Of a stretch of 64,000 nt of DNA, positions 1-64,000 are shown in pieces. The notes under the pieces were generated by a model. The model did not search any database. It saw only the letters and a program-made list of their open reading frames with translations, and was not told the origin of the DNA. Each line of letters begins with the position of its first letter. The first letter of the stretch is position 1. The stretch lies in NCBI GenBank assembly GCA_001600635.1, contig BCKL01000035.1:10589-74588 (forward strand), read 5' to 3'. A program made the translations under genes and the position numbers. Source of the DNA: Leucosporidium creatinivorum. Lineage: Eukaryota > Basidiomycota > Microbotryomycetes > Leucosporidiales > Leucosporidiaceae.

Positions 1-83
1 TTGAAGGTGGGTCGAGGTGCAGTGGTAGTCAAGGTAGTAGTAGCGTTGGGAGTCGGTGTTGGTGTAGTAGAGGTGTCGGGCAT
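1..83 (-). CDS. Possible N-terminal exon, Thr/Pro-rich, runs off the window
   Basis: Read on the minus strand from an ATG at 83, the frame stays open to the window edge and encodes a Thr/Pro-rich peptide starting MPDTSTTPTPTPN. This could be the first exon of a gene lying mostly outside the window. It is only about 27 codons of low-complexity sequence next to a LINE fragment, so chance is quite possible and no function can be given. Confidence 0.2.
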   Translation of the reverse strand, partial: MPDTSTTPTPTPNATTTLTTTAPRPTF

Positions 84-105
84 GATGGTTAGGTGTAACA
101 GCTGA

Positions 106-1009
106 CCTCTCCCTGCCCTCTCAATCCCGGCAGCAACAGCTCGTGGGCTTTCGTGGAGGGAGAAGGCTCTCAACATCAACCTACAGCAGAGCGCTACCAT
201 CCCCCGAGCTTGGTTTCGAGCGCCAGGATCAAAGGAGGAGCTCTCGGACGTCTCTTTCTCAAGGACGACCGAGGCCTGCACGCTGGCAGCGTACGGGGTG
301 ATTGTACCGAAGGGATGGGAGTCACGCTATCAGCTGGGACGGGCAAGGTGGAAAGCGTGGTGGATGTTCCTTCGCAAGGTCAGGCGCCGCTTCGCCGACG
401 AAGAGGATACGGTCCATCGCTTTTCGCTCGGATCCTTCCCCTCAGGCCAGCAGCTNTCCTTCAGCGCACCCAACCCCCTCTTCCCCAACAACTNGACTCC
501 CTCCTGCTCCCTCTGCCTCACCGACTCGCCCGAGACCCACCAGCACCTCCTCGTCGACTGCAAGGTCGCTCGCTCGGCCTGGCTCCTCGGCTCTGGCTCC
601 TCCCTTCCGCACCCTCCNCTCTCCNACTTNGCTTGCCCTGTCGTCAGCAAGAGCTTCCTCAACCCNATCCTCTTCCAAGTCCTCTTCCTTCACACCATTC
701 TCAAGCTCGCTCGTCGTCGGCGTTTCAGCGCAGCTTCTCCCCTCNAGCCTCTCGCACCCTCGGACGTCGAGCAGCTCGGCTTCGACCTTGCTCGCGCATG
801 GTCATCCTCTCCTCCTTCTCTCGGGGTTTTTTAGTGGGTAGGCGGGCGTTAGCGGTAGCGAAGCGGTCGGAGTCCCACACTGTCCTTCTCGGGCGTACTT
901 AGCAGTATTTCTCTCCCCATCCTTTCTTCTCCTCATCACCACACCTGTTCTAGGTAGACTTGCATAGCCTCTTTTACTCGTAATGAACCTGATTAGATCC
1001 AAAAAAAAA
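106..1009 (+). mobile_element. 3' end of a non-LTR retrotransposon (LINE) with zf-RVT domain and poly-A
   Basis: One frame is open from about 106 to a TAG at 832-834. It contains a Cys-x-x-Cys, His, Cys pattern (CSLCL, then ETHQHLLVDC, then ARSAW) typical of the zinc-binding domain (zf-RVT) that follows the reverse transcriptase in LINE ORF2. Upstream are Trp/Arg-rich segments (GWESRYQLGRARWKAWW) also usual in this linker. A 3' UTR of about 165 bp ends in nine A residues at 1001-1009. No reverse transcriptase or endonuclease is present before position 1 of the window, so the copy is either 5'-truncated or extends to the left. Several N bases lie in the frame (near 456, 494, 618, 625, 630, 666, 745), which fits a repeat that was hard to assemble. 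The Tad/Deceiver-type LINEs of fungi are the likely group, but the family cannot be fixed from this piece. Confidence 0.75.
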
Positions 1010-1248
1010 TTGCCTGAGCACCGAGCCGGAGCGCCGAGGAGCTCAGGTGGTCAGACCTGCTATTGAAGGACACTGCTGGCTGCTGTAATTGCATAGAGAG
1101 TGCCATTCCACGTCTCCCTTCCCTCTACTCCCCGTAGTATCTCTGTTTGGCAAGATCACTGGCGTTCCTTCGCCAAAATCAAAGGGAGCCTCAGAAAGTC
1201 ACATTAACGACTGCCTTGTTCGGCTTTTATTTAATCTCAACAGCCCAT

Positions 1249-3618
1249 CTACAGCAACTCCTTGTTCCTCAACAGACAGTAATCACCAAACTGGTTGTAG
1301 CTCTGCCATGTCGGGATGGGAAGGTTGAAGGCACGGGTGAGGGGCGCCGAGTTCTCGTTGTCGAGGAAGGGCTCGCAGAAGACTCGGTCCCAGCGCTTCG
1401 AGTCGACGGCGTAGCGAGGCTCCGAGGCGGGAGGAGGGGCGGTGCGAAGAGGGAAGTCGAGGTCGACGAGGTAGTGGCACGTGGAGACGTCGACCTGTGC
1501 GCGAGGGGGATTAGCGCCGAGCAAGCCGAGAGACGAACGACGAGCACTCACGTAACGATCGATCTCCTCCTTGTTGAGCGAGTTCATGCCCGAGGGAACG
1601 ACGCCCGTTGACCTGCCCATCAGCCCCTTACTCGGCTTCGTCACATCGCCCTCCTCCCACAGCTTGGGAAGGATGCCGTCAAACTCGCTCTTGATGAAGC
1701 GAACCTCAACCTGGTCGGGGATGAGGTAGTGGCTGGGGAAGCGGTGCCACTCCTTTCCGAGGCAGAGACGAAGGTCGAGAGCGTCCAGAGGGTCGAGCTC
1801 GACAAGGTTTTGTGTCTCGTCGAGCGCGAGGGAGAAGTTGGCGAAGGGGAGCGAGACGTCGATGTTGCTGGCGGTGGGGTAGAGGGCGGGGAAGGTCTTG
1901 AGCGCGAGGCGAGGGAGCTCGTACGTTTGGAAGCGAGCGTAAATGGCCATGGGAGCGTGGTAGTAGTTGTAGAGCGCCGAGATGCGACCGAACGAGATGA
2001 GGCAGGTGATGACCATGATCACACGTGTGTAGTTACTGAAGAGGGAAGTTTGGGTGGTCTGTGCGATGATAGAATGTCAGGTGGATGATCTGATATCGAA
2101 GAGCAGCTGCCATTCACCCTGTAGGGCGACTGGGTGTACTTGAGGAAGCCCTGCTCCAGCCAGCAGCGAGTAAAGTAGAGGGTGGTGGCGGCGTTGAGAA
2201 GGATGTAGCCGTAGGCGGGGTAGAGGAAGCGCTCCTCCTTGTGCGCCTGCGCCGAGAGGACCGCGAACCAGAGGTGCATGGGCACGAGGCGGACGGCGAG
2301 GGCGAGAGCAGGCGAAGTCTGGCCGGGAAGGCGATCGCGCTGGTCGCCAAAGCGCTTGGGGTCGACGATGGTGGTGATGAAGATGGCCGGAAGGGAGAGG
2401 AAAGCGAGAGGGAGGAGAATGTTGAAGCCGAGGAGAGCGTTGCGGAGGTAGAAGGTGGGCGACTCGGTGCCGTACAAGGTCGGGCCTCCTCCCGGCTGGG
2501 GGAAGATGTTGTACTTGATGATGTTGAGAGGTACAATCGCGAGCTTCTGGTAGGCCTTGGAGTCGACGTAGATGACGGGGATCTGTGACAGGACGGATCA
2601 GCGAAAGCTCGACTGACGACCGAGCCGAAGCGACTCACCAAGAGACTAGCTCCGACGGCGAGGGCAATGGCGAGGTTTCCCGCCCTGTTGGCAGACCATC
2701 CAGCCTGCTGTCCCTTGACCACCTTCTCCTTGGTCCCCCTCATGAAGAGCTGCTCGAGCACGGTAGGAACAGCGAGGAGCGCGGCGAAGGGCCATCCTAC
2801 GACCGACGCCATGGCGAATCCGAGTCCGCTAAGCACGATGCGCTTCATGCCTCCATCGGCGGGGGCGAGGCTGGCGGCTGTACCAAGCATGACGCCATAC
2901 ATGGCGAAAGTCGAGGGGAGGAAGGTCGAAGCAGCGCCGTAGAAGGCGGCCGAGAAGACGAAGGACCAGAGGAGGTAGCGACCGACGTGAGGGGAAATAT
3001 GGGTAGCAGCGGCGCGGTACAGGACGGCCTCGACGTAGGAGGAGATGGTGCCGAGGGTGAGGCGGAGGGCGAAGAAGGCGACGCGCTGTTCGAGGGACGA
3101 ATCGCTGTCAGCTTGTCATTCGGTACAGGCGAGCCAAAGCGACGCACCTTGTTGGGGAAATACTGAGCTACAAAGCCCGGGAACGAGTTGACGAGGAGGT
3201 AGAAGTAGGAGCGAATGGCGTAGTCGGGCGAGTACTCCCATGTCTGGAAGCCTTTACCGCGCCAGATGTAGTGCAGCGGCTCCCAATAATTGAAGACTGT
3301 AGTTTAATATCAGGGTCAGCCCTTCCCTGCTCATTCCCAGCGCGGCCCATTTGCCGCTCAGCTCGCTCCCGCCTCAAAGGAAAACGCACCTTCATCGCAG
3401 TCCGAGATGGAGCCATACATGCCCGCAAAGAAGCGTACGAGGATGATGAGACGGAATGCCACAAGTAAGCTGGGCGCCCATCCCGGCAGCGCCAGGCGGA
3501 GGTTATGGTCGACGAGCAGCGTCGTCGGCTGCAACGCCTTGGGCACCGTCTTCTTGACGATAGGACCTTTGGCAAAGCGCATCTGCTGAGCCTGGGGTAC
3601 GTTCATTCGACCAGCCAT
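1249..3618 (-). CDS. ALG9: ALG9-type alpha-1,2-mannosyltransferase (GT22) of the ER
   Basis: ALG9 adds the seventh and ninth mannoses to the dolichol-linked oligosaccharide inside the ER lumen during N-glycan assembly. Family hallmarks seen in order: an N-terminal membrane segment followed by the acidic loop (SISDCDEGAF), then NYWEPLHYIWRGKGFQTWEY, YGTESPTFYLRNALLGFN, a hydrophobic stretch ending in the loop AQAHKEERFLYPAYGYI, NYYHAPMAIYARF and GKEWHRFPSHYLIPDQV. Many hydrophobic helices fit the roughly 10-12-span GT22 fold. About six short introns were placed; the last joins DRY to VDVSTCHYLVD. The start is the ATG at 3618 (MAGRMNVPQAQQ). An in-frame ATG-like codon at 3792 would add a Ser-rich extension that looks less like coding. 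The protein is about 600 residues, normal for ALG9. The nearest relatives ALG12 and GPI mannosyltransferases lack the same loop sequence, so ALG9 is a firm call. Confidence 0.93.
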
Positions 3619-4029
3619 CTCTGAGTAAGAGGCGGTGTTTGCTGGCTGTTGGACAAGCGAAAACGGCAGGAAAGCAAGGGGCACGCCGACGCTTCCGTCT
3701 CGGTTTGATCTCTCAGATCCGAAGACCGAGCTCGCTTTCTCGAACTCCGAAGCTCGGCAAGTAAACGATCCAGCGGCTAGCTTGCACGGCATATCAAAGG
3801 AGAACGGGGGGGATAGAGAGAAGAGGGGTATCGAAGAGGGAGTCCTGCGTTGAGTTGAACCCCGAAGGGCTAGTTGCGATGGGGAGGGCGAGGGAGAGGT
3901 GGACGAGGATGCGAGGAGGTCCTCGAGGTCATAGAGAGCTGCGAGTTGGAGACAGAGGTGAAGAGAACGACGGGGTGCGAGTATATGAGAGGGCCACGAG
4001 GAGAGCCGAGGGGAAAGGTCGGTCGGCGA
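3619..4029. other. Intergenic: ALG9 upstream region
   Basis: This gap of about 410 bp lies between the ALG9 start and the 3' end of the PKA gene, both on minus. An open minus-strand frame continues from ALG9 to 3792, probably 5' UTR. I see no other gene in it. Confidence 0.6.
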
Positions 4030-5928
4030 TTCTGCAGGTCAAGGAAGTCAGTCTCGTCTCTCGTAGAGGCAAGCTCAAAAAACGGAAAGACACTCACAGA
4101 AATCGGGGAAGAGGTAGCCGTAAGGGTCGGCACCACGCTCGAGGGCGTCGGGCGACATGCCGTACTGACGGGCTCGGTGCGCTCGCAGAACGCCAGGGAG
4201 GGTCTCCAGCGGGCTGTTGGGGTATCGCTCAAAGTTGGAGGTATCGGCAGGGCTGACGGTGACGGGGATGATGGGCGCCTGGCGATGATGGTAGAGGAGG
4301 GAGCGAGGGAGAGGTCAGCTCGGCGCCGATACGAGCAAGATGGCCGAGAAGCTCACCCTGATCTCCTTACGGTACACAGCATCCCAATCGACTCCCTCGA
4401 ACCACCGATGGTTCTTGACGTCCATAGCCCCACCTTTCAAATTCCCCAACCTCTTCGACAAGTCGGCAGTCAAAAGCCTCTTGATGAGGTCCTTGGCGAC
4501 AAAGTCGATATGCGCGGGGAAGACAAACTTGTTCTGGAGGATGCGCTCATAGATCTCGAGAGGGTTGTCGGCGAAGAAGGGAGGGAAGCCGGCGAGGAGC
4601 TCGAAGAGGAGAACGCCGAGCGCCCACCAATCGGCGGCGGAGCCGTGGCCCGTGGCAGTGATCTGGGAAGAGGATAGACATCAGCAGCAGCTCTCCAGAG
4701 TGCCCTCTGAGATCGTCAAGCTCACAATCTCGGGCGCAAGGTATTCGGGCGTTCCGCAGAGGGTGTAGGTGCGATCCGTGACGTGCTTGGCAAAGCCAAA
4801 GTCGGTGATCTTGAGGTAGCCCTGTTCGTGAAGACGAGCGTCAGCCTTCGCCCCTCCGCTTCCGTGCTGTCCCCCGCTCCGACTCACATTCGAGTCGATG
4901 AGCAGGTTCTCGGGCTTGAGGTCGCGGTAGATGATGTCCTGAGAGTGTAGGTACTCGAGGGCGAGGATCAAGTTCGCGGCGTAGAAGCGAGCGACGTCGG
5001 GGGAGAAGCGACCGGCGCGACGGAGGTGGGAGAAGAGCTCGCCTCCTTGCACGTATTCGAGCAGGAGGTAGAGGTTCTGCTCGTCTTGGAAGGTGCAGAA
5101 GCTGTAGCGCAGATGGAGGAAGGTCAGCAGTTGAGCCCGAGAACCGAAGACAGCCAGAAGAGCCTACAGGTTGACGATGAACGGGTGCGAGACGTAGGCG
5201 AGAGTCGCTCGCTCCGAGTTGAGATGCTCGACCTGGCGCAGTCGGACCACGGTGACCTTCTCTAGGACCTTCATCGCAAAGTAGTGAGGCTGCGTTTGCG
5301 CAGGCCGTCCTGCTGAAGGTCGTAACCGCGAGAGAATGACCTTGCCGAACGTTCCGGTCCCTGCAGAGTCGAACGCGGTTAGCTCTGACCGCCTCGTAGA
5401 CCCGCTCCCCGACTCACCAAGCGTATCCATCATGTCGAAGTCACCCAAATCGATGCCGATGTCCTCTCCCCTCCTCGTCGGCTCCTCGAGCACCCTGCTC
5501 GGACTAGCCAACGGTGGCGGAGGGCCGAGCTCAAGTTCCCTCCGCTTGCTCTTGGTCTCATTCTCCCTCTCAATCGCCGCATAATCCACCCTCACCGGCG
5601 CCTGAGGAGCTACCACTGGCGGTGGGCTGATGTACACCCGACTACTGCTGCTGCTCCCCGTCGCCGAGTTCTGCTTGCTCATGCTCGGCGCCGAGCCGAG
5701 TTGGAAGTACTGTCCTCCTACGCCGAGGCCGGCGAGGGGTCCTGGTGAGTGCGGGTAGACGATGACTGGCGAGGAGCTGAGGATGGAGTGGTTGGAAGAG
5801 CCGGGAAAGCCGTCTTGCGAGGAGGACGTCGACATGGTGCCCGAGGAGAGCGCCGGGGTGGAAAAGGACATGGCGGAGGACATCGAGTGGGAGGACGGCG
5901 AGGCGGGGGAATGTAGGTGATGATGCAT
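4030..5928 (-). CDS. cAMP-dependent protein kinase catalytic subunit
   Basis: An AGC-family Ser/Thr kinase of the PKA type, the effector of cAMP signalling. Seen in order: a Ser/Pro-rich N-terminal tail of about 150 residues, the glycine loop GTGTFGKV, the ATP lysine in [20 protein letters not shown] (catalytic loop), ITDFGFAK (metal-binding DFG), the activation loop [16 protein letters not shown] with the phosphorylatable Thr, and [17 protein letters not shown]. The protein ends in FPDF, the short C-terminal FxxF that marks PKA, rather than the longer tail of PKB, PKC or S6K. At least seven introns interrupt the gene. The last one splits the stop codon: exon ...GATTTCT, then a GTGAGT...CTGCAG intron, then AA, giving TTC TAA. 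The start used is the ATG at 5928. An open, similarly Ser/His/Pro-rich frame runs upstream of it (HRPLEGLSP before the Met), so a longer N-terminus that includes the small gene at 6041-6570 cannot be excluded. Confidence 0.92.
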
Positions 5929-6040
5929 CGGTGACAGTCCTTCCAGCGGTCGGTGCTGTCGGATCGGACGAGGAGACGAGCGAGCGAGCGAGCGAACGAA
6001 AGAGAGCCGTGCGAAAGGAGGGGGAGGAAGAAGCGACGTG

Positions 6041-6570
6041 TCAGCGATGGTGCTTTTTCGGGTCGCCTACATAACCTTGTTGGTATTTCCACTCCCATGT
6101 GACCTTGCTCTGCTCGGAAACAGGCAAGGACGGGAGTGCAAGCTGAGGCGCTGGCGATGTGCCTGTGTTGACGGCCTGTCTCGTCTGGAGAGCAAGGCTC
6201 GGATGTAGCTGTACCGGAGCGAGAGAGCAGGACTAACCTGTAGTCCAGGAGAAGAAGCTGTAGGCGAATGATGCAGCGTAGCGGACGAGTGCAGCGAAGG
6301 GGAAGGCGCCGGGATGAGAGGCGGGGAGGTCAAGTAGCTGCTGTTGTGGCTCGAAGGCTGTAGGTAAGGATGATGCGACTCCATCCCAGTCTGCTGCTTT
6401 CTTCTACTCGAAGATCCTGTAGGTGAATCGTCCGGTGAGGTCCGGCTTCGTTTCACAGTCCGCCCTTGTCCTGTCGCTGCTGAGGTTGGCGCTGCTGCTG
6501 AAGGCGAAAGGGAGCTGCTGCCGCTGTTGCTCGTCGGAGGAGGGATGTAGGGGTAAAGCCCTCGGTCCAT
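6041..6570 (-). CDS. Small Ser/Pro-rich protein, function unknown
   Basis: An ATG at 6570 ([12 protein letters not shown]) opens a Ser/Pro/His-rich frame containing the basic, nuclear-signal-like stretches TVKRSRTSP and SSRRKQQ. A GTTAGT...GAGCAG intron then joins SSPGLQ to [15 protein letters not shown], which ends in KKHHR and a TGA at 6043-6041. The product is about 130 residues. I do not recognise the family. Its low-complexity style closely resembles the N-terminal tail of the PKA gene just downstream on the same strand, so these exons may instead be the 5' part of the PKA transcript, with the TGA skipped by a different splice. The separate-gene model is the simpler reading, but only weakly favoured. 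Confidence 0.4.
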
Positions 6571-7216
6571 CCAAGTGAGAAGCAAGAGCCAAGGGAGTGG
6601 ACGAACGAAAGCCGAGAAGTGGTCGAAAGCTGAGCTGGGCGAGGCTTACAGTAGGACTTGGACTTGCACCAAACGAGCAAAGGCCATCGCTGTCGCCTCG
6701 CGCTTCGCCAGAGTCCCCGCGCGCGCTCGTTCCCTTCGAGACATTACGGTGAGACAATCTCGGCTTTCGCTTCAAAAAGTCCCATACTGCCCTACAGCTG
6801 CAGGTTTCACTCCTGCTGTCCATCACGCTACTTCAGTAATCTCCTCAGTCTTCTGCAGGTCACCAGCAAGCTTCTGTAGCCTTCCAAACAACCCTGAAAG
6901 CGACACTTCCACTTCGGCATTAGCTCGACCGAGGGGCAACGACTCATCTAGACTGTCGAGCTGCATACCGACTGAGCATTCTCGACTCTAATACTGCAGA
7001 TGAGTGCAAGACCCACCCATATGTACCATTCGCGTCGCGTCCATCGAGCGTCGTGCAAGATGCTGGCCACCCTTTTCGGCGTTCGCGAGCCGAGCGCAGG
7101 TCTCACTCCTTCTCCAGCTTCTTTCGGTCTGCTCTACCCTAGCCGGCCGGTCGATGTACAGCGAGAAGTAGACAATGTTGCAGGGAAAACGAAAGGGGAA
7201 AGCAACGAGAGCGTAT
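6571..7216. other. Intergenic, no gene seen
   Basis: About 645 bp between the small gene at 6041-6570 and the 3' end of RPT5. Short frames occur on both strands but none has homology, a splice pattern or a coding look. Confidence 0.5.
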
Positions 7217-9442
<2,226 letters not shown>

Positions 9443-9649
9443 AGTAACGAAGTTGTAGCCGAGCAGAAAGCGAGTAGAATGGCAAGAGCCAACCGCCTTC
9501 GCCGCCTCGCGCCCAAGTCGTTTCTGCTGGCGCGGTTCAAGCTCTCCTCCCACCCACTCGCTTCTCGGTCAGTCCTCGGCGTTGACTTCTACCGCGATTA
9601 CTGCAGCGCATTAGCTAACCTCGCCTGACACCCTACAGATCCTCTAACT
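9443..9649. promoter_or_regulatory. Divergent promoter region of RPT5 and ATP18
   Basis: About 200 bp separates the start of RPT5 (minus) from the start of ATP18 (plus), so both promoters and 5' UTRs must share it. I see no clear TATA box. The sequence CGCCTGACACCCTACAG at 9623-9638 looks like a branch point and 3' splice site, so ATP18 may have a further non-coding exon here. Confidence 0.45.
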
Positions 9650-10152
9650 AGTCAGTACAGCCCTCCTCCACGCCTTTCTCCCGGGACTCACCGACCTCAG
9701 CAACGCTCGTCGCTTTCGTCTCGGCGCTCTTCAAGCTGACCCTGCTGTTGCTCTACTACAGTGTCGTTCCTCGGATTCCGCGCCTGGCCCACTCCTTTCC
9801 TCCGCCCCATGTACGTCGCCCTCCCAGCTCAGCACACGTCGAAACAGGCGTCCTTTGAGCGGTCGAGCTGACCTTCTCTCGGCGATCCTCTGCTCGCCTA
9901 TAACCCTACAGGTGGCCTTTCCTTGCTGGAGGACTCATCACCTTCTACGGCGTCGCCGTCGCCCAGAAGGGCATGCTCGCCTGTCAGTCCAGTCCCATTT
10001 GCGCGCTCGCTCTCCTCCTCTCCGATCCGCTCAACTGACTTCGGCTTTCGCTCTCCGCTCCCCTTTACTTCATTCCATCTCATCAAACAACAGCCCCCGA
10101 GTACCGCGACAGCCCCAAGAACCCCTTCAAGGGATCCGCCCCCGCTCACTAA
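9650..10152 (+). CDS. ATP18: Mitochondrial ATP synthase subunit i/j (Atp18)
   Basis: A small inner-membrane subunit of F1Fo ATP synthase that sits at the dimer interface. Four exon pieces give a 59-residue protein, the same length as yeast Atp18: FRAWPTPFLRPMWPF, one membrane helix (LAGGLITFYGVAVAQ), then SPEYRDSPKNPFKG. The pattern of a W/F-P-T-P start, one helix and a DPRNP-like tail is that of the family. Exons are 9650, 9762-9810, 9912-9982 and 10094-10152. The first coding exon supplies only the A of the start codon; the intron 9651-9761 (GTCAGT...CTACAG) is followed by TG, giving A|TG. Introns together are several times longer than the coding part. Confidence 0.85.
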
Positions 10153-11448
10153 ATGGCGAGCCAGCAAAAGGCGGTCGGGTGTCGAGGTGTTCAGCTAGAA
10201 TTGCCGGCGAGCAGGGAGGGAGCGGCAGAAGTGAGAAAGTAAAATGGTGTTCAGTAGCTGGGGAATCGGTCCCGTTATGGAACGACGCGGGGAGATTGCT
10301 CGGTACTTTGGTCGCGCGTAGGGAGAGCAGCGAAGCTCAGATGGAGAGCTATGGATGAGAAAGGTGCATGAGGGCTGTTGGTTGCTTGCATACATCAGCT
10401 TTGATCCGACGAGAGGATTCCGACCGTTGTTGGCCGCTTCCTTGGCTCAGAGAGAGTCCTCCCGCCGCTGATACGCTTCAAAGCCGAGCCGAACACCTTT
10501 CACATCCTGGCTCCGCATTGCACCTGATCCTTGTTGACAGAATGCAGGGAGTAACCAGGTGTGGGTCTTGCTTGGCTTGCACTCAAGAGCACCAGAGGCT
10601 GCAGGGGCTTGCTGCAGCAGCCACCTCAGCCGAGCATCGAACACTCTCCGGCCTGCCATGTGGCACCAGCGGCACCAGCAGTTTGCCAGCTGTTAATTAC
10701 TGCAAGCATTTGTGAGTGTGGACCATCAGATGCCCCCACTGCACTCCCCGCAATCCAGTGTGAGACCTCCGAGACCTTCAGCAGAGCGTATGAGCCGACA
10801 GCCAACAGTGGCCCAGCGGCTTGTTGCAGCAAGCGTAGCTCAACACAGACGGAAAGATCAAGATTACAAGGAGGCTGGAAGAGCCATCACTGCTCTGCTT
10901 GCTGGCTGCAGGAGCTTTCGTCTCCGAGAATTGGTGGCGAGAAACGTAAGCGTTGGAACAGGTTGGACACCATGGTTGACGTACGCGGTATGCACTGCAC
11001 CTTGGTGGAACAATACTCTTGATCTCAGCTGACCAGGACATCATACCCATACAACCCTGTGCCCAGGTCAACCATTGCGTAAGGGTGGAGGTTGCTCAGT
11101 AGCACCACAGAGTGGGTGGTTGGCTTCACGTGAGGTATAGAAAGGTAAAGCATAGTGTTTCTGTCCACTTCAAACCCTGCACTGCTTGGTACATCCACAA
11201 GGTGCTGCTCAAGGGCACCAGCACCATCACAGGGGTCACAAGTACTATTACACAGGGGCACACAACAGTGAAGGTGTAAACGTGAACTTAGAAGCTCTTT
11301 ACGGCTGCACGCAGCCTCACGCAAGGCAACACGCCCCTAACTCAGAGCTCGTGCTGGCACAAATTCTCGGATTGCAAGCCCCTTCCTCTTTCTTCCTGCT
11401 CTCACATCCCGCCACACCTTCTCTTCTCCTTCTCCACTCTACGCCAGG
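10153..11448. other. Gene-poor stretch, no supported gene
   Basis: About 1.3 kb with a base composition visibly less C/G-rich than its neighbours and without the usual intron signature. A minus-strand frame ending at 11025 reads fairly protein-like (SIPHVKPTTHSVVLLSNLHP) but has no recognisable domain and no clear start or splice partner. It may be the remains of a gene or mobile element; nothing more can be supported. Confidence 0.4.
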
Positions 11449-12476
11449 ATGTACAGCCTTGCCACATCCATGGCATATCATCCCACACCACCACCCGCCG
11501 CCTACGCTTCAGCTCAGTGGCCACTTGCGCACACCTCACTCCCACCACCAGGTACATTGCACACACTTGGTAGCTACCTACCAGTACTAACATGCTTGCG
11601 CACTCTCCGCAGTGCCGCCAACCACCCTCAAACGGAAGCGAGAGGAAGATTTGACAGCTGGAGCCGCTCAGCGTACAGATGGGTTCCACCTATTCAGCAG
11701 CAGTGCAAAGGTGCGGAACATCTCTACAGCTTCCCGTAGCACACATACTGACAACCTACCCCTTCAGTGTGCCACCAGTGTCTCGTCAAACTTTTCTGCC
11801 GAGCCCAACACCTCGCTCAACATTGGGCCCTCCACCTCTGTACAGCCTACAACAGGCTCTCCACCTTCACCACAGCACTACGCAGCCCCCGTGCAATCTT
11901 GCGCACCACCACAAATTCCCTCCTATGCTCTTGTTGACCGACCACCTCCCCAACCTCCGGCCTGGCCCTCGGCTCATGACCGCATTGGATCCGGTCCGGC
12001 ACTCTGGCTATCCTCCGCTTTGCCAAGGGTGATGCCTACCCTGCCACCACCGTCCAGTGAGTCCTACATACAAGACAAGAGGAGGCATGTAGGCCATAGT
12101 TGACTCTTTCTTCTGTGTCGTCCGCTCCCTCACAGGCAAATCCAACGACAAAGCTCACTCTCGGTCCCACTCCCCTCATCCGCACCTCCCTCCCACTCCC
12201 CGTTCTCCAACTCCCTCTCTCCCCTCACAAGCTCCAGACCGCTGGTCCTTCCTCCTCTCTCCCTCCTACGAGCAGCAGGACGTCCGTGGAGCACACCCCT
12301 TCAAAGGCTGCCAGCCTGGGTCATCCGAGTCCGTCTGGCCGGGTGGGTTGGAAGTGGTGGGATGGGAGTATGGAGCCGAGGAGGGGGAGAGGGGGTTGGG
12401 GAGGTTGTTGAGGGAGGATAGGGTGGTGATGAGGGGGAGGGAGTCCAAGAGGGAGGAGGAGGAGTCCGAGAGGTGA
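11449..12476 (+). CDS. Unrecognised Pro/Ser-rich protein with a basic patch
   Basis: An ATG at 11449 (MYSLATSMAYHP) opens a frame that continues through good introns. The first runs GTACAT...CCGCAG with a TACTAAC branch point and joins at VPPTTLKRKREEDL. A further one, GTGCGG...TTCAG with TACTGAC, has a length divisible by three and is optional. Another, GTGAGT...CTCACAG near 12060-12136, joins LPPPSS to KSNDKAHSRSHS. The frame ends at a TGA at 12474-12476 in a Glu/Arg-rich tail (RESKREEEESER). The product is roughly 300 residues, rich in Pro, Ser and His, with one nuclear-signal-like KRKRE. Four consistent features (start, introns, phase, tail) suggest a real gene, but I recognise no domain. 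A CHQC motif in another frame at about 11770 is discussed under rejected items. Confidence 0.4.
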
Positions 12477-13321
12477 AGGTTTGAGAGAGAGATGAGGAAG
12501 AGGAGGAGGGAGGAGAGGAAGGACAAGGGGTTGTTGTAGCTGCTTGATGAGGGTCTGGAAAGGACTTGATTTGCTTTAGGGGGAGAGGAGGGAGGAGAAG
12601 AAGGGGAGAGGATTTGCTGCCTCTCGAAGACACGTACGAGAGGCAGCAGGTTCTAGGATTCAGTAGAGTCGGAGATGTTGGAGCCGGTGAGCCTCTCTTC
12701 CCAAACGCCACACGCCGGCTCTGTCCTGCTACAGAAGCCAATGCAGCGCAGAGAGGATGTTAGTCCTAGCATACCTCACGTGCTGCAGAAGCTATCTGGC
12801 CCGGGGGATGGAAGGAAGTGGGAAGTCGGAGGGAGGGGGTCCGGACACAGGACAAGTGCCCTGACCATAGCCTCACTCAGATGGGATAAATGGTGCGCAA
12901 CAGCAACAGCCACCTCACAGGTAAGCAGACCCATCTGAAACAACTGCAGGAGCTGACAAGCCAAGGCCAACTCTCAGTACAGTGCTTGGCCTGCTCTTGC
13001 AAAGGCTTCATAGTGAGTACTCCAGAGCAAACAGAGTATTTTGAGTCTACATTGACCTGGTGCAAGTAGTCAGAAACCCTTGAACTGCTATGCAGAGAGG
13101 TCTATAATTGCTTGAAGCTGCTCGGCGCAGACGGCATCGCCGAGGTCGGCTCTCAGAGCCTTGCTGAGCGGGCGACAGTGCAGAGCAATGTTCCTAGGTA
13201 ATGTCAGACGCCTTTTTTTCTAGCTGCACCTGATTATACTGCCGCAGCAGGTCCGTGCACGGGCCGAGCGACGTCAACAGCACCGACCCCTTTACTCGTC
13301 TCCCTCCGACAACATCAAAGC
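12477..13321. other. Intergenic, no gene seen
   Basis: About 845 bp upstream of the SLM1-like gene. It starts with a purine-rich (G/A) tract on plus to about 12600 and continues with the same less GC-rich composition as 10.2-11.4 kb. No coding exon, RNA gene or repeat is evident. Confidence 0.5.
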
Positions 13322-15836
13322 ATGACCAGCTCGCTGCAGCGTAGCTCGTCCAAGCGAGCACCACCTCTGGCAGCTACCTCTGGCACTGCTCCTGGACCCG
13401 GTAGGTCTCTACAGCAGCCCTCCGAGGCGAAGAGCTGACCTCTCGCGCGTCATCTCACTCGAACAGCTCCGACCGACCCTGCGCCTCAAGAAGGATCTCG
13501 TCCTTCGGATGTACTCATCAACAGGCTCAACGAGCTCAAGCGCATCACCAAGAGTCTCGCCGCCTCCTTCGAACAGCTCGCCGCTTCTCACCACCAGCAC
13601 GGCAAATCACTCCTTGCTCTCTCCTCCAGCGAGGTCATTCAGTCGCCCTTCCCCGAGTCGTCGCTCTTCCTGCCGACTCCCGTGCCGCCTGGACAGACGG
13701 GAGGATGGGCCGACTTGCTCGTGCAGATTAGAGAGCAGACGCGCTTGAGCGGCGAGGAGCATCAAGCGTTGGCCAAGACGGTGCAGGACAATGTCGTCTC
13801 GCTTTTGAAGAACTTGGTGAGTACTTGAAGCTACCCTGTCAATGAAGGAAAGAGGCCGAGCCTTCGAAAGCTGACCTCGGCGCTGGTCCTCTCTCGGCGT
13901 TGGATTGCAGAGGCTCGCCGTCAAGTCGCACATCTCGGAGCTCGACAAGGCGGTCAACTCGCTCGTCGATGAGGTCGTCAAGGAGCGCGAGACGTCCGTG
14001 CAAGCCCTCACCCACCTCTCGACCGCCATCGCCCACCAAGAGTCGACTCCGCTCTCGCTCCCGCCGCAAGAGGACCCTCTTGTTGTGCACTACACCGCTC
14101 GCTCGCAGATACGCCATCAAGTTGCCAAGGAGAACGAAGCCCTGAGGACGACGCTCCTCTGGCAGGACAAGACCAAGTCGTTCGAGGCCTAGCTGTTGGA
14201 GTCGATTCGCTTCTGCTGGACGACGTGGGAGACTGAGCAGTGAGTTCGGGGTAGGAGAGATTAGAATTATAGCGCGTAGAGAGCTGATCATGCGCTCGAT
14301 TCTCCCACAACAGCGCCAACCTCCTCACCAGCGCCCAGACTCGCTCGGCCGACCTCGCTACTCGCGTCAACGCGGTGCAGCTCGACGTGAGTGCTCTCTC
14401 CGTTCACCTCTATCTCACGAGCGAGTCCAGAGAGCGAACTGAGCTCACCTACTATATCACAGGCCGAGTGGGCCCACTTCCAACGCCTCAACCTCCTCAT
14501 CCCCGCCGACACGCCGACTCGCAGCTTGGACAAGATCGAGTTCCCTCACCGCGAGCATGCCTCGACCGTGCCAATCAAGAGCGGACTCTTACAAAGGAAT
14601 AAGCGCTATGTTAAGAACTACAAGGAGGGTGAGTAGCATGCCTGGCCTCCCGGCTTCGGCGCCGAGCTGACTGCTGACCCTTACCGAATAGCCTTCTTCG
14701 TTCTCTCCCCCGCCGGCTACCTCCACGAGTACCGCTCGAGCGACACCCCTCTCGACACTCCCTACCTCTCGCTCATGCTGCCCCACTGCACCCTCGGTCC
14801 CATGCCTCCCGCGAGCGGCAGCAAGGAAGGCAAGTTCAAGTTCGTCATCGAAGGCAGGCAGAGCGGCTCGACGGGCACGTTGCTCGGTACGATCAAGAAG
14901 CAGCACAAGGAGCTCAGCAGGACTTACTCGGCGCGCAGCTGGGAGGAGCTTCATAGCTGGTGGATCGAGATTGAGAAGGTGAGTTGATCGCCGAGATACG
15001 ACTGGGGGGATCCTTCAGCGTCATACGACTGGTCGCTGACCACTCATCCACTCATAGTTCACCAAAGGATCGGCGAGTGCTGGAGCCGTACCTCTCGAAC
15101 AGCGTCAAGGCGCGGGACCGACCGCGGTTCAGCGCGCTGGTCTTCCTCCTGCCCAAGTCGCCGCCGTCACCCATCACGACGGAGCGTCGTCGAGCGATGA
15201 CGAAATGAATGGGAGCAGCGACGAGGAGGATGTCGGCGCTGCTGCGGGTCTCGGAGCGGGGGAGAAGGAGGCTGGCGAGGTGAAGGTGAGTCGCTTTGCT
15301 TATCCCTTCGGCGCCGCCATCGCCGACGCACGAGCCGGGCTGACTTCAGCTCTTCGCCGCAGCCTGGATACACCGAGACGCCTGGGGTCACTTCTGGAGC
15401 TGCTCGCGATCTCAAAGTCAAGACTGGTGCCGGTGGCCAAGCAGGCGCTCCCATCGCCGAAGTGAGCTTCGTGCCCCTTCCATTCTTACGTTCTGTAAAC
15501 ATGCAGCATGAAAGCAGCAAGCTGATGCCTGTCGCTTACTCGCAGACCCCCACCACCACCTCGAAGCACCAAATCAGCGACCGCGCCCTCGCCTCGAGCC
15601 CCACCGAGGCCGTCTCACCTACCAAGCCTGTCGCCGCTCCTCACAACCCGCCTCAGCACACCAAGGAAGCGACGTCGACCACCATCGGATCTCCCCAGAC
15701 CCAAGAACGTGCTGCTTCTGTCCTCGTCGACTCTACCGCTCCCTCGGCCCTTCCTCCTCAGCAGCCGCCTGCCATCGCGACTCACCCGCCGAAGAAGAAG
15801 CGCTCTTCGTGGCTGCCGTTCTCGAAGAAGGGTTGA
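13322..15836 (+). CDS. SLM1: SLM1/SLM2-like BAR and PH domain protein, with an in-frame TAG
   Basis: Slm proteins bind PI(4,5)P2 at eisosomes and activate TORC2. Seen: an N-terminal Ser/Pro tail, helical BAR-like segments (INRLNELKRITKSLAASFEQ, WADLLVQIREQTRLSG, HISELDKAVNSLVDEVVKE), then the PH domain: IKSGLLQRNKRYVKNYKE, AFFVLSPAGYLHEYRSSD, TPYLSLMLPHCTLGP, FKFVIEGRQSG, and RSWEELHSWWIEIEK. A Ser/Pro/Thr-rich tail ends in KKKRSSWLPFSKKG. About eight introns; the ATG at 13322 gives MTSSLQRSSSKRAPP. Within the exon beginning about 13911, the frame reads TKSFEA, then TAG at 14190-14192, then LLESIRFCWTTWETE, continuing to a normal GTGAGT site at 14240. All later exons stay in frame and conserve the PH domain, so this is a single nonsense codon in an otherwise healthy gene. 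It could be a recent mutation, a sequencing error or read-through. It lies between BAR helices; no intron I can draw removes it. Confidence 0.82.
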
Positions 15837-16063
15837 GGTTTCGATAGGACTGTAGCTTGGGATTCTCGTCCTGAATAGCAGTGCTCAGAGGCCGCAAGAG
15901 GATCTTGAGAGCGCTCGGCGAAGACATGCGAGCGTTCATCCGTCTCCCGCGGTCTCGTTCTGCAGCGCAAGCTCGTCCATGGAGCTGAGACTACACCATA
16001 CGCACTCGTAGTCGTTACTCCTGCTTCCACTTTGATCTCTACAGCTACGCAAGATCCCCTCCC

Positions 16064-17085
16064 TCAACCACGCTTGACGAACGGAGCGCCGAAACCCGAC
16101 AGCAACGCCCTCGCCTGATCCTGCGCACCCCTACCCCTCGCACTAGTGACGCAGAAGATGTTCATACCGAACGTCTTGGGGTACTGGTCGAGGTTGATCT
16201 CGATTTGGGGGAAGAGGCCCATTGCCTCGGGGGGAAGTCCAAAGGAGACGACGCCGGAGGTCGAGGAAGGGGATTGGCGAGGGTGGGATGCTGGGGGAAG
16301 GGGAATACCGCTGAAGGTCTTGAGCCTAGGGAGGACAAAGTCGACCAGAGTCTCGAGGAACGAGTACATGTTCTCGCCCCTCAGCTCGACTTTCACTCCC
16401 GTCGGCGCTCCCGCACGGACCTTGAACGACGCCGACTTCTTGGCGGACCTAGTGATAACCAATCCCTTGCCCGAGCCGGGTCCGTAAGGCCCTGGGTGAC
16501 GGCTCTGAGGGACTTCGCCGGTGATGGCTTGGTAGGCCATGAGGAGGGGGAGGAGGTTGCTCTTTGCCGAGAGGGCCGAGGTGGTCATCGTTTCCACTAC
16601 GATGGTTTCGAGGATGGGAAGGGATTCGGGCGAGGTGTAGGAAGGGTTGGGAACGAGGTAGCGGTTTCCTTTTGGGCGAGGAGGGGGGCGGTTGAGGGCG
16701 TAAGGGTTCTCGGGAGACCACATGGGCGAGCGGGATTGAGGATTAGGGAGAGCATCGGCGTTGGTGTGGGTCGCATGCGAGTACAGCGAGTAGAGAAGGT
16801 CGTGCGAGAGGGTTTGGTCGTAGTGGTCCCGCAGGCGGCTCCGAGACGTCGGGCCGGGCGTGATTGTCCTGTAGGAGAAGCAGAGGTGAGTTTCGAATGT
16901 ACTTGGATCGACGCTGCTCGCCTGCAGCGTTTGCTGGACTATAGCGAGGCGACGTACCGGTGGAAATCGGCGGGTGAAGAAGCTGCTGCAGAGCTCGAGA
17001 TGGGGCGAGAGATGACGGTAGGGATAGTCCTAGCAGCTGCTGGCCGTGTAGCAGCTACTCGTCCGAGTGTTCCGACGCGCTTCAT
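16064..17085 (-). CDS. MRPL7: Mitochondrial large-subunit ribosomal protein uL5m
   Basis: The mitochondrial counterpart of bacterial L5, which contacts 5S-like/central protuberance structures of the large subunit. Exon 1 (ATG at 17085, MKRVGTLGRVAATRPAAART) is Arg/Ala/Ser-rich and lacks acidic residues, as expected of a mitochondrial presequence. A GTACGT...CCTACAG intron then joins FHR to TITPGPTSRSRLRDHYDQTL. The single large second exon holds the L5 core: PILETIVVETMTTSAL, LLPLLMAYQAITGEVPQ, VKVELRGENMYSFLETLVDF, LPRLKTFSGIPLPP and the C-terminal GLFPQIEINLDQYPKTFGMN. The tail RALLSGFGAPFVKRG ends in TAA/TGA at 16064. Length is about 300 residues, usual for fungal Mrpl7. Confidence 0.9.
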
Positions 17086-18024
17086 AGTGACGAGATGAAT
17101 GTGGAAGGAGCCAGAGAAGCGCGTTTCGACTTGGGCGACGAAAAGGACGCGGATTGAAGTTGAGGACACTTAAGGACAATGGGAGCTGTAGCCCTGCAAT
17201 CCTGGCGTATGGGCTCAGAATAATAGCCAAGTGATTATTGCATTTCCTTAGCCTCTCCTCTCGCTCTTCTCGCTGCTCAAAGATTGACCGAGCTGGCAAC
17301 GCCGAATGATAGACTTTGCACTGAACGAGGTCGTAGAGCTGCTGTTCGCTGACTTAGGTGTACGAATAAGCGATTCGAGAGCGGCACTGCAAGATAGAAC
17401 CGAAGGATGCTGCTCTGCGGGAGCTAAACCGCCAGCGCCGAGTTCAAGTCCGAGACGGCTTCTGCCGTTCTGCATGACTGGTGTCCAGTCGTCTCAAAGG
17501 AATTCGTTCAGTAACAGGTGTTGATCATGCATCTGGGATGGGTACAAGCTGCGAGGAAGCTCACAAGCCGCACCGAGCGAGTGGTTCGGCGATGGCCGCG
17601 TTCCACGCTGACAGGCTGGTGGAGCATCAACCTCTTCGCGATACGTCGATCGGATGGAACTAAACATTGATACAGAACGTTCAGATGAGCTCGAACGGGT
17701 CTGGGAGGCTGTAGAACGAGCGCGAGAGGGGAAGAGGAGGGGCAGAATCGCCTGTTTCGACTCACCAGCGCCAACTCTGCGATTCCAGCAGNACCCGATC
17801 CAAGCACACGAGCAGCTCCAGAGTCCTTGCCTCCTGCGGGTGGTGGTGACATGATGAGAGACGAGAGTAGTTGAGGGAGAAGGAGAAGGAGAGCTTCAAA
17901 AGGGCTGGTCCGAGCACTCGGGAAGATAGTCGGTTTTGCTGCTCTCGCGCAGAGCAGCTATGAAGGGTGACGAAACAATTCCACTGCTATCCCAAGTCTA
18001 CAATATTCCCGTTGTCTATAGAGT
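17086..18024. other. Intergenic between uL5m and GGC1, holding the GGC1 5' stub
   Basis: About 940 bp. The only feature is the duplicated stub at 17625-17894, described separately. The rest shows no gene. Confidence 0.55.
17625..17894 (-). repeat. Duplicated 5' stub of GGC1 (exon 1, intron 1, part of exon 2)
   Basis: This segment is almost identical to 19349-19620, the 5' end of GGC1, over about 270 bp, including the 5' UTR, the ATG, exon 1 (MSPPPAGGKDSGAARVLGSG), the whole first intron and the first codons of exon 2. The match then breaks: GCGATACGTCGATC here against GCGATCGTATCGATC in the gene, so exon 2 reads FHPIDVSRRG and stops. The remaining exons are absent. It is a gene fragment, not a working gene. 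It has one N (17792) exactly inside the duplicated part, so the stub could also be an assembly artefact. Confidence 0.85.
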
Positions 18025-19577
18025 TTACACGAACCTGCGAAAGCGAGGGTCAGTATTCGGGTCGTGTGAGCTTGCAGACGTCTGGAAGACTCACTTAGAG
18101 AACCAAGGAATGAGGGTCTGAGCAAGAGTGAAGGAGAAAATGAGCTTGGGGCCGACGACACTGCAAGGTTGCGAGGTAGGAGAAGATGAAGGTCAGCGCC
18201 GAACTTCAAGTCCGAGAAGCTCGCTCTACTCACAGGACCTTGGGGGTGAGTCCCTTGAAGAAGGCTCCGGCGCCCTCGTTCTTGATGAGGTCACGGACGA
18301 CGGTCATTCCTCCGACCTTGGACTCGAAGTTTTGGTTTTGAATGCGGGTCTGATTGAAGGGGACGGAGGTCAGCGAGCGGTTCGGCGTTCGATGGGAGCG
18401 GCTGAGCCCACCTTGATCACGTCAAGAGGCTGCGAGATGGCAATGGAAGAAACCTGTGAAACGGAGAGGGTCAGCCGGAGCCTCTGGGGGCGGGCAGAGG
18501 ATCACTCACCGAACCAGCGATGGAAGCGACAAAGTTCTGGAACCAAGTGGCCGAGCGGTAGTCCTCGAGGCCAAAGACGTACTCCTTGGTGAAGGCAGAT
18601 CCTCCAAAGAGCTATGAAATAGCTGCAATTAGCCTCAGGAGCTCTCGACACGAGCTCGGCGCGAGACATACGGCGAAAGATCCGGGAGCGTTACGAGCAG
18701 CAGTCCACGAGGCTCCACGGTACAGTCCGAAACCCTCATCACGGATGATCTGGAGGAATCCACGCGAGCGGAATGCCTCGGGGTTGGTCCTGCAGGTAGT
18801 AATTGGGTTAACTCGGTTCGGCGACTGCTTTCAGCGAGCCTATACTCACTGACGCTTGATCTTGAGGACATCAAGGGGAAGGAGGACAATCTCTCCGATA
18901 CCAGTGAGACTGCGATATGAATGGATCAGCATGGATCTCGTTACTTGGCTCGATAGCAAGGCCTCTCGGGCGAAACTCACCTTCCAGCCGTCGCCGACAT
19001 GACCGCCTTGCTGTTCTTGTCGCCAAAGATTGAGTTGAACTGGCGTCCATAGTTCTTGGAGATGACATCGTTGAAGTACGGCTGTCCACCGAACCTGTAA
19101 CAGGGAGATTAGCACCTCGGAGGTGATTCGGCGACTCGGTCCCCTCACTTGTAGACGCGCTGGAGGATCTTGTAGCCCGCAGCGTAGCCGAGTCCAGGGA
19201 ACAGGGAGAGAAACTTCTGTCCAGCAGGAGCCTTGGCGTGTTCACGGAAGATGACCTCGGCGTAGGGGACCTGCAGGGGGGGCAGGATGAGCTCCGCGAC
19301 TCGCTACGAAGCGCCGTACGGTCAACTTACGCCTACTGCCTTGTTGGACATCAACCTCTTCGCGATCGTATCGATCGGATGGAACTAAACATTGATACAG
19401 AACGTTCAGATGAGCTCGAACGGGTCTGGGAGGCTGTAGAACGAGCGCGAGAGGGGAAGAGGAGGGGCAGAATCGCCTGTTTCGACTCACCAGCGCCAAC
19501 TCTGCGATTCCAGCAGTACCCGATCCAAGCACACGAGCAGCTCCAGAGTCCTTGCCTCCTGCGGGTGGTGGTGACAT
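18025..19577 (-). CDS. GGC1: Mitochondrial GTP/GDP carrier (Ggc1/Yhm1)
   Basis: A mitochondrial carrier family protein that exchanges matrix GDP for cytosolic GTP, needed for mitochondrial GTP and iron balance. It is encoded in about ten small exons that splice to: MSPPPAGGKDSGAARVLGSG, AGIAELALFHPIDTIAKRLMS (first signature PxDxxxxR/K), FPGLGYAAGYKILQRVYKFG, GIGEIVLLPLDVLKIKRQTN (second), LYRGASWTAARNAPGSFALF, ISQPLDVIKTRIQNQNFES (third), and GAFFKGLTPKVLVVGPKLIF. The WTAARNAPGSFALFGG and VLLPLDVLKIKRQTNPE blocks are specific to Ggc1 among carriers. Start: ATG at 19577. Stop: TAA at 18027-18025 after a last intron that joins PWFSK to FV; without that intron the protein would end at a TGA two residues earlier. 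Length is about 300 residues, normal. Confidence 0.93.
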
Positions 19578-19620
19578 GATGAGAGACGAGAGTAGTTGAA
19601 GGAAAAGGAGAGGGAGAGCT
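19349..19620 (-). repeat. Source copy of the duplicated GGC1 5' segment
   Basis: Exon 1, intron 1 and part of exon 2 of GGC1; it matches 17625-17894 nearly base for base in the same orientation. Similarity fades at about 19620 on the upstream side and just inside exon 2 on the other. Confidence 0.85.
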
Positions 19621-19998
19621 CAACAATCCTCTGCGCGTTTTCTCGTGAAGGCGCAAGTGGCCGGGCGCAGCCGTATCTCGTCCGACTTCAACAACTCATT
19701 ATGTAGGGTCGTAGGATATGGTCTAGATAGTCAAACAATGAATTGGTGCAGCGGAAAATGCCCATCGCCGAATCGCCGAAAATTCGCTACTTTGAGAGAC
19801 GAAGCTGAGGGCCTGTAGAAGGCTTTGTAGGGCTGCAGAAGCGACCAGAGGCGAGCGAGACAGACTCGAAAAGTCAATCCGTGACCGATCTGCCGTCGAA
19901 CAGCCACCCTCGCCCTCTCGCAACTCTCGGCGTACTCCATCTCTCAATCGCGAGTCAAGGGGTCGCGATAAAAATCTCCGACTTGCACCACACACTCT
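19621..19998. other. Intergenic, no gene seen
   Basis: About 380 bp between the GGC1 promoter side and the NCS6 3' end. It contains CATCGCCGAATCGCCGAAAA at 19763-19782, a variant of the CATCGCCGA element noted upstream of other genes. Nothing else. Confidence 0.5.
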
Positions 19999-21816
19999 CT
20001 ACACCGCCAGCTTCTCCATCGCGCCCGAGCCATTGGCCTCGCCTACCAGCTTCTCCTTTGCCGGCTCGGCGCCGAGCTCGACCTTGGCCACGCCCTTGTT
20101 GAGGCTGTCCAGGAGCATGCACGCCTGGCAGAGCGGTTGCGAGGACAGCGAGTTGCAACGTGTGCATTTCTCTGTGAGCGATAGAGATGGTCAGCGAAGG
20201 CAGAAGCCGAGGTAGCGAAGACCGTACGTTGAGCATTCCGTGGTGCGCGAGTGTAGCCCTTCTTCTCGCTCGTAGGACCGGGATCGCCGCCTGCTCGTCG
20301 TCCGAGAAGCTTGATGGAGGAGGCCATCGCTTCTCCAGAGTAGATCTTGAGCGGGATGAGAAGATCAGCCAGCGAAAGGCCGAAGAAGGCTGAAAGAGAC
20401 ACACGATATCGACGATAGCACTAGGCCGAACGCTCTCGAGATCCTTGACGAGTGCTCGTGCGTGGCCGCGGTAAGCAGTGGGGCTGTAGATGCATTCGGT
20501 CGAGTGATAGTCGAGCTTCTGCTCGGCGGGGGGCATTGGTGTCAGCTTGGGTTCTCAGAACGCGATGAGAGGGGCAGACACACCTTGAAGTAAGCATACA
20601 TGACAATCTCCTTCTCGTAGGTGTACTTGAACGGCTTGCTCCGCTTAATCGTCCGCGGTAGGAGGCCCTCGAGAGTCTTGGCGTCCTCGGGGTCGTCCAG
20701 CTCTGGTGGTAGATCGCCGCCGGTGGTGATGGCAGTACAGCGCTCGAGTCGGGCGATGTCTCCTCGTAGGACTGCGAACAGGAAGATCAGCTCTGAAGTC
20801 GAGAAAACGAAGCTCGGCGATCAGGAGGGACCAACCGTTCATTAAGACTGTCTCTGCTACGTCGTCGGCGTTGTGACCGGTAACAACATGATCCACCGTG
20901 AGTAAGTGAGCACCTCGGTCGAGCGCTTGCCGCCTGAAGACTCCGCAATAGGTGCCTACGAAGCGAAGGCGATGGTCAGCGAAGGCTCGCATGCGGGCGT
21001 GAAAGGCGTATCGAAGCCGAACGACTCACAGTTGCCCTTCTTGCCAATCTCTCCCACAACCTTGTCCATTGTCCAGCCTCCGTACAGCTCGTGATACGAC
21101 AAGATCGTGAGCGGCAGTTCGTACTGAACGGCGTTGCGCTTGACGGTCTGTGAGCAACAAAGAGTGAGCGATAGGCCTCGGTATCGTATCCAAGGGGATA
21201 TACGCACGTCTAGAGAAGCATCTCGGTACCCGCTGATGCCCTCGTCGATGGAGAGCAAGCACAAGTCGAGGCCGTAGCCGTAGCGGTCGTTCAGCAAGGT
21301 CATGATGTGTGCCAGGACGGTCGAATCTGTAAGATACGAGTTCGGAATGATTAGCCGTGAGCTCGAGGACTCGACTTGACTGCAGCAGATCAGCCACTAC
21401 CCGCTGCGAAGGCATGAAGCGAATGCGACGGCCGAATGTCCGAGCAGGGCCTTCCGCCGAGGTGCAGAAGCAGCGACGGCTCCCAAGAAGCTCATCCAAG
21501 CCCCTCCGATCCGCCCGTACATCCCAACAGCCCACAGAACCCTCCTGCCACTCCCCATCAAAAGCGAGGGCACAAACTCACCTTTGCCTCCGCTGGCGCC
21601 GATGGCCACCTTCTCCCCCCTCCTGAACAGCTCCTTACGCTTCCCTTTGCCATCTGCGCTGCTCCCCTCCGCCTGGCCGAAGCCCATGATGGTGTTGTGG
21701 ATCTCCGTCTCAAAGACGTCGAAGAAGCACTGCTTGCAGACGGGTTGTAGGGTCTTGGGACGCCGTAGGATCGCTCGTGCTGGGTTGTCGGCTGGACACA
21801 GAGCGCAAGGGGCCAT
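19999..21816 (-). CDS. NCS6: Cytoplasmic tRNA 2-thiolation protein Ncs6/Ctu1
   Basis: With Ncs2 and the Urm1 relay, this enzyme adenylates and thiolates U34 of tRNA Lys, Glu and Gln. Seen: an N-terminal zinc finger ([13 protein letters not shown], then [11 protein letters not shown]), the PP-loop SGGKDST (the intron falls right after SGGK), [65 protein letters not shown] (conserved catalytic Cys pair), [16 protein letters not shown] and a C-terminal zinc motif [17 protein letters not shown]. About eight short introns. Start: ATG at 21816, directly before the finger (MAPCALCP). Stop: TAG at 20001-19999 after MEKLAV. Length is about 380 residues, normal for Ctu1. Divergent from CWH43. Confidence 0.94.
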
Positions 21817-22084
21817 TTTTGAGGGAACGGGGTGAGAGTGCGGAGCTAGAGCAGCGAAAGGCGCGAGCCGCTGAAGGGGACCAGAGGGGCTTTTCGGATC
21901 GGACTCAGCGAGTGAGCCCTGCAAAGCTACAGGGTGTTCAAAACCGTTGTGCTAGTCTTCTGTGGCTCCCGTACAGCCATCCAACGCCGCGCCTTTCCTC
22001 CTCTCGGCAGCAAAGGTGGGGAGGCTGAGCTCGGCGTTCTCAGCTTGCGTTCCGCCCTCACCGGTCTGTATCTCAATCCACGAC
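21817..22084. promoter_or_regulatory. Divergent promoter region of NCS6 and CWH43
   Basis: About 270 bp between two outward-facing starts. The plus side carries pyrimidine-rich stretches and a CTACAG at about 21935 and 21976, possible splice acceptors of a 5' UTR exon of CWH43. No TATA box is clear. Confidence 0.4.
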
Positions 22085-25000
22085 ATGGCGCATGACGGAG
22101 GAGCAGATCACGGGTCTCCCAAGCTGGCAGCCTCTGTACGTCTTCGCTCCGCGCTGTACAGAGACAGCGAGACGCGCTAACTCTTGATCGCCCTCTCTCC
22201 CCCAAGCTTCCAGTTCGCTTTGTCGCCCTCCTTCACACCGGTCTGTCAGCCAGTAAGTGAACTAACATCACTGCTTGGATACACTGCTCACGCTGCTTTA
22301 CAGGCGCGTTTCTGCTCGCTTTGGCGGTCGGCGTTTGGCTCCACTTCGAACGGATCGTCAAGAACCAGGTGAGGCTCACGCAGAGAGCTGACGGTCATGG
22401 ACGGTTAGACGGCTAATACCCTCTAATCACAGTACTGGGCGTATCCGAACGAGTGGTTCCCCTCCGTCTCCGCGCAAGTTGCTTCTCGGAGCCTTCTCGC
22501 ACTCGACTTCGCTGATCTCGCATCCGTCTGCAGTACGATTGGAGACTGGTGTCCCGAGCGCAACCTATTCCAGATTATCATCGCCGTCACCTCAGGTGCG
22601 AACTAGCCGGTCTATAAAACCGAAGCCGAAGCTGACCCGCCCTTCACAGGACCTCGCTTCGCCCTCGTCGCTGCTTCCTACCTGCTCGCCAGGCGACCTG
22701 CCAGCTCGCTACCAGGATTCGTTGCCATCTGCGGTCTGCTGAGGACGCTCGCATGCGGAGGATGGGTCTACTTCACCAGCTCTGACCACGCCGGTAGTAG
22801 TACTCACGACTTCGGCATGATCTCGTGCGTGAGCGGTTTACTGCACCTGTTGACATTGTTCTGACCTCCAAAGTATCCAGGTACATCGTGTTCAACATCC
22901 CTTGGATGGTAGGGACCACGGTCCTCACGGCTTCTAATACACAAGCTCGGCGTTGGCGAGCCGTGCTCGGCTCGACCTTCTTCGCCGCTCTGATCCCGCT
23001 CGTGTACTGGTACATTCAGCACAAAGTCCATCAACGATCTGGAGGTGAGTTTGAAGACCTTCGATGTCTACAGCTGCTGACAGCTAGCTCGCCAGCCTAC
23101 TCGGTCTACGCCCTCTTCGAGTGGAGCTTGATCCTGCTCGATATTGCCTTCGACTCGGTCGCCGTGCTGGACTTCAAGAGGCTAGAGATCAGGGTGGTTG
23201 ATCTGGGAGAAGGTACTGGAGACTCAACGTGAGCTCCTCGCCATCACCTCGCGCGGTCGAAGACTCGAAGCTGATCTCGGCGGGCGCAGATTCCATCTCG
23301 CGCCACCGCTCGCTGGCTCTGAGCAGCACAAGACGTTCGCCCTGGAGGCCTCACTTCACAGGCTCATCTCCTACACCTCGGACACGCGAGCCTTCCTCTC
23401 GGAGACGTACTTCGGTAGGTTCACTTCGCCGCCGTCAAGAGCTTAGGCTTAAGCCGACCTCCGACCTCGACAGCCTTGGTCTTCTGGATCAATCTCACCG
23501 CGCTACCGCCGATGATCTTCTACTCGAGCGTCTGGAGCATGGGGTGAGCTCTCGGCGTTGAACGTGGCCCTCGTGTGCCCCGCTGACCTCTTCTCCCTTT
23601 GCAGCCTCTCGGGCGAGGAAGTCCTTCTCTTCGCTACACTTTCTCCAGCTCTTCTCTCCAACCGTCATGTACGATCCTTCGTCCTTGCACACCCCCTGCT
23701 CCTCCAGCTCTTCAGCTTCGGCGGTAATGCGGCCTACAAGATCGACGACGAAGGCGCGGTCAGGCTACGAGTCGTCGCTTTCGCTACTGGAGCGGGCTGC
23801 TTGCATCATGCGGCACGCTGGTGGGAAGCTCGGAGCAATCGTGTAGAGCTATCATCACGTATTGGGTGCGTACACCCCTCTGGACATTGTCTCGACCTCG
23901 CTGACCTCGGCTCTCTTCCCCCTCGCAGCGCGTTCTCCCTCGGTCTCCTCATCTCCGTCCTGCTCAAGTTCGCCAACTTCAGCCTCAACCCCTTCTGGCC
24001 CATCATGAGCGATGCGCAGAGACCCGACCTTCGCATGCGCACCGGAGGACTCAACACCATCGGTCTCATCCTCGGCGCACTCGCGCTCCTCGACCTCGCC
24101 TATCGTTCGAGCCTTCCCCTCCCGGATCCGCTTGCAGCCAAACCCACCAAGACCGAAAAGACTGGAACCCCATCTTCGAGTACGCCGGCCAGCTCCACCG
24201 TGACCGCTACCAAGCCTTCCGTCCTCTCCTGCGTCGCGGCCTCGGCGGGATTCGGCGCCCTCTTCTTCGTCATCCACTTCCTCTTCACCGACTCTGGCAC
24301 CATCATTGCTTGGTCCTGGGAAGGTTATCCCATCCGAGGACCCACTGCCATGCCTCACGGAGCCCTCACCCTCCTGGCCATGAGCCTCGGCGTTGCCCTC
24401 TCGCACGTGCCCTCCATCGTGACCAGTCAAGAATGGCTCATAGCTGGGTGCACGGGTAGCTGGGTACTATACGCGACCAAGGGCTGGTCCGCCTTTGCCG
24501 GAGGAGCGATTCTCGGCACCATCTCACTCTCCCTCTTTCCCTTCTTCGTCGAATCCCTCGTCCAGCATTCGCCCGGCCAGGCATTCTTCCTTGCCTTCCT
24601 CGTCTACAACATACTCGTACTCTCTAGCGTCTGGACAGTCGCCTACGCCTTCGTACCAGCAGGCGACCTCCTCAGGGAGCGAACCGACGTCGTGCTTTTC
24701 GTCGCCGTCGGCCTCATCTCGCTCGGTTTCGCCAACCTCAAGCGTCCAGCTACGACCATCACCTCTCTGAGCCCACTAGCAGGTATGCTCAAGCGTCTTC
24801 GGACCAGTCTCGTCGTCCTCCTCGTCCTCAGCACCGTCGTCATCTACCATCGCCGACGCCTCGAGATGCCTTCGCCTTATCATCCCGAGGCGCGCCTCGT
24901 CACTGCTTCCATCTGGACTGTCCACTTTGCTTTGGATGGCCGGTGAGTTGTGTGCATGTCTGCTTGCTGCCTCAGCGCAGAAACTGACTCTCGGCCGCTC

Positions 25001-26422
25001 GGCGTTCGCAGCATGTGGGAAAGTCAACGCCGAATGTCCGACATCATACGCGAGGCGGAGCTTGATATCATTGGTGAGCTTTAGCTACCGCGTCGAAGAC
25101 TTTGGCTGACTCTTTGGCAACATCCAGGACTGCTCGAAAGCGACGTGCAGCGGATCGTCGGCGGAAACCGAGACATGTACGCCAGCCTCTCCTTCTCGCG
25201 GGACATCACACTCACCCTTCAATCCACAGCACCCAGTACATCTCCTCGACTCTCAACATGTACGCCGACATCGGTCCCTCTGTAAGATTTGGCTGCTTCT
25301 CTCGCTTCGTCGCCCTGGTCGCCGAGCATCGTCAGAGCAGTCGGAGCTGACCTCTTGTTCGGCTACAGCCCTCCGGCAACACATGGGGAGCCGCTCTCCT
25401 CTCCAAGTTCCCGATTCTCAACTCAACCCATCACCTCTTGCCCTCACCTCACGGCGAGCTCGCACCCGCCATCCATGCGACCCTCGACGTCTACGGCACG
25501 CTCGTCGATGTTGTGGTCGCACACAACGGTCAAGAGGAAGATCCTCTTGACCGAGAGCTGCAGTCGACCGAGCTGGCAAGATTGATGAGGGAGGCTTATC
25601 CTCGACCCGTGATTTTCCTCGGTGAGCTTGCGCCGAGCTGGTCGATGCTGCTATCGGAACTTGCTGACCTGTCCGCACACATAGGCTACGTTGTAACCAA
25701 GCCCCACGCACAGCGACCTGCGCCGTACGAGATCCTCGTCCAGGATGGTTTGATGCTGGACGTTGACGTGAGGCTCGGAGCTCGGCAAAGATATGGATGC
25801 GCGCTGAACCCTTTCTTCGCAGCCTGCTGACGAGGAGAGATGGTGCGAGTATATCTTATTCCGAGGACTCAACCGCGTTGCGTACGCTCGTCTGAACCGC
25901 GGTACGTGATCTTCCCCCTTGGCTCTGCGCCGACTGGTCGCTGACTCGCCACCTCCCGCTAGGCTCCAACCCATCTATCACTGATACCGAGCTCCAAGTC
26001 GCCAAGTTCACCGTCCCAACCGAACCTCTCAAGCTCTGGACCAACGCCTTCGACAAGAGTTTCGTCGTCGACCTCTCACAAGCCAACCGAGTGACGGAGA
26101 GCGTCGTCCCAACCGCCCATCGCTTCGACTCCAAGTTCAGCGGCTACGGGTTCAGAGGACACTACTTCCAGGTGCTGAAGACGGAGGAGGGGACTCCTGG
26201 GCCGCTGTACTACATGTCGGAAGAGGAGAAGGCGGAGAGGATCGCGGCGCAGGCGCAGGTCAGCGAGTGTACTCATCAATGAGCTTGCTGACGAGGCGAC
26301 GCGGTCCTCGATTGCAGTGCTACATGAGTGATTGTGTATCCACATTGCACGAGCGAGAGAGTAGGGTATTGACTGCGAACGAGAGAAGGGGTATCTTGGG
26401 GACGACTCGGCGATCAGGCTGA
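22085..26422 (+). CDS. CWH43: Cwh43: GPI lipid remodelling protein (PGAP2-like plus C-terminal phosphodiesterase-like domain)
   Basis: Cwh43 exchanges the diacylglycerol of GPI anchors for ceramide in the ER. The N-terminal half is PGAP2/Frag1-like: [92 protein letters not shown] and [15 protein letters not shown] multi-span central part follows ([52 protein letters not shown]). The C-terminal half is endonuclease/exonuclease/phosphatase-like: [61 protein letters not shown], ending [20 protein letters not shown] and [10 protein letters not shown]. About 18 exons. Start: ATG at 22085 ([11 protein letters not shown]). The intron 22474-22533 begins GCAAGT, so it is a GC-AG intron. The last intron (after 26258) may be spliced, stop TGA at 26420-26422, or kept, stop at 26281. 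Confidence 0.93.
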
Positions 26423-27680
26423 CCATCCTCCGTCCACGGGAATCACGGCGCCCTGTGAGAAGCAGGGAGAGGTCAGCGTACATCGAGACGTGAGATCGAG
26501 ACGACTCACAGTGATGTAGCTCGCTCCAGAACCGAGCAAGAAAGCGACGACCTTGGCGACCTCCTTCGGGTCGCCCATGCGGTGCATTGGTACGGGCTCA
26601 AGGAGCTCGTCGTTGCTCGCCTCGTTCTTCTCCCACAGCGCATGCAGCAGTGGCGTGTCGATGGCGCCTGAGGTTGCAGAGCAATGGTCAGCGGAGCTGC
26701 GCCGAGAAGAAAGGGCGAAGGCGAAGAAGCTGACCAGGAGCGACGACGTTCACGCGGACATGCTGGCGAGCGTACTCCTTGGCCATCGCTTTGGAGAAGC
26801 CGAGAACGGCATGCTTTGATGCACACTGCGAACGAGCAGAGGTCAGCCGGCAAGCTTTGGTGGGCGGATAAGGTCGGTGTACGTAGGCTGAGCTCCCAGC
26901 GAGCCCCGTCAGGCTGGCGATGCTTCCGATGTTACTGCAAGAGGGAGGGTCGGCTTGGATCCCATTCTCAGCCTTCCGCTCAAGCTCACACGATCGAGTA
27001 GCCGGCGTGAGGCGGCTCGTTCTGGTTGTTCGGCGAGAGGACTCCTTGGAGGAACCATTGGCAGAATGAGTAGCTTCCCTTGACATTGACGTCCATGGTG
27101 GTGGTGAAGAGGTCCATCGGGGTTTCGTGCTGCAGCGGAGCAGGCAGATTGACGCCGGCACCTAGAAGGACCGAGCTGTCAGCCTCGCTCAGCGCGGAAG
27201 CAGCCGAGACTCAACCTACAGTTAACCAGACCGTCAAGACGCTTGTACGATTTGAGGAAAGTCCTCAGCAGCTTCCCTACAGCTTCGTGGTCTGCGGGAG
27301 AGACGGGGTCAGTGGAGCTCGCTCCAAGCGCAGAAGGAAGCAGGCTCACTCGTGACATCCAACACAGCAAACACGACATCCGTCTTCGAAGTATCGCGAA
27401 TCTCTTGGCACACCTCACGCCCGCCTTCTTGATCCTGATCCGTCAACGCGAGGCGGCAGCCCAGCGAGGCGAGATGGAGAGCAACGGCGCGACCGATTCC
27501 ACTTGCAGCGCCGCTGTAAGTAGCAGTAGAGTGAGCTTATCGTTCCCCTGCTCTCACGGCTGATGAGGCTCACGTTACGACGATGGCGCGGCCGGCGAGC
27601 GGACGCAGAGGGTCGGCAGGGGCAGCCTCGGGCACCTTCTCCGACTCTTCGACCGTTCCAGAGTTGTTGAAGAAGTTCAT
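26414..27680 (-). CDS. Short-chain dehydrogenase/reductase (classical SDR)
   Basis: An NAD(P)-dependent oxidoreductase of the classical SDR family. Seen: the nucleotide motif TGAASGIGRAVALHLASLG with the following LALTDQDQEGG, the LDVTDHEAV step, NCAGVNLPAP (the NAG-like motif), NIGSIASLTGLAGSSAYCAS with catalytic Ser and Tyr-x-x-x-Lys (YCASK), VRVNVVAPGAIDTPL and a FabG-like ending [14 protein letters not shown]. Eight or so exons; start at the ATG at 27680 (MNFFNNSGTVEES). It is soluble, about 290 residues. The Asp after the second strand (LTD) suggests NAD(H) preference, a family rule and not proof. The substrate cannot be told; FabG-like and alcohol-type SDRs share this pattern. The stop codon at 26416-26414 lies within the 3' end of CWH43 if that gene's last intron is spliced. 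Confidence 0.88.
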
Positions 27681-28020
27681 CGTTTAACGAGCGAGAGATG
27701 AGAAGAGAAGCGGCGAGGCAAGACGTGGGAGGAGCAAGAGAAGCGCGACCTCGCGGGCAAGTCGGGGACGCAGCGTCGATTGTGCAGAGAGATGCAGAGA
27801 GATACAAGTAGACTGAAGAGTACGAAAGCAGCTCAGAGTTCCTCTCGAGCAGACAAGCCTGCAGCTGTGCTGCTCGGCAAGCTCGCCATCGCCGAGCTCT
27901 CGCTCCGACGACATGTCAAGTCTACAGCGTACGAAACAGCTTCCACCCCACTACTATCACTACTATCGGCACTAGATCATATCCTACGTCCTATCCACTC
28001 GCTCATACTCTCCCGTGAGC
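27681..28020. promoter_or_regulatory. Upstream region of the SDR gene, with a CATCGCCGAGCT element
   Basis: About 340 bp. CATCGCCGAGCT lies at 27887-27898, some 210 bp upstream of the SDR start; the same 12-mer precedes several other minus-strand genes here. No gene seen. Confidence 0.35.
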
Positions 28021-29249
28021 TCAGACGGTCTCCTCGGCGACGACGTGATCCTCGTCCTCTCCGTCGACAAGACGAATCGCTCCCTCCCTGTCCGACTTGA
28101 TGAGGCCCCATCCTAGAGACACAGAAGGAGTGGTCAGCGGTGTCGTCTCCTCCCGTCTTCTCCCGCAACGAGAGCGAAAAGACTCACCAATCGACGAGAC
28201 GAGCGACACAAAGATGAGGCAGGCCGAGAGGACGAGGGCAATGAAGACGGGGGGACTCTTGACCTCCGAGTTGAGGCAAAGAGCGACGTAGAGGAGGATG
28301 GAGCAAGCGGCCCAGACGACGTCCCTCTGGTAAAAGACCTGGACCGCTTGGAGCAGGGCGGCGCCGAGGACGATACCGAATATAATCCAGGAGTGGAAGG
28401 AGTGCTTGGCTTCCCAGTGCGGCTTGTCGCCCGAGGGATGGCGGTAGTAGCTGTAGAACAAGGTCAGCTCTGATCGGAGGAGGAAGGGCCGAAGAACTTA
28501 CCCGAGGGCGAGAAGTCCTCCTTGCCAGATATCGACCTGCAGGAGGACCACGACAAGCATGCTGAGGTTCGGTCGAGGAGGTCAGCGTTGCTATCTTGTC
28601 CACAGTGCTCCTAACAACTCACCGAACTGGTACATGAGCGAAAGCGAACTCGATCGGCTTTCGGTGGGTCGCCGGGTGGTAGAAGAGCGTCGCCCACATC
28701 GACAGGGCGATGACAAAGACGAGGAGCAAGATGATCTCTGCAGCGATGAACCACGCCTGTCCCTTGGGGCCGAAGACGAAGCACAGCGTCCAGGCGGCCA
28801 TCTGCTCGGCGCGGGGGTCAGCGAGCAGTCGGCGGAGGCTTTTGAGACTACTCACCAGCACGTTGACGGCGGCGAGTCGGAGTCCCACACCATTGACGAG
28901 GAGAGCGATAGATTTGCCAGGTACAGCGAGCATTACACAGCTGCAGAAGTGGGGCGTCAGCTTGCGGACCCACCGCGCTCGACAACCAGCCTTACTGCCC
29001 CACTAGGAGGATGCCCAGGATGACCCAGTATCCGCCAATAGTCGTGCTAACGGGAGTCAGAACCGTCAAATACTCATCGCTAATGGCCTTCATCGAGGGA
29101 CTGGCGACTGTCTGGGCGAGAATCACAGCCACGATGAAGATGAGGAGCGACAGAGGTGTCGCGATCTGTTGGCGGGCTACATGGCGCTGCAGCTGTCGAG
29201 TGTGAGCATCGGCCTCGCTGGTAGGCGGTACGGTTTCGGGAGACGACAT
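28021..29249 (-). CDS. Multi-pass membrane protein, DUF1774-like
   Basis: Six or seven exons encode about 270 residues. A short polar N-terminus (MSSPETVPPTSEAD) precedes about eight hydrophobic helices, for example LSLLIFIVAVILAQTV, WVILGILLVGQCVMLAVPG, AWFIAAEIILLLVFVIALS, WIIFGIVLGAALLQAV, ILLYVALCL and VFIALVLSACLIFVSLVS. Between helices lies the loop FYHPATHRKPIEFAFAHVPVR, followed by DIWQGGLLALGYYRHP. This layout (an H-x-P-R loop before a helix, then LGWY-like) resembles the fungal family DUF1774, whose function is unknown; that match is from memory and moderate. The C-terminus is acidic (DGEDEDHVVAEETV). No transporter or enzyme motif is visible. Confidence 0.6.
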
Positions 29250-29589
29250 AGCGGTGAAGGGAGAGAGCGAAAGAGTCGGGCCAAGCGCAAGTGACCGCAT
29301 AGCATCGACATCGCTGAGCTGAATTGAAGTGGCATTTCGGCGAGCTGTACTTGCACAGGCTTATCCTCGAGCAGCACAATGGCATTCCTTCATTTCTTCC
29401 CTGCTCTGACAGCCAGTGGCCGCCTCGTCGGCTCTACCCCTGACTTCTCGGCGCTGGCTCAGTGAGGCTACATTTAATCGAGTGCAACGTCGATGATCGT
29501 CCGTTACAGGAAACTGCGATAGCGCTATACCCCAATCTACCCTTCTCTATGTACAACAAAACGAGAATTACGACCAGAACGAGGACCGA
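29250..29589. other. Intergenic, no gene seen
   Basis: About 340 bp between the DUF1774-like gene start and the 3' end of the PL14-like gene. It should carry the former's promoter; no element stands out. Confidence 0.5.
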
Positions 29590-31265
29590 TTATGCGAAGA
29601 ACGAGTGGAGGAGAAGTGCGATAATGAGGGGAGGAAGCCAGTTGGAGGCAATGGATGATGATGCGCCGGCTCGTTTCAATCCAGGAGGAGTGTAGAGTGT
29701 GGCGTTGACGGCGGGGCCGGTGGTGTTGGAGGGCAAATCGGAGGAGTAGACCTGCGCCGAGGGGTCGTCAGCTTCGGCGTTCATGCAGGGGCTGCAGAGT
29801 CGCCTCCTAAGACGTGAAACTGAGCCCAAACTCACAGTGAATCCCTTAAAATAGGCTCTCTCATTCTTTGGCGGATAGTAGCCCTTGCTGCTGCCGCCAT
29901 AGAAGGTCGAGAAGAGCACTCGGGAGAGAATGACCGACTCGTCCGTCCTCCAAACAAGGCCTGACTGCCCGAGCACAAGAGTATTGTTGATATAGATGTA
30001 GAGGAGGCCGTTGGCGAGTGGTGGTGTGTTGAGGGAGATGAGCTCGGTGACGGTCGTCCAGCTGCCAGTCGGCGGGAGGGAGAAGAAGGGCGAGCAGGCA
30101 GAACGAAGGAAGGGGTAGGGCAGCGGGGGAAGAAAAGTCGGCAAGTGAGATCGCGCTGAGATTGAAGAGCCAAAGCAGAACTCACTCTCCCTTGTTGAAG
30201 GTGAAGGCGCCCCGAGAGAGCGAGATGCCATAGACGTTGTCGCCGCAGATCACGTCGCTTTGTTCGCACAGTGCCTGCGAGTCCAGATAGAGCCGAAGAT
30301 GTCGTGAGGAGTGCACGAGGGCGCCGGGCGGATGACGAGGCCGAAGGAGATGGAAAGAAGGACGAGTGCCGAGCGCCGAGCGCCGAGCGAAGGAGGGGGA
30401 TGGGGAGAAGAGAAGCCAAGATCAGCACGATCCGACAAGGATAGGAAAATCGGACTCACCGCATACTGAGGCGAATAAGCATACACCTCTCCATCCCCTC
30501 CCGTCCTCCACATCAGCCGCGCCGAGAAGCACGACAGCTGGCGATCTCCTCCCGTACACTGTCCCGTCGATGCACCTCCATACAGTCCCGGCAGCTTTCC
30601 CCCTTTCACGAAATCCCAATCCTCGGGGAAAGCGACCTGCAAAAGGCGACGTACTGCATCAGCTTCCCGCGTTTCGGGTCCTCCGAGTCCCGACTCCGCC
30701 GAACCGGCTCACTTGGTAGCTGAGAAGAGCTGTTCTCGGTGCAGCACCCGAGCTGAGTGTACCATCGGCGCTCACGTTGCCCCATGGTAGCGGCCAGAAC
30801 TGACTTCCTACAGAAATGCAAGTGAGCGAGGTTAGCGACTTCCCCTTTGAAGCTTTGAAGCTCGGACGACAACAACGGACCGCCTTTCTGTCCTTTTGGG
30901 TAGTTGACGGAGAGCGCGAGCTGACCCTGTAGTGTGAAAGAGATATAAGCAATCAGCCGCTGCTCCAACATCTTCGTATTCGGCTGTACCGAGTCGTCGA
31001 ACGGGTCTTCTCCCATCGCCAGCGTCTTTGAGCTCGAGACGCCCATCCGCGATTCGAGCTGCCAGTTGTCGTAGAGCCAGCTAGCCGTATTGCTGCTATT
31101 TGAGAGGTCCAAAGTGGCCAAATCCGCCGTTGAACCCGCCGTTGAGGACCAAACGTGCGAAAGGTTGAAAGAGCTCGCAAGGGAATCAGCCGTGGCGATC
31201 TTCTGTAGGGTGAGAGTGTCGGTAGTTGTTGCTGCTCGGGCGATGAGTCCCAAAGGCAGCCGCAT
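29590..31265 (-). CDS. Family 14 polysaccharide lyase-like protein, probably GPI-anchored
   Basis: The core AFPEDWDFVKGGKLPGLYGG, followed by a Cys pair (GQCTGGDRQLSC), FSARLMWRTGGDGEVYAYSP, and later DNVYGISLSRGAFTFNKGEW and SVILSRVLFSTFYGG, is the concanavalin-like fold of polysaccharide lyase family 14 and its fungal relatives. PL14 members cleave glucuronan or alginate; fungal copies may act on the cell's own wall glucuronan, an inference. Start at ATG 31265 (MRLPLGLIARAATTT), a weak signal peptide; a missed upstream exon could supply a better one. The end has small residues before a hydrophobic tail (SSIASNWLPP, then LIIALLLHSFFA), a typical GPI attachment signal. About six introns, roughly 480 residues. 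N-glycosylation sites (NLS, NVS, NNT, NTT, NAT) fit a secreted protein. Confidence 0.8.
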
Positions 31266-31670
31266 TGCTGTGGGGTGGCGAGACGACAAGGCAAGGAGGA
31301 AAGAGGCAAGTCTTTTGGACGAGACCCGAGCTCACGCTCGCTGCGGACGAGGAGCGGAGGTGGGAGGTCGCCTCAGCCGAGAATGCATCAGAGTAGTCGC
31401 AGAGTAAGATACACCTCATCGTACTTGATTCCAAGGTCTCTGAGTTCATCCGCGAGCGAGGCCGATCGACCAAATTTATCGCCGAGCCGGGTCAGTTCGC
31501 CTCTCAACAGCTCTCTAGAGCAGCTGAAATTCAACACGAGAACGCGAACTGATTGCTTGTACGATCTACCAAAGAACAAGATGCGGGAGAACAGCTACAC
31601 ACGAATCTACAAGGCTCTAAACGAGCTTCGGCGAGGGGGTGGGAGGGCACATCTCCACCTGAACAGCTCA
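31266..31670. other. Intergenic, no gene seen
   Basis: About 400 bp between the PL14-like gene and the next minus-strand gene. No coding exon or RNA gene seen. Confidence 0.5.
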
Positions 31671-34046
31671 TCAAGGCGCCAGTCCCACCTTCTCGGCACC
31701 CACCTCTCCAACGAGCGTATCCAACACATTCTCAATGGATGAAGAAGCTCTGCTCGAAGCTTTGGAACCCCTCCTCGGCGATTTGGGAGGCTTGGGAGGT
31801 CGAGGTGTAAGGCTCGTCCGGCGCTTGCCTTCGACGTGGGTGGCCTTGGAGCTGGGTTCGGGTGAGGTGGCGCGAGAGGAGGAGTGGCCGTCGTCGGAGG
31901 GCGCGAGGAAGGAGATGGGAGGGGTGGAGGTAGAGGTGCGAGTCGAGGGAGGCGCATCGGCTGTCCATGAGAAGGTGGAGAAGAGGGAGGGAGGCGGGGC
32001 CATCGTTGCTGTTGCTGAGGTGAGAGGTGAAGGAGGGGAAGCGACTTTGGGAGTAGCGTGCACCGAGTGATTGGGGTTCGGCGTTGGCGGTTCGTCGACT
32101 TCCATCATCGTATCGAGGCCCTCCGACCGAGGATCCAGGCCGATGACTTCGGGGAGCGATCCATCCGTGTAGGAAGAGGAGATGGAGGAGGAAGTGGAAG
32201 GTCGCCTGCTGCTCGGAGCGTCGACATACTCGTCCAGCGAGCCGTTGCTTCCCTGGTCTCCCTCGACTGAAAGCTCGTCCTCGCCGTCCAGTCCGCTCTC
32301 CTCGCTTCCCTCCGCATTGATCGTGAGCCCGTGGCGAATGGGGGAGAGTGGAAGCTCCTCCAGCGTCCTCGGTCGAGACGAGATTGAGGATCCCTCCTCC
32401 CGCGAAGAGGATGATGACCTTGACGAGACCGAGTAGACGAGGGGAGGTACCGAGAAGACGAGGGGCGAGACGAAAGATGGATTGTCCTCCCTCGAGTGCC
32501 CCGCCCCAAAGCCCTGCACGCTGAGGATGCTGAGCCGTGATGCAGCGCGGGCAGCTCGTTCGGCGGCGGTGAGGGTGTGGAAAGGCCGAGACACGGCTCG
32601 CGGGGCGGGCTCCTCCTCGTCTTCCTCATCCTCGCCACCCATGATGCCCATCCACCGATCGAGCTCGTCCTCCTGCTTGTTAGACTTGGCTGGCGCCTGA
32701 GCTTCGAGGGGCGCCGAGATCGAGTCGAGCGAGATGTTGGGCCTGCTCTGCTTGCGACGGAGGAGGGCGAAGGGGCGAAAGACGCGCTTGGAGGAGGGTG
32801 TAGGTTGCGAGGCGGCGTGATGACTAGAGGCGGAAGAGGAGGAAGGCGTCCAGCTGTCGAGAGAAGGGGAGGTGGAGGTGGCAATCGTGCTCGCTCCTCC
32901 CGCGTAGGATGAGGACGAGCGAAGCGAACGGTCGTCTGCGAGAAAATAACGAATTAGTGAGTCACGATATCCAAAAGACGAAGCCGGAAAGTACTCACCT
33001 GTATCGACCGAGAGTCGCTCGTTGAAGACGGAGGAGACATGGCTTTTGGTCGCCGACTCGCGGTCCTCCACATTGGGGGCGCTCGAGACGGCAGGCAGAG
33101 GTGCGCTAAAGGTGAAGCCCGATCTTCGGACTACAGGGGCGATGTCGAATGTGGGCGAAGATGGCTGAGGGGCGAGGACTGTTGGGAGCTTGGTCCGAGG
33201 TAAGGGTTTGGTCGCCCTCGCGCCCGATACCAGAGTCGATCCTGCTCCTGAGCCTGACGGTAGCTCCGTCTGCTTTCCATTCCGCTCCTCGACCGACAGC
33301 CTTCTTAACTGCCCCTCCATCCCCGTGCTGTCCCTCGGCGCCGACTCCGTCGACCTTCCCGCCCTTTTGCCGGTCGTAGGGTTCCAAAGCGGATCGTCGA
33401 CGACATCCATATCTTCCTCAAACTGAGGAACCGGTTTCCGCTTGATCTTGCTCGTCGTTGATCGTTGGCTCGAGGTCGAAGTGCTCGCGCTTGGTGTGGG
33501 CCGAGGTAGCGGGCGAGTGACGGCAGTGGACGGCGGGCGGGACTCGAGAATGGTAGTGGGAGGTGAGGAAGGAGAGGAAAGCGATCGGTCGGATGGTAGG
33601 GAGGGAGGTGAAAGTGGAGGGCTGAAGTTGGCGAGGGACCGTCGGCGATGTGCCAAAGTCGAAGAGGACGGCGCGGAAGGGAAGGGGTGCTTCGTAGTGG
33701 TCGAGTGAAGCTGGTAGGATAGTCTCCGAGTGGTAGGTTCCTCGTCGGGCGGCGTTGACGGCGGCGAAGGAAGCGAATCGTGCGGCAGCTCCAAGTCGTC
33801 GGGGATGTAGACCGAGTATCGCTTCAGCTGGACCGCCTCCCGATCTGCTGCACCAAAGCCTCCTAGCGAAGCACTCCTTCTATGTCCTCGAGGCCGAGCC
33901 GATGGGAAAGGCATCCAACTCTTCCCTTCGTCGGCACCGTTCGCGGCTCGCCCCTGCTGGACCCCTCCGCTGCCTGTCCGCGAATCCTTGGTGGGCGGTG
34001 CTGGGAAAGCCGTCGCAAGGGTGGCAATGCTTGTGCGGTACGCCAT
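31671..34046 (-). CDS. Large Ser/Pro-rich protein, function unknown
   Basis: Nearly one open frame of about 790 codons from the ATG at 34046 (MAYRTSIATLATAFP) to 31671. One in-frame intron of about 60 nt is likely (GTGAGT...CTCGCAG near 32940-33000), joining SVDT to DDRSLRS. The protein is dominated by Ser, Pro, Thr and Arg, with repeated RRxS-type sites (HRRSASLG, RRLSYQL, RRLSVEE, HRRRSLANF) that fit basophilic kinases such as PKA, and an acidic patch (GGEDEEDEEEPAP). Basic runs near the C-terminus (RPPKPPKSPRRGSK) could bind membrane or nucleic acid. No known domain is visible, and it looks mostly disordered. It may be a regulatory or scaffold protein of basidiomycete yeasts; that is a guess. 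Confidence 0.75.
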   Translation of the reverse strand: MAYRTSIATLATAFPAPPTKDSRTGSGGVQQGRAANGADEGKSWMPFPSARPRGHRRSASLGGFGAADREAVQLKRYSVYIPDDLELPHDSLPSPPSTPPDEEPTTRRLSYQLHSTTTKHPFPSAPSSSTLAHRRRSLANFSPPLSPPSLPSDRSLSSPSSPPTTILESRPPSTAVTRPLPRPTPSASTSTSSQRSTTSKIKRKPVPQFEEDMDVVDDPLWNPTTGKRAGRSTESAPRDSTGMEGQLRRLSVEERNGKQTELPSGSGAGSTLVSGARATKPLPRTKLPTVLAPQPSSPTFDIAPVVRRSGFTFSAPLPAVSSAPNVEDRESATKSHVSSVFNERLSVDTGEYFPASSFGYRDSLIRYFLADDRSLRSSSSYAGGASTIATSTSPSLDSWTPSSSSASSHHAASQPTPSSKRVFRPFALLRRKQSRPNISLDSISAPLEAQAPAKSNKQEDELDRWMGIMGGEDEEDEEEPAPRAVSRPFHTLTAAERAARAASRLSILSVQGFGAGHSREDNPSFVSPLVFSVPPLVYSVSSRSSSSSREEGSSISSRPRTLEELPLSPIRHGLTINAEGSEESGLDGEDELSVEGDQGSNGSLDEYVDAPSSRRPSTSSSISSSYTDGSLPEVIGLDPRSEGLDTMMEVDEPPTPNPNHSVHATPKVASPPSPLTSATATMAPPPSLFSTFSWTADAPPSTRTSTSTPPISFLAPSDDGHSSSRATSPEPSSKATHVEGKRRTSLTPRPPKPPKSPRRGSKASSRASSSIENVLDTLVGEVGAEKVGLAP

Positions 34047-35281
34047 GGTGGTCCTCGACGGTCACCTCGAGTTGAACGGCGGGTCTTCAAAAGGCGGAAG
34101 CGAGCTAGCGAAGGAGCGTCTTCTCGGGGCCACGCCCTCGTGTTGGCGAGTGAGGGAATCTATTGGCTGAGCGGTTGAGCGAAGAGTGCGAGGATGTGGT
34201 GTCGGTCAAGCTGCTGCTGCAGGTGAATAGTCGAAGCAAAGAAGGAAGCGAGGGAGAAGTTGAAAGGGAGAACGAAGGGAAGCGAAGGAGGGGCCAAAGG
34301 GCTACAAAATGGAACCGAGTCCGAGTGCAAGAGTATTTCTGTAAGTGCTTTTCGAACCTTTCGCGTTTCCACCGATTAGGGTCAAAATCCTATCTGGAAC
34401 TCGGCTTGGACCTGGCTTTCCCTGCCAGCTCGCCGGCTTCCTGCCATCATCGACTCGCTGAATTGTACACAATCGGCTGCTATTGAGATGCCCCCTCTTC
34501 TGCTGCCTTTCGAAAGGGCTCTCCCTGCAGCTCGGTAAGCTCTCGAGCTGCTCGCCAGCCTCGGTCCTCCCTCCCGTGCTCGGAACTCCCTTCCTATCAA
34601 CCTTCAGAGACAGCACGGACCGACCCGCCAGTCAACACACGTCTCAACCCTCCCTACAGCGCGCAAAACCCCTGAACGCGTGCTGCACCTGGAGTCGAAG
34701 GCAGCGCCGCCATCGCCGAACGAGGAAGGTAGGGGTTGGGTCGGCGAAGTGGAGGCGAGGCACTTTGCTGATTGGTCGCGCCCGCGAAGCGAATTGACTA
34801 CAGAGGCAGCGTGCGCAATATGAGGGTCTTCGCCACCTTCGCTCCAGTTCGCTGGGTCGCAATACCGGCGCTAGTGGCGAGCCGAAGCTGCCTCGTAGAA
34901 GGGGCTCGGCGATGGTCGAAAGCACTCGAGCTGACCCTTGCTGCCGGCTCAGTGGCAGTCCTTGCCATCGAAGCACTTCATAGACTTTCTTCTGTCTCGT
35001 CTCGATTAAAGGAAGCAGATCAAATCTGCACGGGAAGCGTCGAAGGGCCCCTTCTTTCGCCGATCCATTGTCTCGTCTCGGAGTAATCTTCAAGGCCAAT
35101 GGTAACATGGTACATTGAGGCCACTAGGGGCAAAGAGGGACTACGATAAGACGAAGGAGACGGGGGAGGTATGCATGGGAAAGCGAGCCGAAGGGTGGTG
35201 GCGACAAAAGACAAGGGGTGAGAACGGACGAAGGAGCTGAGCTGGTCGGGCGGGGCTTGAAGGCAATGGAAGAGGTCGAGA
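34047..35281. other. Intergenic, no gene seen
   Basis: About 1.2 kb between the Ser/Pro-rich gene start and the UBC8 3' end. Both strands have only short frames without splice logic. CATCGCCGAA occurs at about 34713. It may hold a long 5' UTR or an unseen RNA. Confidence 0.5.
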
Positions 35282-36931
35282 CTACAGCTCCATATCTGCA
35301 GCATCTTCCTCGCCGGCGCTGTAGTTGTGGTTGTCGTCGTCCTCCTAAGGCAACGGGGCCAAGAGTCAGCTCGACTTCGAAGCTTCGCCGAGGATCAATA
35401 GCCGTCGCTCACATCCTCATCGCTCGACTCTTCATCATCCCCACCGTCGTCCTCGAGTGCTTCCCGCGTTGCAAACCGGGTGACATACTCTGTAGCATCA
35501 AGTGAAGGGGAGAGGAGGTCAGCTCGGCGCCGAACTTCACCTGCCGGCTCGTCGATCGGGATCCTGCTGAGTTCCTTGAGGGAGTCAAAGATATCACGAG
35601 CACTCACCTTTGACTTTCAGATCGTACGCCTTAGCATCCCTCATCAACAGTGCTGCTGCTTCGCCATTGAGCGGGTCCGCCGCGTTCGGGTAGCGGAGAA
35701 GCTGAGGGAGAAAGACCTCGAAGATGTTGATCATGTCGAACATGGGCGACCAAGTTTGGTTAATGACATCGAGGCAGACGGACCCCGAGAGCTCGTCGAT
35801 GTTGGCTTTTGTAGTTTGGAGGGAGGGAAGCAAGGGGAGGAGCGCCGAGCAGGAGATTCGTCGAGGTCAGCGAGGCGAGCGGACTTCCAGGCGACGATTG
35901 AGACGTACGATGGAAGATCTTGTTCATGAAACCGATGCTCGGCGACTTGTAGGGGTAGCCGTCCGGTAGCTCGACGTGGATCTTCCACACTCCGCCGGTG
36001 AAGGGGGCTGTAGCGAGGGGAGGGAGGTACGAGTCAGCCGAGTGTACACGGCATAGTTGGGTGAAATGGGTCTCCTTTCAGCAACAAAGGGCTGCCAACG
36101 AGCCCAGGAGGATCTGAGGAGACGGCGGAAGGTGGTGGCCGAGAGCCTTCAACGGTCGACGGCACTCGGAAAGCCTCCAAGGCCGGCAGAGCTGTAGCTG
36201 GAGCACGGATCTAGCAACGACCAGGGGCATTTGCATTACCAGACCTTCGTTCGCGAAGGCTAGCAGCGCAGGGAGCGAGACGACATTCGGCCCACAGCCA
36301 CCGTGCTTCTGCTACCCGGTAGAGAGCAAGGGAGCGTCCCGACCACTCTGAAAAGGCCTTCTCCTACGACCATGCAAGCTGATCGCCGGCAGCTCTCTGC
36401 AGAGAGCCACTACCGACAGCGAGCGGACGTCGAGCACGAACTCCCTTCGGAGGCTTTTATCGTGCTCCACCGTCTAGCGAGCTCCCCACAGCTCACCGTC
36501 TGTTGCGAGCCAGCAATCTGCTTCCACACAGCCCTGTTTCGTCGCCGAACGACCCTGCCGCTCCTGACTCGTCAACAGCCCTGCTGCCCAGCGCCTTCAA
36601 CTCACTCTCAGTAGGCCCATGGAAGCGCACGTAGAACTCCTGCATGTTATCGTTGACGAGGGTGACTTCATAGTCGGACATGAGCCTGCAGAACGAGCGT
36701 AGAAGCCGAGGAGGGCGAGCGGAGCGAGTGGGGCGTCAGCTCGGAAGACCTCGGTTCTGCAGCACGACAGGCTGGCAGAGCAGTATGGGGACGTACAGCT
36801 TCATGACATCCGTCTCGATACGACGTTTGGGCGAGCTGTAGCCAAGCAGAGGGAGGAGACGGCGCACGAGCGAGACGTCAGCTTTCGTCACGAGGATAGC
36901 TTCGAAGCGAGCGGGGAAAGCCGTACCTCAT
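35282..36931 (-). CDS. UBC8: Ubiquitin-conjugating enzyme E2, Ubc8/UBE2H type
   Basis: The E2 that works with the GID/CTLH ligase, known in yeast for glucose-triggered destruction of gluconeogenic enzymes. Exons splice to [60 protein letters not shown], then [19 protein letters not shown] with the catalytic Cys, [20 protein letters not shown] and [18 protein letters not shown]. An acidic tail ends in AADMEL, close to the human UBE2H end AQDMEL, which is decisive for the subfamily. Start: ATG at 36931; the first coding exon holds only ATGAG. One intron (36008-36605) is 598 nt, about ten times the local norm. Stop: TAG at 35284-35282. Length is about 190 residues, normal. Confidence 0.95.
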
Positions 36932-37259
36932 GGTGGGGGTGTAGCTGAGTAGGCGAGAAGAATGCGAGGTGTAACGAGTCGAGAGAGCGAGACGACGAAG
37001 TGGCAGGTATCCAAAAGCGGATCGAGCCAGCTCGTCTGATGAGCGTCGCCTGAGAGAAGGTGGTGAAACGACAAGTTGGGCGTGTCAAGGTACACAACGG
37101 CATCGTAACAGTGCTCAGAAATGCTATCCGCCCCGAACAGCTCCTTGCAGCTCTCACTTGCTCGCCCGAGCCCCTCAACGATCATCGCCGAGCTGGCCTC
37201 GACTCGGCTCGAGCAGCCTCCTCATAATCCCGGAAGCTACAGTACGCTCTCTAGACCCT
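36932..37259. promoter_or_regulatory. UBC8 upstream region, with a CATCGCCGAGCT element
   Basis: About 330 bp. CATCGCCGAGCT is at 37183-37194, roughly 250 bp upstream of the UBC8 ATG. No gene seen. Confidence 0.35.
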
Positions 37260-40102
37260 CTAAAACCAACCAGAAAACCAACCACCCGCCGCCGGAGCCT
37301 GCTTTCCCTTCTCATTCCCTCCCCCTCCAGCCGCCCCATTCGACGCTCCTCCCTGCGCCGCCTCCTTCTGCAACCTCGTGATCTCCTCCAAGTGCTTCAT
37401 ATCCTCGGAAATCTGTCTATGCGCTTCTGCATCTGCTCCGCCCCCGTGACCGTGCCTTTCAGCCATCGCAGGCGCCGGCGTATGCATCGCCGAAGGGGCT
37501 GCTCCGTTCCAGGGTATCGGACCGACGCCGGGGGTGCCCATCGAGAAGACGTTTCCGGAGAGGCTGCGATCTTCTTTCGTGTGGATGGGGCCGGGCTTGG
37601 GCGTGTGGTGTGGAGGGTGAGAGGGAGGGAAGGCGCCGGGGTGAGGGGTTTGAGGGGCGGAGGGGTGCGCGGCGTCTGTGCGGGAACGGATCAGCTTGCT
37701 GGGCTGCAACACGGAGCATGTACAAAAGACGTACAGTGAGGATGCCCTCCGTGGGCGTGAGGTGTCTGGTGTTGCTGAAGAGGCGCCGCTGCGAAGTACA
37801 AGGCGAAGTCAGTTCGGCGCTCACTTGTGGCGGTCGAAACACGAGACTCACTCGGCCCGTAATGATGCGGCTGCTGTCCGTAATCGTATGCCGAGTGCCC
37901 ATGATCCATGGTGAGCGCCTGGTCCCTCCTCATCCGATCGTGCGCCTGCTGCCGCTGATACTCGGCGAAGCGTTGCGCTCCCACTCCAGCTCCCATGCCC
38001 CCACCATAACCACCTAGATTCCATCCGTTCCCTCTCCCTCGCCCTGCATATCCGCCTCGCCCCCCTTGCCAGCCTCCTCCTCCGCCACCGCCGCCGAAGT
38101 ACCCGCCTCCCCTCCCTCTCCCTGCTTCCGCGCCGAAGCCACCCATCCGATTGTCCCCATCCATCCCAAATGGATTATCGTAGCCTCCAAGCCCTCCGCC
38201 GCCGCCTCCCCCCTTCCATGCCTCGCCTCCCTGAAGCCCATCGAGCCCATCCCACAAACTCCCTCCTCCGCCGAGTCCAGCTCCTCGTCCGGCTGAAGGG
38301 TAGCGCTGATGCTGGGGTTGCTGCTGAGTGAGACGGACTATGGCGACTGTGGCTTGGGCGACAAGGTGGGCCTGTTCATGGCGGCGAGGGAAGGGAAAGA
38401 GCGCCGAGAGTCAGCCCTCCGAGTTGACCGCCGAAGAGAGAGAGAGCAAGCTCACCGTCCCATCTCCACGATCCACCATCTCGGTCCTCACGCCCAACAA
38501 GCAGTTTGCCTTGTTCCTCAATGCTTCTTCGATCAAGTCGCTCACCGCGAAGGCCTTGTCGAGAGCGAGCTCTTGCCCGAACAGCTTCCTGTCCTCAAGA
38601 CTGAGGTTGGCGTCGGGCGGTAGGTACGCAGTGAGGACGGAGACGTCGAGAGGTCCGAGGACGCGGACGATGGTGAGAGCGGGAGGGAGTTGGGTGGTGG
38701 AGACTGCGCCGAGCCGAGGTGAGGGTCAGCGAAGCGCAACGAGGCGAGACAGAAAGCCGGGGAGCTCACAGCAGTAGAACCCAGCGAGCTTTTTTGGATC
38801 GTACAGCGGATCTCCGATCCTTCGACCATCCTCGTCGACCTCGTGCCCGTCTTCGCCCATCCCTTCGAGCTCGGCCATATTGAGCTCGTCCATCGCGGAC
38901 AGCCCTCCTCCGAGTCCTTTTCCTTTTACCTTCCCCTTTCCGTACACCCCTCCTAGTCCGCCGACCCCAGCTGCATAAGGTCCAAACCCCATTCTCTCCT
39001 GCTCCCACACCTCCATCCCCTCGAGCAAATGCTGATCCTCCTCGCTCAACTTCCAGAACTCGGAGTCGTCGAAGATCGCTGTATTGAGGCGGCTCGGGCG
39101 AGGATAGCGTGGTTGAGCTCCAGTTTGGCGCTGACGGAGACGGTGGTGGCCAAAGGGAGTCGGGGATGAGGGAAGGCCGAGCTGGTGCTTGTACTCGAGG
39201 AGCTCGCGGCGGCGTTGGGCGGCGATCATGGATTGGTTTGACTCCTGTGCATAGTAAAGAGCGGTCAGATCAAACGCTCAGGACGGAAGCCTAGCGAAGC
39301 AAGCGACGAACGAAATCCTTCTTCTTCTGCTCGAGCTCCTTCTCGCGCTTGAGGAGCATCTCGACGGCGGTCACTGTCGCAGGTCAAAGAACGTCAGCTC
39401 CTGATCCAAAGCACGAGAGATACCACTCGACTCGCTCTCAGCCTCGGCTCCGACGACGCCCTTGCGCTGCTCGGCCTCACGAAGCTTGCGTTCGGCGTCG
39501 GCGAGCGCGGTTGCCTTGTCCTTGCTCTGCGCAGGCTTGAAATCAGCGAGTGAGTTTGCGAAGAGGATGCCAAGTACTCACCATGCCCTTGGACCTGGCC
39601 TCGAGCACAGCGACGTCGCCTCGGAGCTTTTCGAGTCTGATCTCGGCCGAGCAGGGGTCAGCTTGTGCGAGACGGGCGGGTTTGAGGAGAGGGAGAGAGA
39701 TAGCATGCTCACCGTTTGCTAGCCTCCTTCATATCATTCAGCCTCCCCGTCTCCTTCAGCTGCTTGCGAATCATCTTGGTCGCCTCCTTCTGCTCGCCAG
39801 GATTGCCGAAGAGCGGGTCAGCTCTGTCCTCATCTCATCACGACCTCAGGAGATAGCTTAACGGGATACAGACGTACCTCTTTAGCCACCTCGAGCTTCT
39901 TAGCCTCCTTGATCTTCTTCTGCTCCTCCGCCTTCTTCTTCTCGGCCTCGACCCAAGCTTGATGAGCTGCTGGATGTCGCCTGGAGCATTCCCGGAAGAG
40001 CATCAGCTACCTCTCCAGCAAAGCCGTGCACTCCTCCGATCCATAGAGAACGCACCACACCTTCCCCTCCATCCTCAACAGCTCCGAATCGAGCAGTCCC
40101 AT
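37260..40102 (-). CDS. Coiled-coil plus Gly/Arg-rich protein, function unknown
   Basis: About ten exons. The N-terminal third is Lys/Glu-rich helix (AEKKKAEEQKKIKEAKKLEV, QKEATKMIRKQLKETGRL, LKREKELEQKKKDFESNQ), likely a coiled coil. A middle part has IFDDSEFWKLSEEDQHLLEG, then a folded-looking segment (PPALTIVRVLGPLDVSVLTA, LSLEDRKLFGQELALDKAFA). The C-terminal part is rich in Gly, with RGG/RGR repeats (GGRGGYAGRGRGN) as in RNA-binding proteins, and ends in GGWFSGWF. The first ATG on the mRNA side is at 40102 (MGLLDSELLRMEGKVW). However, in-frame, well-spliced coding-like sequence lies upstream to about 40400 (NNTKLELALGLTTNAATAGQ, TGTDILVFRSIW, VDVKNPFEVQRIALP), with no ATG before the RFC5 stop. 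The true start may therefore use an unseen first exon or a non-AUG codon. I do not recognise the family. Confidence 0.6.
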
Positions 40103-40538
40103 CTTTCGTCTCGGCTCGTCGGCGTTGGTGGTAGGAAGACTGAGAGGCAGAGCAATGCGTTGCACCTCGAAAGGGTTCTTGACGTCTACAGCGTCAGGGC
40201 TCTGCTCAAAAGAACAGACTGGTCAGTCAACAAACGGACGTCTGAGGCGCTCAAAGAGGAGGGAGGAAGCTCACCCAGATAGAACGAAAGACGAGGATGT
40301 CTGTACCTGTAACCTGTCCTGCTGTAGCAGCGTTAGTCGTGAGCCCCAGCGCCAGCTCGAGTTTCGTGTTGTTGACAGAAAAGGACGAAGAGCGGTGCAG
40401 GAGGCAAGGTTCGAGCGAAGACAAGGGCCTCTCCGAAAGGCGGGGTAGCGACGACGATGTACAGAGGTGGTTGCAGGGCTACAGCTGTCGGAAGAGAGAA
40501 AAAGAAGCGAACGAAGGGGTATCAGGCTGTTGAGAGGA

Positions 40539-42526
40539 CTAGTCGAAGCCGATTCCAAGCAGGTGCTCTGCGAAGGGAAGCAAGCGTGAGCGAGCGCCGA
40601 GCGAAGGATCTGAGGCTCATGCTTACGCTTGTACACGCTCATGATGCGCGCACAGAAAGCTATTATAGGCGAGCAGAAGAGATCAGCGACAAGCAAGGTC
40701 GGCGAAAGAAGTGACAAAGCTCACCCTCGAGGTGGAAGATGGGTTTGCTGCCCAACCTCAGCCTGTGCTCGTAGAAGGCCGCCCAGTAGACCACATCAGA
40801 CTTGATCTCCTCGTCGACCCTATCCATTAACCTCTTGGCGATCGTCTGTTGCGCAGCGAAAAAGGGTCAGCTCGGCTCGGCCCAACGACAGCACAGTGAT
40901 GAGGACGACTCACCGAGATGATCAATGGCGCCGGAATGCAGTGAACCAACAGCTCATAAAGCATCCCCCTAACCTCCAACAACCTCTCGGGCGTCTGCTC
41001 CCCCAAGATCTTCTCCGCCGCCCTCCCAGCGTACTTCTCCCAATCCGGTCTCGGCACACTATCCAAATCGCTGGCGCTCTGCTTGCTGCCAGTGAGGAGC
41101 GAGTGCGAGGCAGAGACGGTCTTGAAGGTGGGGTCTTGGGTGTGGAGGGCTTCCAGGGAGAGGAGGGCGCGACGGAGGTTGCCTTGCGAGATGCGGGCGA
41201 GGAGGGTGGAGACGTGCTCGGGCAGGACGAGGCGTTCCTTCTTGGCGGCGTAGGCGAGGACTTTGCAGATCTGTGCTCGAGTGAGAGTGTCAGCACGCAC
41301 ACTCGAGCGCAACGCAAGAGCTCGTCGGCTCACCTCTTCCTCGGAGGGAGCGCCAACCCTCAGCAGCAAGCAACGACTGCGAATGGGACCGATGATCCTA
41401 CTCGTCGAGGTGGCGCAGAGAATGACACGAAGGTTGGCGGTGAACTTCTCCATCGTTCGACGGAGGGCAGATTGAGCGTCGCGGGAGAGAAGGTCGGCTT
41501 CGTTGATGATGACGACTGAGGGAGTGCAGAGGGTTAGCTTGAGCCCCGGAGCGAGAGTGAGTGATGCAGCTCACCCTTGAACCTCTTCTTGGCGTTCAAG
41601 TCGACCTGCTGAGTCTGAGCAATGTCCTTGAGCACCTCCTGGACGACCGAGCGATCCCAATTTCCAGCGTCACTGCGATAGGGAGAGGATCAGCGATAAG
41701 GTCGACATGTGGCGGAGAATCAAGAGCTCACCTAGGCGTCAGCTCGATGTGGTAGTTGCTCTGCACGACATTGACCTCGATCTTGCGCTTGCTCGGCGTG
41801 AGGAAGGTGCGCTGCTCGATGCGGAGCTGTGGGAGGAGCGAAGGAGAATGGATCAGCTCCGATGCGGTACACAAAGAGTTCGTTTGTCTGCGGTCGCTGA
41901 CCAGCATCACCGTCCTCGCAAAGCCAGGGAGTGCGAGTAAGCTGGCGCGCTCATTCGCTCCTCCCGCATCGGCGACCAGATGCTGACCGAGCAAACAGCT
42001 AAAGCTCAGAACACGAGGTCCGTGTAGCGAAGTACGGCCACACGATGAAATGCAGCGAAGCCCACCCCTCCAGCCTCAGCTGAAGAGACGCGCCTCGCGA
42101 GCATCGGCCGGCTGCCTCGCCGTGCTGCACTCCTGCGACAGCTGTAGCGTATCACGCTGTATCCCTTCGACGTCCACCCAGCCGTCTGCTGCCCTTCGTC
42201 TCTACTACTGCCGCTCCCCGCCGACGCGTCTCTCGCTCGCCTGCTGCGCCGCTCCCTACTCACCTTCTCTACACCCGGTCCGAACAGCTCCCTCAACGTG
42301 CACATGATCCTCGTCTTCTTGCCCGCGCCCGAAGGTCCATAGAAGAGCGTGTGCGGGAAATCGGTTTGAGCCTGCTCAGCGAGAGGGTCAGCACTCGACG
42401 CGACTTCGAGCTGTAGCAGATCAGCAGGGAGCAGCTTACCAGCGCGCGAAGTCGCTCTGAGAGGTCAGAATGGTAGGCCAAGTCGTCCAACGTCCTTGGG
42501 CGCCATTTGTCGACGAGCAGGCTCAT
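40539..42526 (-). CDS. RFC5: Replication factor C subunit (yeast Rfc5, human RFC3)
   Basis: A subunit of the clamp loader that places PCNA on primed DNA, shared with the Rad17/Rad24 and Ctf18 loaders. Seen: MSLLVDKWRPRTLDDLAYH, Walker A with the variant typical of this subunit (FYGPSGAGKKTRIMCTL), TFLTPSKRKIEVNVVQSNYH, DAGNWDRSVVQEVLKDIAQT, VVIINEADLLSRDAQSALRR (Walker B region, N-E in place of D-E as in this subunit), TSRIIGPIRSRCLLLRV, LARISQGNLRRALLSLEALH, LEVRGMLYELLVHCIP and YEHRLRLGSKPIFHLE-like, then AFCARIMSVYK. A last intron (GTAAGC...TTCGCAG) joins YK to QHLLGIGFD and a TAG at 40541-40539. One intron (about 41828-42270) is some 440 nt, long for this genome. Start: ATG at 42526. About 350 residues, normal. 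Confidence 0.95.
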
Positions 42527-43233
42527 TTTGGCTGGGAGGAGAGGGAGAGCGAGAGGTGACAATGAGAGAGGGGTGGCGAGTTGAAGTTGTAGGCTTGTAG
42601 CTGCTCTGTGTAGGCTCTGAGAGTGCTGAACGAGTCGAGATGAGAAGCGATGTAGAGGTCGGAGGGGAAAGAGCGAAATGAGCTGGGCGCGTCGTCTCGT
42701 TTGAGCGCGAGTGAGGAGGAAGTTGCTCAGCTCGGTGGGACTTTTCGAGGTGCAACGGGGACCGTTAGACTCCGGCTTCTGCTGTCTGTAGCTCCATGCT
42801 CGCCTAGCTGGCTCTCCTTCGACAAATGGTCTCAGCCGAGCTCGCCGAGCAGCTAACAGCAAGACACGTCCTGCTGCCGCCAATTCGACCAGCAGACACT
42901 TCGAGGAAGGCCACCAAGATCTTCTCGTCTCACAGAGCCCTTCTAAAGCTTCACGAGCAGCTCAAAGACTATCGAGACTATCGCCGAGCTCTCGCAACGA
43001 CTCCGAGCGCCTAACATTCGCGGCTCTCGAGGCATTCGTGCAGGCGCCAAAGCACAGCCGGTGGTTGGGTTCAAGATTCACCACAAAGCTAGGTTCCTCA
43101 ACTCGGCAGTCCAAGCTGCCCTCGAGCTTCGAGCGAGCGCCGCCGAGACGAACGATCGCATCTTCCCCGGCGAAGCAGCCTGCGCGGAGAGGTGTCAGCG
43201 AAATCACAGCAGGCTCCGAACAGAATCTACTCA
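42527..43233. other. Intergenic: RFC5 upstream region
   Basis: About 700 bp. A TATCGCCGAGCTCTCGC motif near 42980 resembles the CATCGCCGAGCT element. No gene seen. Confidence 0.45.
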
Positions 43234-44415
43234 CTACTCGTACTCCGCCCAGACACACTGGATGCCCTTCCGGTTGCATACCCTTTTCAAAGCTGCTCGT
43301 TCGGCCAAGGTTCCATCCGGCTCGATCTCTAACTTCTTGAGGCGCAGCAGCGGCGAGATATCGAGCTCCAGTAGCTTGATCGTGATTTCGTAGCCGTGGA
43401 CGCCCTGCGGTCGTTCGCCAATGATCCCAAGCTCCGAGATTTGGGACGCGAGTGCTTCGAGAGACCTCGGGCTGCTGGTGTTGTAAGTGCGCCGTTTGAG
43501 CGAGAAGCATCGTTCGAGAAGGAGGTCAAGGTGTAGCAGCATTTCGGGGTCATTGATACGGATGTCTAGGACTTCCAGTGCTGAGAAGGAAGAGTGTGAT
43601 GGGCACATCGGCGAGGCGGCTAAAGGTCGAGAGGCTGACATGTTGGTGAACTCCAGTATCGCGTGTCGGGTCTCGCGCTGCAAGAGCTCAGCGATAATCG
43701 AGATGGTATTGAGATCACTCGAAAGTCCCCCGGCTTCGAGGTTTTCAAGTCGGAAGGGAGCTCGGGGAAGGGATTGAGGGTTGGGCATAGGGAGAAAGCC
43801 CACGTCGGAGCTCATGATTAGCTCGCGCAGGTCTAAAGAGGAGATTGAGTTGAGCGAAACAGGGTACAGCACCGAAAGGGCAGGTAGCTCACCCATGAGA
43901 GAGGATTGGTAAAGTGCTTGCGGGGGAAGCCGAGCGATCCTTGCTAGTCCAAGTACCCGCACTCCACGCGCTACCTTCAAGATACGTAGAAGAAGCTTGC
44001 CGTCGAGCGTGAGCCGCTTGCCGGTCCCGACCGTGTACATGTCAAGCGAGGGGGTTTGATAACCTTTGTCGGCGCCGACGAAGGAACGGGCAGCCTCCTC
44101 GGAGCGTATCACCACTGCTTGCCAGAGTAGTTTCTGCGCCTCGTCCCTCTAGTCCCTACAGACGAGCGATGCCGCACAGAGGAGAGCGCGACGTTGACGC
44201 GCGCGTGGCTCGTGGCTGAGGGTTACAGGATCCATGTAGGCAGCGAGATCGAGGATCCAGTACACCAGCTCTGGTGGCAGCTTCCATCCTTTGCTCGGGT
44301 CGATCTCGAGTCTAGCGAATTGAGCGTCGAGCATCGCCTGCTTCTCCTTCTTGAGCTTCCTTCTCGCTGCACCTGAGCGCTTGCCGTGAGCTGTAGGTTG
44401 TTGCTGAGCTTCCAT
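43234..44415 (-). pseudogene. F-box-like family member A, nonsense codon at a conserved Trp
   Basis: Shares its start with members C and D: MEAQQQPTAHGKRSGAARRK from the ATG at 44415, followed by an F-box-like segment (KGWKLPPELVYWILDLAAYM, ALLCAASLVCRD). The next codon is TAG where relatives have TGG: CRD-stop-RDEAQKLLWQ here, against CQLWREEAQKLLWE and CSIWREEAQRLLWS. The frame then continues unbroken to a TAG at 43234, through one GTGAGC...CTTTAG intron after SSLMG and a leucine-rich C-terminal half (SALEVLDIRINDPEMLLHLD, LEALASQISELGIIGE, LRLKKLEIEPDGT). One base separates it from an intact gene, so it may be a recent pseudogene, an allele or a sequencing error. In this family the N-terminus would bind Skp1 and the repeats a target, an inference from the F-box-like fold. 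Confidence 0.65.
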
Positions 44416-44933
44416 CCAGTACGCGAGCGCTTGTTGGAGCTGGGAGCGGCGAGCTGAGGCGAAGCGAGACAAGCAAGATGTCGAAGGAGGACAACAGACG
44501 GGAGAGGGTTCGAGCGAGGTTTGAGAGAGGCGGCAGGAGGCTTAGTGTGGCTTGGTAGGCTACAGGCCAGTGACAAGTCAAGTCACCGTAGGCAGAATCT
44601 CTGTAGCTCTTCATGACCTCACTACAAGCCCTCCAGCTCGCCAGACTCCATCGCCGAGCTTCGCAGTCTTCGCCGAGCCGCGCTGCTCGTCTCCAGTCGC
44701 TCTGCAATTCGCTCAATAGCTATTGCCGGTCGGAGCGCTTCAGTCGGAGGACCGCTTCGAAAGCTACTTCGCACTGCTCATGTCGCTGTAGGGCTCTCAG
44801 CCTCGGCGGAAGGCTCTTCCTCGGCGCCCAGGCGGCTCAACTGGCCGACGCCACGTCGGTCGCGAGCCTTGCTCATACCGAACGGATTAAAGCAAAGCAG
44901 CGTATTCATATTCCAAGCGAGTCGACATCCCTT
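44416..44933. other. Intergenic: shared upstream block of family member A
   Basis: About 520 bp. The part next to the ATG to about 44700 repeats, with small changes, upstream of members C and D, including the stretch at 44649-44660 (CATCGCCGAGCT). No gene seen. Confidence 0.55.
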
Positions 44934-46944
44934 TCAGTAGTGCTCCCACCAATTGCGGCGATATCGCGAGCCGAAACCATAGTACTCCTCTTCCCTCGAA
45001 GGCGGCGGCGAGTCGTAAGAGTCGTGAGATTCGTAAGAGCTGTAGTAGTCCGGGACAGTCATGGGTTCCTGTACGTATGGGGTATCGAAGAGTCAGCTCA
45101 GCGATCCTCATTACGGCCACTTGGCGACAGCACCAACTTGGCTCACCTCGATCTCGGTCACGTCAAGGACGACGCCTCGCTTCGCGCACAAGCGCTGCAG
45201 CGTATTCGAAGAAGATACGCGCCCCTCAGCCACCATCTCCAAACGCTTGAGCTCCGAGAAAGAAGCGACATCCGTCTGCTCGAGAAGCACAACGACTGAG
45301 CCCCATCTGGGCTCCACGCCATACGGTACCGAAGGTGCCGTACTGCTCCGGTTGAAGCTCGTTTGTACCCGCCTGGAGGTAGTGGTGCGGTACAGGTACA
45401 GGGGGGTCTAAAATGTACCGCTGCACCACTGTACCGCGGGATCGAGAGAGCTCGGCGAAGGGTGCTTGGCGGAGGCTCAAAAGTCGTCTACAGGCGACCT
45501 AGTCTGCTTGACTTGCCAGCTTTGGGGCCCGGACAGCTTAGTGGTCTATTCTGCAGACTTCGAGGATCTTGTTGGACGTTTTCATGAGCCATTTTGCTCA
45601 GCCAAAAGCTTTTTGCCTCCCTCGCCGGCTCTTGAATGGAAGCGTTGAACATTCTTACTTCACTACAAGACTCGTTTGCAAAGGAAATGCATTGCAGTGC
45701 ATTAGCGACCGGCAGCTTTTCTCGGTCAACCTTTGAATACAGCTTTTCAAGCCTGCCCAGGCAGCACCGAGCTCGGACCTCGCCCTCTCCGCCCACTTTC
45801 TCGGGGTACAGGTACACTCTGTACCCGTACCCACCTGTACCGGGTACATACGCCTTTGAACCGGTACGGTACGGGTACAGAGGGTCAAAAAGTGTATGTT
45901 CCGTACCGTGTGGAGCCCAGGGGCCCCCATTCGAGATTGGTCGGCTCGGTGATGGTGAGGGTGGTGAGAGGGTGAGGCAGTGCTTCAAAGAGGAAGGCTG
46001 GATGGGTGTCAATCTTCAGCGTCTCCAGGTTGATGGCGCGGCGGAAGAAGGGAAGCAGCGCGATTAGAACGTCCTCGCCGTGAGCTTCGAGGGTGAGTTC
46101 GGTGATGGGATGGTCGCAGTCGGCGAAGGCGATATCGTCGGTGTCGTAGAGCTCGTCTTCCACTTGCAGGTCGAGGGACGCCGATCCTTCGACGCTTTGC
46201 AGGAGGGACGCGAGGAGAGGGAGCGAGACCTCGGTCCAGCTTCGAGGCGAGACGTAGCGGAGGGATTCGAGGGTGAAGGGGAGCGGAACATCATCGCTCG
46301 AGGAAGTCGTGAGTTCCACACTCTGCTGCATAACTAGCGACTTGAGATCTGTTAGGGAGAGGCCGAGACGAGGTCAACTCGGCGCTCGACGACCAGCTGC
46401 AACGTCGCTGCTCACCTTCCAAGGACGCGGCAGAGAAGGCGGTAGGAGGCAGACGAACAATCGATTGGAGTTCTACGGAAACGACGCCACGACACCCAGC
46501 CAGCACCTGCTGTGCGAGACCACCGTCGAGGAGCGAGAGGAGGAAGGGCTGCTCGGCGCCGAGGCGGAGGCTGCTCGTGTGGCGATCCTTGTCGACGCTG
46601 AGAAGGAAGCTCTTCATCTGATCGTTTAAGCACAGCACCACATGCTCCCATAAGAGCGTCTGAGCTTCCTGTCTCCAGACCGAGTTGATGAGGGACGCGC
46701 GACGGAGGAAGGCGAGCCGCTGCCTCGCTTCGTAGGAGAGCTCGTAAGAGCCTTCTTCGACGGGTGCAGCGTGTCGGAGAATGAGGTAGACGACGTCCGA
46801 GGGGAGAGGCGGGCATCTCGTCGACGAAGACATGGAGAACTGCTTCATCTCGCCTCCGAGACGGCAGGTGCCGATGCCGCCTCGGCGAGCTGTACGCCGA
46901 TAGCCTGAACCGCGTCCACTAGTCGAGGAGCCGCGACCGTGCAT
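44934..46944 (-). pseudogene. F-box-like family member B, split by a transposon-like insertion
   Basis: Exon 1 starts at ATG 46944 (MHGRGSSTSGRGSGYRR), with an F-box-like part CPPLPSDVVYLILRHAAPVE, RQRLAFLRRASLINSVWRQE and AQTLLWEHVVLCL. After a GTGAGC...TAACAG intron the second exon is leucine-rich (PLPFTLESLRYVSPRSW, LPLLASLLQSVEGSASLDLQ, HPLTTLTITEPTNLEWG). There it is interrupted by the element at 45307-45924. Beyond the element the gene resumes in the same reading frame (SVVVLLEQTDVASFSELKRL, TLQRLCAKRGVVLDVTEIE). Removing one CCCCAT copy and the element gives a smooth LEWG-SVVV join that aligns with member D. A last exon (EPMTVPDYYSSYESHDSYDS) ends at a TGA at 44936-44934. With the insertion the frame stops soon after LEWG. 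It lacks the MEAQQQ start of its relatives. Confidence 0.7.
45307..45924. mobile_element. 618-bp MITE-like DNA element with inverted ends in member B
   Basis: The left end CTGGGCTCCAC (45307-45317) is the exact reverse complement of GTGGAGCCCAG (45910-45920), followed by GGGC. Both sides are flanked by a direct CCCCAT (45301-45306 and 45925-45930), a target-site duplication. Further inward the ends remain similar (ATACGGTACCGAA against the complement of TTCCGTACCGTGT). Inside both ends are several GGTAC-rich, self-complementary stretches (for example around 45350-45435 and 45805-45890), typical of subterminal repeats where a transposase binds. No transposase is encoded, so it is non-autonomous. 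The perfect ends suggest a fairly young insertion. The superfamily is not clear from a 6-bp duplication alone. Confidence 0.8.
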
Positions 46945-47410
46945 GGTGGAGTTGACAGAGGCGAGAAGCGAGGTGAGAAGAAGAGCGAGCGTGTGGGAGG
47001 AGGGCAAAAGGCGCGAGCTCGAGCGAGAAGGTGGTCGAGCGGCTGAGCAATGAAGGGGGGCTGCAGAGGGTAGCATGGTGGACGCGAGGCTGGACACAAA
47101 CTGAAGGAATACTGTGGTCCTTCGCGGCGTGCTCTCGGGGCTTAGAGAAACCCTTACAGCTTGAGCTCGGCGCTCGACTTGCCATCGCCGAGCTTCGCAA
47201 GTTTCGCCGAGACTGGTCGAGTCGCTTTGCTTGGCCTAAAGCCGCAACGTCGTGCATCGGACCACACTCCAGCCAAACCGCTAGGGAGGCGTGTAGCTCT
47301 CGGGTCGACGAGCGGCCGGGGAAGCACCGCTCTTCTCAATCTCTAGCTCGCCGAGGCGCTTTCAGCGTCCAAATCTCGGTACATATCAGACTACGCCAAC
47401 GACTCAGAAG
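46945..47410. promoter_or_regulatory. Upstream region of family member B
   Basis: About 465 bp. CATCGCCGAGCTTCGCAA is present at 47183-47200, as in the upstream blocks of the other members. No gene seen. Confidence 0.35.
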
Positions 47411-48631
47411 CTAGTAGCAAGCACGCTCCGCCTTCGACTCTGCTGATTCCCGTGTTTCCCAGATCACCGCGATACCTCGCGCCTTACACTCGGCTGCTAC
47501 GGCCTTGCGCCCCGTCGCCGAGCCCGTCGGCTCGAGCTCCAACACCTGAAGCTTCGACAACGACCATAATTCGTGCCTAAGTAGGTCGAGCTCGTCATCG
47601 AAGGTGTACTCCTGGTCGTCGACGCCGTGCACGCCGAGCTCAGCAATTTGAGAGCCGAGCGCTTCATAGGTGTCGAGCCAGACGGAGTTTGTGCGCAGTC
47701 GTCGAAGCGAAGTGCACCGCTTGAGGATGGGTAGCAGGTAGCTGGTCGGTATCTCGTCTCCGATGGAGATTTCGAGCTGTGTCAAAGCGGGAAAGGGCGG
47801 CGCCGAACGGAAAGCGACGACGGGCCTGTGTCCACCGCGTCGGGATTGTTGATAGCCTGTATCGGGGTCGGGGAGCTGCAGCATCGCGAAGGTCGCTGAC
47901 TGGAGAAGGGCAAGAAGGAGGGGGACGAGGATGGTTGGTTTCCAGAGCTGGTCGAGGCCGAGTTCGTCGAGACGAAAGGGAGGGAGCGGAGCGACAGACA
48001 GGTCGGAGAAGGCGGTGAATTGCACGGTGGGAGTGACATAGAGCTTGGTTGTATCTGCATGCGTCGCAGGTCAGTCAGCGAGGCTCTCAGTGACCGCAAA
48101 GTACTCACCGGCGAGCGAGGAGCAAAACAACGCCTCTGGGCGCAGGCCGGCAATGCCTCCGAGCCAGAGTGCTCGAACACCGTGCGAAGCTTCAATCACC
48201 TGTTCCACAAGCTTTCCGTCCAGTCCTCGAATCCTCGGAGCGCCTGCAGCCGGCGAAAAGTCCAGCTTGCGAGTTTCGTATCCTTTGTCGGCGCTGAGCA
48301 AGAAGGGCTTTGCGCCGCTGTTCGAGTGGATGGCTACGACCTCCCAGAGCAGCTTCTGCGCTTCTTCACGCCACAGCTGACAGACAAGCGAGGCCGAACG
48401 AAGGAAAGCGCAGCGCTGCAGAGGTGGAGGGTCGTAGCCGTGTGCGCAGCTCGGTGTAAAGGAGGCGAGGTCAAGGATCGTGTAGACGAGTTCCGCAGGA
48501 AGCTTGGGTCCGATATCGTCCAGCGCGATGCGAGCGAGCTGCTGCTCAAGCGCCTGCTTCTCCTTCTTGAGCTTCCTCCTCGCTGCACCAGAGCGCTTGC
48601 CGTGAGCTGTAGGTTGTTGCTGAGCTTCCAT
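47411..48631 (-). CDS. F-box-like/leucine-rich family member C, intact
   Basis: ATG at 48631 gives the family start MEAQQQPTAHGKRSGAARRK, then an F-box-like segment (GPKLPAELVYTILDLASF, CAFLRSASLVCQLWREEAQK, LLWEVVAIHSN). Next is a stretch likely to begin the repeats (LVEQVIEASHGVRALWLGGI, GLRPEALFCSSLAG). A GTGAGT...ATGCAG intron leads into the leucine-rich part: PFRLDELGLDQLWKPTILVP, FPALTQLEISIGDEIPTSYL, LPILKRCTSLRRLR, ALGSQIAELGVHGVD and LWSLSKLQVLELEPTG. It ends KAERACY at 47411. About 385 residues, two exons. Basic N-terminus. F-box-like proteins of this kind usually recruit substrates to SCF ubiquitin ligases, an inference; the F-box match is by pattern (LP-E-L/V, then SLVC, WR). Confidence 0.7.
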
Positions 48632-48900
48632 CCTGTACGCGAGTACTTGTTGGAGGTGGGAGCGGCGAGCTGAGGCGAAGCGAGACAAGAAAGATGAGGG
48701 AGGACAACAGACGAGGGAGGGCTGAGGGAGGCGAGAGAAGGTGTGAGGGTGTAGGTTGGTAGGCTGCAGGCAAGCGACAAGTCAAGTGACCGTAGGCAGA
48801 CACTCTGCAGCTCTTCACTACCTCGCTGCAAGCCCTTCTGTCGCCAGACTCCATCGCCGAGCTCCGCAGCCGACGCCGAGCCGCGCGGTCTCGCTTGCTT
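48545..48900. repeat. Shared 5' block of the F-box-like family (copy C)
   Basis: About 350 bp covering the first 25-30 codons and the upstream region, with clear matches at 44340-44700 (copy A) and 58755-59125 (copy D). All contain CCAGACTCCATCGCCGAGCT, a CTCTG(C/T)AG(C/T)(T/C)CTTCA stretch and the GGTTGTTGCTGAGCTTCCAT coding start on plus. Confidence 0.7.
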
Positions 48901-49034
48901 CGCAACAAGCCATGGCAGCAGGCGAATGTGCATACTGTACACATGTAATCGAGATACTCCATTCAGAGTGACAGGTCGAGACAGTAATCGTATTTGGACT
49001 GGTTCTACATAAAGCCGCCGTGCTCGGCGATGAT
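48901..49034. other. Intergenic tail of copy C upstream region
   Basis: Short gap up to the 3' end of the MFS gene; no feature seen. Together with 48632-48900 it forms the 400-bp spacer. Confidence 0.5.
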
Positions 49035-51562
49035 CTAATAAGAGGACCTTCCCTTCGTCTCGATGGGCAACCACACGAGGAAAAACGCGCTTAGCCATAT
49101 CCCCCCACATGCAAGCCAGAGGACACCGTTCGAGTTTCCGTCGATGTAGGGACGAGCAGCGATGGGGGCGACGATGCCGGCGAGACGTCCGAAAGTGCTG
49201 CAAAGTCCTGCGGCCGACTGAGAGCGAGATGAAGGTCAGCGCTGATCTGAGGGACTAGAAGGTATAACGTACACCACGGATGGGTGCAGGGAAGACCTCG
49301 GGCGTGAAGCCGTAGAGGCAGGCGTTGAAGAAGCTCTGAGCACTGCGAGTTCGGCAAAGGGTCAGCTTGAGCTAAGCCGGTCTGTAGTGCTCCACGACCT
49401 ACATGTACTCGAGAGCGTTGAGACCAACACTAGCCTTGAGCGTGTCGACCTGAGTGTACATGGCCATCGCAACGCCCTGCACGAGGGCGCCGAAGACGAG
49501 GGTCCACTTGCGACCGACGCCTCGGATCTCGACAAAACCGGCGGCGGCAAAGACACCAAGGACACCAGGGAGGTAGACGTAGACGCTGTAGCGAATTACG
49601 TTAGCGACTTGCTCCGAAGCTCCAGAAACGAAGCACTCACTATTGGCGGTAGGTCTCGGTGACAGACTGGCCGGAAGCCTCACCTCGACGAGCAAGGATG
49701 ATGGGCAGGAAGCTACCAGCAAGGTTGAAGGACCAGAAGTCTCCCATGTAGACGATCCAGAGGAGAACGGTAGTGATACCAAGGCGCCTGGACGGAGAAG
49801 ACGAGTCAGTGTTGAGCACGGCTCAATTTCGCTCGGCGAACTCACTTGGTGCGGAAGAGCCCCTTGAGGTGACGGAAGCGGGCAAAGGACTGCTTTAAAA
49901 CGCTCATAGCGGTATGCGAGGATCCCATGTTGGCGATCTGAGTCTGAGGGAACTCGGCGTCGAGCGCCTGGAATTCGGCGAGGCTGAGCTCGGGAGTGGG
50001 CTGACGGTTGAACTTGGCGATCTTGTGGACGACCTCGACGGCCTCAGCATCGCGACCGCGAGCGAGGAGAAACTTGGGCGACTCGAGGAAGGTGAAGAGG
50101 ATGAAGCGAGTGAAGAAGATGATGAGGGTGATGGCTCCGCAGACTGAGGGAGAGCGCCGAGAGATGTCAGCGAGCGGCTTGTCAAACGAAGAAGCATCAA
50201 ACTCACCGACGAGAAGGTAGCGCCATCCTGCGTTGCTACTACGAGTGCAGCAGGCCTCGCCTGCAGCAGCAAGTCCACAGGAAGGGAGGTCGGTAGCGCA
50301 ACGATACTTGGGAACGAGTCCGAAGGCGATAGCGCAGTTGAGGACGACTCCAACCGGCTGCCACATGGAGAGGAGCGGGAGAAGCCACCGGCGGTTCTGG
50401 GGGAGGAACTCGATGACCTTTGGTGAAGCGAGTCAGCATCGAGGCTCATCGACCGAGCCGAGCAGGGCAAGCTTACGATCGAGGCATCAATGGGGATGTT
50501 GCTGTAGGGAGGCGATGGGTCAGCTGCGATTCCTCGCGCTACGACCAGAAGACTCACCCTCCGAGTCCGAAGCCGCACATGGCGGTGAGGAAGCAGATGG
50601 CGCCGTAGTTGGAGGGGGCGGCGACGAGCATGCCGAAAATGCTAGTGATGAGGCAAGTGAGGTTGAAGGCCCACTTCCTGCCAATGATGTCGGCCAGGAG
50701 TCCCCAGGTGAAGGCGCCGACGGTGAGTCCTGCCGAAAAGGCCGTGAAGATGTCTGCGAGTGAGAAGCAAGTCAGGTCGGCGCTTGAAGCCTCGTGGCAG
50801 GTCAACGCACTGGTTTGATCTCCGCCGGTGATGTTTAGCTCCTGGTACACTGCGGGCAGAGATCTCGAGGTCAGCTTCGCTGTTGGTGCAGAACGGGGCG
50901 CCGAGCTGTGAGCTCGACGACCGAGCAGCGACTGCTGAGTTGTAAATGAGCATAGCGACCTACGAGGGGTAGCGACTGTAGGTAGAGGTGAATAGAGTCA
51001 GCTTGGTGTCTCTAGGATAGCTTAAGTCTCGGCAGGGGAGCCTGAGAGAGCAAAAGCTCGGCGACGACCTCGGACCGCCGAGCTCGCTCCAGGATCGATG
51101 GAGGGGAAAGGGAGCTTACTGAGGCCAAATGCTTGGGCCCAGAGGAGGTCCAAGAGGTATCCGAAACCACAGAGCAGCCAGATGCACTTCTGGTAGCGCC
51201 CGAGACCCATCAAGTCGAACTCGCGGTTGATGAGCAAAGACTTGCGGTCGTATAGCCTGCAGTAGAGCGAGAGAGCAGGGTCAGTAGGTTGTACAATCTA
51301 TGCAGCCCTGCATCCCACTCCGTTGGCGCTGTAGCGGCCTGAAACTGCCGGATTGCTCGGCGGCGCCAAATCGGCCGGCTCGACCGAGGACAAGGCGAGC
51401 TGCAACTACACGGAAGCAGGACACTCACGTCAGGGCTCCACCATATAGAGAATTCTCCTCCATCTCGGCGACGTCGCCCTTGTTGTCCTTGAGACGCTCT
51501 CCAGAGTTAGCGGGGCTGGGAGTCTCGGCGGCGGCATTGCGCTTGCGACCGAAGAGGGGCAT
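49035..51562 (-). CDS. MFS transporter, SV2/sugar-porter-like
   Basis: A 12-span major facilitator in about 14 exons. Seen: a polar N-terminus (MPLFGRKRNAAAETPS), IWLLCGFGYLLDLLWAQAFG (first helix with Asp), GAFTWGLLADIIGRKWAFNL (the MFS motif G-x-L-x-D-x-x-G-R-K between helices 2 and 3), NIPIDASIVIEFLPQNRRWL, FESPKFLLARGRDAEAVEVV-like (PESPRFL motif of the sugar-porter/SV2 type), a central loop, LLWIVYMGDFWSFNL, VEIRGVGRKWTLVFGALV, FFNACLYGFTPEVFPAPIRG (PTxxR-like) and the end LPIETKGRSSY. The stop is TAG at 49037-49035. Start ATG 51562. The pattern fits the fungal group of SV2-like carriers of uncertain substrate; sugar, niacin-type acids or phosphate cannot be told apart here. The C-terminal ETKGRSSY resembles the PETKG ending of sugar porters. 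Confidence 0.85.
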
Positions 51563-52028
51563 GCTGTCGAGTTCGTGCGCTTCGAGTCGCGTGTAGCTGT
51601 AGGAAGACGTGACAATTCGAACAGAAGACGAAGGAGGAAGAAGAGGGAGAGAGAAAGAAAGTATTTAGTTGGATCGCAAAGCGAGCAACCGAGACGGGAG
51701 TCTGGCGATCCTGGAAGGAGGTAACGCATGGGACTCGCTTCATTTCGCTCATGCTGCCCGACGTTCCCGTTGGCAGGTCGCTGACTTCCCCCGCCGAACT
51801 TTGACATCTGGTCGATTTTCGGAGCTCTCGATCCCTCAAACAGGTCGGCGCTCCACAGTGACCGCATCGGCGAGAGGCTGCCTGCTTGGTTGGTTGGCTC
51901 TCACCCCCTTGTCCCGACGACTTGGAAGCCCTTGGCGATGATGAGTCGAACGAAGTATGTATCACATCATATCGAGACCGTCCTCGGCGCTACAGCATCC
52001 CATCTCCCACTCGATCTCTCCCTACCGC
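51563..52028. other. Intergenic, no gene seen
   Basis: About 465 bp upstream of the MFS gene and downstream of the multi-dsRBD gene. No coding exon seen; it must include the MFS promoter. Confidence 0.5.
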
Positions 52029-55000
52029 TCACTTCCTCTTCGCTACCTCGGCCGTCAGATGCTTCAAGACTCGACCGGCAAGCTTCTCCGTTCCTTCCTC
52101 GACACTCTTCGGCCTCGGAAGCTCAAACTTGAGCTCGCCGACGATGCACCAGACTCGAATGCCAGTCGTTGAAGTCGAGCCATCGCCAGAGGTAGTCGTG
52201 AGGCTGGCTTCGGAGTCGAATTCGGGAGGAGGGTAGTCGTGGGCGATGCAGTAGTCTGTTCAAGGAGTCGAGATAAAAAGACGAGGATACGTTGAAGGGA
52301 GGGGAAGGAGGTGTCAAGTCAGCGCCGAGCGAGGGTTCGAGCAATGGGAGCGAGCGGATGAGACGGATGAAGCTCACCCTTGAGCGTCGACATGGCCTTG
52401 GAATCACCCTCCTTCTTCGAAGCGTGCTGCTGGAAGGGAGCTCGGGGAGGCTGAGACGGAGCCAACTTGGCCGCCTCAGTCTGCGCCGAAGGTCCCTGCC
52501 CGTTCTGCAACGCTGCTCCTCCGCTGCCACTCGCCATCGACTGCTCAGAAGGAGCGACACCTGCACCGGGCAGGCCGAAGCTCTGCGCCGATCCGAGGCT
52601 GGCTCCTTCTCCAGGCTGATCGACCTGCGCCTGCACGGCGTGCCCGCTCGAGCTCGACGCCGAAGCCTTCTCAGCTGTCGACGTCGACTCGGGGGCCTTG
52701 GTACCGGCGCCTCCCCACTCGCTCGCCGCGACCGCCTTCATTTGCTCCACCGCCTTGCCTTCACTGATGGCGAGAGCGGCTGCAGCTTCCTTGGCGTCGC
52801 GCTTATTGGTGTAGACGCAGGGAGTGGTGTACGAGATGACGTGGGAAGGGGAGAGGGTGATGCGAACGGAACCGGCGAAGCGACCGGCTGTTGAGGTGAA
52901 AGAGGTTAGCGACGGGCGGGCAGGAAGGGCCAACAGCGAATCGACAGTGAGGAAAGTGAGAGAGCAAGACTTACATCCATCGGCGGGCGTGACATCGAAC
53001 ACCGGCTTCCTGCTCAGCTGACCGTCGAAGAGCACCTCGTACGTCTGGTAGAGCGAGACCATGAGGCTCGAGTTGGCCTTCTTGCCCTCGCCATCGTCGC
53101 GAGCAGGCTGCGCCTTAGGCTTGACGTCGGCGGCGCTCGATCCTTTGTTGGTCGCAGGTCGAGCCTTCTCCTGCTTTCCAGCACCTCGCTGCTGGGCGAA
53201 ACCGCCGGCTTGAGGTCCGACCGACGGCGAGCCTTGAGGCGGGAGAGGTTGACGACCGTTGGCTCGAGGCTGCTGCTGCTGTTGCTGGAAGGCGGATCGC
53301 GGCTGTTGATGCGGAGGAGGTTGACGAGGGACCGGTCCTGAACCGAAACCTGGTCCTCCCGCTCCTGCACCGACGAACTTGGGCACCTCCCTCCTCACGA
53401 CCTCGAGCACTCCATCCATCACGGCGATCCTCGCGACGGCTTCCTGCGCATCGGCGCGCGTGTGGAAGTCGTAGTCGACCCAGAAGGCCTTGGTGTTGGC
53501 ATCGTTGGGCGCGAGCGAGAGGCGAACGACGGCGCCGAAGAGTCCAGCTGGAGGAGAGCGAAAGATCAGCGACTGTCGACGAACAAACATACAGGCCACT
53601 CACTCCTCGGATCCTGCCTGACGTCGTAGCTCGATAGAGGCGCACCGGGTCCCATCCAATCTCGGCAGAAGTCGTCGAGGTAGCCGACCATGTCCTGACC
53701 TTGCGCGGGAGACGTTCCAGGCGGCGGCGCGAAGGGGCCGAAAAGGTGGACGTTGTGCTGAGGCTGCCCGCGGGAGAGCTGCTGTTGCCGGTTGAAGTAG
53801 GGCGAAGGATGAGGAGACTGGGGAGCGTAAGGTGTGGGACCATAGCCATTGCCGAAGCCGCCCGACTGTCCGCCGAATCGACCCTGAGGTTGTCCGCCGA
53901 AGCCCCCTCTGCCTGCTCCATTGGCTCCACCGCGCATGGCTCCCTTTCCATTGATCGCTCTTCGAACGCCGTTCTTGCCGCCTCGTGCAGCAGCTGCTCC
54001 GCCATTGGCAAAGCTCTTGGGTTGGATGAGGTCGAGGACGCGATCGGCGAAAGCGAGATGGACGACGGCTTCCTTCGCGGCCTTCTTGGTAAGATGCTCG
54101 GTCGCTGTCGAGTACTTGCGAACGCCGAGGAGGGTCGAGGGCATGATGGTGAGGCGACATCCGTGCTTGCCGGCTGTAGGGAGGGAGCACATTGTCAGCG
54201 AACGTCGAAAGCAAGCGACCTAGTGAGCACTCACTCTCGGTATCGACCTCGTACTCGAAACTCATAGGCGCAGTGGTATTGGTCCACTGTTGGAAGCAGA
54301 GGTTGAGGTAGGCGGGGCCACTGAAAGAGAGGCAAGGGGGGTGGAGCGAGAGGCATGTGAGCTTCTTCGTTATGTACGCCCCTCTTCGCAATCAGACTCA
54401 CTTGCTCAGGTTCTTGAGGTCCTCGTATTTGACGCTTCCCGCCGCCGGCAAGGAATTCTCGGCCTTCTTCTCGAGCTTCCTTTCGGCCTTCGCCTGCTGC
54501 CCTCCCAAACCTGCCTTCGCTCCCCACTGCTTCTTCGCTCGCTGCATCTCGGCGACCGCTCCACCCTTGAGTGCCGCAGCAGCGGCAGCCATACGAGCGT
54601 GTTGACGAGTGAGGAAAGTAGGCGGGACGGGGAAGGAGAGGAAACCGGTTTGAGCGGAGGGGGCGGAGGGGGCGAGGTTGGCGGCGGTAGGCGGATGGAG
54701 AGTGATGGTGAGAGTGACGCCGTGGAGTTGGACTGGCTCGGTCGAAGAGGCGGAGGGGGTAATGCCGACTGTAGAGAGCGAGAGCGAGGTCAATTAATCG
54801 CGAGGCGAGAGCCGAGTCAATCGAAGCCGACTGACCATCCACCTTCTCTTGCTTCTTAGGGTCGGGCGCTTCGTTGACGCTCGAGAACTTCCATCCCAGC
54901 GCCTTGACGTTGCCGAAACACTCGGTGCACTCCTTGTTGAGCACGGCGATCGCATCTCGGCCTTCGACGCCCTGCTCTTTGCCGCTCGCATCGCCAGATT

Positions 55001-56435
55001 GGCTGAAGCTGAGGTAGCCTCCCGAGTCCTTCTCCAATCGCTCCTTGAACTTCTCCTCGTACAGCCCGATGATACCGTCTCGAAGTGCGATGCGAGCGAT
55101 GGCGTCCTTGCCTTCTTTGCGCGAGGTGTAGGTGGGAGGAAGGGTGTACGTCTTGGTGAGGGCGGCGGTGACGGGGATGTGAAGGGTTACGCCGTGGAGA
55201 GAGGCTGCCGCAAGAGAGAAGGGCAGCGCGAGGTCAGCGAGAGGCCCGAGAGAGTATGGTCGAGGAGGGAGCTTCAGCGATGATGGCACGAAGAGATGAG
55301 TGAGAAGCGGTGCGCATGCACAAGCAGGGAGACTTACTAGCTTGCTCCAACTCCCATTCGAACCAGAACTTGCCCACGGGCATGAAGCGCTGGAAGGCTT
55401 GGTGAAGGATGCCAGCGGGGTTGTCGACCGTACCCCAAGGATCTCCTCCTTCCTCAGCCAGCGCCTCCGCCGCTTTGACCTTGCTCCTACTACCGACTGC
55501 TTCCTGCTCCGGTCCAGCCTTCTCCCTCGCCTCGATTCCTTTCTCGCAGACGCCAGCCTTCAGCGCGGTCGCTGAGGCGGCGTCTTTGGCCTCGCGCTTG
55601 GTACCGAAGGTGGTGTTGACAGTGAAGGAGCGAGTCGAAGAAGGAGGGAAGTGGAGATGAAGGGTGCAGCCGTAGAGCTGTGGGTTGAGGGTGCGGGAGG
55701 CGGTGAGCTCGTAGCGAGGGGTGTGGAGCTTGGTGATGGTGCGCCAGAAGTTGTTGAGGTAGCGGGTGGGGCTGTGGACGGAAGCATCGTTAGCAGACAA
55801 TAGCTAGAGTGTGCGCGAGATGCTCACAAAGCTACTCGCTCGTCGACGGGCTCGGTCGAAGCAGGGTCAGCAGCCGGCGCCGAAGACGGAGCGGTGGGTG
55901 CAGGGGTGGCCGAGCCAGAGGCGGCGGCTGAGACGACCACTTCTCCATCCAGATCCCCGTTGCTATCGTCCTCGACCATTGCCGTCGCTGGCTCTTGCGG
56001 CGCTGGAGCGGAACTCGACTGGCTGACGAGCTGCTCGAGCACCATGCCGTCCTCATCGTCGTCTTCGTCTTCATCATCAGAGACGCTGTCCTGTCCCATA
56101 ATGATGTCTTGGTCCTCGGCTCTGTAATGCAAAGTGACCGAGATCAGCAGCTGCTTCGCTCACACGCGCTCGAGGAGGAAGACTCACCTCAAGTTCTGCT
56201 CCATCTGCTCGACAGGCTTGGCTCCAGCAGCGACAAGTCCCTCGGTAACATCGAAGAAGGTGGAACGAGCTGCGGCGTCGACGGGAACGTCTGCGATGCC
56301 AGGGATGCCAGAGGGAAGAGAGGTGCGCGCTCGCTTGGGAGCAGGCTCGGCGGTGGGAGCTGGCGATTGCTCCGCTACAGCCTCTTGTGCTACTTCTGCT
56401 TCCACCGAGAGCGCTCGTTTGGTCGATTCGGCCAT
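52029..56435 (-). CDS. Protein with about seven dsRBD-like repeats
   Basis: About 1,200 residues in ten or more exons, start ATG 56435 (MAESTKRALSVEAEVAQE), stop TGA at 52031-52029 after EVAKRK. A Lys/Arg patch (PKRARTS) and a very acidic region (DSVSDDEDEDDDEDG) come first. Then about seven units follow, each with a first helix, three strands and a second helix. The second helix reads TKREAKDAASATALKAG, SRKEGKDAIARIALRDG, TRQHARMAAAAAALKGG, TKKAAKEAVVHLAFADR, TRADAQEAVARIAVMDG and NKRDAKEAAAALAISEG, very like the KKxAKxxAAxxAL helix of double-stranded RNA-binding domains. The strand before it is L-H/Y-G-x-T-L in several units. A last unit ends LAGRVLKHLTAEV. Gly/Gln-rich linkers lie between units 4, 5 and 6 (GRGGFGGQPQGR, QQPRSAFQQQQQQ). 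Introns fall between strands 1 and 2 in units 2, 4, 5 and 6. The likely role is dsRNA binding or RNP assembly, inferred from fold only. No helicase, RNase III or deaminase domain is seen. Confidence 0.75.
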
Positions 56436-57664
56436 CACGAGCCGAGGGCGAGCGTTGAGGTATAGTGGGCGGTGAGCTGAGCTGTTCGAGGGTGCAAGTG
56501 GAGGGGTGGGTGGTGTAGGAGAGTCCTGCTAGCTAGTTCGTTTACTGCTGGCTCTGTAGAGCGATTCGGGTCGAGTCGAAGAAAGCCGAGTGAGATGGAG
56601 GAGAGCAAGAAGCGATTTGAGCGGAGCGCGGGTGATGCGTAGAGATAAAGTCGCAGCGAGGTTGCTGAGGTGGCGCGGTCGCAGACTAGAGGTCCAGAAA
56701 GACCTAGAGCACCTCTAGCAGCGTTCCAGGCTCCACTCGATGTCGCAGAGTCCTCCTCCCCTTCGCCGAGCAGGCCAGTCCCCTCCGGCTCGCACAAACG
56801 ACCCACGGGGTCCACTACCCTCAGAAAGATCACTTACAAGTATATTCAAGCTCTGAGCTCTGTATTCTAGGCTTCCTTTCTCCTCTCCCTCTCCCTGGAG
56901 CGAGCTCGGCGGCTCGAGGTCGTCGCCGAGCTTCTGCTCTCTCAGGCTCCCCTGCCGAGACTTAAGCTGTTCGGGAGACGCCAAGCTGACTCAATTCGCC
57001 TCCACCTACAGCTGCTACACCTCGTAGGCCGCTATACTCGAGCATCTACAACTCAGCAGTCGCTGCTCGGTCGTCGAGCGACGAGCTCACAGCTCGGCGG
57101 CCTCCTTAAGCTTCTGCACACCGACATCCAGGTTGAGACGAGTGGGCTCGGCTTAGCCGTTCAAAATGTATTCAATAGATGTGTCAAAGCACAAGAGAAC
57201 TCTCAAGCTCGCCTATAGGCCAAAGACCGGAGGGCGTCGCGTTCGACAGCATTGCCGAGCAGGCCTTCGCTTTGGCTTCGAGCGCGACAGATCTTCAAAG
57301 CGTTCATCAGGGTAGAACTGAAGCTAACTCACACACTATTTCGAGCCTATCGGTGAACTCCTAAGGGGATCGCTCCGAACTGCAAACGGCGGGTCGAAAC
57401 TGTGCGCCGGGGCAGGCGCGGTCAACGCATTGCTCAAGAGGTGTGCCCTCGTCGGAAACCTCAGAAGACTCACTGATCTCCTGCTCCGACAGCTCAATGC
57501 CAAGCATGGCACAGATCGCTCTCCCGTGATGCGGCGAGTGCCTCCCAACAGGTCGTGTTCGGCGCTTGGGAGGCCATCGCCGAGGGTGGGCTGCTCCGCC
57601 TCTTGAGAATGTTGCCTAGCAGAGTTCCATTGAGGCGACATAGCTCTTATCTGATCATAGTCTC
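56436..57664. other. Intergenic, no gene seen
   Basis: About 1.2 kb between the start of the multi-dsRBD gene and the 3' end of family member D. Only short frames. CATCGCCGAGG occurs at about 57582. The upstream promoter of the dsRBD gene must be here. Confidence 0.5.
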
Positions 57665-58835
57665 CTAGAGCTCCTCACATCCCCACACTACCTCTATTCC
57701 CCTCGCCTCGCTGACCCTCTCGAAGCGGGTGGCGGCGGAAGCCTCCACTTCCCCTCGGCTGCGAACAAAGCCCCACTGGCGAAGCGTGGAGAGACTGATG
57801 TAGCCCGCCTGTAGCGCTTCAAGCTCGAATCGGAGTGATTTTGACGGCGGCGGCTGGACAATCGTCAACGTCTCGAGCGGGTGGGAGAGAGCTGCCAGGA
57901 TTGTGGGACTGGTGTAGTCGAGATGCAGATGAGCTAGTCCATGGCACTTGAGGAAGAAAGGAGCGAAAGCGCCAAGGTCGTGATTTTGAATGCAGCCGAA
58001 ATGAAGCGATTCGGGCGAGCGAGGGGAAGTGCTGAAGCGAAGCAGCGCAGGGTGGGTCGGCAGGTCATTCCGGGTCGAGGCAATCCTGAGAATCGCCTGC
58101 TTCACGGTGTTTTCCAGCAGCGCGACCAGGAGCGCCCTTGGGAACCGCTTCTCGGCCCAGACGAAGGAGTTGAAGTTCAGGCTCAGGAGGTGGAAGGGCA
58201 CAGCAAAAGCTCGGTCGACCAGAGCTGCTCGGAACTGAACCTCAAAGCCTATGTCAAGCGAGGAGAGGGCTGCAGCAGAGATCAGAGTCAGTGCAGAGCT
58301 CCGGCGCGCCGAGATTGGGCAAACTCTCACCAGCTAGATTCAGTCTCGCCAGCGCTTCCATGTCGAGATCGGCTACGCCATTGATGAAAAGAGCTTTGAG
58401 TACGTTGGTGGCGGAGAGGACTCGGTCGACGAGCTCAGCTTTTAAGTTGATACCGTGAAAGACAAGGACTCGGGTCGAGCCCAGCTTTCGCTCATCTTCC
58501 AAAAGACTTAGAGCGTGTCGATTTGTGGTCACGAGGACCATGCTCCATAGCAGTCTCTGGGCTTCTTCCCTCCAGATCGAGCACACGAGGGAGAGTTGAG
58601 CGAGGAAGCGTCGACTGGCGCGAGAAGCCTGACTATCGATTCTGGTGCTGCGGGGAGGAGCGGAGGTGCGCATCATGTGGTAGACGAGCTCAGGCGGCAG
58701 CTTCCATCCCTTGCTCGGGTCGATCTCGAGTCCCTCGAATTGAGCGTCGAGCAGGGCCTGCTTCTCCTTCTTGAGCTTCCTCCTCGCTGCACCGGAGCGC
58801 TTGCCATGAGCTGTAGGTTGTTGCTGAGCTTCCAT
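57665..58835 (-). CDS. F-box-like/leucine-rich family member D, intact
   Basis: ATG at 58835 gives MEAQQQPTAHGKRSGAARRK and then LDAQFEGLEIDPSKGWKLPP, an almost exact match to member A. The F-box-like segment follows: PPELVYHMMRTSAP, RRFLAQLSLVCSIWREEAQR and LLWSMVLVTTN. Then come AELVDRVLSATNVLKALFIN, GVADLDMEALARLNLAG, a short intron, and a leucine-rich second exon (ALSSLDIGFEVQFRAALVDR, AFAPFFLKCHGLAHLHLDYT, LAALSHPLETLTIVQPPP). It ends RGIEVVWGCEEL at 57665. About 365 residues. The conserved Trp that is TAG in member A is present here. It lies 9 kb from member C, apart from the other three. Function as for member C, inferred. Confidence 0.7.
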
Positions 58836-59620
58836 CCCCTGCGCGAGTGCTTTGTTGGAGCTGAGGGCGGCGAGCTGAGACAAAAGCGAGCGAGACGAGC
58901 AAAGACGGGACGGAGGACAACAGACGAGGGAGGGCTCGAGCGAGGTTTGAGAGAGGCGAGAGGAGGTGTGAAGGCGTAGCTTGGTAGGCTCTAAACACGT
59001 GATGAGTCGAGTGGACCACCTCAGACACTCTGTAGCCCTTCATTGCTTCGCTACAAGCCCTCCTGCTCGCCAGACTCCATCGCCGAGCTTCGCAGTCTTC
59101 GCCGAGCGGTTCTCCTCATCGCAAGCTGTTCTCGACTTCGCTGAGGAACCTTTGACCGTCTGAGATGATTGTCGAAGAGCGCCTTAAAAGCCTTGCCGCA
59201 CCTTTTGATGCCCTGCAGTCCTCTCAAGCCCGGCCGAAGATCCTCGGTCGCTTGGTCTCCACTTAGCGAGCTGTGGAAAAATCAAAGGCTCCAGGAGCAC
59301 AACAGCCTATCTTCTGAGCACATCTTTCGCAGTTCAGCCTCTGTACAGTACCAATGACCGACGATCGGCGACGAGCGAGGCTGGACGAACTGATTTAAGC
59401 GGCTGTTCTACTGAGCTGCAGAGGTCGAGTCGGCTGGCACTCATATATCGATCGGAACGATACGAAATCCAATACAAGTCCGAAAATGAAGCTTTACAAA
59501 TCAGCCGAATCACCCTTTTGTGATTCGCTTCGTCGCCTCTCGCTCTCTCGCTCCCATCTCATCTTGCTCGTCTTCAGTCGCCACTCGGGGACTAGGACAT
59601 CGCTGTACCTCTCTACACGA
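58836..59620. promoter_or_regulatory. Divergent region of family member D and UBP3
   Basis: About 785 bp. The left part to about 59125 is copy D of the family's shared 5' block with CATCGCCGAGCT at 59078-59089. On the right, an in-frame ATG at 59486 precedes the preferred UBP3 start and is read as 5' UTR. Confidence 0.45.
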
Positions 59621-62600
59621 ATGTCAGGGCACGACTCTGGGCCAGCAGGTCCTTCTACAGCGCCTCGTTCACCCTTGGAACCGACTCAGACGACCGAGAG
59701 CAGCAGAGCAGAGGCGCCTCTGCAGCAGCAGCAGCAGGCGGCTGCTTCGACGAGCAAGCTCAACCCTCATTCGGCTAGCTTTAGTTTTAGCTTCCTACAG
59801 CCGGATCAAGTCCCTTCCACCTCTGCAGCACAATACCCGCCTGCAGCTGGGAATTACCACTCGTATCCGACGCACCAGCAGCACCAACTCGAACAGCAGC
59901 ATTACCCGTACCCGCCGCTGTTGCAGGGCTACTCGCACTCTCAGCCGTATCCTATCGACCTACATCAGCAATTCCAATGGGCGCAAGGGCCAGCCAAAGG
60001 ACCGCGAGGAGGAGGAGGACGATGGCAACAGCAGCAGCAGCAGCAATCTTACTACCCGCCGCCGCCTCCCCTACAGCACGCTCCTCCCCCTCAACGACCG
60101 CCGCTGCACCCTTCTCATACAGCTCAGAATGGCATCTACCTCCCCCTGCCCAATGGTCCCCCCTTGACCGGTCCATCGCACCTCACCTCGCCTTCGCTTC
60201 AACCCGCCCTCCTCCCCGCCTTCACCCTCCAATCCTCGTCGCATCCCATCAACTCGGCCTTCTCGACACCACCAAATCAGCAACAAACCGTCACTGCAAC
60301 TCCTCGACTACCAGGGCTGTCCCACCCTCCTTCCGCCAACGCTCATTCGCAGCAACCCCATCGCGCACGAAGAGCAAGACCTCCACCTCCCGCTCTCGCC
60401 CCTGCCCTCTCCCTCGGCCCCAACGTTCGTCCACCACCAGAGTACAAATCTCGATTCCCTACCGCTGTTCCCGTGCAGCCCACCGCGGCAGCAACCAAAA
60501 AGGACGAGGCGCCGACGCCAGCAAAGGAGCAGGCAGCGAGTGCGAGGTCAACATCGGCGACCGATGGGCGGACGACACCGACGGTATCAACAGCGACGGC
60601 GCAGACTAGTCCGACTAGTACCTCGACGCCTGCGCTGCTGAGCCCGACTACGACGGTCGAGACGTCGGTTTTGGAGGAGAGTACGGCCGAGTCGAGCGTC
60701 GGTGTTGAGCAGATCACGCCGGTGGAGGAGAAGAACGAGGAGGAGGAGAAAGTTGTTACACCCGTCGAGGAGGAGGCCGAGCCTTCTCCAGCACCGGTGC
60801 AAGTTGAGGCGCCTTCGACTCCCGCACCGGCGCCGAAACCCTCGGCACCCACTCCCTCCGCCGCCGAGCCTGCCCCAGCTCCTTCAACACCAGCTCCCGC
60901 CGCCCCAGCAATCACCACCTCTACGCCGGCACCCGCACCCTCTGCACCCTCCGCCGCCGCGCCTTCCACTCCCAAATCCCCTCCTCCCTCAGTCTGGGGC
61001 GCCTCGGGACCCAAAAAATCCTGGGCCGACCTCCTCCGCTCTCCCGGCTCCTCCGCTCCCCCCCCACTCCTTCCTAACGGCCAACCCGCCACCCTCATCA
61101 AAGAGCATGTCCCCCCAAAGCCTACGACCCGGAAATCTCTCGCCGACACTCTCGCTTCCCTCGACCTCACCTCGACGCTCAAGGATGGTCATATGGTCTC
61201 CCCGCGAGGGTTGGTCAATAATGGGAATCTCTGCTTTGCCAATGCGATTCTGCAGGTGTTGGTTTATTGTGCGCCGTTTTGGAGGCTGTTGGAGGGGGTG
61301 AGGAGGGAGGTTAAGGGCGGTCAGATGAGTGTTGGGGGGTTGGGAGCGCAGGTCGGGAGCTTGGAAGCGATGTGAGTGATTCTCGATCCGTTTCTGGAGG
61401 GCACCTAGCTGACCTCGTGGCCGACACAACGCAGGATCATGTTCCTCGAGGAGTTCCGCTCGACCGAGTCGCCTCAGCCTCTCGCTTCGAGCTCAACTGC
61501 ACCGGCTACCATCGCCGCCATCAGCTCCATAAACGGCGACTCTACTACACCCTCCACCCCCGGTCGCAGCAAGTCGACTTCTTCCGCGCCTTCAGCGCCC
61601 TCAACACCCTCCATCTCTGCACCGAATGACCTCCCCTCCACTCCCTCTCGTCCACCACCAACAGCGACTCCCGAATACCTCGACCCCTTCCTCCCCACGC
61701 ACGTCTACTCCTCACTCAAGCCTAACAAACGGTTCGACGCGATGACGAGGGGACAGCAGGAGGATGCGGAAGAGTTCTTGGGCTTCTTCCTGGACACGCT
61801 GCATGAGGAGCTGTTGGGGGTTATTGATCGGGTGGATGGGAAGGACAAGAAGGGCGGGGGAGAGCAGGCGGAGGATGAGGGATGGAATGAGGTTGGGAGT
61901 AAGGGGAAGACGGCTACTACGAGGACGGTGAGTCGATGCTTCTGTTAGAGAGCTCGAGAGCGATGTACTGACGATGAGTTGTGATCACAGACCGAGACGA
62001 GGGAATCGCCCATCACCAAGATTTTCGGTGGTCAGCTTCGGTCGGTCCTCCGTTGCCAGGGTCAGAAGGATAGCATCACGCTCGAGCCGTATCAGCGGCT
62101 ACAGCTGGACATTCAGGTGCGTCGTCTGGTCCTTTGCTGCCGGTCTTCGCCGTCTCGAGCTTTGGCGTACAGCTCGAGCTCGGAGGTTTGATGATTTCGG
62201 CGTGAAAGAGGCGACACGCTAACCGCTCGCTCTCAACAGCCCGACCACGTCCGCACCATCACCGACGCTCTCCTTCACCTCACCCAACCCGAGCCCCTCC
62301 CCGACTTCCTCTCCCGCGCCGGGCACCGAGTAGACGCGACCAAGCAAGTCTACCTCGAGACGTTCCCTCCCGTCTTGATCCTCCATCTCAAGAGGTTCCT
62401 CTATGATAATGTCGGGGGCGTGCAGAAGAGTGGCAAGATTGTGGGCTATGAGACGGAGTTGGAGGTGCCCGAGGAGGTGGTGGGGCCGAGTAAGAGGACG
62501 GGGAGGAAAGTTCGGTATCAGCTTTTTGGTGGTGAGTGCAGCTCTGCTTCTTCTCTGCTTCCGTTCTTGCGGCGTCGACGAGCTCGGCGGCGGGAATGAG

Positions 62601-62958
62601 TGACATAGGAAGAATAGGAAGCTGACCCTGATTTCGCTACTCACAGTCGTCTACCACCACGGCGTCTACGCTTCCGGAGGACACTACACCGTCGCCGTCC
62701 GGCAACAGATCAACTCGGACAGCTGGCTGCACATCGATGTACGTTCTTTCGGCTCTCGTTCGACAAGCTCGGCGCTGACCTCGCTCTTCTCGTCGCCCTT
62801 CCCCTTCCTCCTTGTCGCTCGCCGACGCTCCTCGCATATTACAGGACACCTCCATTCGGCCCATCTCCCCCTCCGAGGTCGCCGTCGGGCCCGGCAGCTC
62901 GTTCAACTCGGACGACAACAAGGGCGCTTACCTCCTTCTGTACAACCGGTTGGCGTGA
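59621..62958 (+). CDS. UBP3: Ubiquitin carboxyl-terminal hydrolase, Ubp3/USP10 type
   Basis: A deubiquitinase which, with the cofactor Bre5/G3BP, acts on COPII, ribosomes and translation factors (known for Ubp3/USP10). The first about 520 residues are disordered, rich in Gln, Pro, Ser and Ala, with glutamine runs near 59730 and 60030, and Glu/Thr-rich stretches. The catalytic core starts at GLVNNGNLCFANAILQVLVY (Cys box), then FDAMTRGQQEDAEEFLGFFL, a variable insert, TRESPITKIFGGQLRSVLRC, ITLEPYQRLQLDIQPDHV, FPPVLILHLKRFLYDNVGG, KVRYQLFGVVYHHGVYASGG and HYTVAV (catalytic His), SWLHIDDTSIRPI and AYLLLYNRL. About six introns, all in the C-terminal half. Start chosen at ATG 59621 (MSGHDSGPAGP); the in-frame ATG at 59486 is possible. 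Stop TGA 62956-62958. Roughly 970 residues, close to yeast Ubp3 (912). The VSPRGLVNNGN and SGGHY contexts fit this subfamily. Confidence 0.92.
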
Positions 62959-63283
62959 TTTGTTGTAAGTTTTTGGGGGAAGAGCGTGGAGCGTAATGAC
63001 AGTAGCATAGATTGATCGAGTAGTAGTTTGAGGGAGATCGAGAGCGCGAGGTGGAGACGCAGAATCGCGAGCTCCTTTTGAGGTGTAGTACAGGCGTGCA
63101 GGGTCTGCGCTGCAGCAGAGAAGGATCCAAGTACACCTACGAACACGACTGTGCACTCTTGTCAGCTGTGATGCGTTCACTTCAGACCCTGGAGATGAAC
63201 TTTGAACTTGGTCGCGCCGCCCTCGCTTCTTGCCTCTCGCCACATCTCCTCGTTTTCTGCTCGGCGACAAACCCTCGAACAGG
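62959..63283. other. Intergenic, no gene seen
   Basis: About 325 bp between UBP3 and GCN20, both on plus. It must hold the UBP3 3' end and the GCN20 promoter; no feature is clear. Confidence 0.5.
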
Positions 63284-64000
63284 ATGACGGAAGCAGCTAA
63301 GATTGTCAGCGAAGCGTTCGCTAGCGGCCTCGACTATCCCATCGTGGTACGCTTCAAACTCCGCTGAATCCTTCGCTAGAGCCAGATCCTTGCCGCTGAC
63401 CCACTCCGCTCGCCCAACAGGACTACATCTCTAGTTTGTGGTCCTCGGATGATGCTGATGTCGATGACGACCCTGTTAACACGTTCATCAGGCCTATGCT
63501 CGAGACGGAGGCAGTTCCGGACATGGACGTCGAGCGCATCTGCTCGGCGCTCCAAAAGCTCTGGGAGACGCAGACGGGGGCTGTCGTCACCAGGGAACCA
63601 GCAAAACTAGACCGAGTGCTGGATATGCGCCGAACCGAGCATTTGAGCAAGAAACAGACCATCGTATCGGCCGTGGACATCGCATCTGTCGTGAGTCGTC
63701 GTTTTGACCCCAAAGGACGGTCTTGGGCCCCGAGCAGACTTTCGCAATCATTATCACGATGGTCATGAGTTCCTGCACCTGCACCGAACCCCGCTGACCC
63801 ACTGCATCTCACGAACGGCTCGGAACAGGTCAAGGCTCGCGACACTCAAGTCAACCTCAAGGCGCTGGAGAAGGCCGAGGCCAAAATTGTTGCCAAGATG
63901 CAGAAGCGTGACCGCAAGAACGCCTACGAGGGATCGAAGCTCATGGACGCCCACAAGGCGCAGAAGAGCTACGAGGAGCTCTTCCTCGAGGTCAACCCTC
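63284..64000 (+). CDS. GCN20: Gcn20/ABCF3-type ATPase, N-terminal part, runs off the window
   Basis: ABCF protein that, with Gcn1, brings uncharged-tRNA signals to the kinase Gcn2 on ribosomes. Only the N-terminal region is inside the window: MTEAAKIVSEAFASGLDYPI, intron, DYISSLWSSDDADVDDDPVN, ETEAVPDMDVERICSALQKL, EHLSKKQTIVSAVDIASV, intron, then TQVNLKALEKAEAKIVAKMQ and KAQKSYEELFLEVNP. The acidic D-rich start, the VNLKALEKAEAKI block before the first ABC domain and the absence of other domains match the Gcn20/ABCF3 N-terminus, not Arb1/ABCF2 or New1. Start ATG at 63284, just after a GAACAG that might be a 3' splice site. The ATP-binding domains lie beyond 64000. Confidence 0.85.

What the first reader, a model, noticed from the sequence alone, without database searches (positions are those of the whole stretch)
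52029..56435. A long protein made of about seven dsRBD-like units, with introns repeating at the same place
Six helices of the form (S/T/N)(K/R)xx(A/G)(K/R/Q)xxxxxxA lie at near-regular spacing, each preceded by a short beta-rich stretch, and a weaker seventh unit closes the protein. Introns fall in the strand 1 to strand 2 gap of units 2, 4, 5 and 6, which argues that units arose by duplication of an exon pair, not by chance. Known multi-dsRBD proteins (for example Staufen, with about five) are animal; I know of no fungal protein with seven and no catalytic domain. It could be a scaffold for dsRNA, an RNAi or antiviral cofactor, or an RNP assembly factor. Units 3 and 5 lack the full Lys pattern, so some may bind protein instead.
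Basis: partly seen in the sequence, partly recalled or inferred. Interest (0 to 1): 0.8.

Follow-up and report, generated by a model that had tools for sequence, protein, structure and literature searches.

The report
Fungal protein of six dsRBD-like modules
A fungal gene encodes a long protein built from six, perhaps seven, repeated copies of a fold known from RNA-binding proteins, copied together with their introns; the copies look degenerate, so the protein is more likely a multi-armed scaffold than a simple double-stranded-RNA binder.

Summary

dsRNA binding is not. RNA-contact regions 1 and 2 are missing; the basic helix-2 motif survives in units 1, 2, 4 and 6, but the one orthologue found (unit 1, 59% identity) has lost two of its three basic positions. 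Of two profiles compared, only Dicer DUF283 aligns over most of the unit.

Best reading: an RNP scaffold of divergent, type-B or DUF283-like modules with a nuclear-signal-like motif, an acidic tract and an RGG linker. An RNAi role is possible but untested. New variant of a known kind.

The parts
52029..56435 (-). whole coding gene, 10 exons, 1,225 aa, 128.9 kDa
   Evidence: splice model; splice sites; mass
56188..56435 (-). exon 1 (N-terminal; KRAR nuclear-signal-like motif aa 34-37 at 56325-56336)
   Evidence: the motif class is recalled
55828..56121 (-). exon 2 (acidic tract aa 98-107 at 56049-56078)
55338..55771 (-). exon 3: unit 1 complete (aa 182-264, 55522-55770) plus helix1-beta1 of unit 2 (aa 298-325)
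   Evidence: orthologue P0001
54836..55204 (-). exon 4, symmetric phase 1-1: beta2-beta3-helix2 of unit 2 and helix1-beta1 of unit 3
54402..54768 (-). exon 5: beta2-beta3-helix2 of unit 3 (with long insertions) and basic linker
54235..54320 (-). exon 6: helix1-beta1 of unit 4 (exons 5+6 together are phase 1-1, 453 nt)
53604..54173 (-). exon 7, symmetric phase 1-1: rest of unit 4, RGG/FGG linker (aa 656-757, 53701-54006), helix1-beta1 of unit 5
52975..53547 (-). exon 8, symmetric phase 1-1: rest of unit 5, Q/G/P-rich basic linker, helix1-beta1 of unit 6
52378..52887 (-). exon 9, symmetric phase 1-1: rest of unit 6, linker, start of unit 7
52029..52255 (-). exon 10: rest of the weak seventh unit (unit 7 is aa 1145-1225) and stop codon
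   Evidence: not recovered, weak hint
55205..55337 (-). intron at shared beta1-beta2 site, unit 2, phase 1, 11 nt before beta2 Gly codon
54769..54835 (-). intron at beta1-beta2 gap, unit 3, phase 1, 47 nt before beta2 Gly codon (weak donor GTCAGT)
54174..54234 (-). intron at shared beta1-beta2 site, unit 4, phase 1, 11 nt
53548..53603 (-). intron at shared beta1-beta2 site, unit 5, phase 1, 11 nt
52888..52974 (-). intron at beta1-beta2 site, unit 6, phase 1, 14 nt
55772..55827 (-). intron just before helix 1 of unit 1, phase 2, 13 nt before the Leu codon
54321..54401 (-). intron just before helix 1 of unit 4, phase 2, 13 nt before the Leu codon

Best explanation
One gene, apparently single-copy, encodes a non-enzymatic, multi-module protein. 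Six (possibly seven) divergent dsRBD-fold domains sit between linkers of low-complexity or charged sequence, with an acidic N-terminus that carries a nuclear-signal-like motif and an RGG/FGG-rich linker before unit 5. The array grew by tandem duplication of a symmetric phase 1-1 exon whose boundary lies in the beta1-beta2 loop. Most likely mechanism (inferred): it is a multivalent ribonucleoprotein scaffold. The degenerate, type-B or DUF283-like domains mainly hold protein partners or each other. The modules that keep a basic helix-2 start (units 1, 2, 4, 6) and the RGG linker add weak, avidity-based contacts to structured RNA. Shown: repeats and shared introns on a splice model without transcript support. 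Predicted at modest confidence: fold of unit 1. Inferred: fold of the other units from homology, protein binding, RNA binding, nuclear location.
Against: Helix-2 basic residues persist in 4 of 7 units, which pure protein-binding domains need not keep. Leave-one-out matches cover mainly the second half of the unit, so helix 1 and beta1 homology is weaker. Foldseek gives no match at E <= 0.001 for the unit 1 model (best 0.019). The only other model, unit 6 with its intron read through, is poor (pLDDT 52.7). hhalign's own probabilities are only 31% (DUF283) and 44% (dsRBD). Single units score weakly against small dsRBD and DUF283 profiles (14 tests: between 2 and 358 of 1,000 shuffles do as well, except unit 7 against dsRBD with 1). 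The orthologue matches no Pfam family. No binding, localisation or expression data exist. Only one partial orthologue was found, covering unit 1 and the first residues of unit 2.
Confidence: 0.55

Rival explanations
1. It is a genuine dsRNA-binding protein working with the fungal RNAi machinery (a Dicer or Argonaute cofactor or antiviral dsRNA sensor), with type-A-like units 1, 2, 4 and 6 binding dsRNA and units 3, 5 and 7 binding proteins.
For: Region-3-like basic motif in units 1, 2, 4 and 6 (sequence). The two best hits of the seven-unit profile in the PDB are dsRBD proteins, PKR and TARBP2 (E 0.083 and 0.63, not significant). The same genome has Piwi, RNase III and RdRP matches over cut-off.
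Against: No region 1 Glu at the aligned place and no region 2 GPxH in any unit (motifs recalled). Orthologue of unit 1 has lost two of three basic positions. No unit passes the Pfam dsRBD cut-off. Of 20 open frames of the window tested, the 4 with Pfam matches (PGAP2IP-type, Alg9-like mannosyltransferase, proteasomal ATPase, MFS transporter) have no RNA link. RNAi genes elsewhere in a genome are weak evidence.
Confidence: 0.22
2. Purely protein-binding scaffold: all units are type B, with no direct RNA role.
For: Loss of regions 1 and 2; of two profiles compared, the partner-binding DUF283 domain is the one that aligns over most of the unit; acidic N-terminus (net -29 over 181 residues).
Against: RGG repeats and basic linkers (+10 each over 102 residues) and retained helix-2 lysines suggest nucleic-acid contact.
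Confidence: 0.18
3. The units are another alpha-beta repeat fold, or the region is several genes joined by a wrong splice model.
For: Pfam finds nothing over cut-off; model confidence is only moderate; no transcript data.
Against: In units 2, 4 and 5 the leave-one-out match runs across the splice junction (aa 318-377, 576-648, 786-843 against junctions at 325, 599, 789), and these three junctions are at the same homologous nucleotide; a false model would hardly produce that. Unit 1 model ranks dsRBDs almost exclusively in the rows shown. Frame is kept over all 10 exons.
Confidence: 0.05

Closest known systems
Dicer dimerisation domain (DUF283, PF03368)
   Same: dsRBD fold; unit profile aligns over 72 columns; it is the one, sub-cut-off, Pfam hit of unit 1 (E 0.031); weak or no dsRNA binding is the published property (PMC7827160, passages)
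   Different: DUF283 is a single domain inside Dicer; here six or seven copies with no helicase, PAZ or RNase III match
Type-B dsRBDs (TRBP/PACT/Loquacious third domain, Staufen dsRBD5)
   Same: dsRBD fold with missing RNA-contact residues (PMC5716075, passages); structural matches include Loquacious dsRBD3 and Staufen dsRBD5
   Different: In TRBP, PACT and Loquacious one type-B domain accompanies two type-A ones; here no unit is fully canonical
Staufen
   Same: Several dsRBD-fold units in one protein; [quoted passage not shown]
   Different: Metazoan; fewer units; canonical RNA-binding units; no Staufen chain among the phmmer matches of this protein in the PDB at E <= 10
DHX29 dsRBD
   Different: Part of a helicase; 7% identity only

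Membership tests
[quoted passage not shown]
Canonical (type A) dsRBD, PF00035 | score over the curated Pfam cut-off | tested here: not met
   16.5 bits against 23 for the whole protein; no PF00035 row for the 7 single units
Canonical (type A) dsRBD, PF00035 | region 1 Glu in helix 1 and region 2 GPxH loop (residues recalled) | tested here: not met
   absent at the aligned places in 7 of 7 units, read
Canonical (type A) dsRBD, PF00035 | region 3 basic motif KKxxK at the start of helix 2 | tested here: inconclusive
   three basic positions in units 1, 2, 4, 6 (4 of 7); partial in 3; lost in 5 and 7; only one of three kept in the unit 1 orthologue
Canonical (type A) dsRBD, PF00035 | dsRNA binding | not testable with these tools
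   needs an assay
Dicer_dimer / DUF283, PF03368 | score over the curated Pfam cut-off | tested here: not met
   14.8 bits and 14.6 bits (slightly longer piece) against 23.7, unit 1 only
Dicer_dimer / DUF283, PF03368 | profile similarity over most of the domain | tested here: inconclusive
   score 24.8 over 72 columns, above the 16.2 maximum of 300 column shuffles, but hhalign probability only 31% with a four-sequence profile
Dicer_dimer / DUF283, PF03368 | located in Dicer between helicase and PAZ | tested here: not met
   no helicase, PAZ or RNase III row for the 1,225 aa at E <= 10
Staufen | sequence orthology to animal Staufen | tested here: inconclusive
   phmmer of the whole protein against PDB chains lists no Staufen at E <= 10; a general eukaryotic protein database was not available
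RNAi cofactor (TRBP/Loquacious/R2D2 type) | association with Dicer or Argonaute | not testable with these tools
   only presence of RNAi-family matches in the genome

The most novel reading that the evidence does not exclude
A fungal, non-enzymatic scaffold with more dsRBD-fold modules than Staufen, built independently of the animal multi-dsRBD proteins by repeated duplication of one phase 1-1 exon that spans two half-domains, and used as a multivalent RNP hub (a fungal functional analogue of Staufen).
Probability: 0.4. Interest if true: 0.65.

Novelty: new variant of a known kind. Interest (0 to 1): 0.45.

Why it matters
Multi-dsRBD scaffolds are known mainly from animals and plants (recalled). 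A long fungal array with its duplication history still legible in intron positions would be an independent case of the same design, and would show how a small RNA-related fold is multiplied and then turned to other uses. It also gives a testable candidate for RNP assembly or RNA silencing in a fungus whose genome holds several Piwi-domain and RdRP-domain loci.

Tried and rejected
Whole-protein homologue searches found nothing (the 7,990 candidates sharing most words scored, possibly swamped by low-complexity words, region 181-400, 3,441 candidates, none at E <= 1). Only exon 3 as query found one relative, P0001, among 75 candidates. Prokaryote and viral contig scans found no relative: 30 and 28 pattern matches, none confirmed. 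phmmer of the whole protein against PDB gave two irrelevant matches, E 0.64 and 1.1. The unit 6 model, which reads through an in-frame 87-nt intron, failed in its first half; its Foldseek list is dsRBD-type in 37 of 50 rows by title, but its best E is 0.3. Alignments mixing first and second half-units were visibly wrong in helix 1 and were not used for folding. A paralogue elsewhere in the genome was rejected for aa 182-658: 6 of 8 matches are the gene itself (one of them unit 6 hit by unit 1 at E 0.12), the other two have E 0.82 and 1.31; units 5-7 were not used as query. Literature searches for a six- or seven-dsRBD protein or a fungal multi-dsRBD protein (open-access library; for only 15 of 100, 12 of 42 and 15 of 24 papers were listed) showed none by title and abstract start; this does not show that none is in print.

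The idea that a helix-2 motif alone made the finding was rejected. The idea that unit 7 is as good as the others was rejected as unproven.
Full report
WHAT IS THERE. The gene lies on the minus strand, ATG at 56435 and stop at 52029, exactly the span given. Ten exons joined at nine GT-AG introns of 56-133 nt give 1,225 residues without a break in frame. Each intron has a branch-like element, but in two (before helix 1 of unit 4, and in unit 7) it is more than 60 nt from the acceptor, and the donor in unit 3 is the unusual GTCAGT. No transcript data were available.

ARE THE REPEATS REAL? Yes for six. More independently, profiles built from the other units recover units 1-6 with 23 to 36 bits, and none of 1,000 shuffles of each unit does as well; unit 7 gives -2.2 bits and 599 of 1,000 shuffles match it. 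I had set the unit boundaries by eye before that test. The matched stretches are mainly beta2-beta3-helix 2: only unit 4 matches from helix 1 on, units 1, 2 and 5 from about beta1 on, and units 3 and 6 only after the beta1-beta2 gap. Unit 7 resembles a dsRBD by eye and 1 of 1,000 shuffles reaches its score against a small canonical dsRBD profile, but this is one of fifteen tests, so it remains a suggestion.

INTRONS. Unit 3 has one too. All five are phase 1. Measured from the conserved Gly codon of beta2 they lie 11, 47, 11, 11 and 14 nt upstream in units 2 to 6. A second site, phase 2 and 13 nt before the conserved helix-1 Leu codon, is shared by units 1 and 4. Five of nine junctions therefore sit at exactly homologous nucleotides; 200,000 random uniform placements gave at most four, in 14 cases (an earlier version limited to the beta2 site found three-fold sharing in 3 of 200,000; the anchors were chosen after seeing the introns). 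The repeating genetic piece is a symmetric phase 1-1 exon (exons 4, 7, 8, 9, and 5+6 together; lengths 369, 570, 573, 510 and 453 nt), which carries beta2-beta3-helix2 of one domain, a linker, and helix1-beta1 of the next (exon 9 ends inside helix 1 of unit 7). I read this as exon duplication, offset by half a domain from the structural unit. The intron in the N-terminal part and the one in unit 7 do not fit either shared site.

CANONICAL OR DEGENERATE? A profile of units 1-6 with the orthologue scores 24.8 against four Dicer DUF283 sequences over 72 columns and 25.3 against six canonical dsRBDs over only the 16 columns of helix 2; the known relatives DUF283 and dsRBD score 27.0 against each other (18 columns); 300 column-shuffled unit profiles each reach at most 16.2 and 15.3. 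These small profiles give probabilities of only 31 and 44 percent. Single units score weakly: of the 14 tests of seven units against the two profiles, the best are unit 7 with dsRBD (1 of 1,000 shuffles as good), unit 2 with DUF283 (2) and unit 6 with dsRBD (4), the worst unit 3 with DUF283 (358). By reading, the basic helix-2 start is K-R..K, R-K..K, K-K..K, K-R..K in units 1, 2, 4, 6, R-Q..R in 3, R-A..Q in 5 and absent in 7; neither the region 1 Glu nor the region 2 GPxH is present at the aligned place in any (motifs recalled; sequences). Type-B dsRBDs lack conservation in these regions, including two region 3 lysines, and bind proteins (PMC5716075, abstract and passages). DUF283 has the dsRBD fold with trace or no dsRNA binding, can bind single strands, and binds partner proteins (PMC7827160, passages).

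RELATIVES. The first two protein searches found none. Exon 3 alone found one protein, P0001, 241 residues from a 5,348-base contig of an unnamed source, E 4.2e-38, 59% identical over 122 residues. It preserves most of helix 1, the whole of YGCTLHLHFPPSSTR (beta2 and the following loop) and the stretch leading to unit 2, about half of beta1, but reads Y-I-N-E-A-K where this protein has T-K-R-E-A-K. One sequence cannot settle it, yet it argues that the RNA-contact lysines of unit 1 are not what selection keeps. The residues just before unit 1 in P0001 look like a translated intron, so that intron may be conserved (inference from protein letters only). Prokaryote and viral contig scans confirmed no relative, and the genome shows no paralogue for aa 182-658.

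CONTEXT. Of 20 open frames of the window tested, unspliced, four have Pfam matches at 1e-5: a PGAP2IP-type membrane protein, an Alg9-like mannosyltransferase, a proteasomal ATPase and, next to the gene, an MFS transporter: nothing RNA-specific. No Rfam family or tRNA was found in the window. The genome has matches over cut-off to Piwi on three contigs, RdRP on four contigs and RNase III on four contigs. The two dsRBD (PF00035) matches over cut-off in the genome are in a DExH helicase-like frame and an RNase III/L44-like frame (reading, names from recall); that search reads exon by exon. The Dicer_dimer search did not complete.

MECHANISM. The best-supported account is a non-enzymatic multivalent scaffold: six dsRBD-fold arms, spaced by linkers, an RGG/FGG linker (net +10 over 102 residues), an acidic N-terminus (net -29 over 181) and a KRAR nuclear-signal-like motif. 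Shown: repeats and intron history, on a splice model without transcripts. Predicted: fold of unit 1. Inferred: the other folds, partner binding by type-B-like surfaces, auxiliary RNA contact, location. A dsRNA-binding RNAi cofactor is the main rival.

VERDICT. It is a new variant of a known kind, of moderate interest. Absence from print was looked for only in an open-access library, by search listings.

On rereading the calls I mended the count of RNase III contigs (four, not five), the status of the DUF283 profile test (inconclusive), the extent of the leave-one-out matches, the origin of P0001, and the place of the repeated DNA noted in passing.

Noticed in passing
50896-51118 and 56868-57102: Inverted copies of a repeat of about 200 bp, 84-89% identical depending on the stretch aligned, flank the gene; the first lies within the minus-strand MFS transporter gene, apparently in an intron. 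Genome copy number could not be counted.
   Followed up: partly
17617-17895 and 19342-19620: Direct repeats of about 280 bp, 97% identical, 1.7 kb apart, possibly a short element or recent duplication.
   Followed up: no
44122-44713, 48344-48886, 58680-59142: Three stretches of mutually similar DNA (77-82% over 355-564 bp); the second and third overlap minus-strand open frames 48334-49254 and 58254-59039, which have no Pfam match at 1e-5. Perhaps a local gene family or an old mobile element.
   Followed up: no
genome contigs C14, C4, C25 (loci L003-L010) and C3, C9, C4, C2 (L019-L026): The genome carries several Piwi-domain matches and RdRP-domain loci on four contigs; some Piwi matches come in equally or similarly scoring pairs in opposite orientation (C14:652 kb and 660 kb; C4:864 kb and 881 kb).
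   Followed up: no
genome contig C2, 1436 kb and 1453 kb (L013, L016): Two RNase III matches 17 kb apart with similar upstream open frames; one and two stops lie in the matches, which may be introns or decay.
   Followed up: no
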